A stretch of 46,526 bases of DNA, from NCBI GenBank assembly GCA_021828805.1, contig JAJZCZ010000006.1:1-46526 (forward strand), read 5' to 3'. The notes below the pieces were generated by a model. It saw only the letters and a program-made list of their open reading frames with translations. It was not told the origin of the DNA and made no database searches. Positions 1-46,526 of the stretch are shown in pieces. A program made the position numbers and the translations under genes. This DNA is from Nitrospirota bacterium. GTDB taxonomy: Bacteria > Nitrospirota > Leptospirillia > Leptospirillales > Leptospirillaceae. Positions within the stretch are counted from its first letter, which is position 1; every line of letters starts with the position of its first letter.

Positions 1-802
1 AGCGGTGCTGACGGGAGACGTCAAGGATGTTCTTCTTCTCGATGTCACGCCCCTTTCGCTCGGCCTTGAAACCCTGGGCGGGGTCTTTACCAAGCTTATC
101 GAGCGCAATACCACGATCCCGGCCAAGCGGAGCCAGACCTTCACCACCGCCGCCGACAACCAGCCTTCGGTGACGATCAAGGTCTTCCAGGGTGAACGCG
201 AAATGGCCGCCGACAACAAGCTCCTCGGCGAGTTCGACCTGACCGGCATCACCCCTGCCCCCCGGGGCGTTCCCCAGATCGAAGTGACCTTCGATATCGA
301 CTCCAACGGTATCGTTCACGTGGGGGCCAAAGACAAGGGGACCGGCAAGGAACAGTCCATCCGCATCACCGCTCAGGGAGGTCTCTCCAAAGAGGAGGTT
401 GATCGCCTGATCCGGGAGGCCGAGTCCCATGCGGCCGAGGACCACAAGCGCCGGGAGAGGATCGAAACCCGTAACAATCTCGAAAATATGATCTACGCGA
501 TGGAGAAATCCCTTGGAGAAGTCAGCGACAAGATCTCCGATGTGGAGCGCGGCCAGTACCGGGAGGCCATCGAGGCCGCCAAGGCCAAGCTGACCTCGGA
601 AGACACCGAGGAGCTCAAGGCGGCTCTGACAGCCCTGCAGACCGAGTCCCACAAACTGGCCGACGTGGTCTACAAGTCCACCCAGGCTCAGGGGGGACAG
701 CCGGGCCCCGAAGGAGGAGCGCCTGGAGCCGGGACCTCTGGACCCGCAGGGGAAACGGTGGTCGATGCCGAATATGAGGATGTCAAGAAAAACCCCTCCT
801 GA
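1..802 (+). CDS. dnaK: Molecular chaperone DnaK (Hsp70), C-terminal part; 5' end outside the window
   Basis: The reading frame is open from the first bases. It begins inside the end of the ATPase domain with the run [20 protein letters not shown], the hallmark junction between nucleotide-binding domain, linker and substrate-binding domain of Hsp70. The beta-sandwich follows ([20 protein letters not shown], then [15 protein letters not shown]), then the helical lid and a Gly/Pro-rich tail ending [14 protein letters not shown], close to the EEVD-type end of bacterial DnaK. About 265 residues are present and the N-terminal half is missing. DnaK is an ATP-driven cytoplasmic chaperone that works with DnaJ (next gene) and GrpE. 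The family assignment is near certain. Confidence 0.97.
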
Positions 803-837
803 TGCGATAATATCGTCAGGAAACAGTGTTCATGGTA

Positions 838-871
838 CGGGAGGAGCGTGGCTCCTCCCGTTGCCGTTTTT
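838..871 (+). terminator. Hairpin between dnaK and dnaJ, possible partial terminator or mRNA stabiliser
   Basis: A perfect 10-bp stem (CGGGAGGAGC at 838-847, GCTCCTCCCG at 851-860) with a GTG loop is followed by TTGCCGTTTTT. The T-run is interrupted, so termination may be partial. In dnaK-dnaJ operons such a structure can lower dnaJ expression relative to dnaK. That role is inferred here; the stem itself is seen directly. Confidence 0.55.
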
Positions 872-924
872 GTGACACACGCGCCAATTTCCGAAGATCG
901 GACAACCACGGGAAGGACACTCCG

Positions 925-2070
925 TTGTCATCCAAGGATTACTATAGTGTTTTGGGAGTCAGTCGCTCTGCCTCCGCTGACGAGATCAAGAAGGCCTACC
1001 GAAAGTTGGCCATGCAATACCATCCCGACAGAAACCCGGGAGACAAGGCGGCCGAAGCCCAGTTCAAGATGATCAACGAGGCCTATGAGGTTCTGGGCGA
1101 TCCGAAGAAGCGGCAGGTTTACGATACGGTGGGGCCGCAGGGCTTTTCCGAGGGATTCGACCAGGGAGGGTTCCCGGGTGGATTCCCCGGAGGCTTTGGT
1201 CGGGGGTCCGGAAGCTTTGGGGATATCTTTTCCGAGGTGATGGACGGCTTCTTCGGGGGAATGGGAGGAGCCGCCTCCGGTGGCCGCTCCCAGGGAGAGC
1301 ACATCCTGCGCCAGGTGGATCTTTCCTTTGAAGAGGCCGCCCTTGGCAAGGAGATCTCGATCAAGATCGCCCGCTGGGAGTCTTGCGCCCCGTGTTCGGG
1401 GAATGGCTCGAAAAACGGGAAGAGCGTGACCGTGTGCTCAACCTGCCGGGGGACCGGTCTTATTCGTGTCCAGCAGGGATTTTTTGTTGTTCAGAGAAGT
1501 TGTAACGCCTGCGGGGGAGAAGGTCGTGTCATTTCCGAGATCTGTCCGGCCTGTTCAGGAAAGGGCCGGATTTCCGTGGACCGGACCATCACCCGCTCGA
1601 TCCCTGCGGGGGTGACCACGGGGATGCGCGTGCGCATCTCCGGAGAAGGCCACGCCGGTCCTCAGGGAGGACCTCCGGGAGATCTCTACCTCGATATCTC
1701 GGTGCGGCCCCACCCCGTCTTTATTCGCGAGGACGATGATCTGGTGGTGGAGCGCAATCTGACCCTCACCCAGGCGATCTTCGGGACGACGCTGGAGATT
1801 CCGACCCTGGGAGCAGGCTACCCCCTCAAGCTTGATCCGGGAACCCAGCCGGGAACCGTGCGGCGTATCCGGGGCAAGGGTATTGCCAACCCCGCCACCA
1901 AGGGAATCGGGGACCTGGTTGTTCGTTTGGGCGTCGAGATCCCTACCCGCCTTACCCGTGAGCAACGGGAGGCCCTTGAGCGCTATGCGGAGCTTGCAGG
2001 GGATTCTCCTTCGGCAGGTTCCTCCCCTGACGGAGGGCTCTTCTCCAAGGTCAAATCCATCTTTGACTGA
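925..2070 (+). CDS. dnaJ: Co-chaperone DnaJ (Hsp40)
   Basis: With a TTG start at 925 the protein has 381 residues and opens [11 protein letters not shown], the normal DnaJ N-terminus. GGAAGGA at 911-917 is well spaced as ribosome binding site, whereas the longer frame from 826 adds 33 residues unlike the family. A J-domain with the HPD motif (residues 33-35) stimulates the DnaK ATPase. A Gly/Phe-rich linker follows, then a zinc-finger region with four CxxCxGxG repeats ([32 protein letters not shown]) and the C-terminal peptide-binding domains. All expected parts are intact. It lies 122 bases after dnaK, with a hairpin between, and just before rsmE. Confidence 0.97.
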
Positions 2071-2902
2071 GCGGGAGCGAGGGGAGGGGAAAGAGGAGGG
2101 GCGCTCCACCGGGCCGGTTCTCTTCTGGCTCACTCCCGCCGACCGGATCTCCTCAACGCCGGAGGGAGAGATCCTTTCTCCGGGGGAGACGCTCTCGCGT
2201 CACCTTTTTCGAAGTTTGCGGGCCCGGGCCGGCGACCGATTTTTTTTGGTGGATCCGGACCCTCCAGGCCGGCGCTTCTGGGGACGTGTTCTCCCGGGAA
2301 GCTCTCCGGTGCTCGCTTTAGAGGAAACTCCCGGAGAAGGTCTGTCCCGGAGACCGGTTTTTGATCTGGTCGTGGCTCTTCTCAAGGGGGAGGGATGGGA
2401 GGATCTTATTGAGCCTGCCGCCATCCTGGGGGCCCGTCGCCTCGTGCCTCTTCTGGCAGACCGGTCGCAGCTTCGATGGTCTTCGGATGTGCTCGCGAAG
2501 AAGCGGGAGCGATTTATGGCAAAGGTGCGGGAGGCCAGCCAGCTGGCTGGGAGGGCCGACCGGATGGAGATTGGGGAGCCGGTCTCTCTGCAGAACCTTT
2601 TGACGGGGATGGCTCCGGAGGCGTCTCTTCTCTTCTGCGATACGCTGCCTCCGGCTGAGAGCGCCCGGGAGGTCCTGCCGCTTCTGGAGGAGTCTCCCGT
2701 GGTGGTTCTGACCGGACCGGAGGGAGGGTGGTCGGAGCGTGAGCGCGCTCTCGTGGAGGAGTTCGGTCAACACGGGAAATCCCTCTACCGGGTCTCCCTG
2801 GGCCCTCTGATCCTTCCCGGCCGCCTCGCTCCGGTGGTGGTGGCATCACTTCTCTCCCAGATGGGGAAAGTTCTGTATGGTCAACCCGGAGAAGGATCAT
2901 GA
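2063..2902 (+). CDS. rsmE: 16S rRNA (uracil-1498-N3)-methyltransferase RsmE
   Basis: SPOUT-family methyltransferase predicted to methylate U1498 of 16S rRNA using S-adenosylmethionine. The diagnostic knot-loop motif [12 protein letters not shown] lies near residue 220, followed by [19 protein letters not shown]. The usual family form is LG.RILR.ETA, so this protein is somewhat divergent there. The N-terminal PUA-like part ([19 protein letters not shown]) also fits. No ATG lies near the expected start. TTG at 2063, overlapping the dnaJ stop by 8 bases, gives 279 residues and would be translationally coupled; this start is a choice, not proven. The order dnaJ-rsmE is common in bacteria. Confidence 0.88.
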
Positions 2903-3366
2903 TCGGTCGTCGCATTCTTGCCTTCTGGCTTGACCTTTTCTTTGGGCTCTTTCTCGGGTCTCTCGGCCTGTGGCTTCTTCGTCAGGCGTTTCTTCGGGGG
3001 ACCAATCCTGACGACCTCTTCAACCCTCTCCGGGAATGGGCCCTGGCCTCGTATCACCCCCTTGTCCTGCTGTTCGGGATCGTTCTCTATTTCTTTCTCT
3101 TTCTGGCGGCCAATTCGGAGACACCCGGCCTTGTTGCCTTTGGTCTCACCGTTGTCCGTGATCAGGACGGGGGGGAATTGCTCCGGATTGGTGGGAGCCG
3201 GGCCCTGTGGCGGACGGCTCTCTTCGCTGTCTCTGCGCTTTTTCTCGGTCTGGGTTTTCTGACAGTCCTGGGCAACGACCGGCGACTGGCCCTTCATGAC
3301 TGTCTCTCCGGGACGCGGGTCATTCGCGTGGGTTCCCGCCGCATCCGTCCGGCCGGAATACCCTGA
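2899..3366 (+). CDS. RDD-family integral membrane protein
   Basis: A 155-residue protein starting ATGA over the rsmE stop. The N-terminal RRILAFWLDLFFGLFLG and the late LGNDRRLALHDCLSGTRVI match the RDD family pattern: a basic residue and Asp in the first membrane helix, and an Arg-Asp / His-Asp motif after the last one. Three to four hydrophobic segments are visible (about 8-28, 50-70, 76-86, 105-125). RDD proteins are poorly characterised; some have been linked to ion transport. The exact role is unknown, and operon position with rsmE does not define it. Confidence 0.8.
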   Translation: MIGRRILAFWLDLFFGLFLGSLGLWLLRQAFLRGTNPDDLFNPLREWALASYHPLVLLFGIVLYFFLFLAANSETPGLVAFGLTVVRDQDGGELLRIGGSRALWRTALFAVSALFLGLGFLTVLGNDRRLALHDCLSGTRVIRVGSRRIRPAGIP

Positions 3367-3430
3367 CCTCTTTCCTCAGACCTTTCTTCGCTCTGCTAAT
3401 ATGCCCTTCCTGCCGTGAAACGAAAGAAGC

Positions 3431-3937
3431 TTACCCTCGCTTTCGACGCGTCTCCCATTCCAGAAGCTGAGACTTGACCCCGACCCCTCCGGAGTAGCCC
3501 CCTTCCTCTCCTGAGGCCCGGGTGACACGATGGCAGGGAACAAGCAGAAGCAGGGGGTTTCGTGCCAGCGCTCCGCCAACGGCCCGGGCGGCTCTGGGGC
3601 GTCCGATTGCCTCTGCCACATCGCGGTAGCTGACAGTTTTTCCGAAGGGAATCCTGCGGACAAAGTCGAGGACCTGCCGGTCGAAGGGGTGGATCTCCGG
3701 GGGCAGGGGGGTATTGTCGGTTTCCGCTCCCTCAAAAACCCTTCGAAGACGGCAGACAAAAGCGTGGTCGGCGGCAAGAGCGGGAATCGATGCGTCCTCT
3801 TTCCCTGTCCGGGGCCGGAGACTCCGGGGGTGCCCGTCCTCTCCAAAAGCCACAATCAATCCACTCAGGAAGGGGCCTATCGGGGGAATACGGAAAGAGG
3901 TTGTCACGGGACGCGAGGGTGTCGGGACAAGAGACAT
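3431..3937 (-). CDS. ogt: Methylated-DNA--[protein]-cysteine S-methyltransferase (MGMT/Ogt)
   Basis: A DNA repair protein that transfers alkyl groups from O6-alkylguanine onto its own cysteine (a suicide enzyme). The active-site motif PCHRV is present with the acceptor Cys at residue 135, preceded by FGKTVSYRDVAEAIGRPRAARAVGGAL-type sequence (helix-turn-helix and Arg finger) and followed by GYSGGVGVKSQLLEWE. The frame is open upstream to 4153, but the ATG at 3937 has AGAGGA at good spacing and gives 168 residues, the usual family length. The extra upstream 72 residues show no family similarity that I recognise. It is a lone minus-strand gene. The symbol is by family; ogt and mgmt are used interchangeably. 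Confidence 0.92.
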   Translation of the reverse strand: MSLVPTPSRPVTTSFRIPPIGPFLSGLIVAFGEDGHPRSLRPRTGKEDASIPALAADHAFVCRLRRVFEGAETDNTPLPPEIHPFDRQVLDFVRRIPFGKTVSYRDVAEAIGRPRAARAVGGALARNPLLLLVPCHRVTRASGEEGGYSGGVGVKSQLLEWETRRKRG

Positions 3938-4278
3938 GGGCAAGGTCCTCTGGAGAAAAAGTGGGGGGCCTCCGGAGCTCTCGGAGGCAGTGAGCGGCCA
4001 GAGCCAGGAGGTCATCTCCGATGGTCCGGAACCCCGGCATATTCCGGAAGGGTCTTCGCTAGACTTTGTGGGGAATGGATCGGCGTATGCGTGACCTTTT
4101 TTCCCATTATACACCGGAAGGAAGAAGCTGAAAGGCTTATTGAAAATCTCCAAGGGTAACCTCCGAGGGGAGGCGTTACAGTTTTGTCATAATATCTTGA
4201 CCTGCCTGACCCCCGGATACATCACGATGACATTGCCGAGAGTTCCGGCGGTTATCGTGACGATCCTGGAGGATGGCT

Positions 4279-6591
4279 ATGTCTGCTCCATCGTGTCATA
4301 CCCCATCAATGTCCTCTACCCCGATCCTTCCCCCCTCCTTTCGTCTGAGGCTGCCCACCCGATTTGTCCGCGAACTGGTTGTCACTACGGCCTGGGTACC
4401 TGAGCACACCCCCCTCGAGCGGGTCTACCGGATGTTCGGTTCCGACCCGTCCCTTCCGGGCTTGGCCATCCTTCGGGATCGTTACCCTTTGGGATATCTG
4501 AGCAAGAATGCGCTTGTCGAGAGGTTTTCTTACAGATATTCCCATGAACTCTTCGGCCACAAGCCAGTGTCAGAATTTATGGATTCTTCTCCCTTCATCC
4601 TCCAGGCTGCGAGCAGCCTTGACTCCATTGAAAAGATCCTGGGGGAGACCCCCGCGGATGAGATGAATGAGAACGGATTTCTCATTGTCGAGGGGGAGGA
4701 GTATCTGGGGGTTGGAACCTGGCAAGGTCTGGTCAGAAAAGTCGCCTCCCGCCGGGAAGAGGTTTTTTTCTTCATGGCCCACCAGGATGCCCTGACCGGA
4801 CTCCCCAATCGTCTTTCCTTCATGCGGGAACTGGAGCTTCGCCTCTTCAGGGGAGAGTCCGGGGCCGTGATCTACCTTGATCTGAACGGCTTCAAGGAGG
4901 TCAATGACCGCTACGGCCACGAAGAAGGGGATGCGCTTCTCACGCTGTTTGCCGAGAGACTTGAGAGGGCTCTTCCTCCGGGTTCCCTGGCCGCACGGCT
5001 TGGCGGGGACGAATTTGCCGTCATCCTTCCTTCCTTTGAGTCTGACGTGTCCATCGGGTTTTTTCTCGAAGGCTTCCGCACAGCCCTTTGCGCTCCCTCT
5101 TCTCTGGGAGACAAGCCCTATCAAATCTCCGCCAGCATGGGAGCTGTCTTTTTTCCCGGTCCGGGTCTCGACATGGCCAGCATTCTCCGGCTGGCTGACA
5201 GCCGGATGTACGAAGAGAAAAAGAAGCGGAGACGCTCGGACGCGCTTCCCCAGGAAAGAGAAGCTTCTCCCGTCCCTGACAGTTATCCGCTGGACAGCCT
5301 CACAGGTCTCCCCGACCGGCAGTCTCTCTACGCATGTCTCAAAAAGAAGGCGACCAGGGGAGAAGAAGGGGAGGGGATCCTGTTCTTCCTTCTCGACCTC
5401 GACCATTTTGCCAGGGTGAATGATCTCTTTGGCCATGAATGGGGAGACCATGTGCTGAGGGAGACGGCGGAGAGGCTGAGCGGGGCGGTCCGGCAGGAAG
5501 ACCTTGTGGTCCGCATGGGCGGGGACGAGTTCGGGATCGTCCTTCGGGGTGTCCAGGATGCCGATGCTTCCAGAAGGGCGGCGGAGGCGATTCTGGAAGC
5601 TGTCTCCCGTCCTTTTATGCTCCGTGGCAGGGAGTATCTTCTCACGGCCTCCCTTGGAGCAGCTTTCTGCGGGCCTGAGGAGGCAAACGTGCTTGAAATT
5701 GTGGAGCAGGCCGATACCGCCCTCGATCAGGCAAAGGAGTCGGGACGCTCCCGGTCGCGCTTCTTCGATCTGAGGGAGAAGAAAAGAAGGTCGGAGCGCT
5801 ACTCCATGATCCAGGAGCTTCACCGGGCCATGACCCGGGGAGACTTCCAGCTTTATTATCAGCCGATCCTGGAGGGCGCCAGCGGGAAAATTGTCGGCGC
5901 GGAGGCCCTCTTAAGATGGGAAAGAACGAAGGGAGAGATGGTGTCTCCCGACCTCTTTGTCCCGCTTCTCGAGGAGAATGGTCTGATCATCCCTCTGGGA
6001 GAGTGGATTCTGGAAAAGGCTCTCCAGGAACGAAAGAGATGGGAGACCGAGACCGGAAAACGGCTTTTTGTCTCGGTCAATGTCTCGGGGGTCCAGCTCT
6101 CGCGTCCCGAGTTTTTGTCGCGCTTTCTCCAGATCATTGACCGGTGCGAAACCGCGCCGGGAGATCTCACGATTGAGCTGACGGAGACAGTGGCGATGCA
6201 GGATCCCTTGCAGGCGGAAAGAATCCTGGCGGCCCTCAGAGAGAGAGATGTCCGGTGCGCCCTCGACGACTTCGGAACAGGCCTTTCCTCTCTGGCACGC
6301 TTGACCCGCCTTCCTGTGGACTGCCTGAAGATCGACCGTTCCTTTGTCGCCCATGTGGACGGGCGTGCAGAGGAGGGAGAAATTGTCCGGACCCTGGTCA
6401 TGCTGGCCCGACGCCTTTCTCTGACGCTCTGTGCGGAAGGAGTCGAGCGGGAAGAGGAGCGAGCCTTTCTCGCGGATCTCGGGGTCGAATGGATCCAGGG
6501 ATACCTCGTCAGCCGCCCCCTGCCGGCGGAGGCGTTTCTCCAGGCGATTTCCCGCAGCTGGGATTCCGGGCAATCCGGATCTTGCCGCTAA
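4279..6591 (+). CDS. CBS-pair, tandem GGDEF, EAL protein (c-di-GMP synthesis and breakdown)
   Basis: A soluble-looking 770-residue protein. Residues 1-150 resemble a CBS pair of the type found before GGDEF domains (GYLSKNALVERFSYRYSHELFG, then PVSEFMDSSPFILQA). Two complete GGDEF domains follow. The first has LGGDEF at about 242-246 and no RxxD inhibitory site. The second has MGGDEF at 414-418 with RQED exactly five residues before it, a product-inhibition I-site. The EAL domain (EAL at 542-544) keeps LTETVAMQD, DDFGTGLSSL, LKIDRSF, CAEGVE and QGYLVSRPLP, so phosphodiesterase activity is plausible. ATG 4279 is preferred over 4273 because GGAGG (4268-4272) is then 6 bases upstream. Two intact tandem GGDEF domains in one chain are unusual. 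Confidence 0.9.
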   Translation: MSAPSCHTPSMSSTPILPPSFRLRLPTRFVRELVVTTAWVPEHTPLERVYRMFGSDPSLPGLAILRDRYPLGYLSKNALVERFSYRYSHELFGHKPVSEFMDSSPFILQAASSLDSIEKILGETPADEMNENGFLIVEGEEYLGVGTWQGLVRKVASRREEVFFFMAHQDALTGLPNRLSFMRELELRLFRGESGAVIYLDLNGFKEVNDRYGHEEGDALLTLFAERLERALPPGSLAARLGGDEFAVILPSFESDVSIGFFLEGFRTALCAPSSLGDKPYQISASMGAVFFPGPGLDMASILRLADSRMYEEKKKRRRSDALPQEREASPVPDSYPLDSLTGLPDRQSLYACLKKKATRGEEGEGILFFLLDLDHFARVNDLFGHEWGDHVLRETAERLSGAVRQEDLVVRMGGDEFGIVLRGVQDADASRRAAEAILEAVSRPFMLRGREYLLTASLGAAFCGPEEANVLEIVEQADTALDQAKESGRSRSRFFDLREKKRRSERYSMIQELHRAMTRGDFQLYYQPILEGASGKIVGAEALLRWERTKGEMVSPDLFVPLLEENGLIIPLGEWILEKALQERKRWETETGKRLFVSVNVSGVQLSRPEFLSRFLQIIDRCETAPGDLTIELTETVAMQDPLQAERILAALRERDVRCALDDFGTGLSSLARLTRLPVDCLKIDRSFVAHVDGRAEEGEIVRTLVMLARRLSLTLCAEGVEREEERAFLADLGVEWIQGYLVSRPLPAEAFLQAISRSWDSGQSGSCR

Positions 6592-7153
6592 AACTCCTTC
6601 GACAGGGCCGGGATTCTCCCAAAATGTCGACCTCTCCGGGTCAGGGAGACTACGACTCACAGTACGGGGCCATCCGTTTTCAAAGAACTTTCAGGAAGCG
6701 GTTGACCGTATTGCAATTCAGGCGTGTCAAAACCGCGATCTGAGCGGCGTCTAAACGGAGAGAAGAGAGACGGATTTACTCCCGGATTTGAGCCTCTGAA
6801 ATTTTTGCGTCTCTGTTTTTCATTGTCATGACAAGAGTGATCCCCCATTGAAGACCTCTGCTCTCGTCATGACCCTGGTTTTTTCTATGCCGCCCTCCCC
6901 CGGTTCTCCACAATTTTTGGGGAGAATGATGGAATCCCCTGTCCAGTCTGACATTGTCCTCATCAGAGGCCGGTACCCCTACTGCCGGGTGTTTGCCTTG
7001 AATGTCGTTCGCGTCAGGCGAACCGACGGATCGCACATTCAAATGTGCGTCCCTTGCCGGGATGAGATGAGAAGTTCCCGGTGGCCACCCTTTTCCTCCG
7101 ATCCGACGCACCCCCACCAATATCTTTTCTCTTGAACCAGGGAGAGCGTTCAG
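6592..7153. other. 562-base gene-free stretch before the chemoreceptor, with palindromes
   Basis: No convincing gene was found; the 95-codon frame at 6848-7135 lacks a ribosome binding site and a recognisable product. Visible items are the 12-bp palindrome TTGTCATGACAA at 6823-6834, a second GTCATGAC at 6866-6873 (centres 41 bp apart), a weak sigma-54-like TGGTTTTTTCTATGCC at 6876-6891, and a hairpin CGCACATT-CA-AATGTGCG at 7032-7049. It probably holds the promoter and leader of the chemoreceptor gene. Confidence 0.6.
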
Positions 7154-8995
7154 ATGACTGAAAATACGCAAGAATTAGGGAAAAAGATGGATCCCCACTC
7201 ACTGGGAACATTTATTTCCCGAAGATTCCTTCGGATGGGGGCAACACTTGTCATTGTTTCGGTGGCGGTCCTCACCGCGTTCATCTATATGGGGGTCTCC
7301 GTCTCCCGTTCGGTTGTCGCCTCCCGGGCGATCAACCATTCCGGGGCCGTCGAAATGCGTCTCTTCGATCTCTACGGGGCCGTGTCGGCCTTTGCCGCAA
7401 ATGGTCAGTCCTCCGCTAAAAAGGCCATGGATGGAGACCTTCGTTTTCTCCTCGACCCTGTCAACACATATTTTCTGAAAGATCCGAATAAAAAAGCCCT
7501 CATGCTTGGGAATGTCCGACAGATCTTTGCCCTCAAGCGGGCGATGGAGATGTCTCGTGCGGCGCAATACCGTGAACAGCTGGCTCTTGCAATCCGAAAT
7601 CTCCTCACCGTCATTCAGGAGAGCGTTCTGGCCTCCGACATCAAGGCTGAATCGTCAACCCAGGCCGAGGCTCTCTCGAGCATCCGGATTTCAGTCTTTC
7701 TCCTGAGCGTCGTTGTGCTGGCGGGAATCGGGGGACTTGCATGGAATCTCGCCTCTTTCCGGAGAACTCTCCAGACGGATCTTCTTTCTCCCATGGCTGA
7801 GCTTTCGGATTGGGTGTCGTCGTTGACCTCCTTCAGAAATAGTGCGATCCCCTTCTTCCGCTTTTCTGAAATCCGGTCAATCCTGGGATCCGTTGAACGC
7901 CTGTATTCGACTCTTGTCTCCATCATGCAGACGATGCCTGAGATTGGCATCGCGATCGCGGAAGCGGACAGGGAAGGGGTGAACAACGTTCTCTTTGTGA
8001 ACGCCAGAATGCAGGAGATGTACGTCGCTCTCCGGCCGGCAATCGAACAGATGACAAAACACTCCCTGCCTTCCGACCTCGTCGGCTCTTCGATCCACAA
8101 TTTCCATCGGTTGCCGGACGACATCAGGGAGAAGATCGAAAATATCCCGGTCGGGAAAAGCCTCAAGAACATGTCTATCGAAATACCTCTTGATGACAGG
8201 AAGGTCAATATTGACTTGCACACCATTCCCGTTTTTGACGGGGAGACGGGAGAGCGGCTTTTCTTTGTCACTTTCTTTGTGGACAAGACAGCCGCACATA
8301 CTTTCAGACAAGCGATCGAAACAACCTCCGGAGAACTCCAGTCCCTCAAAACAGAGCAGCTTGTCCTTGATGGAGCGATCCGGGAAACGACCCTAAAAAC
8401 AAAGACCGTGTCCGTGGAGGTCCATGATCTTCTTTCCGGAATCGAATCCTCCATCCGCTCGGTTGAAGAACTGGCCGGTTCGGTCAAGGAAGTGTACGGT
8501 CGCCTTCCGGACCTTCAGCGGACCCTCGATTCGCTGACCCAATCGAGCGCGGACATTTCAAGGATCACCATGGACATATCCCAGGTGACGGATCAGACGA
8601 ATATTCTGGCTTTGAATGCCGCCATCGAGGCGGCCCGGGCCGGACAAAGCGGACGTGGATTTGCTGTCGTGGCGGACGAAGTCCGAAAGCTGGCTGTCCG
8701 GACGACAAATTTGACCAACGATATCGAAACACGGATTTCCGGGTCCATCTCTGAAACCAAGAATATATCGGAGGTTGTGGACACCCTTTCGTCCCTCGTT
8801 TCCAGATCCAGAGAGTTTGCGGCTCACGCGGAAAAACGGCTCTCGGGCATGACAAATACAATCGGTGACGTCGGGCGGACCTTTCAAAAGATCGAGTCCT
8901 CGATGGAGACGGGGGCCCGGAGCGTCGAATCCGTCTCCCTGCAGATCGACAAGACCGTTGATGAGTACCGGGTCCTGGCGGCCCTGAAGATTTAG
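7154..8995 (+). CDS. Methyl-accepting chemotaxis protein (transmembrane chemoreceptor)
   Basis: A 613-residue receptor. Two membrane helices (about 29-51 and 178-197) bracket a 125-residue mostly helical periplasmic domain. Next comes a cytoplasmic PAS-like region (about 255-375, with [20 protein letters not shown]). A signalling coiled coil follows, whose highly conserved hairpin tip starts near residue 479 ([20 protein letters not shown], then [13 protein letters not shown]), the CheA/CheW contact site. No clear HAMP domain is visible after the second membrane helix. ATG 7154 follows GGAGAG at 7141-7146. It stands alone, without che genes nearby. The ligand is unknown. Confidence 0.95.
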
Positions 8996-9100
8996 GGAGG
9001 ACAATTCCATGGGTTTTGCTTCCCCCTCCCCCTCTCTCCGAGACCCGTCTTCCTGGTACAGGATGCTCGATCATGGGTGACTATGTTCTTTTTCTGTCTC

Positions 9101-9130
9101 TTGACATTAAGTTTAAGTTAAAACTAAAAT
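9101..9130 (+). promoter_or_regulatory. Likely sigma-70 promoter of the CDGSH gene
   Basis: A perfect -35 TTGACA (9101-9106) is followed after 18 bases by TAAAAT (9125-9130), one mismatch from TATAAT, in a locally AT-rich patch. The predicted start near 9137 leaves a leader of about 60 bases before the AGGAGG and ATG at 9197. Confidence 0.65.
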
Positions 9131-9196
9131 TGAGGGGTTATCGGGACAGGGCACCACTCTCCCGTCAATCGCAGATCTCAACCGCAGGAGGTTCAG

Positions 9197-9385
9197 ATGT
9201 CTGAAGTCAACGTTAAGTGCATGAAGAATGGCCCGCTCGAAGTGACCGGAGAAATCTCTCTGACCGACGATAAAGGACAGGTCACCAAGGATGGCCAGAA
9301 GGCGCACTACCTTTGCCGTTGCGGTGCCTCTGCCAAGAAGCCCTTTTGCGACGGGTCCCATACCCGGGTTCACTTTACCTCCTAA
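9197..9385 (+). CDS. CDGSH-type [2Fe-2S] iron-sulfur protein
   Basis: A 62-residue protein with the complete CDGSH cluster motif: Cys40, Cys42, Cys51 and His55 in CRCGASAKKPFCDGSH. The 3Cys-1His ligation binds a redox-active, fairly labile [2Fe-2S] cluster in mitoNEET-like proteins. Roles proposed for the family include electron or cluster transfer; its role here is unknown. The ribosome binding site AGGAGG sits at 9186-9191. It appears to be a single-gene unit with its own strong promoter, and the next gene has another promoter. Confidence 0.92.
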   Translation: MSEVNVKCMKNGPLEVTGEISLTDDKGQVTKDGQKAHYLCRCGASAKKPFCDGSHTRVHFTS

Positions 9386-9484
9386 AGATTTTCAGGGTCG
9401 GGATCCTGGAATGATCATCGCAGGGTCCCCTCCTCATTTTTCTTGAAGCTCCTTCTGCACAAGCTTCTCCCCTGATCTTTTTCC

Positions 9485-9513
9485 TTGAGTCTTTTTCCCC
9501 GCTCGGCTAATAT
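9485..9513 (+). promoter_or_regulatory. Likely sigma-70 promoter of the glyQ operon
   Basis: TTGAGT (9485-9490), a 17-base spacer and TAATAT (9508-9513) precede glyQ, with a predicted start near 9520. This also argues against the upstream TTG at 9485 being the glyQ start codon. Confidence 0.55.
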
Positions 9514-9559
9514 CAAGGCGACAGAGACAACTCACTTCCCATGCAAGGATCTCCCTGCC

Positions 9560-10408
9560 ATGATGACATTCCAGGATATGGTCATGACCCTCAAGGGGTT
9601 CTGGGCTCGCGAGGGGTGCCTTCTCCTTGAGCCTTACGACATGGAAATGGGCGCCGGGACCTTCCACCCGGCGACCTTTTTCGGCGCCCTTGGCCCTCAG
9701 GAAACTCGTGTTGCCTATGTTCAGGGATGCCGCCGCCCGACGGACGGCCGCTTTGGAGAGAATCCAAACCGCCTCCAGCACTATTACCAGTTTCAGGTCC
9801 TGATCAAGCCCTCTCCGGAGCGCTCCCAGGAGCTTTACCTGGCCAGCCTCGCGGCGCTGGGCTTGCGGTACCCTTCCCACGATATCCGGTTTGTCCATGA
9901 CGACTGGGAATCCCCCACTCTCGGCGCCTGGGGACTCGGCTGGGAAGTGTGGCTTGACGGGATGGAGGTGACCCAGTTCACCTACTTCCAGGAGGTGGCC
10001 GGGATTTCGCTTTCTCCCATCAGTGTGGAGATTACCTATGGCCTCGAGCGCCTTGCAATGTATCTTCAGGGGGTGTCCAACGTCTACGATCTCCGCTACA
10101 ACGATCGGGTCACCTACGGAGATATCTTCCAGGAGAACGAACGTCAGCAGTCAATTTCCAATTTTGAAAAGACCGACAGGGAGCGGGTTCGCCGGGAATT
10201 CGACCAGATGGAGTCCGAGTCCCGCTCCCTCCTTGAGGACGGTCTCTACCGTCCCGCCTATGAAAGGGTCCTCAGGATGTCGCACTGCTTCAACCTTCTC
10301 GATGCCCGTGGTGCCGTGGGAACCGAAGAGCGCCAGCGCCTCATCGGGCGCGTCCGGGGGCTCGCCCGCAAAGTGGCGGCCCTCTACACCGGAAAGGAAG
10401 AACGATGA
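9560..10408 (+). CDS. glyQ: Glycine--tRNA ligase alpha subunit
   Basis: The 282-residue catalytic subunit of the bacterial alpha2-beta2 glycyl-tRNA synthetase, which activates glycine with ATP. It closely follows the family: [18 protein letters not shown] at the start, [40 protein letters not shown] and [15 protein letters not shown]. The start is ATG 9560 (ATGATG, with AAGGAT at 9545-9550), which matches the family N-terminus; the frame is open further upstream but runs through the likely promoter. It overlaps glyS by ATGA. Confidence 0.97.
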
Positions 10409-12609
10409 GTGCGGCAAGTACCGGAGGTACCTCCGACCTGCGCCAGAGCGCCATTTTAGAGGTGGGTTGCGAAGAGCTCCCCGCCGCCTCGCTTGCCGAG
10501 GCGCTGGACTCACTGGCCCGCCTGATCCGGGAGGGACTTGAAGAGAAGGGGGCGTCTTTTTCGGAGATCTTTGCCGGGGGGACGCCGGCCCGTCTTGTTG
10601 TCCGTATCGACGGCCTGCTTCCGGAGACGGCCTCCCGGGAGGAGCTCATTACCGGGCCGCCGGTTGCTGCCGCCGGGGAATGGCCCTCCAATCCCTCTCC
10701 CGCCGTCCGGGGGTTTGCCAGGGGGCAGAATGTCTCTCCTGAGAGGCTTGAGGTCGTGGAGACTCCCAAGGGCCGCTATCTCGCCCTGCGTAAAAAGCTC
10801 CCCGCCTCTCCCGTTTTTGAGATCCTGCCGGAAATATTCCAGGGAGCCCTTTCCTCGCTGACATTTTCAAAGAGCATGCGCTGGGGAAAAGGGACCGGTC
10901 CGTTTCTTCGGCCCCTCCTCTGGATCCTGGCCCTCTATCGCGATGAGGTTATTGGTTTTGAATTCGCCGGACAGGTCTCAGGACGGTTGACCTCTCCGCC
11001 CCGGTATCGCGGGGGAACCCCGGTTCTGGTGCGTAATGTCGTGCATTACGACTCGGAGGTCCGGGAGTGGGGTGTTGAGCTCTCAATCCCGCGTCGCCGG
11101 GACCGCATCGAAAATGACCTTGTCCTGGCCATGCGGATGGAGGAGAGTTCGGGAACATGGCCTGATGGCCTGACCCTCTCTCTCGACCCCCAGCTTCTCG
11201 ATGAGGTGACCTGCCTGGTGGAGAGTTACCGTGTGGTCCCGGCGACTCTGCCCGAGCGCTTCTCGGGGATTCCTGCCGCCGTCGTTCGCACCGTTTTGAA
11301 GGTTCACCAGAGGTTTTTTGTGGCCGACTCAGGGCCGGCCCGCCCTGTTGCCCATTTTCTCGGAGTTTCGGGCAATCCCACCGCCGATCTGTCTGTTGTC
11401 CGCGACGGGTATGTGCGCGTGGTGGCGGCCCGCCTCGAGGATGCGGCCTATTATATCGCCCGGGACATGGCCCTTCCCCTCTCAGAGAGGGTCGCTGGCC
11501 TGGACTCTGTGGTCTTCTTTCCGGGGGTGGGTTCGGTGGGCGATAAGGTCCGGGCCACCCGACGCATGCTTTTTGAGGTTCTGGCGCTCTTCCCCGACTC
11601 CCTGATTGCCCGCCACCACACCACCCGTGAAGGGCTGGCCGCTGTCTGTGAGCGGGCGGCCACCCTCTACAAGGCCGACCTTCTCACCGGGCTTGTCAAG
11701 GAGTTCCCGGAGCTTGAGGGAGAGGTGGGCGGCTACTACGCGCTCCGGGAGGCGGAGAAAAACGGGAAGCTGACTCCCTTTGACCGGGAAGTGTCGCAGG
11801 CGATCGCCTCCCACTACTCTCCGCGAACCTTCCGGGACCCCGTCCCCGAAGACCTCCCCTCCATACTCCTCTCCCTGTGCGATCGGGCGGTGGGTCAGGC
11901 CGGGGCCTTTCTGGGCGGCGCCAGTCCCAGCGGCTCCCTTGATCCCTTTGCCCTCCGGCGGAGCGGGTTGGGGCTGGTTCGCCTTCTCGCCGAGGGAGGG
12001 CTCCCGCTGACCCTCACGACGCTTGCAGAGCTGGCAGTTGAGGCCTGGGCTCTTGTTGCTCCCCCCAAACCCCCGGGGGAGATCTCGAAGGCGCTGGCCG
12101 ACTTCTGGGAGGACCGGTTGGAGAGCTTCTTCGCGAGAGATGGAGCGTCGGCCTGGTACGGGGCCGCCCGCCTTCCCGGAGAGCCCCCCTTCCTCTCTCT
12201 GCGTCGCCTGGAGTTCCTCTCGGAGTTTCATCTGACGGAGGACTTTGAGCCCTTTGAAACACTCAAAACACGGGTAGACCGGATCCTCTCCGGAGATCCT
12301 CCTCCCTTTGACCCGTCGCTGATTGTCGTTGCCGAAGAAAAAGCTCTCTGGGAAAAGCTTGCTTCGGCTGGCGAGGCCGCCTTCCCGGCCAACCCCAGCC
12401 GGGAGGATTTTTTTGCCGAGGCGGGACGACTCCGCCCCCTCTTGCCAGTCGTTGACGCCTTTTTTTCCGCAGTTTTGGTCAACGACCCGGACCCGAAGAT
12501 CCGGAATAACCGCCAGGCGCTCGTCGCCCTTCTTTCCCGGCGATTTGCCGTTCTTGGCCGTCTCGACCGCCTCGTCCCGCTTTCCCGGAAGGAGCGGGGA
12601 AACGGGTGA
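10405..12609 (+). CDS. glyS: Glycine--tRNA ligase beta subunit
   Basis: A 734-residue beta subunit that recognises tRNA-Gly and completes the alpha2-beta2 enzyme. The N-terminus [20 protein letters not shown], the middle [18 protein letters not shown] and [17 protein letters not shown] are typical of GlyS. The C-terminal helical region around [20 protein letters not shown] is the anticodon-binding part. It is slightly longer than the roughly 690 residues usual for the family. It starts ATGA over the glyQ stop and ends GTGA into ribD, so all three are probably co-translated. Confidence 0.96.
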
Positions 12610-13808
12610 GCCCCTCCTCGGGAGAGCCGGCGGATCTGCGGTGGATGCAGCGCGCTCTTTCCCTGGCGGAGAGAGGGCGGGACACTGTTGCGCCCAACCC
12701 GATGGTGGGCGCTGTCGTGGTTCGGGACGGGGAAAAGGTGGGCGAGGGGTTCCACCGGGAAGCCGGTCAGGAGCATGCGGAGGTTCTCGCCCTCCGGGCT
12801 GCCGGTGACAGGGCCCGGGGTGCGACACTTTATGTGAACCTTGAGCCATGCTGCCATGTGGAGAAGCGGACTCCGCCCTGTACCGAGGCGATTGTCCGGG
12901 CCGGGATTGCCCGGGTGGTGGTCGCCATGAGAGACCCCAATCCCCGGGTTTTTGGCCGGGGGATCGAACGTCTTGAAGCCCAGCACATCCGGGTCACAGA
13001 AGGACCTCTTTCCTCCCGGGCCTTCGAGCAGAACCGGGGCTTTTCCTCTCTGATCCGCCAGGGGCGGCCCTTTGTCACTCTAAAAGGGGCGATGAGCCTC
13101 GACGGGAAGATCGCGACCGCCTCGGGAGACTCCCAGTGGATCTCCGGTCAGGACTCCCTTTCGTATGCCCACCGTCTCCGTCGTGACCACGATGCGATCC
13201 TGGTGGGTATCAGCACGGCCATGAAGGATGACCCCCGGCTGACCAACCGGCTGGCCGGCACCCATAATCACCAGCCGGTGAGAGTTGTCCTGGACTCCAC
13301 GGGGCGCCTGCCCCCCGACTCCCGCCTTTTTGCCGAGGAGGGAGGGGGGCCGGTCTTTCTGGTGGCAGGATCCCGGGCGCCGGAAAAATCCCTCCGTCTT
13401 CTGGAAAAGAGCGGCGCCCGTATCTTTGTCCTGCCGGAAGAGAGGCCGGGGGAGATCGACCTGCGGGCACTGCTCTCCCTTTTAGAAAAAGAAGGGCTTC
13501 TGACCGTCCTGGTGGAGGGCGGGTCTCGGGTGAACGCCTCGTTTCTCGCTGCGGGCCTTGTGGACCGGATCCGGGTTGTTCTGGCTCCTCTGTTGATCGG
13601 GGGTACCGATGCCATCAGCTGGCTTGGGGGCTCTTCTCCGCCGACACTCTCCCGGGCCCGGAGGCTTCCGGCCTTTTCAGTCATTCGAAGGCTGGGGGAT
13701 GATCTTCTTGTCGGGGCGGATTTCTGGGGGCCGGAGGCGCTGCCGGAGAGGGAGATTGCTTCCATGACGGCCGGGATGACCGCAGGTGGCGGGAAATCAG
13801 ATAAGTGA
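12606..13808 (+). CDS. ribD: Bifunctional riboflavin biosynthesis deaminase/reductase RibD
   Basis: A 400-residue two-domain enzyme for steps two and three of riboflavin synthesis. The N-terminal zinc deaminase has the motifs EHAEVLAL and EPCCHVEKRTPPC, which supply the zinc ligands and catalytic Glu. The C-terminal NADPH reductase begins about residue 150 with PFVTLKGAMSLDGKIAT and includes VLVEGGSRVNASFL. The start is GTG 12606, overlapping the glyS stop by 4 bases, and GGAAGGAGCGGGG just upstream can serve as ribosome binding site. ribE follows after 15 bases. Confidence 0.96.
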   Translation: MSPSSGEPADLRWMQRALSLAERGRDTVAPNPMVGAVVVRDGEKVGEGFHREAGQEHAEVLALRAAGDRARGATLYVNLEPCCHVEKRTPPCTEAIVRAGIARVVVAMRDPNPRVFGRGIERLEAQHIRVTEGPLSSRAFEQNRGFSSLIRQGRPFVTLKGAMSLDGKIATASGDSQWISGQDSLSYAHRLRRDHDAILVGISTAMKDDPRLTNRLAGTHNHQPVRVVLDSTGRLPPDSRLFAEEGGGPVFLVAGSRAPEKSLRLLEKSGARIFVLPEERPGEIDLRALLSLLEKEGLLTVLVEGGSRVNASFLAAGLVDRIRVVLAPLLIGGTDAISWLGGSSPPTLSRARRLPAFSVIRRLGDDLLVGADFWGPEALPEREIASMTAGMTAGGGKSDK

Positions 13809-13823
13809 AAGGAAGACGAACGG

Positions 13824-14462
13824 GTGTTTTCAGGAATTATTGAAGCGACAGGGCAGGTCCTGACACCTGTCGATGGCTCGGGAGATGCCGGGGGAGGACG
13901 TCTGGTAATCGGCGGAGTCCCCTTTGCCGCGGAGCTTGTGCCCGGCGAATCCGTGGCCATCGACGGGGCCTGCATGACAGTGGTGGAGGCCCGGGGTGAA
14001 TCCTTTTTTGTGGATGTTTCCCGGGAGACCCTCCGGGTCACCCGCATGGGAGCCTTCAAGGCCGGCGACCGGGTCAACCTTGAGCGTGCCATGAAGCTCT
14101 CCGACCGTCTGGGGGGGCATCTTGTTCTGGGACACGTGGACTGTCTCGGCCGGATTGACTCCCGGGCGGTCGACGGCAACACCGCCTTCTTCGAGCTCTT
14201 TGTGCCCGCCCCCCACCATCGCTACCTGATTCCCAAGGGGTCCATTACCGTTGACGGGATCAGCCTCACCGTCAATCAGTTCCGCGATCTTCCCGATGGA
14301 AGCGGGAGTCTGGTAACCCTGGCCATCATTCCCCACACCTTGTCGGTGACCTCTCTGGGAGGGCGTCGTCCGGGGGATCGTGTTCATCTGGAGCTCGACA
14401 TGGTCGGCAAGTATGTCGACCGGTTTCGGGCCGTGGACGGGGGGAGCTCTTCTGGTGAGTGA
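13824..14462 (+). CDS. ribE: Riboflavin synthase alpha chain (lumazine-binding)
   Basis: A 212-residue enzyme that dismutates two 6,7-dimethyl-8-ribityllumazine molecules to riboflavin. Two tandem lumazine-binding barrels are visible. The first starts MFSGIIEATGQV, the canonical N-terminus, with SVAIDGACMTVV; the second repeats GHLVLGHVD and SITVDGISLTVN. GTG 13824 has AGGAAG at 13810-13815. The lumazine synthase (ribH) and ribBA genes are not in this window. The 3' end overlaps yacG by 8 bases. Confidence 0.96.
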   Translation: MFSGIIEATGQVLTPVDGSGDAGGGRLVIGGVPFAAELVPGESVAIDGACMTVVEARGESFFVDVSRETLRVTRMGAFKAGDRVNLERAMKLSDRLGGHLVLGHVDCLGRIDSRAVDGNTAFFELFVPAPHHRYLIPKGSITVDGISLTVNQFRDLPDGSGSLVTLAIIPHTLSVTSLGGRRPGDRVHLELDMVGKYVDRFRAVDGGSSSGE

Positions 14463-14673
14463 GCGTCGGTGTACCATCTGCGGGGCTCCGCTGGAGAGCG
14501 GCCTCCGGAGCGTTTTTTGCTCCGGGCGGTGCCGGACGATCGATCTCTCCCGGTGGCTTTCCGAGGAATACCGGATCCGGGGCGGGGAGGATGAGGAGGC
14601 CGGGGGCCTTGTTCGCTCCACGGACAGGGGAGGGGACGCCTCTTCCCCGGACGGCCGGGAGGAAGACCGATGA
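14455..14673 (+). CDS. yacG: YacG-type zinc-binding protein (DNA gyrase inhibitor family)
   Basis: A small 72-residue protein with the YacG signature: CTICGAPLES at the start, then FCSGRCRTIDLSRWLSEEYR, giving four Cys for one zinc. In E. coli, YacG binds GyrB and inhibits gyrase. The start is GTG 14455, inside the end of ribE, preceded by GGGGAG. The C-terminal half is low-complexity and acidic. It overlaps cobI by ATGA. Its place between ribE and cobI is probably an operon accident, but it guarantees co-expression. Confidence 0.85.
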   Translation: MSERRCTICGAPLESGLRSVFCSGRCRTIDLSRWLSEEYRIRGGEDEEAGGLVRSTDRGGDASSPDGREEDR

Positions 14674-15416
14674 CGGAGAATCTTCCCGGGGTCCTTTACG
14701 GGGTCGGCGTGGGTCCCGGGGATCCGGAGCTTCTGACGATGAAGGCTCACCGTATCTTAAGTGAGGTGCCCGTTCTTGCCGTTCCGACCTCCTACGCGGA
14801 TGCCGGGTCGATGGCGATGGAGGTTCTGCGCCCTCTTCTCCAGGATCGGGAGAAGGCGGGACGCGCCCCGGAAATCGTGAGCCTTCTTTTTCCCATGACG
14901 CGTGATGAGGCCATTCTGGCCGAGGCCCGAAAAAAGAATGCCGAGGTTCTTCTGGGCGCCCTCTCCCGGGGAGACGCCGCCTTCGTGGCCCTGGGCGATA
15001 TCCTGTTCTACTCGACCTTCGGAAATCTCCTGTCGGGTCTCTTTCCCCTGGCCCCCGGACTTCGGGTGGAGGTGGTCCCAGGCATTACCGCCTATGCGGC
15101 CGGGGTGGCGAAGCTTGTCGAGCCGCTGACGCAGGGATCGGAGCGTCTGGGGGTCCTGCCGGCCGTCTATGCTCCGGAAGATATCGAGAAGGCGCTCGAT
15201 CTTTTTGAAGTGGTGGTCTTCATGAAGATCAACAAGGTATTTCCGGCGGTGCGGGAGATCCTCTCCCGCCGGGGTCTTCTTGATCGCACCGCCTATCTTT
15301 CCAGCGTGGGAATGCCGGGAGAGAGGATCGAGCGACGGATCGACAGGGTCGCCCCGGAGGAGGTTCCCTATATGTCGCTCCTCGTCGTGCGCAAAAATGG
15401 ATGGATGCCCCGATGA
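14670..15416 (+). CDS. cobI: Precorrin-2 C20-methyltransferase
   Basis: A 248-residue SAM-dependent methyltransferase of the tetrapyrrole methylase fold. The N-terminal YGVGVGPGDPELLTMKA motif is the family start, GDILFYSTFGNL and VVPGITAYAAG match the CobI/CbiL subgroup that methylates C20 of precorrin-2 or its cobalt form. Sequence alone does not decide between early-cobalt (CbiL) and late-cobalt (CobI) substrates. The start overlaps yacG and the end overlaps the next gene, both by ATGA. Confidence 0.9.
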   Translation: MTENLPGVLYGVGVGPGDPELLTMKAHRILSEVPVLAVPTSYADAGSMAMEVLRPLLQDREKAGRAPEIVSLLFPMTRDEAILAEARKKNAEVLLGALSRGDAAFVALGDILFYSTFGNLLSGLFPLAPGLRVEVVPGITAYAAGVAKLVEPLTQGSERLGVLPAVYAPEDIEKALDLFEVVVFMKINKVFPAVREILSRRGLLDRTAYLSSVGMPGERIERRIDRVAPEEVPYMSLLVVRKNGWMPR

Positions 15417-15925
15417 TCAACCCGGCAAATCGCGATCGCGAAGCGGCCCTCTCCTATATCGAACGGTATTTTCTTCCCAGTTCGGCCCTGCTGGGTATGG
15501 TGGGCATGGGGGGGCTCTTTCTCCTGTCGACCTTCCAGTGGCAGCGCCACACGCTCACCGTCCCGGCCTTCACCCGGGAGATGACAATCGGTCTGATGGC
15601 CGGCCTTCTCTCCCTTCTTCATGCCCGCTACCAGTACTTCATCCTCGAGACCTTCCCCCGCCACTACGCAGAGCTCGCCTCCCGGGCCGACCGGATGGTC
15701 CTTTCCCGCCCTGCCGCCATCGTTCACCCCCGGCGCCGTCAGGTGGTAATCGGGTATGTGGCCGGGATCCTCTCCTTTGTTGTTGCGATCGCCCTTCTCC
15801 ATCGGGGAGTCTCCTGGATCGGAGTTGTCTCCTTCGCCATGGCGGGATTTTTTATTACCCGGGTTGTCTTTTGGAAAAAAGTGGTCGAGACGGCCCGCAT
15901 GAATGCTGATGGAGGTGGAAAATGA
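15413..15925 (+). CDS. Uncharacterised four-helix membrane protein in the cobalamin operon
   Basis: A 170-residue protein of no family I recognise. Four hydrophobic segments are visible: roughly residues 25-43 (ALLGMVGMGGLFLLSTF), 56-73, 112-130 (VVIGYVAGILSFVVAIALL) and 136-155. A basic, polar loop with HPRRRQ lies between the second and third. There is no signal peptide, Cys pair or His cluster suggesting metal transport. It starts ATGA over the cobI stop and ends ATGA into cobM, so it is translated in lockstep with corrin-ring enzymes. ATG 15413 is chosen for this overlap. A cobalt, corrinoid or unrelated transport role is possible but not shown. Confidence 0.75.
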   Translation: MINPANRDREAALSYIERYFLPSSALLGMVGMGGLFLLSTFQWQRHTLTVPAFTREMTIGLMAGLLSLLHARYQYFILETFPRHYAELASRADRMVLSRPAAIVHPRRRQVVIGYVAGILSFVVAIALLHRGVSWIGVVSFAMAGFFITRVVFWKKVVETARMNADGGGK

Positions 15926-16749
15926 CGGGGATTCCCCTGCGGGAGATCCGCCCGGGGGTGGTCTATTTTGTGGGGGCCGGTCCCGGGGCCCCTGACCTCC
16001 TGACCGTCCGGGCCGCGCGCCTGCTTGAGGCGGCCCAGCTTGTGGTCTTTGCCGGGAGTCTTGTGCCGGAGGGGACGATGCGGGAGCTGTCCCCCCGGGG
16101 AGTCTGGGTTGACTCGGCGGGGATGACCCGGGAGGAGATCGTGGAGGCCCTGGCCCGGTCGGCGGAAAAAGGCGAAATTGTGGTCCGGTTGGCCTCGGGA
16201 GATCCCTCCATCTTCGGCGCCATGGCCGAGATGACCACGGCGCTGGATGACCGGGGAATTTCCTGGGAGGTTGTTCCGGGAGTGAGTTCTGTTTTTGCCG
16301 TGGCGGCGGCCCTTGGCATGGAGCTCACCCTCCCCGAGGTCAGCCAGACGGTCATCCTCACCCGCACCGCCGGCCGGACTCCCATGCCGGAGGGGGAGGA
16401 TCTCGTCTCTCTGGCCTCCCATGGCTCCACCCTGGTGGTCTTCCTCTCCATCGACCGTATCGGGGAGCTCGTGGCGGATCTCCTCAAGGTGCGCCCCCCC
16501 TCCACCCCCGTGGCGGTTGTTGCCCGGGCGAGCTGGGAGAACGAGCGGATCTGCCGGGGGACCCTTGAGACGATCGAGTCTGAGGTGAAAAAGGCCCGGA
16601 TCATGCGCCAGGCGCTTTTTGTCGTGGGACGTGTTCTCGACCCCGAGCTCCGGAGAGCGGCTCGAAGCCGGCTTTATGCTGCCGACTTCACTCACGGATT
16701 CCGGGAAGGAAGCATCGCCTCTGCAGACCCCGGTACTCCAACGAAATAA
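15922..16749 (+). CDS. cobM: Precorrin-4 C11-methyltransferase
   Basis: A 275-residue tetrapyrrole methylase. VYFVGAGPGAPDLLTVRAARL, VVFAGSLVPEG, VRLASGDPSIFGAM and EVVPGVSSVFAVAAALGMEL match CobM/CbiF, which moves a methyl group from SAM to C11 of precorrin-4 or cobalt-precorrin-4. It is the last gene of the rightward run that starts at glyQ. Its final 58 bases overlap the convergent GGDEF/EAL gene, so the two transcripts are complementary at their ends. Aerobic versus anaerobic route cannot be decided here. Confidence 0.9.
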   Translation: MTGIPLREIRPGVVYFVGAGPGAPDLLTVRAARLLEAAQLVVFAGSLVPEGTMRELSPRGVWVDSAGMTREEIVEALARSAEKGEIVVRLASGDPSIFGAMAEMTTALDDRGISWEVVPGVSSVFAVAAALGMELTLPEVSQTVILTRTAGRTPMPEGEDLVSLASHGSTLVVFLSIDRIGELVADLLKVRPPSTPVAVVARASWENERICRGTLETIESEVKKARIMRQALFVVGRVLDPELRRAARSRLYAADFTHGFREGSIASADPGTPTK

Positions 16750-19166
16750 CCCTGCCCCAGCGTTACCCCGCACGAGATCGCCATATCAAGAGACGCCTGA
16801 TCTTCGATTCCTTCTCCCACCGTCTTGATCCCCAGTGATCGCGCCAGGCTCACGATACTGTGGACGATGGCCAGATCCACCGTGCTTCCCCGTCCGGCTC
16901 CCAGGATGAAGGGGCCGTCGATCTTCAGGTAGTCCACCGGAAATTCCCGAAGATAGTGGTGAGACGAAAATCCCGCTCCGAAATCATCAATTGAAAAGGA
17001 AAACCCCAGAGTTTTCAGCTCCCGGATAAGGTTTTCCACGATGCGCACGTTCTTGATGGCCTGCCGTTCGGTGATCTCGAAGGCGATACGATGGTTGGCA
17101 ATGGCGGATTTGTTGACGATATCCACGATCCGGTTGGCAAAATCGGGGGCAGCCATGCCGTAGGGGGTCATGTTGAAGAAGAGGGTGCCTGAGAGCCCCC
17201 GTTCTGTGGCGATCGTCAGAGCCTTTTCCAGAATCGAGAAATCCATGGATGCCGCCAGGCCTGCCCGCTCCACAATGGAGATGAACTCCCCGGCGGTGAC
17301 GATCTTGCCATCGTCATCCTGAAGACGTGCCAGTACTTCATATCCCGTGACCGTCTGTGCTGAAAGGTCCATGATGGGCTGGAAGTAGGGAAAGATCCGG
17401 TCGCTTCTGACCAGATCCAGAAGGTGCGCCTCCCGCTGTCCGGCGGTATGGAAATGAGTGGCCTCGCCCGGGTCGGGGACGCGGTAGGTATTCTTTCCTG
17501 CCTGCTTGGCTTTGTACATCATGCGGTCGGCGAGCGAAAAGAGGTCCTGGGCGTTTGAGGCATGGTCCGGGTAGAGGGCGATCCCGATGGAGATCGAAGC
17601 CTCAATGAGGGGTTGTCCCGCTTCCTCCGGCTCCATCCGGAAGAGGGAGATCTTTTCCCGGATCCGGTCGACGATGGTCGTAGCTCCGGCGAGGTCCACC
17701 TCCGGGAGGACAAAGGCGAACTCGTCTCCTCCATAGCGTGCGAGGATGTCTCCCTGCCGGGTTTCCGAAAGGAGGATTGCGGCCATTTCCTTGAGAAACC
17801 TGTCTCCGGTGGCGTGTCCGAAACTGTCATTGATCCGCTTGAAGTCATCGAGGTCGACGACACAGACCGCAAAGGAGTTGTCGTGGCGGCTGGCACGCCC
17901 TACCTCGTACTCCAGAAGCTCCCAGAAGACCCGCTGGTTGAAGAGGCGGGTCAGGGGATCCCGCACGGCATAATATTCGATCTCCTTGTTGTAAAGAGAC
18001 AGCGCCTTCACCGATCCGAGCACATTGAGGATAGAGACGAGAAAGCCGCGGACCACCAGTTTGCGAATGGCATCGGAGCGGGTTCCGGCCAGACCCACAC
18101 CGACAATGCCGCCGATCTGTGGACGATCGAGAAGAAGGCTTTCTGTTTCGAGGACGATGGAGTCTTCCGGGTGGGTCTGGGGCGGCGTGGGGGTGGTGGC
18201 CACTTCATGGAAGAAGGTGAGCTGTTTTTCCTCGGGGAGCAGGGCGTGCTCCCGGACCCGCCGGTCGATCGACTCCTCAAAGTAGCGCAATTCATTTGGA
18301 GTGGGCGCCCCGTTCCAGAAGACATGAAGTTCGTAGATCTCCTCGGGGCTGACAAAGAGAGAAAAAAGAAATCGTACGGGAAAGGTGTGGTTGATCTGAA
18401 GAAGAAGATTTTTGGTGAATTCCTTCCACTCCCGGATGACGTCGGAGGTGATGAGGAGCTTCTTGGTCAGGTCGACTTCAAATTCAAGGGTCTTGAGAAA
18501 TCCGATCGAGCGCTGTTCGAGAAGCATAAAGGAGATGAGGAGGGCCAGAAAAAGAAGGAAGGAGGCGTTGAGGACGAGAGCCCGTCGATGCCGGAGGATC
18601 AGTCCCTGCTCCCGGAGGTGGCTCTCCTGGGCGTCGATTTGCCGGCCAAGAGTGAGGATGAGTCCGTACATCCGGGAGGAGAGGGCCCGGGGGATGATCG
18701 CCGAGCCTGTGGATGCCTTCTTCTTGAGGATCGCTTCGATATTCTGGATCGAGGTATAGACAAAGAGGGAGTTCAGGGCATGAACATTACGGGCCTCCTC
18801 GGACAGGAGGTTGCTTGAGAGTTGCTGCATGCTTGCGAGAGAGGTGATGGCCTGAACCTGATAGCCGCGGAAGAGAGAGCGCTCGGAAGCAGAGAAGGGG
18901 GTCCGGGCCTGAACCATGACAAAAAGAGAGGCAGAGACCGAGCGAAGGTTATTCTTCACGTCGCGATAATGGGCGGCGGTACGGGCGAGATGGCGGAGCT
19001 CCGTGTTGGTGCTCAAAAAGAGCGCAACATTTGTCAGGAGAATGATGCCGGCCGCTATCGACAACACGATTGTTGTCCGCAGGAGAGAGCGGGTGGCCTG
19101 GCCAGGATGTTCGAGATCCTGGAGGATCCGGGATGCCAGTGCCGTTTTCTTCTTCAGTAACTCCAT
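16692..19166 (-). CDS. Membrane-bound GGDEF/EAL c-di-GMP enzyme
   Basis: An 824-residue protein. Two membrane helices (about 29-51 and 198-217) enclose a roughly 145-residue helical periplasmic sensor. A cytoplasmic region of about 190 residues with GAF-like features follows. The GGDEF domain (YGGDEF, 479-483) has RQGD five residues before it, so synthesis and product inhibition are both plausible. The EAL domain reads EVL at 610-612 but keeps the catalytic Glu, FEITERQ, DDFGAGFSS, LKIDGPF, GEGIED and QGYFVG. ATG 19166 has GGAGAG at good spacing. The gene ends inside cobM on the opposite strand. A palindrome at 19204-19218 lies just upstream. Confidence 0.93.
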   Translation of the reverse strand: MELLKKKTALASRILQDLEHPGQATRSLLRTTIVLSIAAGIILLTNVALFLSTNTELRHLARTAAHYRDVKNNLRSVSASLFVMVQARTPFSASERSLFRGYQVQAITSLASMQQLSSNLLSEEARNVHALNSLFVYTSIQNIEAILKKKASTGSAIIPRALSSRMYGLILTLGRQIDAQESHLREQGLILRHRRALVLNASFLLFLALLISFMLLEQRSIGFLKTLEFEVDLTKKLLITSDVIREWKEFTKNLLLQINHTFPVRFLFSLFVSPEEIYELHVFWNGAPTPNELRYFEESIDRRVREHALLPEEKQLTFFHEVATTPTPPQTHPEDSIVLETESLLLDRPQIGGIVGVGLAGTRSDAIRKLVVRGFLVSILNVLGSVKALSLYNKEIEYYAVRDPLTRLFNQRVFWELLEYEVGRASRHDNSFAVCVVDLDDFKRINDSFGHATGDRFLKEMAAILLSETRQGDILARYGGDEFAFVLPEVDLAGATTIVDRIREKISLFRMEPEEAGQPLIEASISIGIALYPDHASNAQDLFSLADRMMYKAKQAGKNTYRVPDPGEATHFHTAGQREAHLLDLVRSDRIFPYFQPIMDLSAQTVTGYEVLARLQDDDGKIVTAGEFISIVERAGLAASMDFSILEKALTIATERGLSGTLFFNMTPYGMAAPDFANRIVDIVNKSAIANHRIAFEITERQAIKNVRIVENLIRELKTLGFSFSIDDFGAGFSSHHYLREFPVDYLKIDGPFILGAGRGSTVDLAIVHSIVSLARSLGIKTVGEGIEDQASLDMAISCGVTLGQGYFVGVPGSAEAMLPSRNP

Positions 19167-19203
19167 GTCTGGCTCTCCATGGAAAGATCGTGGTCTGAAA
19201 GCA

Positions 19204-19218
19204 GGGAGACGGTCTCCC
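19204..19218. promoter_or_regulatory. Palindrome upstream of the GGDEF/EAL gene, possible operator
   Basis: GGGAGAC-G-GTCTCCC is a 7-bp perfect inverted repeat with one central base, 38 bases upstream of the start codon at 19166. No T-run follows on either strand, so it is not a terminator. A repressor site or leader hairpin is possible. Confidence 0.3.
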
Positions 19219-19698
19219 TGGGAGGCTCCTGTGCCCCTACGATGGGGTGGGGAAGGGAGGATGAGTCCTTCTCTCTTGAAAGACGCAAAGGAATCGCTGC
19301 CCGATTCATCCCGGGAGAAGGTCCGGTTGTGGCCCGGAAGGAAGGCTCAAATCCCCGGGCTTTTGCTTGGAGCTCATGCCGATCCCGGTGTCGGAGACGG
19401 CGATGTTCAAGAGTTCGGAAATGGGTTTGGGAGAAATAAATATCTTCCAATCATCGCTGAATTTTTATGTATTTTCAAGGAGGCTGATAATGGTCTGCCG
19501 ATGGAGCCTCCGCTCCCCGCCGACAGGAGAGGGGACGGGGCCGGGTAGGGCAACATGCTTGCGGGAGGAGTTGCAGGGCAACCGTGCCGTTGATTTTGCC
19601 GGCCGGCACAAGCAGCAAGACAGTGTTTCTGGCGTGGCGGTACAGGAGCGTTCCGGGATTTTTCCTGAAAAATGGAAGATATCGGGGGAGAGAGCAAG
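19219..19698. other. Gene-free stretch between divergent genes
   Basis: About 480 bases upstream of the repeat cluster hold no frame with a good ribosome binding site or recognisable product. One further GTTTC lies at 19625-19629. The rest is unexplained. Confidence 0.5.
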
Positions 19699-19699
19699 G

Positions 19700-19820
19700 T
19701 GTTTCATGAATGTTTCGTTATGCTTCTCCGGTGAAACCCTGCGTTTCTTTTGTGAAACATCGGGGGAGTCTCTGAAAACGGGGGTCCCGAAAAAGTCTCC
19801 GGATTATCATGATGTTTCGT
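19700..19820 (+). repeat. Cluster of helically phased GTTTC/GAAAC repeats, candidate enhancer sites
   Basis: Six copies of GTTTC or its complement GAAAC occur at 19701, 19712, 19733 (complement), 19743, 19754 (complement) and 19814. The first five are spaced 11, 21, 10 and 11 bases apart, that is on one face of the helix. The pair at 19743-19758 forms the inverted repeat GTTTCTTTTGTGAAAC. The extended form is near TGTTTCRT. They lie 26-143 bases upstream of the sigma-54 site, where enhancer-binding activators usually bind. Confidence 0.6.
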
Positions 19821-19843
19821 GTGTCCCTCTTGTTTTTCCTTCA

Positions 19844-19859
19844 TGGCATGATTTGTGCT
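19844..19859 (+). promoter_or_regulatory. Sigma-54 (RpoN) promoter of the acyl-ACP desaturase
   Basis: TGGCATGATTTGTGCT matches the -24/-12 consensus TGGCACG-N4-TTGCW with GG and GC exactly 12 bases apart. The mismatches are T for C at position 6 and G for T at position 12. The predicted start is near 19870, giving a leader of about 90 bases. A row of phased repeats lies upstream. Confidence 0.7.
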
Positions 19860-19960
19860 TAAAGACAACGTTCATGATTCAGTGGGGAGGCTCTGTCTCC
19901 TGCCTCTTTTGCTCCTTTATCCACTCCAAGCGGGCCTTTGGTCTGTAGTGAAGGAAAAAC

Positions 19961-20794
19961 GTGCGTCTTCCTCTTTCTGTTTTGCGCGACCATGTCACAA
20001 CCTATAACGAGCTGGCCGATGACGCCAACTGGAATCGCTTCAAGTCTCTTTCATGGAAGGATCTCAATCCCGGCCTTTTGACCGAAGGACAAAAACAGGC
20101 CGTTGTCTTTGTGACCCATGTGGAGGACTATACCCCCGGATACTGTGCCGAATACCAGTCGATCTTTCCCGTTAATGCGCCTTCTTCTCAGGAGGCGATG
20201 CACAATCGGGAACTTTTTCACTTTGTCTCGCGCTGGGGGCTTGAAGAGGATCGGCATGCCCAGGCGCTGGCCCTCTATCAGGTTCACTCCGGGATCGAAG
20301 CTGACTGGGACAGACTCTCGGAGACGCTGATCCTGGAGAGCCAGAAGGAGTACCAGGTCGGGTACAAAAATCTCCTTCAGGTCACTACCTACGCATTTCT
20401 TCAGGAGAAGGCGACCCAGCTCTATTACCAGAGCCTGGCCCGGAATGTGAAGGAGCCGGTTCTTGTCAGTCTTCTGCATCTGCTGACAAAGGATGAGTCC
20501 CGCCACTTTGTCTTTTTTTCCCGGATCGTTTCCTCTTACTTTGAAGAGTTTGGGCTCGACTGTCTTCCCCTGGTCGAAGAGGTGGCAGTGAACTACCGGA
20601 TGCCGCTTCACAACACCATGAGTGATTACCGGCGCCGCGCGATACGTATGGCCCGCGAGGCCCCCGGTTACGATCGGGCCCTTCCTGTCCGCAACCTTTT
20701 CCGGTTTCTTGAGGAGATTGGTGCGGAGAGGCCCGAATGGCTTCCCGAGATTAACGCCTCGATCGGCCGGATGAAAGACCACCTTCGCATGTAG
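19961..20794 (+). CDS. Acyl-[acyl-carrier-protein] desaturase (ferritin-like di-iron)
   Basis: A 277-residue soluble protein with the two di-iron motifs of acyl-ACP desaturases, EEDRH (95-99) and DESRH (178-182), about 80 residues apart in a helical protein. Plant-type desaturases use O2 and reduced ferredoxin to place a double bond in ACP-bound acyl chains, changing membrane fluidity. Chain-length and position specificity cannot be read from sequence. The start is GTG 19961 with AAGGA at 19951-19955; no ATG gives a better fit. It is a single-gene unit with a sigma-54 promoter, which is an unusual control for a desaturase. Confidence 0.85.
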   Translation: MRLPLSVLRDHVTTYNELADDANWNRFKSLSWKDLNPGLLTEGQKQAVVFVTHVEDYTPGYCAEYQSIFPVNAPSSQEAMHNRELFHFVSRWGLEEDRHAQALALYQVHSGIEADWDRLSETLILESQKEYQVGYKNLLQVTTYAFLQEKATQLYYQSLARNVKEPVLVSLLHLLTKDESRHFVFFSRIVSSYFEEFGLDCLPLVEEVAVNYRMPLHNTMSDYRRRAIRMAREAPGYDRALPVRNLFRFLEEIGAERPEWLPEINASIGRMKDHLRM

Positions 20795-20807
20795 CCCTCC
20801 CCCCCGA

Positions 20808-20845
20808 GACCCCCCCAGGGGGTCCCCCTGTCTTCTTTGCTTTTC
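20808..20845 (+). terminator. Weak terminator-like hairpin after the desaturase gene
   Basis: GACCCCC (20808-20814) and GGGGGTC (20818-20824) form a 7-bp stem with a CCA loop, 14 bases after the stop. The following tract is pyrimidine-rich but not a clean T-run. Confidence 0.4.
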
Positions 20846-21380
20846 CCCCCTTACATCTCTTCGGGTGCCCGTCTCTTCCGGGTACCCGCCTCTTTCTCCC
20901 GATTTCTCGAGGAAAGTCTTCTTTCACTTTCTCCTTATTTTTCTTCGACTTTTTTCATTCATTGAGCGGCGCTCCCTGTGGTGGCAGGAAAAGAGTGAAA
21001 TTTTCTTTTTTCTCTGGATGTTGACAGTTGGTAAAAATTAAGCAAACAAACTCGGTGCCTTAGAAGGATATTTATGTAAATATTTGTTATTGCTATATTT
21101 TTTTATTGGCTTATCACAGGGAGGGCAGTGGAAAAGCTGTGGAAAATGCTGTGGAGGCCCTTCTCCAACTCATCATCATCTTGGTCGGAGGAGCGTTTTG
21201 GCCATAAATTGGTCACTTCCGTTTTTCCCCGGAGGGGAGCGTTAGAGACACTTCTCAATGGGCACAGAGGGGATTCCGGGGCCCTCTTTCCCTTGAACTC
21301 ACCCTCTGAAAAAAACGATGATAGGAGGGCATGAAAAAAGAATGAGATCTCAGGATAGGAAAGGTCGGGATGGGAGAGAA
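20846..21380. other. AT-rich gene-free stretch upstream of cobQ
   Basis: This stretch is far more AT-rich than its surroundings around 20990-21120. It holds TTGACA at 21021-21026 (no clean -10 at 16-18 bases), the palindrome ATATTTATGTAAATAT at 21068-21083, a long T-run near 21098, and a near-repeat GTGGAAAAGCT / GTGGAAAATGCT at 21128-21150. TGTGGAAAA at 21138-21146 is one base off a DnaA box complement. A 68-codon frame from GTG 21128 is possible but unconvincing. No cobalamin riboswitch core was recognised. Confidence 0.5.
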
Positions 21381-22961
21381 ATGACCGTCAGAATGGTGCT
21401 TGGCACCGGGTCAGGAGTGGGCAAGTCATTATTAGTGGCGGGAATCTGTCGATTTGCTGCCCGGCAGGGGATGCGCGTCCGCCCCTTCAAGAGCCAGAAC
21501 ATGTCCAATAACTCCGCCGCCCTTCGTGAAGGGGGGGAGATTGCCCGGGCCCAGGCACTGCAGGCCCGGGGCTCCTGGGCGGAGCCCTCCTCCCTGATGA
21601 ACCCCGTTCTCCTCAAACCGATGGGAGAAGGGCGTTCCCAGGTCATTTTCATGGGCCACCCCCTGGGACTCTTTTCCATCGCCGAGTACCGTGAGCTCAA
21701 AAAAGATCTCTTTCCCCAGGTCCTCGAGGCGTTCCATGAGCTTTCCAGAGAGTCGGATCTGGTGGTGATTGAAGGCGCCGGCTCCCCCGCCGAGATCAAC
21801 CTTCTGTCGGAGGATATCGCCAACACCCGCCTGGCCCGTGAGCTCAGCGCCCCGGCCCTTCTCGTGGGAGATATCGAGCCGGGCGGAGTCTTCGCGTCGC
21901 TTTACGGGACGCTGGCCCTCCTTCCTCCTGATGACCGGGCCGTCATTCGCTGGCTGGCGATCAACAAGTTCCGGGGAGAGGCCGCTCTTCTCGACTCCGG
22001 AATGGAGCAGATCTCTCAGCTGACAGGCCGCCCCTTTTTGGGGGTGGTCCCCCATCTCGGCTCGCTGGCTCTTCCCGACGAGGATTCGTTTCAGGTCAGG
22101 GCGGGGACGAGGGGGGCGGACGAGACAGCCGCCAACCCCCTGAGACTTGTTGCGGTGGAGTGGCCTCACCTTTCCAACCGCTCGGACCTCGACTGCTTTC
22201 TCGCGGACCGCGGGGTCTCCCTGACGGCCGTCTCCCTCTCGGGGCCCTTTCCCCCCCTGTCCGGGGAGGCCCGCCCCGAAGCCCTCATCCTTCCAGGAAG
22301 CCGCCGGACCATCGCCGACCTCGAAGCCCTCTATGGCTCCCCCTTCCACTCCTGGCTTCTCGAGTACCAGCGTTCGGGAGGGGTGATCGCCGGAATTTGC
22401 GGAGGCTACCAGATGATGGGGCGCCGGGTCCTGGACCCGGCTGGAGTTGAGTCTTCCCGATCCGAGATCCCGGGGCTCGGCTTTTTCTCTTACGACGTGG
22501 TCTTCCGGGAGGCAAAGATTGCCAGACGGGTCCAGGCCCGCTTTCGCCGGGCGCCCTTTCGGGGGGGGGAGAGTCTTGTCGATCGCACCCTTTCCGGCTA
22601 TGAGATCCGCCAGGGATGGTCGGACTCTCAGGGGGGGGAGGCCCTGTTCGATCTCTTCGATCCTGAGGACGGGCGCTTTCTGGAGTCAGAAGGCCGCTGC
22701 GATCCCGACCGGAATCTCTTCGGGTCGCCGATTCATGGCCTCTTTGATGACCGGACCTTTCGTCATGCTTTCTACGACCGTCTTCGCCCTGGAAGGATCC
22801 CGCTTCAGGATCTTGCGGATTCGGGAGAAGAGATCGACCGGGCCCTTGATCGCGTGGCCGAGACCCTGTCCCGGAGCCTTGACCTTGAGTCTTTTCTTTT
22901 CAGGGAACCTCCTCCGGCCATGACCATTGCTCCCAAGGGGGACCCGTTTGCTGGCAGATAG
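21381..22961 (+). CDS. cobQ: Cobyric acid synthase (glutamine-hydrolysing)
   Basis: A 526-residue enzyme that amidates side chains b, d, e and g of adenosylcobyrinic acid a,c-diamide with glutamine and ATP. The N-terminal dethiobiotin-synthetase-like domain has GTGSGVGKS (8-16) and VRPFKSQNMSNNSA. The C-terminal glutaminase domain has the catalytic Cys340 in AGICGGYQMMG and His452 in SPIHGLFDD. Of the several in-frame ATGs, 21381 gives the normal MTVRMVLGTGSG start; starts at 21318 or 21342 add only polar residues. It is first gene of the cobQ-cbiB-cobD operon. Confidence 0.95.
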   Translation: MTVRMVLGTGSGVGKSLLVAGICRFAARQGMRVRPFKSQNMSNNSAALREGGEIARAQALQARGSWAEPSSLMNPVLLKPMGEGRSQVIFMGHPLGLFSIAEYRELKKDLFPQVLEAFHELSRESDLVVIEGAGSPAEINLLSEDIANTRLARELSAPALLVGDIEPGGVFASLYGTLALLPPDDRAVIRWLAINKFRGEAALLDSGMEQISQLTGRPFLGVVPHLGSLALPDEDSFQVRAGTRGADETAANPLRLVAVEWPHLSNRSDLDCFLADRGVSLTAVSLSGPFPPLSGEARPEALILPGSRRTIADLEALYGSPFHSWLLEYQRSGGVIAGICGGYQMMGRRVLDPAGVESSRSEIPGLGFFSYDVVFREAKIARRVQARFRRAPFRGGESLVDRTLSGYEIRQGWSDSQGGEALFDLFDPEDGRFLESEGRCDPDRNLFGSPIHGLFDDRTFRHAFYDRLRPGRIPLQDLADSGEEIDRALDRVAETLSRSLDLESFLFREPPPAMTIAPKGDPFAGR

Positions 22962-23955
22962 CCTTCTGTCCAACGCTCCCGTGGCACTCTTCGGTTTGGG
23001 CGGAGACCTCCTGCTGGGAGAGAGGCTGTCCTTGCTTCATCCCGTCCTTCTGATGGGGAAAATGGCCGCAAGGCTCGAATCAGGGATTCGTTCACGTGTG
23101 TCGCCCGACCATCTTCGACCGGCGGGCATTCTTCTGCCCGTGATTCTGTGCGGGAGCTTCGGGGGGGGATCCTGGCTCATCTTGTTGCTGGTTTCCCATC
23201 TGGCCGGAGCTGCGGCCTCCACTCTCGTCTCGGTCTTTTGGGCCACCCAGCTCCTGGCGTCAAGAAGCCTTGCCGACCATGTGCTGGCGGTCCTCGCACC
23301 TCTTCTTGCCGGGGAAAGGGACGCCGCCCGGCGCTCCCTCTCCCGTATTGTCGGCCGGGATACCGCCGATCTTCCGGACAGCGGAATTGCCCGGGGAGCC
23401 CTTGAGAGCCTGTGGGAGAATGCGAACGATGCGGTGGTCGCCCCCCTGTTCTTTCTCCTTCTGGGAGGGGTTCCTTTGCTGATGGTCTACAAGGCGGCCA
23501 GCACCCTCGACTCAATGGTGGGTTATCGTAACGAGCGCTATCTGAGGATTGGCTGGGCCAGTGCCCGTCTTGATGACATCCTCGCCTTCATTCCGGCCCG
23601 CCTCACCTTCGTCTTCATGTTTCTTTTCCTGCTGCCCTTCCTTCCTGAAGGAAGCCCCTCCTGCCCTCTGTGGGGACGGGAGTCCTGTCTGGCCCGGGCC
23701 TGGCGGTTTCGGCGGGCCCACCCCAGCCCCAACAGCGGCTATCCGATCGCCGCCTTTGCCGCCCTCCGCGGAATCCGTCTTGGCGGGGGGGCCCAATACT
23801 TCGGTCAGTGGGTGGAAAAACCTGCAATCGGAGAAGGTCCGGAACCTTCTCCGATCGATCTTGTGGCGGGGCTTTTTCTTTTCAGAATGTTTGTCTTTTC
23901 TCTCCTGGTTCTTCTCTGTTTCCTGGTCCTTCTCTGGTGGAGGCTCCGATCGTGA
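22948..23955 (+). CDS. cbiB: Adenosylcobinamide-phosphate synthase, membrane protein
   Basis: A 335-residue protein (CbiB; CobD in the Pseudomonas naming) that attaches the aminopropanol or its phosphate to cobyric acid. Family motifs are LHPVLLMGKMAARLE near the start, ARGALESLWENANDAVVAPL, KAASTLDSMVGYRNERYLRIG and the late HPSPNSGYPIAAFAALRGI. Several membrane helices are visible. The likely start is TTG 22948, 14 bases inside cobQ, with AAGGGGGA at 22935-22942. The gene ends GTGA into the next gene. Confidence 0.93.
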   Translation: MLADSLLSNAPVALFGLGGDLLLGERLSLLHPVLLMGKMAARLESGIRSRVSPDHLRPAGILLPVILCGSFGGGSWLILLLVSHLAGAAASTLVSVFWATQLLASRSLADHVLAVLAPLLAGERDAARRSLSRIVGRDTADLPDSGIARGALESLWENANDAVVAPLFFLLLGGVPLLMVYKAASTLDSMVGYRNERYLRIGWASARLDDILAFIPARLTFVFMFLFLLPFLPEGSPSCPLWGRESCLARAWRFRRAHPSPNSGYPIAAFAALRGIRLGGGAQYFGQWVEKPAIGEGPEPSPIDLVAGLFLFRMFVFSLLVLLCFLVLLWWRLRS

Positions 23956-25112
23956 GCGGGTCTTTTCTCTTCCCGGATCGCCAGGAAAAGGGCTGGGATC
24001 ATGGAGGACCGGCCCCCGGGGAAACTCCCCGCTGCCACCTGGATGCCAGTACAACCGTCAACCCCTTCCCCTCTCCCCTGCTGGTTGCCCGCTTGCGCTC
24101 TGCACTGGAGGATGCCGGGCACTACCCCGATCCCGCTGCAGGAGAGGCTCTTCGGGCGATCGGTAAACGTTTCTCACTGTCCCCGGCCTGTGTGGCAGCG
24201 GGGGGAGGGGCGACGCTTCTGCTCTATGCCCTGCTGGGCTCGGGCTCCTTTTCCCGGATCGTCAGCTTCTCTCCGGTCTTTTCCGAATACCTCCGCGCTG
24301 CCGATGTGTCCGGACGTTCTCTCTTAGCGGTCCCACCGGCCCGAAGGCTTTCCTGGGAGGGAGAGGTCGGAGCCGGGCTGGTCTCGCTCTTCGGGGGACG
24401 GGACCTGCCCTGGGGCATCGACTGGGAGTCCCTTCCGCAGATCCTTGCGGGGGATCTCGTTGTCCTGGTGAACCCGGTCAATCCCACGGGGCAGGAGATC
24501 TCCCGTCAGGAAGTTCTGGCGCTCTTCCGGAGGGTCTCAGGGTCGGGGGGAGCGCTCCTTGTGGACGAGTCTTTCCAGGATTTTCTCGGCAACCGCTCCT
24601 CCGTTCTTGAACAGGCCGGAGAGGGACCCCTTTACGTTCTTCGCTCCCTGACAAAAATCACCGGGCTTCCGGGAGTCCGGGCCGGCTTTCTGGCCGGCCC
24701 CGAAAGGGAGGCCCGTCGCCTCCGGGAACGTTTGGGGCCCTGGGCCTTGGGCACCGTGGAGCAATCCCTGGTGCTCTGGACGATGGAGGAGGAGCGGCAG
24801 AGGACGGGGTTCGGGTATCGTCCCGAGGCAAAAGAGCTTCTTTGCTCGGAGCTTTTCGCGGCGGGATGGGCTGTTTTGCCGGGAGAGGGGCCCTTTGTTC
24901 TGGCATCTCCGAATATGGGTCCCCGGGAGTGTCGGGAAAAGGTTCAGAAACTGCGGGAGAGAGGTGTTCGGCTTCGACTGGCTTCCGGGTTCGGCCTCTC
25001 CGGGGGGGAGGCGCTTCTTCGCTTGGGATTCGAGGCTCTTTCCCGCCCGGGGGAGCTTCTCGGGCAGTTTTGGGGCCGGCCAGGAGAGCGCGCGGGGGCC
25101 ATTCACCCGTAG
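23952..25112 (+). CDS. cobD: Threonine-phosphate decarboxylase-like PLP enzyme
   Basis: A 386-residue fold-type I PLP enzyme of the histidinol-phosphate aminotransferase family. The PLP lysine is Lys235 in SLTKITGLPGVRAGFLAGP, and VLVNPVNPTGQEIS is the cofactor-contacting NP.NPTG motif. In cobalamin operons this family makes (R)-1-amino-2-propanol phosphate from threonine phosphate (CobD in Salmonella, CobC in Pseudomonas). Next to cbiB, which uses that product, this is the natural assignment. GTG 23952 overlaps the cbiB stop and has GGAGG at 23939-23943. Its last 10 bases overlap the convergent gene. Confidence 0.88.
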   Translation: MSGSFLFPDRQEKGWDHGGPAPGETPRCHLDASTTVNPFPSPLLVARLRSALEDAGHYPDPAAGEALRAIGKRFSLSPACVAAGGGATLLLYALLGSGSFSRIVSFSPVFSEYLRAADVSGRSLLAVPPARRLSWEGEVGAGLVSLFGGRDLPWGIDWESLPQILAGDLVVLVNPVNPTGQEISRQEVLALFRRVSGSGGALLVDESFQDFLGNRSSVLEQAGEGPLYVLRSLTKITGLPGVRAGFLAGPEREARRLRERLGPWALGTVEQSLVLWTMEEERQRTGFGYRPEAKELLCSELFAAGWAVLPGEGPFVLASPNMGPRECREKVQKLRERGVRLRLASGFGLSGGEALLRLGFEALSRPGELLGQFWGRPGERAGAIHP

Positions 25113-25666
25113 GAGAGGTCCCCTGTCCGGGTAATGCGTCCGATTTTGGGAAAGATCCATCGAAAGGCGAAGTCGTGCATCTCCCGGGAGAGAGAAGAGG
25201 CAAGGTCTTCCGGAAGAATCAGTGCGTATCCCAGCTCCCACCCTTGCCTGGCGGTGGACTCCACGCCCATGTTGGTGGCGATGCCCCCGAGAATGACCGT
25301 GTCGATTCCCCGGCGGCGCATCTGGAGGTCGAGTTCGGTCTGATGGAAGGCTCCCCACTGGCGCTTGGTAATGAAAAGATCTCCGGGAGTCGCAAGCCCT
25401 TCTGCCAGGTCGGAAAATCCCGGAGGAAATCCCCCGGGCGGGGCTGAAGCCGGCTGGTCAACCGGTTGCTGCAAGGCATCGGCCCTATCGGGTGAAAATG
25501 CGACAGTCACCCAAATCACAAGGCCTCCTGCCTCTCGAGTCACCCGCGCCAGCTTCCGGGATCGTTCGACGATGTCCATTCCCGTATGGGGGGAGAGCTC
25601 TCGGCCAATGATCCCTTTCTGCAGATCAATCAAAACAAGGGCTGTCTTTTGTGGTGTGAGTTTCAT
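25103..25666 (-). CDS. Isochorismatase-fold hydrolase, YecD-like, lacking the catalytic Cys
   Basis: A 187-residue member of the isochorismatase-like superfamily. Asp14 (LVLIDLQKGI) and Lys101 (FITKRQWGAF) of the usual Asp-Lys-Cys triad are present. The position normally held by Cys carries Gly134 in GGIATNMGVESTARQGWELG. From memory, the same Gly form occurs in E. coli YecD, and the whole sequence resembles it closely. Activity is therefore uncertain. ATG 25666 has a GGGAGAG ribosome binding site. The gene is convergent with cobD (10-base overlap) and divergent from the small DNA-binding protein gene. Confidence 0.85.
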   Translation of the reverse strand: MKLTPQKTALVLIDLQKGIIGRELSPHTGMDIVERSRKLARVTREAGGLVIWVTVAFSPDRADALQQPVDQPASAPPGGFPPGFSDLAEGLATPGDLFITKRQWGAFHQTELDLQMRRRGIDTVILGGIATNMGVESTARQGWELGYALILPEDLASSLSREMHDFAFRWIFPKIGRITRTGDLSYG

Positions 25667-25767
25667 AAAAGTCTCTCCCTGTCTTGGCCGTGAAGAGTTT
25701 ATTATTGTTTGATTTGTCAAAGTAAAGATAGCAATTTATTGTCAGTATTGCGAAAATATGCAAACTA

Positions 25768-25796
25768 TTGAAAATTCTCCGGTATTGGCGCATGAT
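25768..25796 (+). promoter_or_regulatory. Possible sigma-70 promoter of the small HTH gene
   Basis: TTGAAA (25768-25773), 17 bases, then CATGAT (25791-25796). The fit is moderate. The predicted start near 25803 places the inverted repeat at 25836-25854 inside the leader. Confidence 0.35.
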
Positions 25797-25832
25797 GAAA
25801 GAGTGACACAAGGCGGTCGGTTTTTCCATGAG

Positions 25833-25858
25833 CCGTCATTGAGTTCCGCAATGATCGG
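25833..25858 (+). promoter_or_regulatory. Inverted repeat in the leader of the small HTH gene, possible autoregulatory operator
   Basis: TCATTG (25836-25841) and CAATGA (25849-25854) flank AGTTCCG; the stem extends outward by CCG/CGG with one bulged T. It lies about 30 bases before the start codon. Small MerR-like regulators often bind such dyads near their own promoter. Confidence 0.4.
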
Positions 25859-25886
25859 ACCTCGTACTTTCAACAAGGAGGTTTGA

Positions 25887-26102
25887 ATGGAGGAATCCAA
25901 GTACCAGAAGCTCCTGACGGTTCGTCAGGTGGCCGAGGTTCTGGGGGTCTCCCAGGTGACGATCCGGACCTGGGACAGAATGGGAAAAATCCGGACGATT
26001 CGGACGCCAGGAAATCATAGGAGAATACCGGAAGATGAGCTGGCCCGCCTCCTGAATCCGGAAGGTTCGGATGTCATGGAAGCTCCGGTGGCATCGTCCT
26101 GA
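25887..26102 (+). CDS. Small MerR/BldC-type helix-turn-helix DNA-binding protein
   Basis: A 71-residue protein that is almost only a winged helix-turn-helix: LLTVRQVAEVLGVSQVTIRT followed by the wing sequence TIRTPGNHRRIPEDELARLL. This is the MerR-like, excisionase-like or BldC-like pattern without dimerisation or effector domain. AAGGAGG at 25876-25882 gives a strong ribosome binding site. A strong terminator at 26177-26207 closes the unit. BldC-type regulator and recombination directionality factor are both possible; no integrase is near, which favours a regulator. Confidence 0.8.
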   Translation: MEESKYQKLLTVRQVAEVLGVSQVTIRTWDRMGKIRTIRTPGNHRRIPEDELARLLNPEGSDVMEAPVASS

Positions 26103-26176
26103 CACAAGCCCAAGATCGATCGAACGAACAAGGGAGTCGCTCCCGGCGGTTTGATTCATTTTGAGCTTCTGGTGGG

Positions 26177-26207
26177 GGGAGATCGCATATGCGGTCTCCC
26201 TTTTTTT
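26177..26207 (+). terminator. Strong rho-independent terminator after the small HTH gene
   Basis: GGGAGA-T-CGCA / TGCG-G-TCTCCC (26177-26200) forms an 11-pair stem including one G-T pair, with a very short loop, followed by seven Ts (26201-26207). Confidence 0.85.
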
Positions 26208-26395
26208 GGCTCTCGCCTCTCTCTTGCCGGTCAGGATGAAAAGACCGTCCTCTGTGAAGTTCCTGTTGACGGTGATGCACGTTCTTCATTGGCCTGGAAA
26301 GGTTCTCCTCTCCGTTTCTGAGTAAAAGGAAGGGATGGCGAGAACCTCCCCGGGAAGAGAAGGTGGAGGGCCCCGCCGGAGGTATGCCCGAAGGA
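26208..26395. other. Gene-free stretch between the HTH gene terminator and the tRNA promoter
   Basis: No gene, repeat or clear site was recognised in these 188 bases. Minus-strand frames here contain antisense tRNA sequence and are spurious. Confidence 0.5.
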
Positions 26396-26425
26396 TTGTC
26401 TTCGGGGGCTGTCCTGTTGTATAGT
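26396..26425 (+). promoter_or_regulatory. Likely promoter of the tRNA-Pro unit
   Basis: TTGTCT (26396-26401), 18 bases, TATAGT (26420-26425), predicted start near 26432. It points at the tRNA, but a hairpin with a T-run lies between. Confidence 0.5.
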
Positions 26426-26448
26426 GGTGCGGCTGTCCTTCTTTCGTT

Positions 26449-26475
26449 CCGGCTTCCTTTTGAAGCCGGCTTTTT
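26449..26475 (+). terminator. Terminator-like hairpin between promoter and tRNA-Pro
   Basis: CCGGCTTC (26449-26456) and GAAGCCGG (26462-26469) form an 8-bp stem with a five-base loop, then C and five Ts (26471-26475). Structurally it is a good intrinsic terminator, yet it precedes the tRNA. It may attenuate the tRNA transcript, be a processing signal, or end a transcript of about 45 nt. Confidence 0.6.
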
Positions 26476-26507
26476 ATCATGGATTTCCATGGACACAGGG
26501 ACAATGT

Positions 26508-26584
26508 CGGGGCGTGGCGCAGCCTGGTAGCGCACACCGTTCGGGACGGTGGGGTCGAAGGTTCAAATCCTTTCGCCCCGACCA
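26508..26584 (+). tRNA. tRNA-Pro, anticodon CGG
   Basis: A 77-base cloverleaf: acceptor CGGGGCG pairs with CGCCCCG, then A and an encoded CCA end. The anticodon stem CACCG/CGGTG encloses the loop TTCGGGA with anticodon CGG at 26542-26544. The T loop is GTTCAAATC. It decodes CCG proline codons. A weak CCGG stem and T-run at 26623-26643 may end the transcript. Confidence 0.96.
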
Positions 26585-26770
26585 TTTTTCTTGCGTCATC
26601 ATGGCAACCTTCGTCCTCCTTTCCGGAGAAAACCGGGTTTTTTCGGCAGGCATGTTGCTGCGGCCCTTTTTTCTTTCGGAGATCCCTGTCCGTTCCGACA
26701 CATGGCAATACCCCCTGTCCCTCATTCGGGAGTCCTCTGATGAAGACCTCTTTTTCTTTCTGACCGGACC

Positions 26771-27064
26771 ATGAGCCTGCAGACCCTTCGCTTTCGTGTG
26801 ACCGGCCGGGTTCAGGGAGTGGGATTTCGGGCCTATGTGAGGACAAGGGCCCTGGAGATGGGGGCGACCGGGGTGGTTGCCAACTGCCCTGACGGGTCGG
26901 TGCAGGGGACCATCACGCTTTCGGAGGGCCTTCTCCCTTTGTTTCAGGAGGCCCTTCGTACCGGTCCCCCCGGAGCCCGTGTCGATGCTCTGGAAATAGA
27001 GGCGGCGGACCCTTTCCCGGGAGGCGTGGGAGAGGGGTTCCGAATCGAAAAGGATTGTCTGTGA
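26771..27064 (+). CDS. acyP: Acylphosphatase
   Basis: A 97-residue protein with the acylphosphatase signature [18 protein letters not shown], containing the phosphate-binding loop and catalytic Arg, and NCPDGSVQG, where the family has the catalytic Asn (N.PDGSVE). It hydrolyses acyl phosphates such as carbamoyl or 1,3-bisphosphoglycerate in vitro; its cell role is unclear in most bacteria. No strong ribosome binding site precedes ATG 26771. Its 3' end overlaps the sigma factor gene by GTGA. Confidence 0.92.
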
Positions 27065-27984
27065 GCGAGAGATTTTCCGACGATGCCGGAGAGGTTGAGC
27101 CGATGGCGGACTCTCCGGCGGAAGGTGTTTCCGGTGATGTCGGCTCCCTGGCCCTCTATCTCCGGACTCTCCGCGACTATCCCCTGCTGACGGCCTCGGA
27201 GGAGGTCGATCTGGCGCGGAAGATCGCGGCCGGAGACGTTGATGCCAGGGAGAGGATGATTCTCTCCAATTTACGTCTTGTTGTGATGATCGCCAAGCGC
27301 TACGCGGGCCGAGGCCTTCCCTTTCCGGACCTCATCGAAGAAGGCAACCTGGGGCTGATGAAAGCGGTCGACCGCTATGATCCGGAGAAGGGCTTCCGGT
27401 TCAGTACCTATGCCTCCTGGTGGATCCGTCAGGCCATCGAGCGGGCGGTGATCAATCTGGGACACATGATTCGCCTTCCTGTCCACATGAGGGAAAAGGT
27501 GAACCGCTATCTTGCTGCGGTTGAGCATATGGTCTCCTCCGGAAAGGAGCCAGACTCCCCGGAGGCGGCCCGGAAGGCGGGGCTGACCGTGGAGGAGTTC
27601 GAGTCGCTCTATCCTCTGATCGCTTCCACAATCTCGCTTGATGCTCCTGTGGGAGAGCAGGAGGAGAGCACCCTCAAGGATCTTCTGGGAGATCCGGAGG
27701 CCGCCTCCCCGCTTGATGTTGTCTCCCGGAGGGAGGAGGGGCGGGAGCTCGAGGAGGCTCTGACGATTCTCCGTCCAAGGGAGCGGGATATCCTCTTCCT
27801 CCGGTTCGGGCTGTCGGGGGAGGACCCCCTGACACTTGATGAAATTGGCCGGCGCATGGGGATCACCCGGGAGCGGGTCCGCCAGATCGAGGCGGTGGCC
27901 CTCTCCAAGATGAGAGCCTATATCGACGACGCCCGTCCTTTTGCATCCCCGCAGAGTCCGACGCCTTCCCGCCCTCCCCGATAG
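27061..27984 (+). CDS. Sigma-70 family RNA polymerase sigma factor, group 2 (RpoS-like)
   Basis: A 307-residue sigma factor with regions 1.2 ([20 protein letters not shown]), 2 ([59 protein letters not shown]), 3 ([10 protein letters not shown]) and 4 ([20 protein letters not shown]). It lacks the long region 1.1 and the insert of primary RpoD, so it resembles RpoS/SigB-type alternative factors. GTG 27061 is chosen because AAGGA (27050-27054) is six bases upstream; TTG 27055 is the alternative. It follows acylphosphatase directly and precedes apt. Confidence 0.9.
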
Positions 27985-28050
27985 GGGAGGCAGAGGGCCT
28001 GTTCCCAATCTTCCCCTGAGGGGGAATTCTGTCCGAGAGGAGACCGGTTC

Positions 28051-28575
28051 ATGGATTTTGGAAAATACGTTCGCACAGTCCCTGACTTTCCCAAAAAAGG
28101 GATTCTCTTTTATGACCTTATGCCCCTCTTCGGCTCCTCCGAGGGCTTCCCTCGCCTGATCGAGACAATCGCCGCCTCCTACCGGACGGAGAAGCTGGCC
28201 CATGTGGTGGGGATTGAGGCCCGGGGCTTCATCGTCGGGGCGGCCCTGGCCAACCTTCTGGGTGTCGGCTTTGTGCCCATCCGCAAGAAGGGCAAGCTTC
28301 CCGGAGAGGTCCGGGAGCTCTCCTATGCCCTGGAGTATGGCCAGGACACCATTGCCATCCAGGACGGCGCCATCGCGAAAGGGGCCAAGGTTCTTCTGGT
28401 GGATGATCTCTTGGCGACCGGCGGAACCGCCAAGGCAGCCCTGGACCTCCTCGGTCAGGTGGGGGCGAATGTCGTCGAGACGTATTTTGTGGCGGAACTG
28501 GTGGGTCTCGGGGGCCGTGACCGGCTGTCCGGACGCAAGATCCGCTCCCTTTTGACCTACCATGTGACGGAGTAG
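28051..28575 (+). CDS. apt: Adenine phosphoribosyltransferase
   Basis: A 174-residue purine salvage enzyme converting adenine and PRPP to AMP. The N-terminal VPDFPKKGILFYDLMPLF, EARGFIVGAALA, RKKGKLPGEV and the PRPP loop VLLVDDLLATGGTAKAAL are diagnostic. ATG 28051 follows GAGGAGA. It lies 66 bases after the sigma factor gene and 4 bases before the YciI-like gene. Confidence 0.97.
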   Translation: MDFGKYVRTVPDFPKKGILFYDLMPLFGSSEGFPRLIETIAASYRTEKLAHVVGIEARGFIVGAALANLLGVGFVPIRKKGKLPGEVRELSYALEYGQDTIAIQDGAIAKGAKVLLVDDLLATGGTAKAALDLLGQVGANVVETYFVAELVGLGGRDRLSGRKIRSLLTYHVTE

Positions 28576-28579
28576 CTCC

Positions 28580-28891
28580 ATGGGCGCCGCGGACCATTTT
28601 TTTGTCGTTCATGTGATCTATCTTCGGCCCTTTTCCGAGATTGATCCTCTGGTCGCCCCTCACCGTGAGCATCTTGACCGTCTGGTGGCGGACGGGCACC
28701 TGCTTCTCTCCGGTCCGCTCGTTCCCCGTACCGGAGGTCTTTTGCTCATGCGGGCCTCCGGGCGGACTGTCATTGAGGGCATGCTGGCCGAGGATCCCTA
28801 TGCCCGGGCTCAGGTGGCACGCTACGAGGTGCTGGAATTTTCTCCGGTAAAGTTCAGTGACGAGCTCCGGGCTGTCTTTGGAGGGGGGTAG
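28580..28891 (+). CDS. YciI-like (YCII domain) protein
   Basis: A 103-residue single-domain protein of the YCII/ferredoxin-like fold: FFVVHVIYLRPFSEIDPLVA, then PHREHLDRLVADGHLLLSGP with the conserved His, and DPYARAQVARYEVLEFSPV. The His in HREHL and the Asp in EDPYA correspond to the paired residues thought to act in YciI enzymes. The function is unknown in most members. GGAG lies seven bases before ATG. Confidence 0.8.
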   Translation: MGAADHFFVVHVIYLRPFSEIDPLVAPHREHLDRLVADGHLLLSGPLVPRTGGLLLMRASGRTVIEGMLAEDPYARAQVARYEVLEFSPVKFSDELRAVFGGG

Positions 28892-28927
28892 CCCTCCCCC
28901 GCCGTCCCCAATCGCTGTCGGGGCTCC

Positions 28928-30256
28928 GTGAAACGCTCCACTCTCAGGGGCCTCGGCCCGAAGGGGTTGGCCCTCGGGTTTTTTACCCCCCTGCTTTCCT
29001 CGATTCTCGGAGAGCTGCGCGGGGGACTCCTGAGCCGCACGCTGGCCCAGGCTCCCTTCGTGGGTCTTCTTTCCGCCTATGCCATCAGCCAGTTCAGTGA
29101 GGGCATGACCCAGACGGCCCTCACCTGGATTGCCTTCCAGATCCGACATGGTGATGTCTCCCTGGTGGGGCATATCGGGGTGATCCAGACGGTCGTCCCT
29201 TTTCTGGTACTGATTCCGGCAGGCCTCTTGGTTGATCTCCTTCCCCGGCAGGCCCTTCTTGCCGCACTGAATCTCTTCAAGGGGGCCACTTACTCCCTGA
29301 TCCCCATTCTTGCCCTCTTTGCTCCTGTCGGAACCGACTCCCTGATCATGATTGTTGTGACGACAGCCGTCTTCTCGGCCGCCGTGGGTCCGGCTTTCAA
29401 TGCTTCTGTTCCCGAGTTCGTTCCCCGGGACCGTCTTGAGCATGCCAATGGATGGATACAGATTGCCGGGCAGGGGGGCTATCTTCTGGGTCCGCTTTCG
29501 GCGGCGGGGCTGCTTTTGTTCCTTCCCGCTCCCTGGCTTCTGGTGGCCTCCGGGGCAGGGTTTGCCCTGTCGGCCTTTCTGTTTGTCCTGATCTCGCCGT
29601 CTCTGCCGGTTGCGAAGAGGGATCGCTCAAAAGGCGGGGAGGGAGGGTTGCGAGGCCACCTGGCTGGCTTCAAGGTAACGGGTCGCATCCTTCTCCGCAG
29701 CCCGCTGCTCCTCTTTGCCACCTTCCTGCTGGTTCTCTTTGCCCTCTTCAATGCTCCGATGTCGATGGTCTTTCCCCTTCTGTCCTCCCAGATCTTCCAT
29801 GCCCCCCCCTCCTTCTATGCGCTTCTGTCAGGCGCCTACTTTGTGGGAAGCTTTTTGGGGGGGATCTTCCTGATCGGGCGCCGGCTTCCCAAACCGATTC
29901 ACATGATCCTCGCCGGAATGCTGCTGGCCGGGGTTTCCTTTATCCTCATTCCCAGGTTGCCCTTCGAGTGGGCCGGTGTGACCCTGCTGCTTCTGGCCGG
30001 ACTCGGGCTTTCCTGGATCCAGCCCCTGGTCCTGACCCGCTTCCAGCAAATTGTTCCGGGGGAGAGTCTGGGGCGATTTCTGTCCCTGGCGATGTCGCTC
30101 TTCCTGCTGGCGGCGGTGGCCGGAATTCAGGGGGGCACCCTCTACCTCCATCACTCTCCCGTGACCTCTTTTCTGAAACTGGGCGGGACGCTTCTCCTCG
30201 TTATCGCCCTTCTCTTGTTACCTTTCGTAACACTCTTTCGCTCCCGCCTGTCCTGA
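28928..30256 (+). CDS. Major facilitator superfamily transporter
   Basis: A 442-residue protein with about 12 membrane helices and the MFS loop LLVDLLPRQALLAALNLFKG between helices 2 and 3. The N-terminal 38 residues before AYAISQFSEGMTQTALTWIA are longer than usual. It resembles the EntS/MFS_3-type exporters that carry siderophores or drugs; the substrate is not inferable. GTG 28928 has only a weak ribosome binding site. It is followed after 178 bases by a second, related MFS gene. Confidence 0.85.
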   Translation: MKRSTLRGLGPKGLALGFFTPLLSSILGELRGGLLSRTLAQAPFVGLLSAYAISQFSEGMTQTALTWIAFQIRHGDVSLVGHIGVIQTVVPFLVLIPAGLLVDLLPRQALLAALNLFKGATYSLIPILALFAPVGTDSLIMIVVTTAVFSAAVGPAFNASVPEFVPRDRLEHANGWIQIAGQGGYLLGPLSAAGLLLFLPAPWLLVASGAGFALSAFLFVLISPSLPVAKRDRSKGGEGGLRGHLAGFKVTGRILLRSPLLLFATFLLVLFALFNAPMSMVFPLLSSQIFHAPPSFYALLSGAYFVGSFLGGIFLIGRRLPKPIHMILAGMLLAGVSFILIPRLPFEWAGVTLLLLAGLGLSWIQPLVLTRFQQIVPGESLGRFLSLAMSLFLLAAVAGIQGGTLYLHHSPVTSFLKLGGTLLLVIALLLLPFVTLFRSRLS

Positions 30257-30434
30257 AAGGATCCATCGCGGCGCCCTTTCCGGGACAGCCCTCTCCTTAG
30301 GGACGAACCTTGTTCCGCCCTCCCGGCCGCTGGCCCAGTTCTTGCTGCTAGCAACATGAGAAAAGTCCGGATTCATGATCCGGAGCTCTCTTCTTCGGCC
30401 AGTGGTCGAATTGAAACCCACAGGAGCGGACTCC

Positions 30435-31778
30435 ATGTCCTTTGCCATCCACCTCAAAGCCTCTCGAGACTTGCTCACCGAGCGCAATTTTGGACTTCTC
30501 CTCCTGGGACAGCTTGTCAGCCAGCTGGGGGAGAATCTCAACAAAGTCGCTCTGCTGTGGTTTGTCTACCTCTTCACCCGGAGTGCGGAGGCGATGATCG
30601 TGGTGGGGGTTCTCCAGACACTGCCTCCCATGCTGTTTTTCTGGGCCAACGGGGTTCTGCTCGACCGTTACCCCAAACGGCGGACAATGATCATGGTTGA
30701 CGCTGTAAGGGGATTGCTGGTGCTCCTTATTCCCGCCCTGTATCTCCAGCATGCGCTGACACTGCCGGTGCTCTATCTCCTGGTTTTTCTCGTGGCCACT
30801 GCGAGCGGGATCTTCGGTCCGGCGCTCTATTCGGTCATTCCCCTCATGGTGGCGGAGCCGCGTCGGGTCTCGGCCAATGCCCTCATGCAGACCACCGGCC
30901 AGGTGGGAACGCTGGTGGGGCCGCTCCTGGGAGGTCTTCTTTCAGCCTTCTACAACCCGGTCTTTGTGATGGTCATCAATGGCGTGACCTTTCTGGTGTC
31001 CGCCCTCTTCCTCCTGGCGATTGCCATCCGTGAGATTCCCGATCCGGAGATTCCCCCTGTTCCGGGTCTTTCCGGTGTCCTCTTTGAGGTCCGGGAGGGG
31101 ATTCGCTTCATCTTTTCCAACAACCCCCTCTTTTTAGGCCTCTTTATCATCATGACCCTCTACGGGGTTATCAGCGGGCCGGTCTCCCTTCTCCTGCCCG
31201 TCCTGTCGAAGACCGTCCTGCATTCCGGAGCGAATGGATTCGGGATGCTCCTTTCCGCCTACGGGGTCGGAATGCTCCTCTCTTCGATCCTCCTTACGGT
31301 GCGACCTCCGGACAATCTCTTTCGCTGGATTTCCGGCGGATTCCTCGCCGGAGGAGCGGCCATGCTCCTTCTGGCCGGAAGTTCGCATATGGCGGTGGAC
31401 CTGATCCTGATGATGCTGTTCGGGATGGCGGTCTCCGTGGTCAATCCGCTCGCGCATACCCTCATGCAGAACAATGCCCCCTCCCGAATGCTCTCCCGGG
31501 TTCTCACCACGATGAGCCTGGGTTTTCTGGGGGGAGCTATTGTAGGGATGGTGGGGCTCCCCGGCCTGGTGGCCCGCATGGGCATTCTCCCCGTGCTGGC
31601 CATTTTGGGGGGTGTGCTGGTCCTCTCCTGGGGCGCGGTCAACATGATTGAGGCCGGGTGTCGGGAGGGGTCGGCCTGCGGCTCGGCTCTTTCCCGGCTC
31701 TGGACGTTTTTTGGAGTGCTGCCGTCGCCGGCCCGTCAGTCCGGCTCCGAAGCCTCCGTTAAAGGAGAGAAGCTGTGA
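30435..31778 (+). CDS. Major facilitator superfamily transporter, second of a tandem pair
   Basis: A 447-residue MFS protein with about 12 membrane helices. LLGQLVSQLGENLNKVALLW begins helix 1, LLDRYPKRRTMIMVDAVRGL is the 2-3 loop, and ALMQTTGQVGTLVGPLLGGL matches the same position in its neighbour (GWIQIAGQGGYLLGPLSAAG). The two are probably diverged paralogues. ATG 30435 with AGGAG at 30422-30426 is preferred over an upstream start at 30375. The end overlaps the GT4 gene by 4 bases, so sugar or compatible-solute transport is possible but unproven. Confidence 0.85.
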   Translation: MSFAIHLKASRDLLTERNFGLLLLGQLVSQLGENLNKVALLWFVYLFTRSAEAMIVVGVLQTLPPMLFFWANGVLLDRYPKRRTMIMVDAVRGLLVLLIPALYLQHALTLPVLYLLVFLVATASGIFGPALYSVIPLMVAEPRRVSANALMQTTGQVGTLVGPLLGGLLSAFYNPVFVMVINGVTFLVSALFLLAIAIREIPDPEIPPVPGLSGVLFEVREGIRFIFSNNPLFLGLFIIMTLYGVISGPVSLLLPVLSKTVLHSGANGFGMLLSAYGVGMLLSSILLTVRPPDNLFRWISGGFLAGGAAMLLLAGSSHMAVDLILMMLFGMAVSVVNPLAHTLMQNNAPSRMLSRVLTTMSLGFLGGAIVGMVGLPGLVARMGILPVLAILGGVLVLSWGAVNMIEAGCREGSACGSALSRLWTFFGVLPSPARQSGSEASVKGEKL

Positions 31779-32863
31779 AGGTTGCCCTCGTATCGACCCC
31801 GTTTGTCAGTGTGCCGCCAAAGAAGTATGGCGGGACGGAGCTCTTTTTGTACCATTTGGCTGAAGGTCTTGTGGATCGTGGCCATGAGGTGGTTCTTTTC
31901 GCCACGGGAGACTCCCGCACACGGGCCAACCTCGAATTCACCTTTCCTGCAGCCCGCTGGCCCATTGTGGGGCGCGACGAGCATATCCATCTCGCCTTTG
32001 CCGCCAAACGCATCCTCGAGCGAAAAGACATCGATGTCGTTCACTGGCAGTCGCCGGTTTCTCTTCCGTATGCTTCCATCGCAGGTGTGCCGGCGGCGGT
32101 GACATTGCACCATGCCAGGACAAACGAGTTTTCTGAGATTTATCGCCATTACTCCGAGAATCATTATGTGGCGATCAGCCATTCCCAGCGGGCCCAGGAG
32201 CTCCCCCTTCCGCTCTTTTCCGTCGTTCACCACGGACTCGATCCAGGGGCCTACCCGCCCTCCTACGAGGTGGGGCGCTATGCCGCCTTCCTGGGCCGTC
32301 TGGCCCCTGAGAAGGGACCCGACAGCGCCTGCCGTGTTGCGATCCAGGCCAGGATGCCTCTTCATATCGGTGGAGCGGTTCATCCCTGCGACACCGGCTT
32401 TTACAACGAGACGCTCCGGGAACTCATGGCTCACCCGGAAATTCACTGGCTGGGACAGGTGGACCACCTTCAGAAGGTCTCGCTTCTCCAGGGAGCCCGC
32501 GCCCTTCTCGTTCCCATCCGATGGGAGGAGCCCTTTGGGCTTGTCATGATCGAGGCCATGCTGTGTGGTACGCCCGTTATCGCCTTCAAGCGTGGAGCGG
32601 CGGCCGAGCTTGTCGAAGACGGCGTGACCGGCTTCCAGGTTGACAGTGAGGCCGAGATGGCCGAAATTCTCGCCGGCAAGATTTCCTCTATCGACCGGGA
32701 GGCCTGCCGGGCACGGGCCGTCGAGCTCTACTCCACCCGGGTGATGGTGGACGGCTATGAGCGGATCTACCGCCAGATTCTTGACCGGTCACGTTCGGCC
32801 GGCATGCCGGGACGGTCGGACCGGACCTCCCCGGCCTCCCCTCTCCTTTCTGAGGTGCGCTGA
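31775..32863 (+). CDS. GT4-family glycosyltransferase
   Basis: A 362-residue retaining glycosyltransferase of the GT-B fold. N-terminal KYGGTELFLYHLAEGLVDRG is the GG loop typical of family 4. The donor-binding motif EEPFGLVMIEAMLCGTPVIA carries the E-x7-E pattern. It uses an NDP-sugar donor; donor and acceptor are unknown. GTG 31775 overlaps the preceding MFS gene and has AGGAGAG upstream. It is followed by otsA with a TGATG overlap. A link to trehalose or glycoside osmolyte synthesis is inferred from context. Confidence 0.88.
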   Translation: MKVALVSTPFVSVPPKKYGGTELFLYHLAEGLVDRGHEVVLFATGDSRTRANLEFTFPAARWPIVGRDEHIHLAFAAKRILERKDIDVVHWQSPVSLPYASIAGVPAAVTLHHARTNEFSEIYRHYSENHYVAISHSQRAQELPLPLFSVVHHGLDPGAYPPSYEVGRYAAFLGRLAPEKGPDSACRVAIQARMPLHIGGAVHPCDTGFYNETLRELMAHPEIHWLGQVDHLQKVSLLQGARALLVPIRWEEPFGLVMIEAMLCGTPVIAFKRGAAAELVEDGVTGFQVDSEAEMAEILAGKISSIDREACRARAVELYSTRVMVDGYERIYRQILDRSRSAGMPGRSDRTSPASPLLSEVR

Positions 32864-34449
32864 TGACTCCCTCCTCCCTGGCCCTGCTTGATGATCCTCA
32901 TTCCGCGGACAACCTCTCCGGATCACCGGATATTGCCGGTCTCAGGGGGCCGGAAGACCTGGTCCGGTTCTACCGGGAGGCGGCGGGAACCGCTCCGCTT
33001 CTCGTGGTGACCAACCGGGAGCCTGTGGTCTGGAAGGGGGAGGGATGTCTCTCTCTTCCGCCTGGCGGGGTCAGCCAGACCATTCATCGCCTTCTCTCCC
33101 GGACCGGGGGGCGCTGGATTGCGCTCCGGGATTCCGGGGGGCCGGACGGGCTCCGGGTTCCCGGTGATGAGGGAGATCCGGGCTATCGCCTCGATCGCAT
33201 GGAGATCCCTCCGGCCCTTATGGAAGGGCACTATGCGGGCTTCTCGAATGGCGTGCTCTGGCCGTTCTTCCATGACGAGCCCTCCCGTATTTCCGGGTCG
33301 GTGGAGGACCTTGTGGCCTACCGGGAGGTCAACCGGCGGGTGGCAGCGCGGGTGCTTGAAAGCCTGCGCGAGAGCTCTCCCTCCCTTGTCTGGGTCCACG
33401 ACTATCAGATGGCCCTGGTGGGTCGCGAGATGCGCCGGTCGGGCAGTGCGCTTCCCCCTCTTGCTTTTTTCTGGCACATTCCCTGGGTGGAGACGCCTGT
33501 GAGTGGGGGTATTCCCCGCTGGCTCGGCGAGATTGTCACCGGACTTCTCTCCTATGACCAGGTCGGCTTCCAGACAGAGCTCTACCGGGACCGTTTTCTC
33601 GAGACCGTCTTTGCCCTGTTCGGCTCCCGCGCCTCCTGGGACGGAGAGACATTGTCGGTGGCAATGGAGGGCGGCATTCGCCGGATCCACCCCGGCGTCT
33701 TTCCCATCTCGATCGACCCCGACCACTTCCGGATGATGGCCCGGGATCCGGCCAACACCCTTCGGGCCCGCCTCTTTCTCTCGGACCTCGGCCTCGATGA
33801 GAAGCGCGCTCCGGGAGGCTACCTCATCTCCGTCGACCGGCTGGACTACTCCAAGGGCTTTCTCGAGCGTCTCGACATGCTCGAAGCCCTCTATGCGTTA
33901 GATCCCAGCCGGCTGGGCCGGCTCTCGTTGCTCCAGGTGGCGCCTTCCACCCGTCTGTCGGTCGATGCCTATCGCCGGTACGCGGAGGCCGCTGAGAGTC
34001 GGGCGGCCGAGCTCAACCGCCGCTACGCGAAAGGAGACTGGAGGCCGGTTGTGACCGTTTCCCGCTCTCTTGATCCCTCGCTTCTGGCGCCTCTCTACAA
34101 CCTCTCCCGGGGGTGTCTGGTCACCGCGACCCGCGACGGGATGAATCTTGTCGCCAAGGAGTTTCTGGCTTCTCAGGACGGAGGCGGCTCCCCGCTCTTC
34201 GTCAGCCGCCACACCGGAACGGCGATGACGATGGAGGGGCTCTCCCTTGTCGATCCGGCCGATCCGGCCCTTTCTGCCCGGATGATCCATGAGGGGCTCA
34301 TTCTCGACCCCCGGAGGGTGGAAAAAAAGAATCGTGAAGCGCTGGCCTTTCTTCGGGAGCACAATGTCTACCGGTGGATGGCATCGAATCTTGTCCGTCC
34401 CCTTCTTTCCGCCTCTTCCCGCTCCGGGACTCTGGCACGTCCCGCCTGA
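32863..34449 (+). CDS. otsA: Alpha,alpha-trehalose-phosphate synthase (GT20)
   Basis: A 528-residue GT20 enzyme making trehalose 6-phosphate from an NDP-glucose and glucose 6-phosphate. Diagnostic motifs are LVVTNREP, GFSNGVLWPFFH, VWVHDYQMALV, FFWHIPWVETP (usually FFLHIPFP), DQVGFQTE, SVDRLDYSKGFLERL and TRDGMNLVAKEFLASQ. The HIPW variant and loop differences leave glucosylglycerol-phosphate synthase, a close relative, as an alternative. It overlaps otsB by TGATG. The N-terminal 40 residues before the catalytic fold are extra compared with E. coli OtsA. Confidence 0.88.
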   Translation: MTPSSLALLDDPHSADNLSGSPDIAGLRGPEDLVRFYREAAGTAPLLVVTNREPVVWKGEGCLSLPPGGVSQTIHRLLSRTGGRWIALRDSGGPDGLRVPGDEGDPGYRLDRMEIPPALMEGHYAGFSNGVLWPFFHDEPSRISGSVEDLVAYREVNRRVAARVLESLRESSPSLVWVHDYQMALVGREMRRSGSALPPLAFFWHIPWVETPVSGGIPRWLGEIVTGLLSYDQVGFQTELYRDRFLETVFALFGSRASWDGETLSVAMEGGIRRIHPGVFPISIDPDHFRMMARDPANTLRARLFLSDLGLDEKRAPGGYLISVDRLDYSKGFLERLDMLEALYALDPSRLGRLSLLQVAPSTRLSVDAYRRYAEAAESRAAELNRRYAKGDWRPVVTVSRSLDPSLLAPLYNLSRGCLVTATRDGMNLVAKEFLASQDGGGSPLFVSRHTGTAMTMEGLSLVDPADPALSARMIHEGLILDPRRVEKKNREALAFLREHNVYRWMASNLVRPLLSASSRSGTLARPA

Positions 34450-35288
34450 TGGGGGATCTGCCCCGTCTCTCTTTTCGGGATCCCCTGGAGCTGGGCCGTC
34501 GCCCGGCTCTCTTTCTGGACTTTGACGGAACCCTGGTTCCGATCTCCTCCCGCCCCTCCGATGTCCACCTTTCCGAAGAGCACGCCCGGCTTCTCGGCCT
34601 CCTCGCCGGGACATGTCCCACCTTTGTCATCTCCGGCCGGGGAGAGGCCGATCTCCTGGCGAGACTTCCCGCAGTGGCGCTGGCCGGTGTTTCCGCCGAC
34701 CATGGGGCGGTCCGGATTCTCGCGGGGGAACGCCATCTCCACCCGGAGGCGGAGCGGGCCCGGGAGGGGCTTCCCGACCTGTCGGTCCGCGTCCGGGAAG
34801 AAATGGAGGCCATCCCCGGAGTTCTGGTCGAGGGGAAGGAGTTCAGCCTGTCAATCCACTACCGGCTGATGGCGCCGGAGCAGATCGGGGAGGCGCGGGA
34901 ACGTCTTGAGAGAATTCTCGCGGAGTCTGTCGGCAGGGAGGGCGGGCCCGGGCTTCGAATCAGCGAAGGGAAAAAAGTGTGGGAAATCCGTCCGGCCCGG
35001 GGGGTGACGAAGGAAGAGTCGCTGGACTTTTTTCTCGACTGGCTCTCGGCAGGAGCCATGGGATCTGACGCGTACTTTCCTGTGATGGCCGGGGATGACA
35101 CCACCGATCTGGCGGCGGTCAACCGGGCCCGGGCCCGGGGTGGAATCGGCATCTGGGTGGGATCGCCCCCCCCGGGTCTTGATCCCGGGGCCACCGTTCT
35201 TGCCTCTCCGGAAGAGCTTTGGGCGGCACTTCGCACGCTTCTTCCGGATCCGCTTCCTGCGTCTCCGGGAAGGGGGGGGAGGCTCTAG
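34449..35288 (+). CDS. otsB: Trehalose-6-phosphate phosphatase (HAD family)
   Basis: A 279-residue phosphatase of the HAD superfamily. ALFLDFDGTLVPI holds the nucleophile Asp, VISGR the second motif, and MAGDDTTDLAAV the metal-binding acidic pair. It removes phosphate from trehalose 6-phosphate made by the preceding gene. The ATG at 34449 is the last base of the otsA stop (TGATG), a reinitiation arrangement. The stop TAG overlaps the stop of the convergent rmlD-like gene within the palindrome CTAG. Confidence 0.9.
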   Translation: MGDLPRLSFRDPLELGRRPALFLDFDGTLVPISSRPSDVHLSEEHARLLGLLAGTCPTFVISGRGEADLLARLPAVALAGVSADHGAVRILAGERHLHPEAERAREGLPDLSVRVREEMEAIPGVLVEGKEFSLSIHYRLMAPEQIGEARERLERILAESVGREGGPGLRISEGKKVWEIRPARGVTKEESLDFFLDWLSAGAMGSDAYFPVMAGDDTTDLAAVNRARARGGIGIWVGSPPPGLDPGATVLASPEELWAALRTLLPDPLPASPGRGGRL

Positions 35289-36175
35289 AGGCCGCTTCGG
35301 CGAAGGTAGTCTGCGAGGGCGCTCTCAAGGCTTCGCAGCGCCAGTCCGTTTTGCCGGGCCTTGTCGTTCGACAGGACGGAGTAGGGAGAGCGGGGGGCCG
35401 GGGGATGATAATCCCGGAGGGAGACGGGACTCAGGTCGGCCTTGGTCTTTGTTATCTCGAAGATCATTCTGGCGAAGTCGTACCAGGTTGTCCGGCCGGC
35501 GTTTGTCAGGTGGTAGAGTCCCGGGGGATGGCGGTCGAGAATGAGCGTCCAGAGGGCCTCCGCGAGATCCCATGTAGCGGTGGGGCCGACATGGCAGTCG
35601 TCGATAACCTTCAGGGGGCGACCCGCCCGGGCGGCCGTGAGCATTGTGGTGACGAAGTTGCCCCCTTTCTGCCCCGAGCCTTTTCCCCCGTAGAGACCGC
35701 ACGTTCGGACTACGGTGGCCCGCTCCCAGGTGGAGAGGACCAGTCGTTCCCCGGTCGCCTTGGAGAGTCCGTAGACCGAGAGTGGCCGCGGGCAGGTCTC
35801 TTCGGAGTAGGGGATCTGCTCCCGCTCGTTGATGCCTCCGCTCATGACATAGTCGGTCGAAAAGTGAAGCAGGGCGGATCCGGCCTCCCGGCAGGCCCGG
35901 GCCAGCTCCCCCGGAAGAAAGGCATTCATCTCGAAACATGGCCGCATCTCTGTCTCGGCCCGGTCGACGGCATTGTAGGCGCTGGTATTGATGACGAGAT
36001 CGAACCGTCTCTCCCTGATCTTTTGGAGGGAGTGGGGATCGGTCAGGTCGAAATCGGGGCGGTCGAGGGGGGTGATCGCGACGGGGTGCCGTCCCTCCAG
36101 CGGGGCCCGGGCCAGAAGATCGGAGCCCAGCTGTCCCCGGGAGCCGATAAGTCCGATGGTCATGGGAGCTGACAT
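35285..36175 (-). CDS. rfbD: dTDP-4-dehydrorhamnose reductase-like protein (RmlD family)
   Basis: A 296-residue extended short-chain dehydrogenase. GLIGSRGQLGSDLLAR is the NAD(P)-binding Gly-rich motif, VINTSAYNAVDRAE is characteristic of RmlD, FSTDYVMSGG carries the Thr, and YGLSKATGE is the catalytic YxxxK. RmlD reduces dTDP-4-keto-L-rhamnose to dTDP-L-rhamnose for surface polysaccharide. RmlA, B and C are not in the window, so a different sugar substrate is possible. ATG 36175 has AAGGA six bases before it. Confidence 0.85.
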   Translation of the reverse strand: MSAPMTIGLIGSRGQLGSDLLARAPLEGRHPVAITPLDRPDFDLTDPHSLQKIRERRFDLVINTSAYNAVDRAETEMRPCFEMNAFLPGELARACREAGSALLHFSTDYVMSGGINEREQIPYSEETCPRPLSVYGLSKATGERLVLSTWERATVVRTCGLYGGKGSGQKGGNFVTTMLTAARAGRPLKVIDDCHVGPTATWDLAEALWTLILDRHPPGLYHLTNAGRTTWYDFARMIFEITKTKADLSPVSLRDYHPPAPRSPYSVLSNDKARQNGLALRSLESALADYLRRSGL

Positions 36176-36444
36176 GAGGCGTCCTTGTCGTTGGTGTTCG
36201 TTGGCGGCAATGAGGGGCTCCGTGGAGATTCGGACGGCATTCTGTCATAATAGGTCATTGTCCAGACCCTGCGGCCATTGCAGAAACGGGCGGGCCGCTC
36301 TCTCCGGAAGGGGTTGGATTCACTCCGGACGGATCTCCCGGACCGGGGTCCCTCTGACCAGACAGAATCTTAACACAAGAGCTCCTCAGAACGATCGGGG
36401 AGTCCGTTCTCCGGGAGAACGGACGAAATGATGAAAGGATCTTC
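36176..36444. promoter_or_regulatory. Divergent intergenic region with a leader hairpin before hldD
   Basis: This 269-base region must hold promoters for the minus-strand rmlD-like gene and for hldD. TATTAT on the minus strand (36252-36247) may be a -10. A perfect 9-bp stem, TCCGTTCTC-CGG-GAGAACGGA at 36403-36423, ends 21 bases before the hldD ATG with no T-run. It could be an operator or an mRNA leader hairpin. Confidence 0.4.
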
Positions 36445-37365
36445 ATGCGCTATCTCGTGACCGGCGGCGCCGGTTTTGTCGGTTCCAACCTGGTGCGGCG
36501 ACTCGAGGCCGATGGCCACGACGTGACCGTGATCGATGATCTCTCTTCGGGACACTTCAAGAACCTCGTCGGCTTCCGGGGAGACTTCTATGCCGAAGAT
36601 ATCTCCCGGATGGACCTGGTCTCAGTCTTCGCCGGCCGTCCGGCCTTCGATGCGGTCTTCCACCAGGCCTCCATTACCGACACCACCGTCATGGACCAGC
36701 GCTTCATGATGGAGAGGAATGTTGAGGGCTTCCGGCGGGTGATCGACTATGCCCTTCGCCATACACTTCCTGTGGTCTATGCCTCTTCCGCGGGGGTCTA
36801 TGGCGCCAACCCGAGCCCCCAGACGGAGACCCAGACCCCGGCTCCGATGAATGTCTACGGCTTTTCCAAGGCCGTTCTCGACAATGTCGCGGCCCAGGCG
36901 GCGAAAGGATACTCCCGGACCATTGTGGGCCTTCGCTACTTCAATGTTTTTGGGCCCGGAGAGGACTTCAAGGGAGCGGCGGCCTCGATGATCTACCAGC
37001 TCTACCGGCAGATGAAGGCGGGCAAGGCTCCCCGCATCTTCAAGTGGGGAGAGCAGGGGAGGGATTTCGTCTATGTGGGGGATGTGGTGGAGGCCAATAT
37101 CCTGGCCCTTTCCTCCCGGCGTTCGGGAAGCTTCAACGTGGGATCGGGGAGCTTTACCACCTTCAACACCCTTGTCGATACCATTCGCGAGAGCTTAAAA
37201 CTCGACCTGAAGACGGATTACTTCGATAATCCCTACGACTTCTACCAGGAACACACCCATGCCGACATCCGGGCGGCGGGAGAGGCCTTTGGTTATTCTC
37301 CCAAGACCACTGTGGTCGAGGGTATCCGCGAATATGTCCGGATCCTCGAGTCCCGGGGGCGCTGA
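36445..37365 (+). CDS. hldD: ADP-L-glycero-D-manno-heptose-6-epimerase
   Basis: A 306-residue extended SDR epimerase. It has YLVTGGAGFVGSNLVRRLEA for NAD(P), SSAGVYG, the catalytic YGFSK, GLRYFNVFGPGE, and RDFVYVGDVVEANI. The last motif and DNPYDFYQEHTHADI near the C-terminus point to HldD rather than GalE. HldD makes ADP-L-glycero-D-manno-heptose for the lipopolysaccharide inner core, which implies a Gram-negative outer membrane. GAAAGGAT precedes ATG. The following gene probably overlaps its end. Confidence 0.87.
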   Translation: MRYLVTGGAGFVGSNLVRRLEADGHDVTVIDDLSSGHFKNLVGFRGDFYAEDISRMDLVSVFAGRPAFDAVFHQASITDTTVMDQRFMMERNVEGFRRVIDYALRHTLPVVYASSAGVYGANPSPQTETQTPAPMNVYGFSKAVLDNVAAQAAKGYSRTIVGLRYFNVFGPGEDFKGAAASMIYQLYRQMKAGKAPRIFKWGEQGRDFVYVGDVVEANILALSSRRSGSFNVGSGSFTTFNTLVDTIRESLKLDLKTDYFDNPYDFYQEHTHADIRAAGEAFGYSPKTTVVEGIREYVRILESRGR

Positions 37366-39271
37366 CTCCAGGACCTCTCCCTTTCTGGCGTTCTCCCCGC
37401 ACGGAGATGCCGGAGAGGGGAGGTCCGCTTCCAGGCCGCTCTCTCTTCTGCGTTGCCTGTCACCCGTTTTCTTCGGGCTCTTCGGGCTTGTCGGGGGCAT
37501 GCTCTTGTTTGCCGCTCCTTCCTGGGCCTCCGCTGATGAGGCGGACGGGCTTCTTCGTCTCTCGCCGGTTGACCGGATTCAGAGCGAACGGGAGGACCTC
37601 TCCCGGGTGGCCAGCGACCTCGAGCTCCACTATGGCATTGTTCACAGCCGCTCTGTCAGGAACTCCCTCGATCGCATTGCCCGTTCCCTCACCCCCTTTC
37701 TTCTCCATCCGGGCTTTCCCGTTGATATCCTGCTATTAGACGACCCCAAACCGGCGGCCTTTTATCTGGGGGGCGAGACGGTCGTGCTGACCCGGGGGCT
37801 CGTTTTTTCCGGTCTGATCAAGAACAGCGACACCATGGCGGGGCTTGTGGCGATCCTTCTTTCGCGCCACGACCTTCTCGACGAGCAGTCCACCCTGGTG
37901 CGTCCCCCGCTCCCGGAGCTGATCCGGGGCCGAAACCGCTCCGCCCGCAATGCGGCAGAGATCCTCATGCGGGCCGGGTATCATTACTCCGGGGCGGTGG
38001 AGGCCGTGCGTGTCTTCGACATCCTCCGGGACGGCCCGGGATGGGAAGATACCGTGCATTACCTTGAAAAAAACAAGGAGACGATTCTTTCGGAGGCGGC
38101 TCTTTTTGACAACGGAGTCAGCCTGCTTCTCGGTGATCGGCCCGGGGCGGCTCTCCCCCTGCTTGTGGCCTTCGTGGACGCCCATCCCCGGTCGGTGGAG
38201 GGTCGTTTCTGGCTGGGTCTGGCCTACTACCGGGACTATGCCCGGCGCCTTGCTTTGGGAAAAGAGTCGATGCTTTTTTCCATTGACCCGATCCCCCGTT
38301 TCCCCCGGGGCACCCCCTCCCGTCGCCTCTGGGAGCGGGACTTTGCCTGGGAAGTCTGGCGGGGAATCGTTCTGGAGCGTCCGGGGTACTCTCCCGCATG
38401 GAATGGACTCGGGAGAATCGCGCTGATGGAAGGTCACCAGAAGCTGGCGGTCCGCTTTTTCGGACGGGCCTCCAACCTTAACCCTGAAAACCCCTGGTAT
38501 GGCGCGGACTATGCCCTGGGCCTCTGGATGCGGGACCACAAGGTTCTGGGGGTGACGCGCTGGAAGAGGGCGACCGATGTGGCCGGGTATGACCCCCGTC
38601 TGATCTATGATCAGGGGATCCTCTCCTGGATGGGGGAGCCGCTGCACCCTGAGCGCTTTGGACTGGTCAAAACTCTTCCGGGCTGGACGGAGGCCTCACG
38701 CCTTTGGGGAGAGGAGACGGGAACCCGGCGGATCCGTCCGCTGCCCTCTTTTCTGGGGAAGTCCCTTCCGCTCCCGCTTCTTCCCGGACTTCCGGCGGAC
38801 CGGCTCCGTCGTCTGGCGGGGTTGCCTACCGTCGCCCCCATCAAGACGCGCCGCTATCTCGTCTGGGACTACCGCTTCAAGGACTATCGCATTTCTCTCC
38901 GGAGCGGGGTGGTCCGGCTGGCCGAGTTTTTTGGAAAGACCCGGGACAAGCTTCCCAGCTTTCCGGATCAGGCCATCTCCGCGAACCCGGGGAAGCTTGA
39001 AGACATGCCGGTGGAGGTCATCCCCTTTGCGCGGATCGCTTTTCTCCGTTACCGGACCGTCCGCCACCAGTGGGTGGTGCAGCGGGTGGGAACAGCCCTT
39101 GACCGGATCGTGATCCTCTCCGACCGTCCGGATGTTCTGGGCCCTGCTCCCCGTCCCCAGGTCTTCACCCCCGGAGGGGCCGGACGCGGAGTCACAAAGA
39201 GTGGCGGGCCAGCAGGGACCGGGGCGGGGAACAGTTCTGTCACCACCACCACGCAGGGAAGAGGTCGCTGA
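37334..39271 (+). CDS. Secreted M48-like TPR protein with the zinc-protease motif lost
   Basis: A 645-residue protein. A signal peptide is visible (CLSPVFFGLFGLVGGMLLFA, cleavage near SWASA, residues about 41-67) after an unusually long 40-residue n-region. The next part follows the M48/BepA layout: DDPKPAAFYLGGETVVLTRG corresponds to the family's DP..NAFALPGG..V..GL segment. At the site where HExxH should follow, the sequence reads GLVAILLSRHDLLDEQ, so only one His (179) remains. TPR-like helices lie about 270-430 (YSPAWNGLGRIALMEGHQKL). An unrecognised C-terminal domain and a Gly/Thr-rich tail follow. The start is uncertain: ATG 37334 lies within hldD, and no in-frame ATG exists before the signal peptide core. 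Confidence 0.65.
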   Translation: MSGSSSPGGADSRTSPFLAFSPHGDAGEGRSASRPLSLLRCLSPVFFGLFGLVGGMLLFAAPSWASADEADGLLRLSPVDRIQSEREDLSRVASDLELHYGIVHSRSVRNSLDRIARSLTPFLLHPGFPVDILLLDDPKPAAFYLGGETVVLTRGLVFSGLIKNSDTMAGLVAILLSRHDLLDEQSTLVRPPLPELIRGRNRSARNAAEILMRAGYHYSGAVEAVRVFDILRDGPGWEDTVHYLEKNKETILSEAALFDNGVSLLLGDRPGAALPLLVAFVDAHPRSVEGRFWLGLAYYRDYARRLALGKESMLFSIDPIPRFPRGTPSRRLWERDFAWEVWRGIVLERPGYSPAWNGLGRIALMEGHQKLAVRFFGRASNLNPENPWYGADYALGLWMRDHKVLGVTRWKRATDVAGYDPRLIYDQGILSWMGEPLHPERFGLVKTLPGWTEASRLWGEETGTRRIRPLPSFLGKSLPLPLLPGLPADRLRRLAGLPTVAPIKTRRYLVWDYRFKDYRISLRSGVVRLAEFFGKTRDKLPSFPDQAISANPGKLEDMPVEVIPFARIAFLRYRTVRHQWVVQRVGTALDRIVILSDRPDVLGPAPRPQVFTPGGAGRGVTKSGGPAGTGAGNSSVTTTTQGRGR

Positions 39272-39318
39272 TGCAAGGAGTAACGGACAACAGACAGCGT
39301 GAAAGGGGAGGTCCGGGG

Positions 39319-39648
39319 ATGGGGGTGTGGATTACTCTCGTCCTGGCTCTCATTGCCTGGGGGCCGGAGAGGGCCTGGGGAGATGCCGGAGCCGGGGCGA
39401 TCCTTTACCAGAGCCGCTGCATCTCCTGCCACGGAACACAGGGGAACGGCAAGGGCCCGGCGGCCACCGGGATCTCCCCGTCTCCCCCGGATTTTACCGA
39501 TCCCTCCTTCTGGAAAGGGGTGACCGACTCCTATCTTCTCCATGTGATCACGAACGGACTCGGTCCCATGCCGGGATGGGGGGCAACCCTGTCCCCTCTC
39601 GACATCGACAACCTTCTCGAGTACATCAAGACCTTCCGGAAGCGCTGA
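39319..39648 (+). CDS. Monohaem cytochrome c, exported
   Basis: A 109-residue class I c-type cytochrome. A signal peptide (WITLVLALIAWGPERAWG) precedes the haem-binding CISCH (Cys34, Cys37, His38) in SRCISCHGTQGNGKGPAA; the Met axial ligand is likely in GPMPGWGATLSP. The mature domain of about 85 residues fits a small periplasmic electron carrier. ATG 39319 has AGGGGAGG seven bases upstream; the upstream ATG at 39271, overlapping the previous stop as TGATG, would add 16 polar residues. It is last gene of the hldD unit. Confidence 0.9.
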   Translation: MGVWITLVLALIAWGPERAWGDAGAGAILYQSRCISCHGTQGNGKGPAATGISPSPPDFTDPSFWKGVTDSYLLHVITNGLGPMPGWGATLSPLDIDNLLEYIKTFRKR

Positions 39649-39666
39649 GCGGAGAGCCCGGTCGGC

Positions 39667-39996
39667 TCAGGTGCGCTGTGGAGGATCGGGGATGGCGAGT
39701 TCGGTGACGACCTTGCCGTGTACAAGGTGCTCGGACATGATCCGGGCAATCTCCTCCCTGTTCCGGATGGTATAGAAGACGCCGTCCGGATAGACCGCCA
39801 GAACCGGCCCCGATTCGCAGACGTCGAGACACCCCGAGCGGTTGGCCCGGAAGGGCTCCGGGACCCCGGCCTTTCGGGCCTCTTCCTTGATGATTTCAAG
39901 GAGCGGCTCCGCTCCCCGGGCCCGGCAGGAGCCCCGCGGATGGTCGGGGGGACGTTCGTTGGTGCAAAGAAAGAGATGGGCGCGGTAACGGCTCAT
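39667..39996 (-). CDS. Thioredoxin-like [2Fe-2S] ferredoxin
   Basis: A 109-residue protein of the Aquifex-type thioredoxin-fold ferredoxins. MSRYRAHLFLCTNERP opens the fold. The cluster ligands are spaced as Cys-x12-Cys (FLC...GSC) and later CLDVC (Cys-x3-Cys) in ANRSGCLDVCESGPVLAVYP, as in the NuoE-like family. It is predicted to carry electrons in the cytoplasm; partners are unknown. AGGAG lies seven bases before ATG 39996, and the ATGA overlaps the stop of the preceding giant sensor gene, so the two are translated together. Confidence 0.9.
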   Translation of the reverse strand: MSRYRAHLFLCTNERPPDHPRGSCRARGAEPLLEIIKEEARKAGVPEPFRANRSGCLDVCESGPVLAVYPDGVFYTIRNREEIARIMSEHLVHGKVVTELAIPDPPQRT

Positions 39997-42900
39997 GAAC
40001 GGGCTCCTTTTTTGGGGCCCGACGGTTTTGCATCGGGCTTTTTTGATGATTTTTTCTTGCTCGTCTCCCGGGCAGAATGCCCGTCTTTTGCTTCTTCTGC
40101 AACCTTTTGTGACAGCCATGCAACCAGGGTGGCACTTACCTCTCTCCGATGATCCTTCCGCCGATGAAATTCCCTGTGCCACTCCAGGACGTCTTTCTCT
40201 TCCGAGGCCTTCTCTGCAAGAAAGTCTGTGAGAGGGCAGGTGGAGATCGATCCGACCTTCTTCCCATGGTTCATATAGTCTCTCATGATCTTCCAGTGGG
40301 TTGTCAGCGCCCCCAGCCAGGTTGTGATTTGTCGTTGCCCGACAGGAGGAGGGGCGGAGTCGAGGAAGATGAGAGCCTTTTCTGCGGGCATGGGGCGGGC
40401 GAGCGCATACCCCTGTCCCAGCGGAATCCCGAGGATGGCCATGGACTCAACCATGCCAAAATCTTCGAGGCCCTCGACGACCACCTCCTGGGAGAGCTCC
40501 CGTCCCAGCTGGAGCAGTGTTGTGACCAGGCCCAGAACCTCCGCGGGGGATTCCCGGATCCGCAGGACGAGGTTCTGGTCGATCTTGATAATGCTGAACG
40601 GGAGGGTGGAGAGGCGCTCGAGGCTTGAGTATCCCGAGCCCAGGTCGTCCATGGAAAGCCGGATGCCGATTTTCGAAAGCGTCCGAATGGCCGTGAACTG
40701 CTCAGGGTGGAGGATCTTCTCGTTTTCAAGGATCTCAAGTATCAGCGCCGAAGGGGGCACGTCGAATCGTGTGAGCGACTGTGAGACCCATGCGGGACAG
40801 TCCGTGTTCCGAAGGGTCTCCGGGGGAAGGTTGACGGAAATGGAGAGGTCTCGCCCGGTTCTCCGGTAGGTGCTGATGAAGTCGAGTGCCCGGTCCAGAA
40901 CGGAGCGGAAGAGCCGGTCCTGCTCCGGACGGCCCAGGATGGGAAGAAAGAGTCCGGGAGAAACGACGGTTCCATCGGTAAGAACCAGGCGGGCCAGGGC
41001 TTCGAACTTGTCGGTGGCTCCTGTGACCAGGTTGACCACGGGCTGGTAGAAGACAGTGAGGCCTCCGGAGAAGAGTTCTGTCCGGTAAGAGCGGGCGATC
41101 TTCTCATCAACTGCCGGGGTGGTGAGTTCGTCCTCCCGGGCGATCCGGCTGATCCGGGCGCTGATCCCCTGGGCGAAGAGGTGGGTCCACCGGGATTCGA
41201 ACTGATGGGGATAGGCTCCCAGCAGGGTGATTACCAGGCTGGTGCGCCCGAGGGTGTCGAGAATGGGAATGTTCAGCGCGGACCGGATTCCCCCTTCCTT
41301 GAGAATCGTCTTCAGACGGGGGTTTTTGATGTGGTGAGCTGAGGTCAGGGTTGAGATTGCTTGGTCTTCGAACGGGTTGCCCGATCCCTCCCCGGTTTCA
41401 CTTCCCGCTTGCCGGGTGGAGAGAAAATCCTGGAGATTTGCCAGAAATGGAGATTCGGCTAAGGCCGCTCCGGATTCGGCCTGGTAGATCCCTTCACTGT
41501 CGGGCCTGATGATCAGGGTTCCCAGGATCCCGGGCAGGGCCTCGAGGGACGCGAGGAAGATATGGAGGGATTCCTTCCAGGGTGTTTCCGGAGCGGGGGG
41601 GCTCAGGAAGAGGGAGGACAGATAGGTTTCAACGATTGTTGTCTGGACGCGGAGCTGGACTTCGATGTCGGCGCGCAGTCGACCTTCGGCAATCCGGAGG
41701 ATCCCGTTGCGCTCTGATGGGGAGTAGAGGGTGCGGGCGACCTTTTCGGCCAGAAGGTCGGCATAGAGGCTTTCCCCATAGAGAATGCGGGAGGTTTCGA
41801 CGCCGCAGAGGGTGTGGATCTCCCCGGCCCTTTCGGAGCGGAGACGCAGGGATTCGCGGGTAGCGTCGGGCGAAAGGAGGGAGACAAGGTGCTGGCGTTG
41901 GGAGTTTTCGAGGCGGGCCCGCTCTTCTTTGGTGAGGGCATTCAGGATTGCTTTGTCGGCCGGACTCTCTCCAAGGTGGCTATAGAAGGCATTGGCGAAG
42001 TCCCGGGCCACCCCTTCGAGTGTTTCCCGATGGGTTTCCAGGAGCCGGCGGGCATTCTCTCCGTAAAGATCGTCGATCTCAGGATCCTGGATGGAGGTCG
42101 CGGCCTTTTCCGTTTGCCACCATCGCTCCCGGACTCTCTTTCGGGCCTTGGCCAGGTAGAGGGCCTGGTCCGCCTGTCGCAGCAGGGCGTCTGAGCTCGC
42201 TCCATCCCGGGGAAAAAAGGCGACGCCCATGCTGATGCCGACTGTTGCGGTCTGACCAGGCTCGAATGCGAAGGGGGTTTCCACGGCCTTGTGGATCCGG
42301 GTCGCGAAGGCGGAGACCTGGTCCTCCAGGGGGAGGTCGGGCTTCAAGTCGAGGACAAGGGCAAACTCGTCGCCTCCGATGCGGGCCAGAAAATCCTCTT
42401 CCCGAAGGGAGGCGGTAAACCGGTCGGCGATCTCCCGGAGGAGGGCGTCTCCGGCCGGGTGTCCCCATGTGTCGTTGACCGGCTTGAAGTCGTCGAGGTC
42501 GATGATGGCCACTGCCAGCGGGGTTTTTGTCCGGTCGGCACGGGACAGTGTCCGTTCGAGGTTGGTGTCCAGGGCTCTTCTGTTGGGAAGTCCTGTCAGG
42601 CTGTCATGGAGAGCTTCATGCTCAAAGCGCCGGGTCAGATCAATGATATCGGTGATATCCCGGAGAACGAGAATAAAGTGTGTGGTCTTGCCCTCCTGGC
42701 TCCGGGCCGGGGTCAGCCCCAGAAGTACCCAGCGGGAACTTCCGTCGGCCCGCTCAATCTCGACCTCTCCCTGGAAGGGTTCGGATCGCTCCAGCGCCTC
42801 CAGGATCTTCCGGTCGGAGTTGCGGGCAGTCCGGTGGGGCTCGACGGAAAAGGGAAAGGCCATTCCCGTAAGGGTTTCCCCGGGATGGCCCAGAAGCGAT

Positions 42901-45900
42901 GCGGCCGCCTCATTCGCGAAGTCCACGATCCGGAGAGGGCTCAGGACCATGATCCCTTCTCCTACAGCCGAAACGGCATCAGCAAAAAGGTTTTTTTCAT
43001 GCCGGACATCGAGGCGGTCGAGCCCTTCTGAAATGTGGGCGGCCATCTCCTGGAGGAGTTTCTGGAGGTCGGAGTCAAAGGATCCGGGTCCGTCCTGGTA
43101 GAGGGTGAAGACTCCGAAGACCTTTCCTCTGCGAAGGATCGGGAGAGTGGCCACGTTTCCGAATCTGGAGAGGGTCACCCGTTCTTTCCAGGGCGTGTCG
43201 GCGGCATTTGTCCGGATATCAGCATTGAAGAGGGGGAGCCCCGTTCGAAAGCAACGGCCGACGCTCCCCTTTCCCGAGACATGCGAGGGGTCTACGGAGA
43301 TATCGAGTCCCTCAAGAAAGCTTGTGTCACCGGCCCGGCCGAGATACTGGATGATTCCTGTGTCGTCGGGGCTGCCGATCCAGGCCAGGGAGACCTCTCC
43401 GGTGGAGATAATCTGGTTGCAAACCTCCTGAAGAAGATTCTCTAGCGAATCCGCTGAGGCGAGGGTCTGATTGACCCGGGCCAGAAGTTCCCGGAAAGAG
43501 GAAAGACGGGCAATCCGTTTTGCCTGGATTCGCCGTTCTGTCACATCGTGAATGGTGACGATAAGCATGGACGTGTGAGGATCCCATGGCTCCGGAAGCC
43601 GCCCGGCTGTCAGGTCACAGAAGAAGAGCGATCCGTCGGTTCGCTGGTAGCGCACTTCCGGAATGGCAAAGATCACCCCCGCTTCGAGCTCTTTATAGTA
43701 CTCTCCGACTCTTCGGTATTCCTCGTCGTCGGGGTAGAGGACCCGGGTGGATTGTCCGACGAGGGGATCGGGGGAGTCATAGCCAAAGAGGGAGAGAAAT
43801 CGGGGGTTCGCATAGGAGATCTTCCGGTTTATAAGCATGGCGATACCGGCGCTGGTGGTAGCGAGAAGGGCTTTCTGCGTCTGGGACAGGGACCGTTCCC
43901 GGAAGAGAAGGTCCATGCGGTCGAGCCCCCGGGAGACGGAGATGGCCAGCTCCTCGAGGAGCTCCCGGAAGTCGGTATCAAAGAGGTTTTTCTCGCGGTG
44001 ATAAAGGGTGAGAATCCCCCAGAGAGCTCCATTGCGAAAAAGAGGGAGGGCGGCGACACTCCGGATTCCGTGGCGGCGTGCGCTTGCGGTCCAGGTCGGG
44101 ACTGACAGAGGTTCCACCCCGCAGTCTTCCAGGGAGAAATCTCCTTCGTACTGCGGTTCTTTTGTGCGCCAGGCGCGGGACGCCGGACCCTGTCCCCGGG
44201 AAGATTCGGCCTGGGTGGAGATGGGCCCGAACTCTTTCAGGATCTCTATATCCCCGGCGATCTCCCGGAGCTCGAAGTCTCCGTTCTCCCGCGGGGTACC
44301 GATCCAGACCAGGGACATCTCTGTCCTCTCGAGGGCCAGTGTGGCCACTTCCCTGAGAAGGGTGGGCTCATCGGGGGCGGTGGACATGATGTCCGAGGCG
44401 CGGGCAAGAAGGGCATTGAAGGAGGAGAGTCGGGCAAGGCGTTCGGCCTGGAAATGCCGATGGGTGACGTCATGGACGGTGATCAGGACAATGGGTTCTT
44501 TTTCCATCGGCACGTAGACGGTCGATGTGTCGAGCCAGAGGGGGGAGCCGTCCTTTTTTTTTGCCCGGAGGTCCCCGATGCGGATTTCCCCCGCCGTATA
44601 AATCTTGGGATAGATCATCTCTCCGATTTTACGGTACTCCTCATCATCCTGAAAGACGATCCGGGTGGATTGGCCCTCAATCTCACGGACGCTTTCGTAG
44701 CCCAGTATCGAGGCCATTCTTTCGTTGGCCAGGACAATGGTCCGGTCCTTCAGGAGGGCGATGCCCGAGAGGGTGCTCTGGAAGATGGCTTCCCTGGTCG
44801 CAAGAAGCTGCTGCTCACGTTCCCGGGTGTTGATCTGGTCCAGCGCCCTGGAGAGGTCCCGGGCGAGCTCTTCCAGCACGGTGAGTCGTTCCGGTGGAAA
44901 GGCGTTGGGAAGCGGGTCTCCCAGCAACAAAAGACCCCATGGAGCAGTGTCCCGGAGAAGAGGAAAAACCGCCAGGCTTTCCGTCCCGCATGTTTTCAGT
45001 GTTTCGGCCAGGGGGCGGGTGAGGAGGATCGCCGGATCGAGGAAAGCCTTTCCGGGGATTTCTTCTGTGTCGTCGCCGGGGGCGCTTGATGATCGTGATG
45101 GCCACGTTTCAGGGAGAGGGGAGGGAAAGAGCTCAGGGAGCCGTACGGCGATCCCGGGATCGATCCCGGCTGCGTCCCGGAGCGCCAGCGCTCGCCCGGA
45201 GGTGAGTTCAAGAACGGCGGCAAGGGAAAAACTGCCTTCCTGCCGTGCCAGTGAGCAAAACTCGCGGATGGCCGTGTCGGGATCGGTCTGGCGGGAAAGA
45301 AGCTGGGTGGCCCGGGCCAGAAATATATTGGACTGGAGGAGCACTTCGAGTCGCTTGCGGGAGAGGACCCTGTCGGTGACGTCCCGGGAGAGAAAAAGAT
45401 AGCGGGCGTCAGCAGAGAGTCCGGATCCACCTGTTTTCTTTGTAATGGAGCGGACTTCAAAGTGGCGGGTTCCGTCGGGAAAGGGGATCTGGTAGGCGCC
45501 GGTGGCAAATCCCTTCTCCTGTGTCTCCCGGATCAGCCGCATTCCCAGCGAGGCAACCTCCGGAGGAAGAACCTCCGAAATGGTTTTGTGGAGAAAGGCC
45601 TCCGGGGGGGCGTAGAGAAGAGACTGGGGGCCGGCATGAAAGGCATGGAAACGGCCCTCTTCGTCAACTTCAAAGAGAAGGTCGGGGAGGGCCTCCAGTG
45701 TGGCCTCAAGATCTTCCTTGAGAGAGACGATCTTCTGTTCCCGGGCCACACGAAGCGAGATGTCCCGTGATGAGTTGAAGGTGAAACGGGAGCCTTCCAG
45801 AGCGAACGGTGTGGCTGTGATCTCGACGGGAAAGAGGGTTCCGTCTTTTTTGCGATGCAGGGTCTCGAAGCGGAGCATCTCTCCCGGGGGGATGTCGAGC

Positions 45901-46226
45901 AAGCCCTGGAGGGCCTGTTTGAGTTCTTCCCCGGAAAGCCGGGCCTCCCAGGCAGAGAGATGCATGCCCTCCATCTCCTCCCGGGTGTACCCCAGGAGCC
46001 GACAGAAGGAGTCGCTGACCAGGGTGACATATCCTTCGGCATCAAGAATATGAAGTCCGTCCTGAGCCAGGGAGAGAAAGAGGGATCCGTTTTTTGTTAA
46101 AACTTCGCTTCCACGCCGTCGGTGCCCCGCCGGGTCCGGTCCTTTGTCCACTACATCTTCCCATCTCAGAGTAAGAGGATTTGTGAATGATTCATGTATT
46201 TTATCAGAAGAGGATTTGAAGATCAC
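39993..46226 (-). CDS. Giant multi-sensor GGDEF/EAL protein with PAS, GAF and globin domains
   Basis: A 2077-residue protein without membrane helices. By eye the order is PAS (45-165), PAS (170-290), GAF (300-465), PAS (470-600), GAF (605-770), PAS (775-900), GAF (905-1065), PAS (1070-1195), GGDEF, a globin-coupled sensor domain, a GAF-like stretch, EAL, a metal-site-like module and a basic tail. IGGDEF is at 1284-1288 with REED five residues before it (I-site). The globin-like segment (about 1385-1545) has the candidate haem ligand His1471 in AGEIHTLCGVETSRI. The EAL motif is at 1742-1744, with LEILENE, MDDLGSGYSSL, IIKIDQNL, VEGLED and QGYALARP intact. The C-terminus (THWKIMRDY, CPLTDFL, WHREFH) resembles a CZB zinc site. 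The start may be GTG 46226 or GTG 46151, the latter with a better ribosome binding site (GGGAAG). Confidence 0.88.
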   Translation of the reverse strand: MIFKSSSDKIHESFTNPLTLRWEDVVDKGPDPAGHRRRGSEVLTKNGSLFLSLAQDGLHILDAEGYVTLVSDSFCRLLGYTREEMEGMHLSAWEARLSGEELKQALQGLLDIPPGEMLRFETLHRKKDGTLFPVEITATPFALEGSRFTFNSSRDISLRVAREQKIVSLKEDLEATLEALPDLLFEVDEEGRFHAFHAGPQSLLYAPPEAFLHKTISEVLPPEVASLGMRLIRETQEKGFATGAYQIPFPDGTRHFEVRSITKKTGGSGLSADARYLFLSRDVTDRVLSRKRLEVLLQSNIFLARATQLLSRQTDPDTAIREFCSLARQEGSFSLAAVLELTSGRALALRDAAGIDPGIAVRLPELFPSPLPETWPSRSSSAPGDDTEEIPGKAFLDPAILLTRPLAETLKTCGTESLAVFPLLRDTAPWGLLLLGDPLPNAFPPERLTVLEELARDLSRALDQINTREREQQLLATREAIFQSTLSGIALLKDRTIVLANERMASILGYESVREIEGQSTRIVFQDDEEYRKIGEMIYPKIYTAGEIRIGDLRAKKKDGSPLWLDTSTVYVPMEKEPIVLITVHDVTHRHFQAERLARLSSFNALLARASDIMSTAPDEPTLLREVATLALERTEMSLVWIGTPRENGDFELREIAGDIEILKEFGPISTQAESSRGQGPASRAWRTKEPQYEGDFSLEDCGVEPLSVPTWTASARRHGIRSVAALPLFRNGALWGILTLYHREKNLFDTDFRELLEELAISVSRGLDRMDLLFRERSLSQTQKALLATTSAGIAMLINRKISYANPRFLSLFGYDSPDPLVGQSTRVLYPDDEEYRRVGEYYKELEAGVIFAIPEVRYQRTDGSLFFCDLTAGRLPEPWDPHTSMLIVTIHDVTERRIQAKRIARLSSFRELLARVNQTLASADSLENLLQEVCNQIISTGEVSLAWIGSPDDTGIIQYLGRAGDTSFLEGLDISVDPSHVSGKGSVGRCFRTGLPLFNADIRTNAADTPWKERVTLSRFGNVATLPILRRGKVFGVFTLYQDGPGSFDSDLQKLLQEMAAHISEGLDRLDVRHEKNLFADAVSAVGEGIMVLSPLRIVDFANEAAASLLGHPGETLTGMAFPFSVEPHRTARNSDRKILEALERSEPFQGEVEIERADGSSRWVLLGLTPARSQEGKTTHFILVLRDITDIIDLTRRFEHEALHDSLTGLPNRRALDTNLERTLSRADRTKTPLAVAIIDLDDFKPVNDTWGHPAGDALLREIADRFTASLREEDFLARIGGDEFALVLDLKPDLPLEDQVSAFATRIHKAVETPFAFEPGQTATVGISMGVAFFPRDGASSDALLRQADQALYLAKARKRVRERWWQTEKAATSIQDPEIDDLYGENARRLLETHRETLEGVARDFANAFYSHLGESPADKAILNALTKEERARLENSQRQHLVSLLSPDATRESLRLRSERAGEIHTLCGVETSRILYGESLYADLLAEKVARTLYSPSERNGILRIAEGRLRADIEVQLRVQTTIVETYLSSLFLSPPAPETPWKESLHIFLASLEALPGILGTLIIRPDSEGIYQAESGAALAESPFLANLQDFLSTRQAGSETGEGSGNPFEDQAISTLTSAHHIKNPRLKTILKEGGIRSALNIPILDTLGRTSLVITLLGAYPHQFESRWTHLFAQGISARISRIAREDELTTPAVDEKIARSYRTELFSGGLTVFYQPVVNLVTGATDKFEALARLVLTDGTVVSPGLFLPILGRPEQDRLFRSVLDRALDFISTYRRTGRDLSISVNLPPETLRNTDCPAWVSQSLTRFDVPPSALILEILENEKILHPEQFTAIRTLSKIGIRLSMDDLGSGYSSLERLSTLPFSIIKIDQNLVLRIRESPAEVLGLVTTLLQLGRELSQEVVVEGLEDFGMVESMAILGIPLGQGYALARPMPAEKALIFLDSAPPPVGQRQITTWLGALTTHWKIMRDYMNHGKKVGSISTCPLTDFLAEKASEEKDVLEWHREFHRRKDHRREVSATLVAWLSQKVAEEAKDGHSARETSKKKSSKKPDAKPSGPKKGARS

Positions 46227-46422
46227 TTCAAGGGACAGATTGAGGGGAAGGAAGCGGATGGACTGTGCCGCTTTCTGCGTTGTGGCGTGTGGGCGGCGCT
46301 CTCCCCTTTGGATGAACGGATAGGAGGCCCCCCCTGGACGGCTCCTTCCGGGAATTTTGACGCTTGTCTCCGGGGCGGGGGCAGAGAGTCCGGATTGGGG
46401 TGGGGTCAGGGGGGAGTTTTCA

Positions 46423-46438
46423 TGGCTTGATCGTTGCA
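46423..46438 (+). promoter_or_regulatory. Strong sigma-54 promoter match at the right edge
   Basis: TGGCTTGATCGTTGCA fits TGGCACG-N4-TTGCW with GG and GC exactly 12 bases apart and an intact TTGCA. The predicted start is about 46449. No plus-strand gene begins before the window ends; a hairpin with six Ts follows. Confidence 0.75.
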
Positions 46439-46448
46439 GGGGGCAGGA

Positions 46449-46526
46449 GAATTTGCAATAATTGACAGATGGGAAAGCTCCGGAAGAGGTTTCGGGGCCG
46501 AGCCCAGAGGTTGCCTCCGGTTTTTT
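46449..46526 (+). ncRNA. Candidate small RNA from the sigma-54 promoter (may continue past the window)
   Basis: From the predicted start to the T-run is about 75 nt. It contains no convincing reading frame with a ribosome binding site. The 3' half folds into an imperfect hairpin ending in six Ts. It could instead be the leader of a gene just outside the window, regulated by that hairpin. Confidence 0.35.
46480..46526 (+). terminator. Terminator-like imperfect hairpin at the window end
   Basis: Outer stem CCGGA (46480-46484) with TCCGG (46516-46520), inner stem GGGC-CGA-GCCC, and mostly G-U pairs between, followed by six Ts (46521-46526). The window stops inside or at the end of the T-run. 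Confidence 0.5.

Follow-up and report, generated by a model that had tools for sequence, protein, structure and literature searches.

The desaturase gene and its surroundings

The window, by which we mean the whole 46,526-nt stretch of DNA analyzed here, carries on its forward strand (positions 19961-20794) a gene for a 277-aa protein of the di-iron acyl-ACP desaturase family. The protein matches the Pfam profile PF03405 (9.4e-14, 51.4 bits against a curated cut-off of 22.7), has two (E/D)ExxH di-iron motifs (EEDRH at residues 95-99 and DESRH at 178-182) whose ligands show no variation across 21 homologues, and has a structural relative in M. tuberculosis DesA2 (PDB 1za0). These features place it in the acyl-ACP desaturase family, and desaturating activity is predicted for it. 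The GTG start codon is preceded by AAGGA (19951-19955, forward strand), read in the sequence as the likely ribosome-binding site, and five orthologous loci (L001 and L004-L007) keep GTAGTGAAGGA in this role.

Terminator-like hairpins lie 3' of the gene (20816-20888, forward strand), suggesting a single-gene transcript; they come from a consensus scan alone, in which five such hairpins were seen against 3.5 by chance. The predicted 5' leader contains another terminator-like hairpin, GGGAGGCTCTGTCTCCT, followed by CTCTTTTG (19884-19901), which is possibly an attenuator or a chance occurrence. The divergent upstream neighbor encodes a GGDEF-EAL protein (PF00990, PF00563; 16692-19166, reverse strand) that starts 535 nt from the repeat array described below. 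In L004-L007 and L017 another gene takes its place upstream, namely the last part of a reading frame that corresponds to window positions 15922-16749, so the GGDEF-EAL gene is probably outside the system. An Rfam scan of the window found nothing apart from one tRNA gene (RF00005, 26508-26581, forward strand).

A sigma-54 promoter preceded by phased inverted repeats

A preliminary description of this DNA had placed a TGGC-N8-TGC site upstream of the desaturase, and the site is indeed there, at 19844-19858. Its GG-N10-GC core (19845-19858) has the canonical -24/-12 spacing, and this spacing together with conservation identifies TGGCATGATTTGTGCT (19844-19859, forward strand) as a sigma-54 promoter element, with a -12 element that reads GTGC instead of TTGC (G for T at the first base). 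The desaturase transcription start is predicted to lie near 19870. The same genome encodes one RpoN and six full sigma-54 activators.

Farther upstream, all six GTTTC or GAAAC pentamers previously listed, at 19701, 19712, 19733, 19743, 19754, and 19814, were recovered exactly. The 171 nt from 19700 to 19870 thus hold six pentamers where 0.9 are expected, a count reached in 0 of 5000 dinucleotide shuffles, and nowhere in the 46.5 kb window are pentamers denser than in this stretch and an overlapping one from 19625. The commonest half-site spacing is 11 nt start to start, GTTTC then GAAAC (22 of 69 neighboring pairs), which makes the operator a 16-bp inverted repeat; the consensus drawn from 22 operators reads GTTTC-N6-GAAAC. 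Three such units can be recognized on the forward strand of the window. Unit 3 (GTTTC-TTTTGT-GAAAC, 19743-19758) is a perfect inverted repeat 85 nt before the -24 element and is predicted to be the main activator dimer site. Unit 2 (GCTTC-TCCGGT-GAAAC, 19722-19737) differs from the consensus by one mismatch, being completed by a degenerate half-site, GCTTC, at 19722, and unit 1 (GTTTCATGAATGTTTC, 19701-19716) matches in its left half-site and not in its right. The unit starts (19701, 19722, and 19743) step by exactly 21 bp. A similar layout is found in L001 and L002, where a one-mismatch unit precedes the perfect unit by 20-21 bp, as window unit 2 does, and tandem GTTTC pairs stand at places comparable to unit 1.

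Across promoters, operators that depart from the consensus at no more than one base have centre-to-centre distances of 20, 21, 21, 22.5, 22.5, 32, 32, 41, 41, 41, 42, 42, and 43 bp. At a period of 10.5 bp their mean phase is 0.07 with R=0.87, and taking one distance per promoter group gives R=0.90 (p about 0.0075), with periods of 10 and 11 fitting almost equally well. The helical phasing proposed earlier is therefore upheld, but the phased elements are dimer-type inverted repeats at intervals of about 21, 32, or 42 bp and not single pentamers in a row. Nor does the sixth pentamer (19814-19818, forward strand) belong to the array as had been supposed: this isolated GTTTC has no counterpart in orthologous promoters, and is probably a chance match outside the system. 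The predicted activator sites, GTTTC-N6-GAAAC units about 70-140 nt upstream, lie at looping distance.

Conservation across relatives

We compared the locus with metagenome-assembled genomes of the Nitrospirae/Leptospirillum group. The preliminary description had called for a search for the array and the -24/-12 site upstream of desaturase orthologues, and both were found in every genus relative with an intact gene, with a weaker form of the promoter and GTTTC/GAAAC sites in sister genera. TGG-N9-TGCW occurs in 10 of 10 genus orthologues, the nine besides the window (L001-L008 and L017) each having a TGGYAYG-N5-TGCT-type element. Across the family, 12 of 14 orthologues have one or more GTTTC-N6-GAAAC units that are perfect or contain a single mismatch, and the family orthologues hold 18 units in all, against 0.47 in shuffles. 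Two sister-genus promoters have half-sites and no N6 unit; strong sigma-54 elements are present in the sister-genus loci L071 and L074, and TAGC replaces TGGC in L072 and L073.

The DNA around these elements has diverged. With the nearest three relatives, coding identity is 80-86% and intergenic identity, after gapped alignment, 63-68%, with local intergenic matches confined to short stretches. Among orthologues, 87 to 200 nt separate promoter and start codon while the enhancer-to-promoter distance stays similar, and even in L002, which has the full 200 nt, that distance is unchanged; selection therefore acts on the module as a unit. A second desaturase of these genomes (upstream regions L009-L020 and L077) has a conserved TATAAT-like element, and 12 of 12 of these paralogue promoters lack operator units. 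From its sequence this gene looks constitutive, and the two desaturases look like a housekeeping and inducible pair.

The suggestion of a sigma-54 promoter with phased activator sites thus gains from conservation, from RpoN and the six activators, and from the sigma-70-type promoter of the paralogue as a negative control. We are highly confident that the desaturase promoter is of the sigma-54 type with an enhancer, and RpoN dependence is predicted.

Candidate activators

Among 19 activator loci retrieved by similarity across the family, 12 have GTTTC/GAAAC sites at the activator stop codon, and at most of these a sigma-54-like element comes next, followed by a peptide of 37-45 aa ending GGxGGF or GGIGTF. 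In G004 and G006, the array lies directly 3' of the activator gene and is followed by a 43-aa peptide with a single transmembrane segment. The order in G001, all in the same direction, is activator, array, small peptide, and desaturase, which physically links activator and desaturase. At some loci the activator coding sequence runs into the first repeat, so coding constraint contributes there. The -12 element reads TTGAT in L106-L109. Conserved single-transmembrane peptides behind activators were seen in the L097:1501-2898 region and in L098, L099, L103, L106-L109, L118, and L184.

The activators of this class have a C-x8-C-x3-C motif in a PAS region and recognition helices reading SR[IV]TLWR[KH]MK or GRSTLWRKLR. 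The recognition helix of E. coli PrpR, GISRTTFWRRLKS (SRTTFWRRLK), resembles this R-x-T-L-W-R pattern, and the published PrpR enhancer is CGTTTCATGAAACG, in which the half-sites have an N2 spacer, GTTTC-N2-GAAAC (PMC4987338). This enhancer and the half-sites of the prp promoter are the main reason for assigning the GTTTC/GAAAC code to the R-x-T-L-W-R helix class. The activator of the desaturase is probably a cysteine-PAS protein with a PrpR-like recognition helix that would bind these operators.

Of the six activators in the window genome, L023 alone has an R-x-T-L-W-R helix, those of the others being unrelated, and is thus the best candidate there; in both this genome and G011 (L132), the only such activator found is a type with GRSTLWRKLREM. 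Since L023 lies on contig C115, unlinked to the regulon and with no array nearby, we consider the case for it as the specific activator evenly balanced. The window genome, which is 78% complete, has no closer homologue of the linked activators in its assembly, and one may be unassembled.

Other genes preceded by the module

In the 1.88-Mb genome to which the window belongs, TGGCAYR-N5-TGCW sites number only eight and GTTTC-N5/6-GAAAC repeats only three. Two of the three repeats precede two of the eight sites, at the desaturase and at C122:8948, and random placement would give both pairings with a probability of about 3e-7; the third repeat (L030/L078, at C97:306) does not coincide with any of the eight. 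C122:8948 precedes a gene for a 283-aa exported protein with no Pfam match, which ends FVF like outer-membrane barrels.

Regulon searches used sequence patterns only. Family-wide, the tight combined module gave 11 matches, against one for the reversed pattern. These include the desaturase, the outer-membrane-like protein (G009 and G011), and an operon in G008 and G011 where the gene of an A-type Fe-S carrier (PF01521) comes after that of a 65-aa zinc-ribbon protein. A looser pattern was only modestly above its reversed control, and from it we kept members with an explicit -24/-12 element: in G002, a 75-aa zinc-ribbon frame followed by an A-type Fe-S carrier, as in G008 and G011, and in G008 and G009, an exported protein of about 188 aa with TGGCACAGSGATTGCT. 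Since members were found by pattern, their pattern match is not independent evidence, but the gene identity shared across species is. In total, the module with a sigma-54 element at enhancer distance stands before five unrelated gene types. The zinc-ribbon protein (L187, L185, and L181; 65-75 aa), encoded in a sigma-54 operon with the A-type Fe-S carrier, had no Pfam match where tested.

In genus g4 (L157 in G005:C35 and L158 in G006:C54), a GTTTC-N6-GAAAC repeat also overlaps a promoter of the TTGACA type that belongs to another 43-aa membrane peptide, so the activator might serve as a repressor as well, or work at sigma-70 promoters.

Alternative explanations

Single pentamers are common, with 83 in the window, and a cluster of them could arise by chance in AT-rich intergenic DNA. 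We give this practically no weight, as the pentamers are conserved where the intergenic DNA around them has diverged, and the shuffle tests also speak against it. An unrelated repressor or nucleoid protein might instead bind the pentamers, with transcription coming from an undetected sigma-70 promoter. The g4 repeats at a TTGACA-type promoter do imply that the motif is able to act without sigma-54. However, the repeats co-occur with sigma-54 elements, at enhancer distance, before five unrelated gene types, and a consensus scan of the forward strand from 19150 to 21330 found no sigma-70-like promoter, leaving this explanation quite unlikely.

The identity of the activator allows a closer contest. 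Recruitment of a PrpR-type propionate (2-methylcitrate) response to the desaturase is suggested by half-sites identical to those of the PrpR enhancer (PMC4987338), by the E. coli prp promoter, in which one GTTTC and four GAAAC at 10-12 bp spacing are followed by TGGCACACCCCTTGCT, and by one site in L003 that is exactly GTTTCATGAAAC. We find such recruitment very unlikely, because the PrpR N-terminal sensor domain is present in 0 of 7 activators scanned (the six of the window genome and the linked type), because the operator spacer is N6 and not the N2 of PrpR, and because none of the genes found downstream of the module is one for propionate. N6 repeats dominate (n=22), with one N2 site, in L003. 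PrpR itself was rejected on the same grounds, agreeing in half-sites and disagreeing in sensor domain and spacer. A real sigma-54 promoter served by a different activator, either the linked type missing from the draft or a response-regulator activator, holds a substantial minority share of our confidence. Most relatives have the linked type beside their arrays, and a genome that is 78% complete leaves room for one to be missing. On the other hand, the linked type is absent from G000, G008, and G011 alike (78, 69, and 88% complete), a coincidence of about 0.8% if the absences are independent, and the response-regulator activators have unrelated recognition helices.

Relation to known systems

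The GlrR operator is TGTC-N10-GACA; GlrR/QseF was rejected as a candidate, its operator being alike in length (18 bp including the flanking T and A) but different in half-sites and in recognition helix. The GTTTC-N6-GAAAC consensus of 22 operators matches neither the GlrR/QseF operator nor that of NtrC (TGCACC...TGGTGCA; PMC4987338). PrpR and prpBCDE of Escherichia coli and Salmonella share with the present system a sigma-54 promoter and GTTTC/GAAAC half-sites 10-12 bp apart, and differ in having an N2 operator, a sensor domain of their own, and propionate catabolism as the target.

In Bacillus subtilis, sigma-54 (SigL) and the AAA+ activator BkdR affect membrane fatty-acid composition, but through branched-chain precursor supply instead of a desaturase, and with other activator sites. 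DesR and DesT regulate fatty-acid desaturation, as is proposed here, but to our knowledge neither does so with sigma-54 or an AAA+ activator. We found no description of sigma-54 control of a desaturase promoter in the full text of open-licence papers. Sigma-54 regulons, PrpR-type half-sites, and desaturases are each known separately, and their combination was not found in that literature. The earlier impression that no such system had been described holds, within that literature, for the combination; the half-sites are known and are those of PrpR (PMC4987338). Sigma-54 has been described as a controller of the bacterial exterior (Francke et al. 2011, PMC3162934), in a paper where neither desaturases nor Leptospirillum appear in the text; the targets here, a lipid enzyme, an outer-membrane-like protein, and an exported protein, fit this envelope theme.

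Proposed mechanism and signal

We consider it likely that a sigma-54 promoter, dimer-bound operators, a cysteine-PAS activator, and a small regulon together explain the locus. The enhancer-binding protein would combine a PAS domain with cysteines (C-x8-C-x3-C), an AAA+ domain, and a helix-turn-helix of the Fis type. It would bind as dimers to GTTTC-N6-GAAAC operators that lie 85-143 nt upstream of the -24 element and are spaced by two helical turns. Looping of the DNA would carry its AAA+ ring to the RNA polymerase-sigma-54 complex at TGGCATG-N5-TGCT, and desaturase transcription would then begin near 19870. The outer-membrane-like protein, the exported protein, the zinc-ribbon and Fe-S carrier operon, and the small membrane peptides would be co-controlled.

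Aerobic di-iron desaturases require O2 and reduced ferredoxin. An O2-dependent desaturase and an Fe-S carrier in one regulon, with cysteine-PAS activators, suggest redox, oxygen, or iron-sulfur sensing, and the likeliest input would be an envelope signal of this kind, although we advance a redox or Fe-S signal only tentatively. A role for desaturase control in membrane fluidity is likewise something we infer.

Taken as a whole, there is about an even chance that the Leptospirillum family has an undescribed sigma-54 regulon in which cysteine-PAS activators, acting through PrpR-type half-sites, couple desaturation to changes in the outer membrane, to the supply of Fe-S clusters, and to tiny membrane peptides encoded with the activators, with a redox or oxygen signal as the probable input. 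With operator, promoter, candidate activators, and further targets named, this regulon is directly testable. This acid-loving, iron-oxidizing family seems to have brought its membrane composition into a regulon under signal control; if so, a major chemolithotroph lineage of acid mine water has placed membrane unsaturation behind an ATP-driven, signal-gated promoter. For a large class of activators that is poorly assigned, it would also provide a testable DNA code, in which GAAAC is read by an R-x-T-[LF]-W-R helix. Adaptation of L. ferriphilum to NaCl was accompanied by a 10-fold fall in a sigma-54 dependent regulator and a 4.9-fold rise in a desaturase, which may be another than the one studied here (PMC9053815); the rise fits a role in envelope stress.
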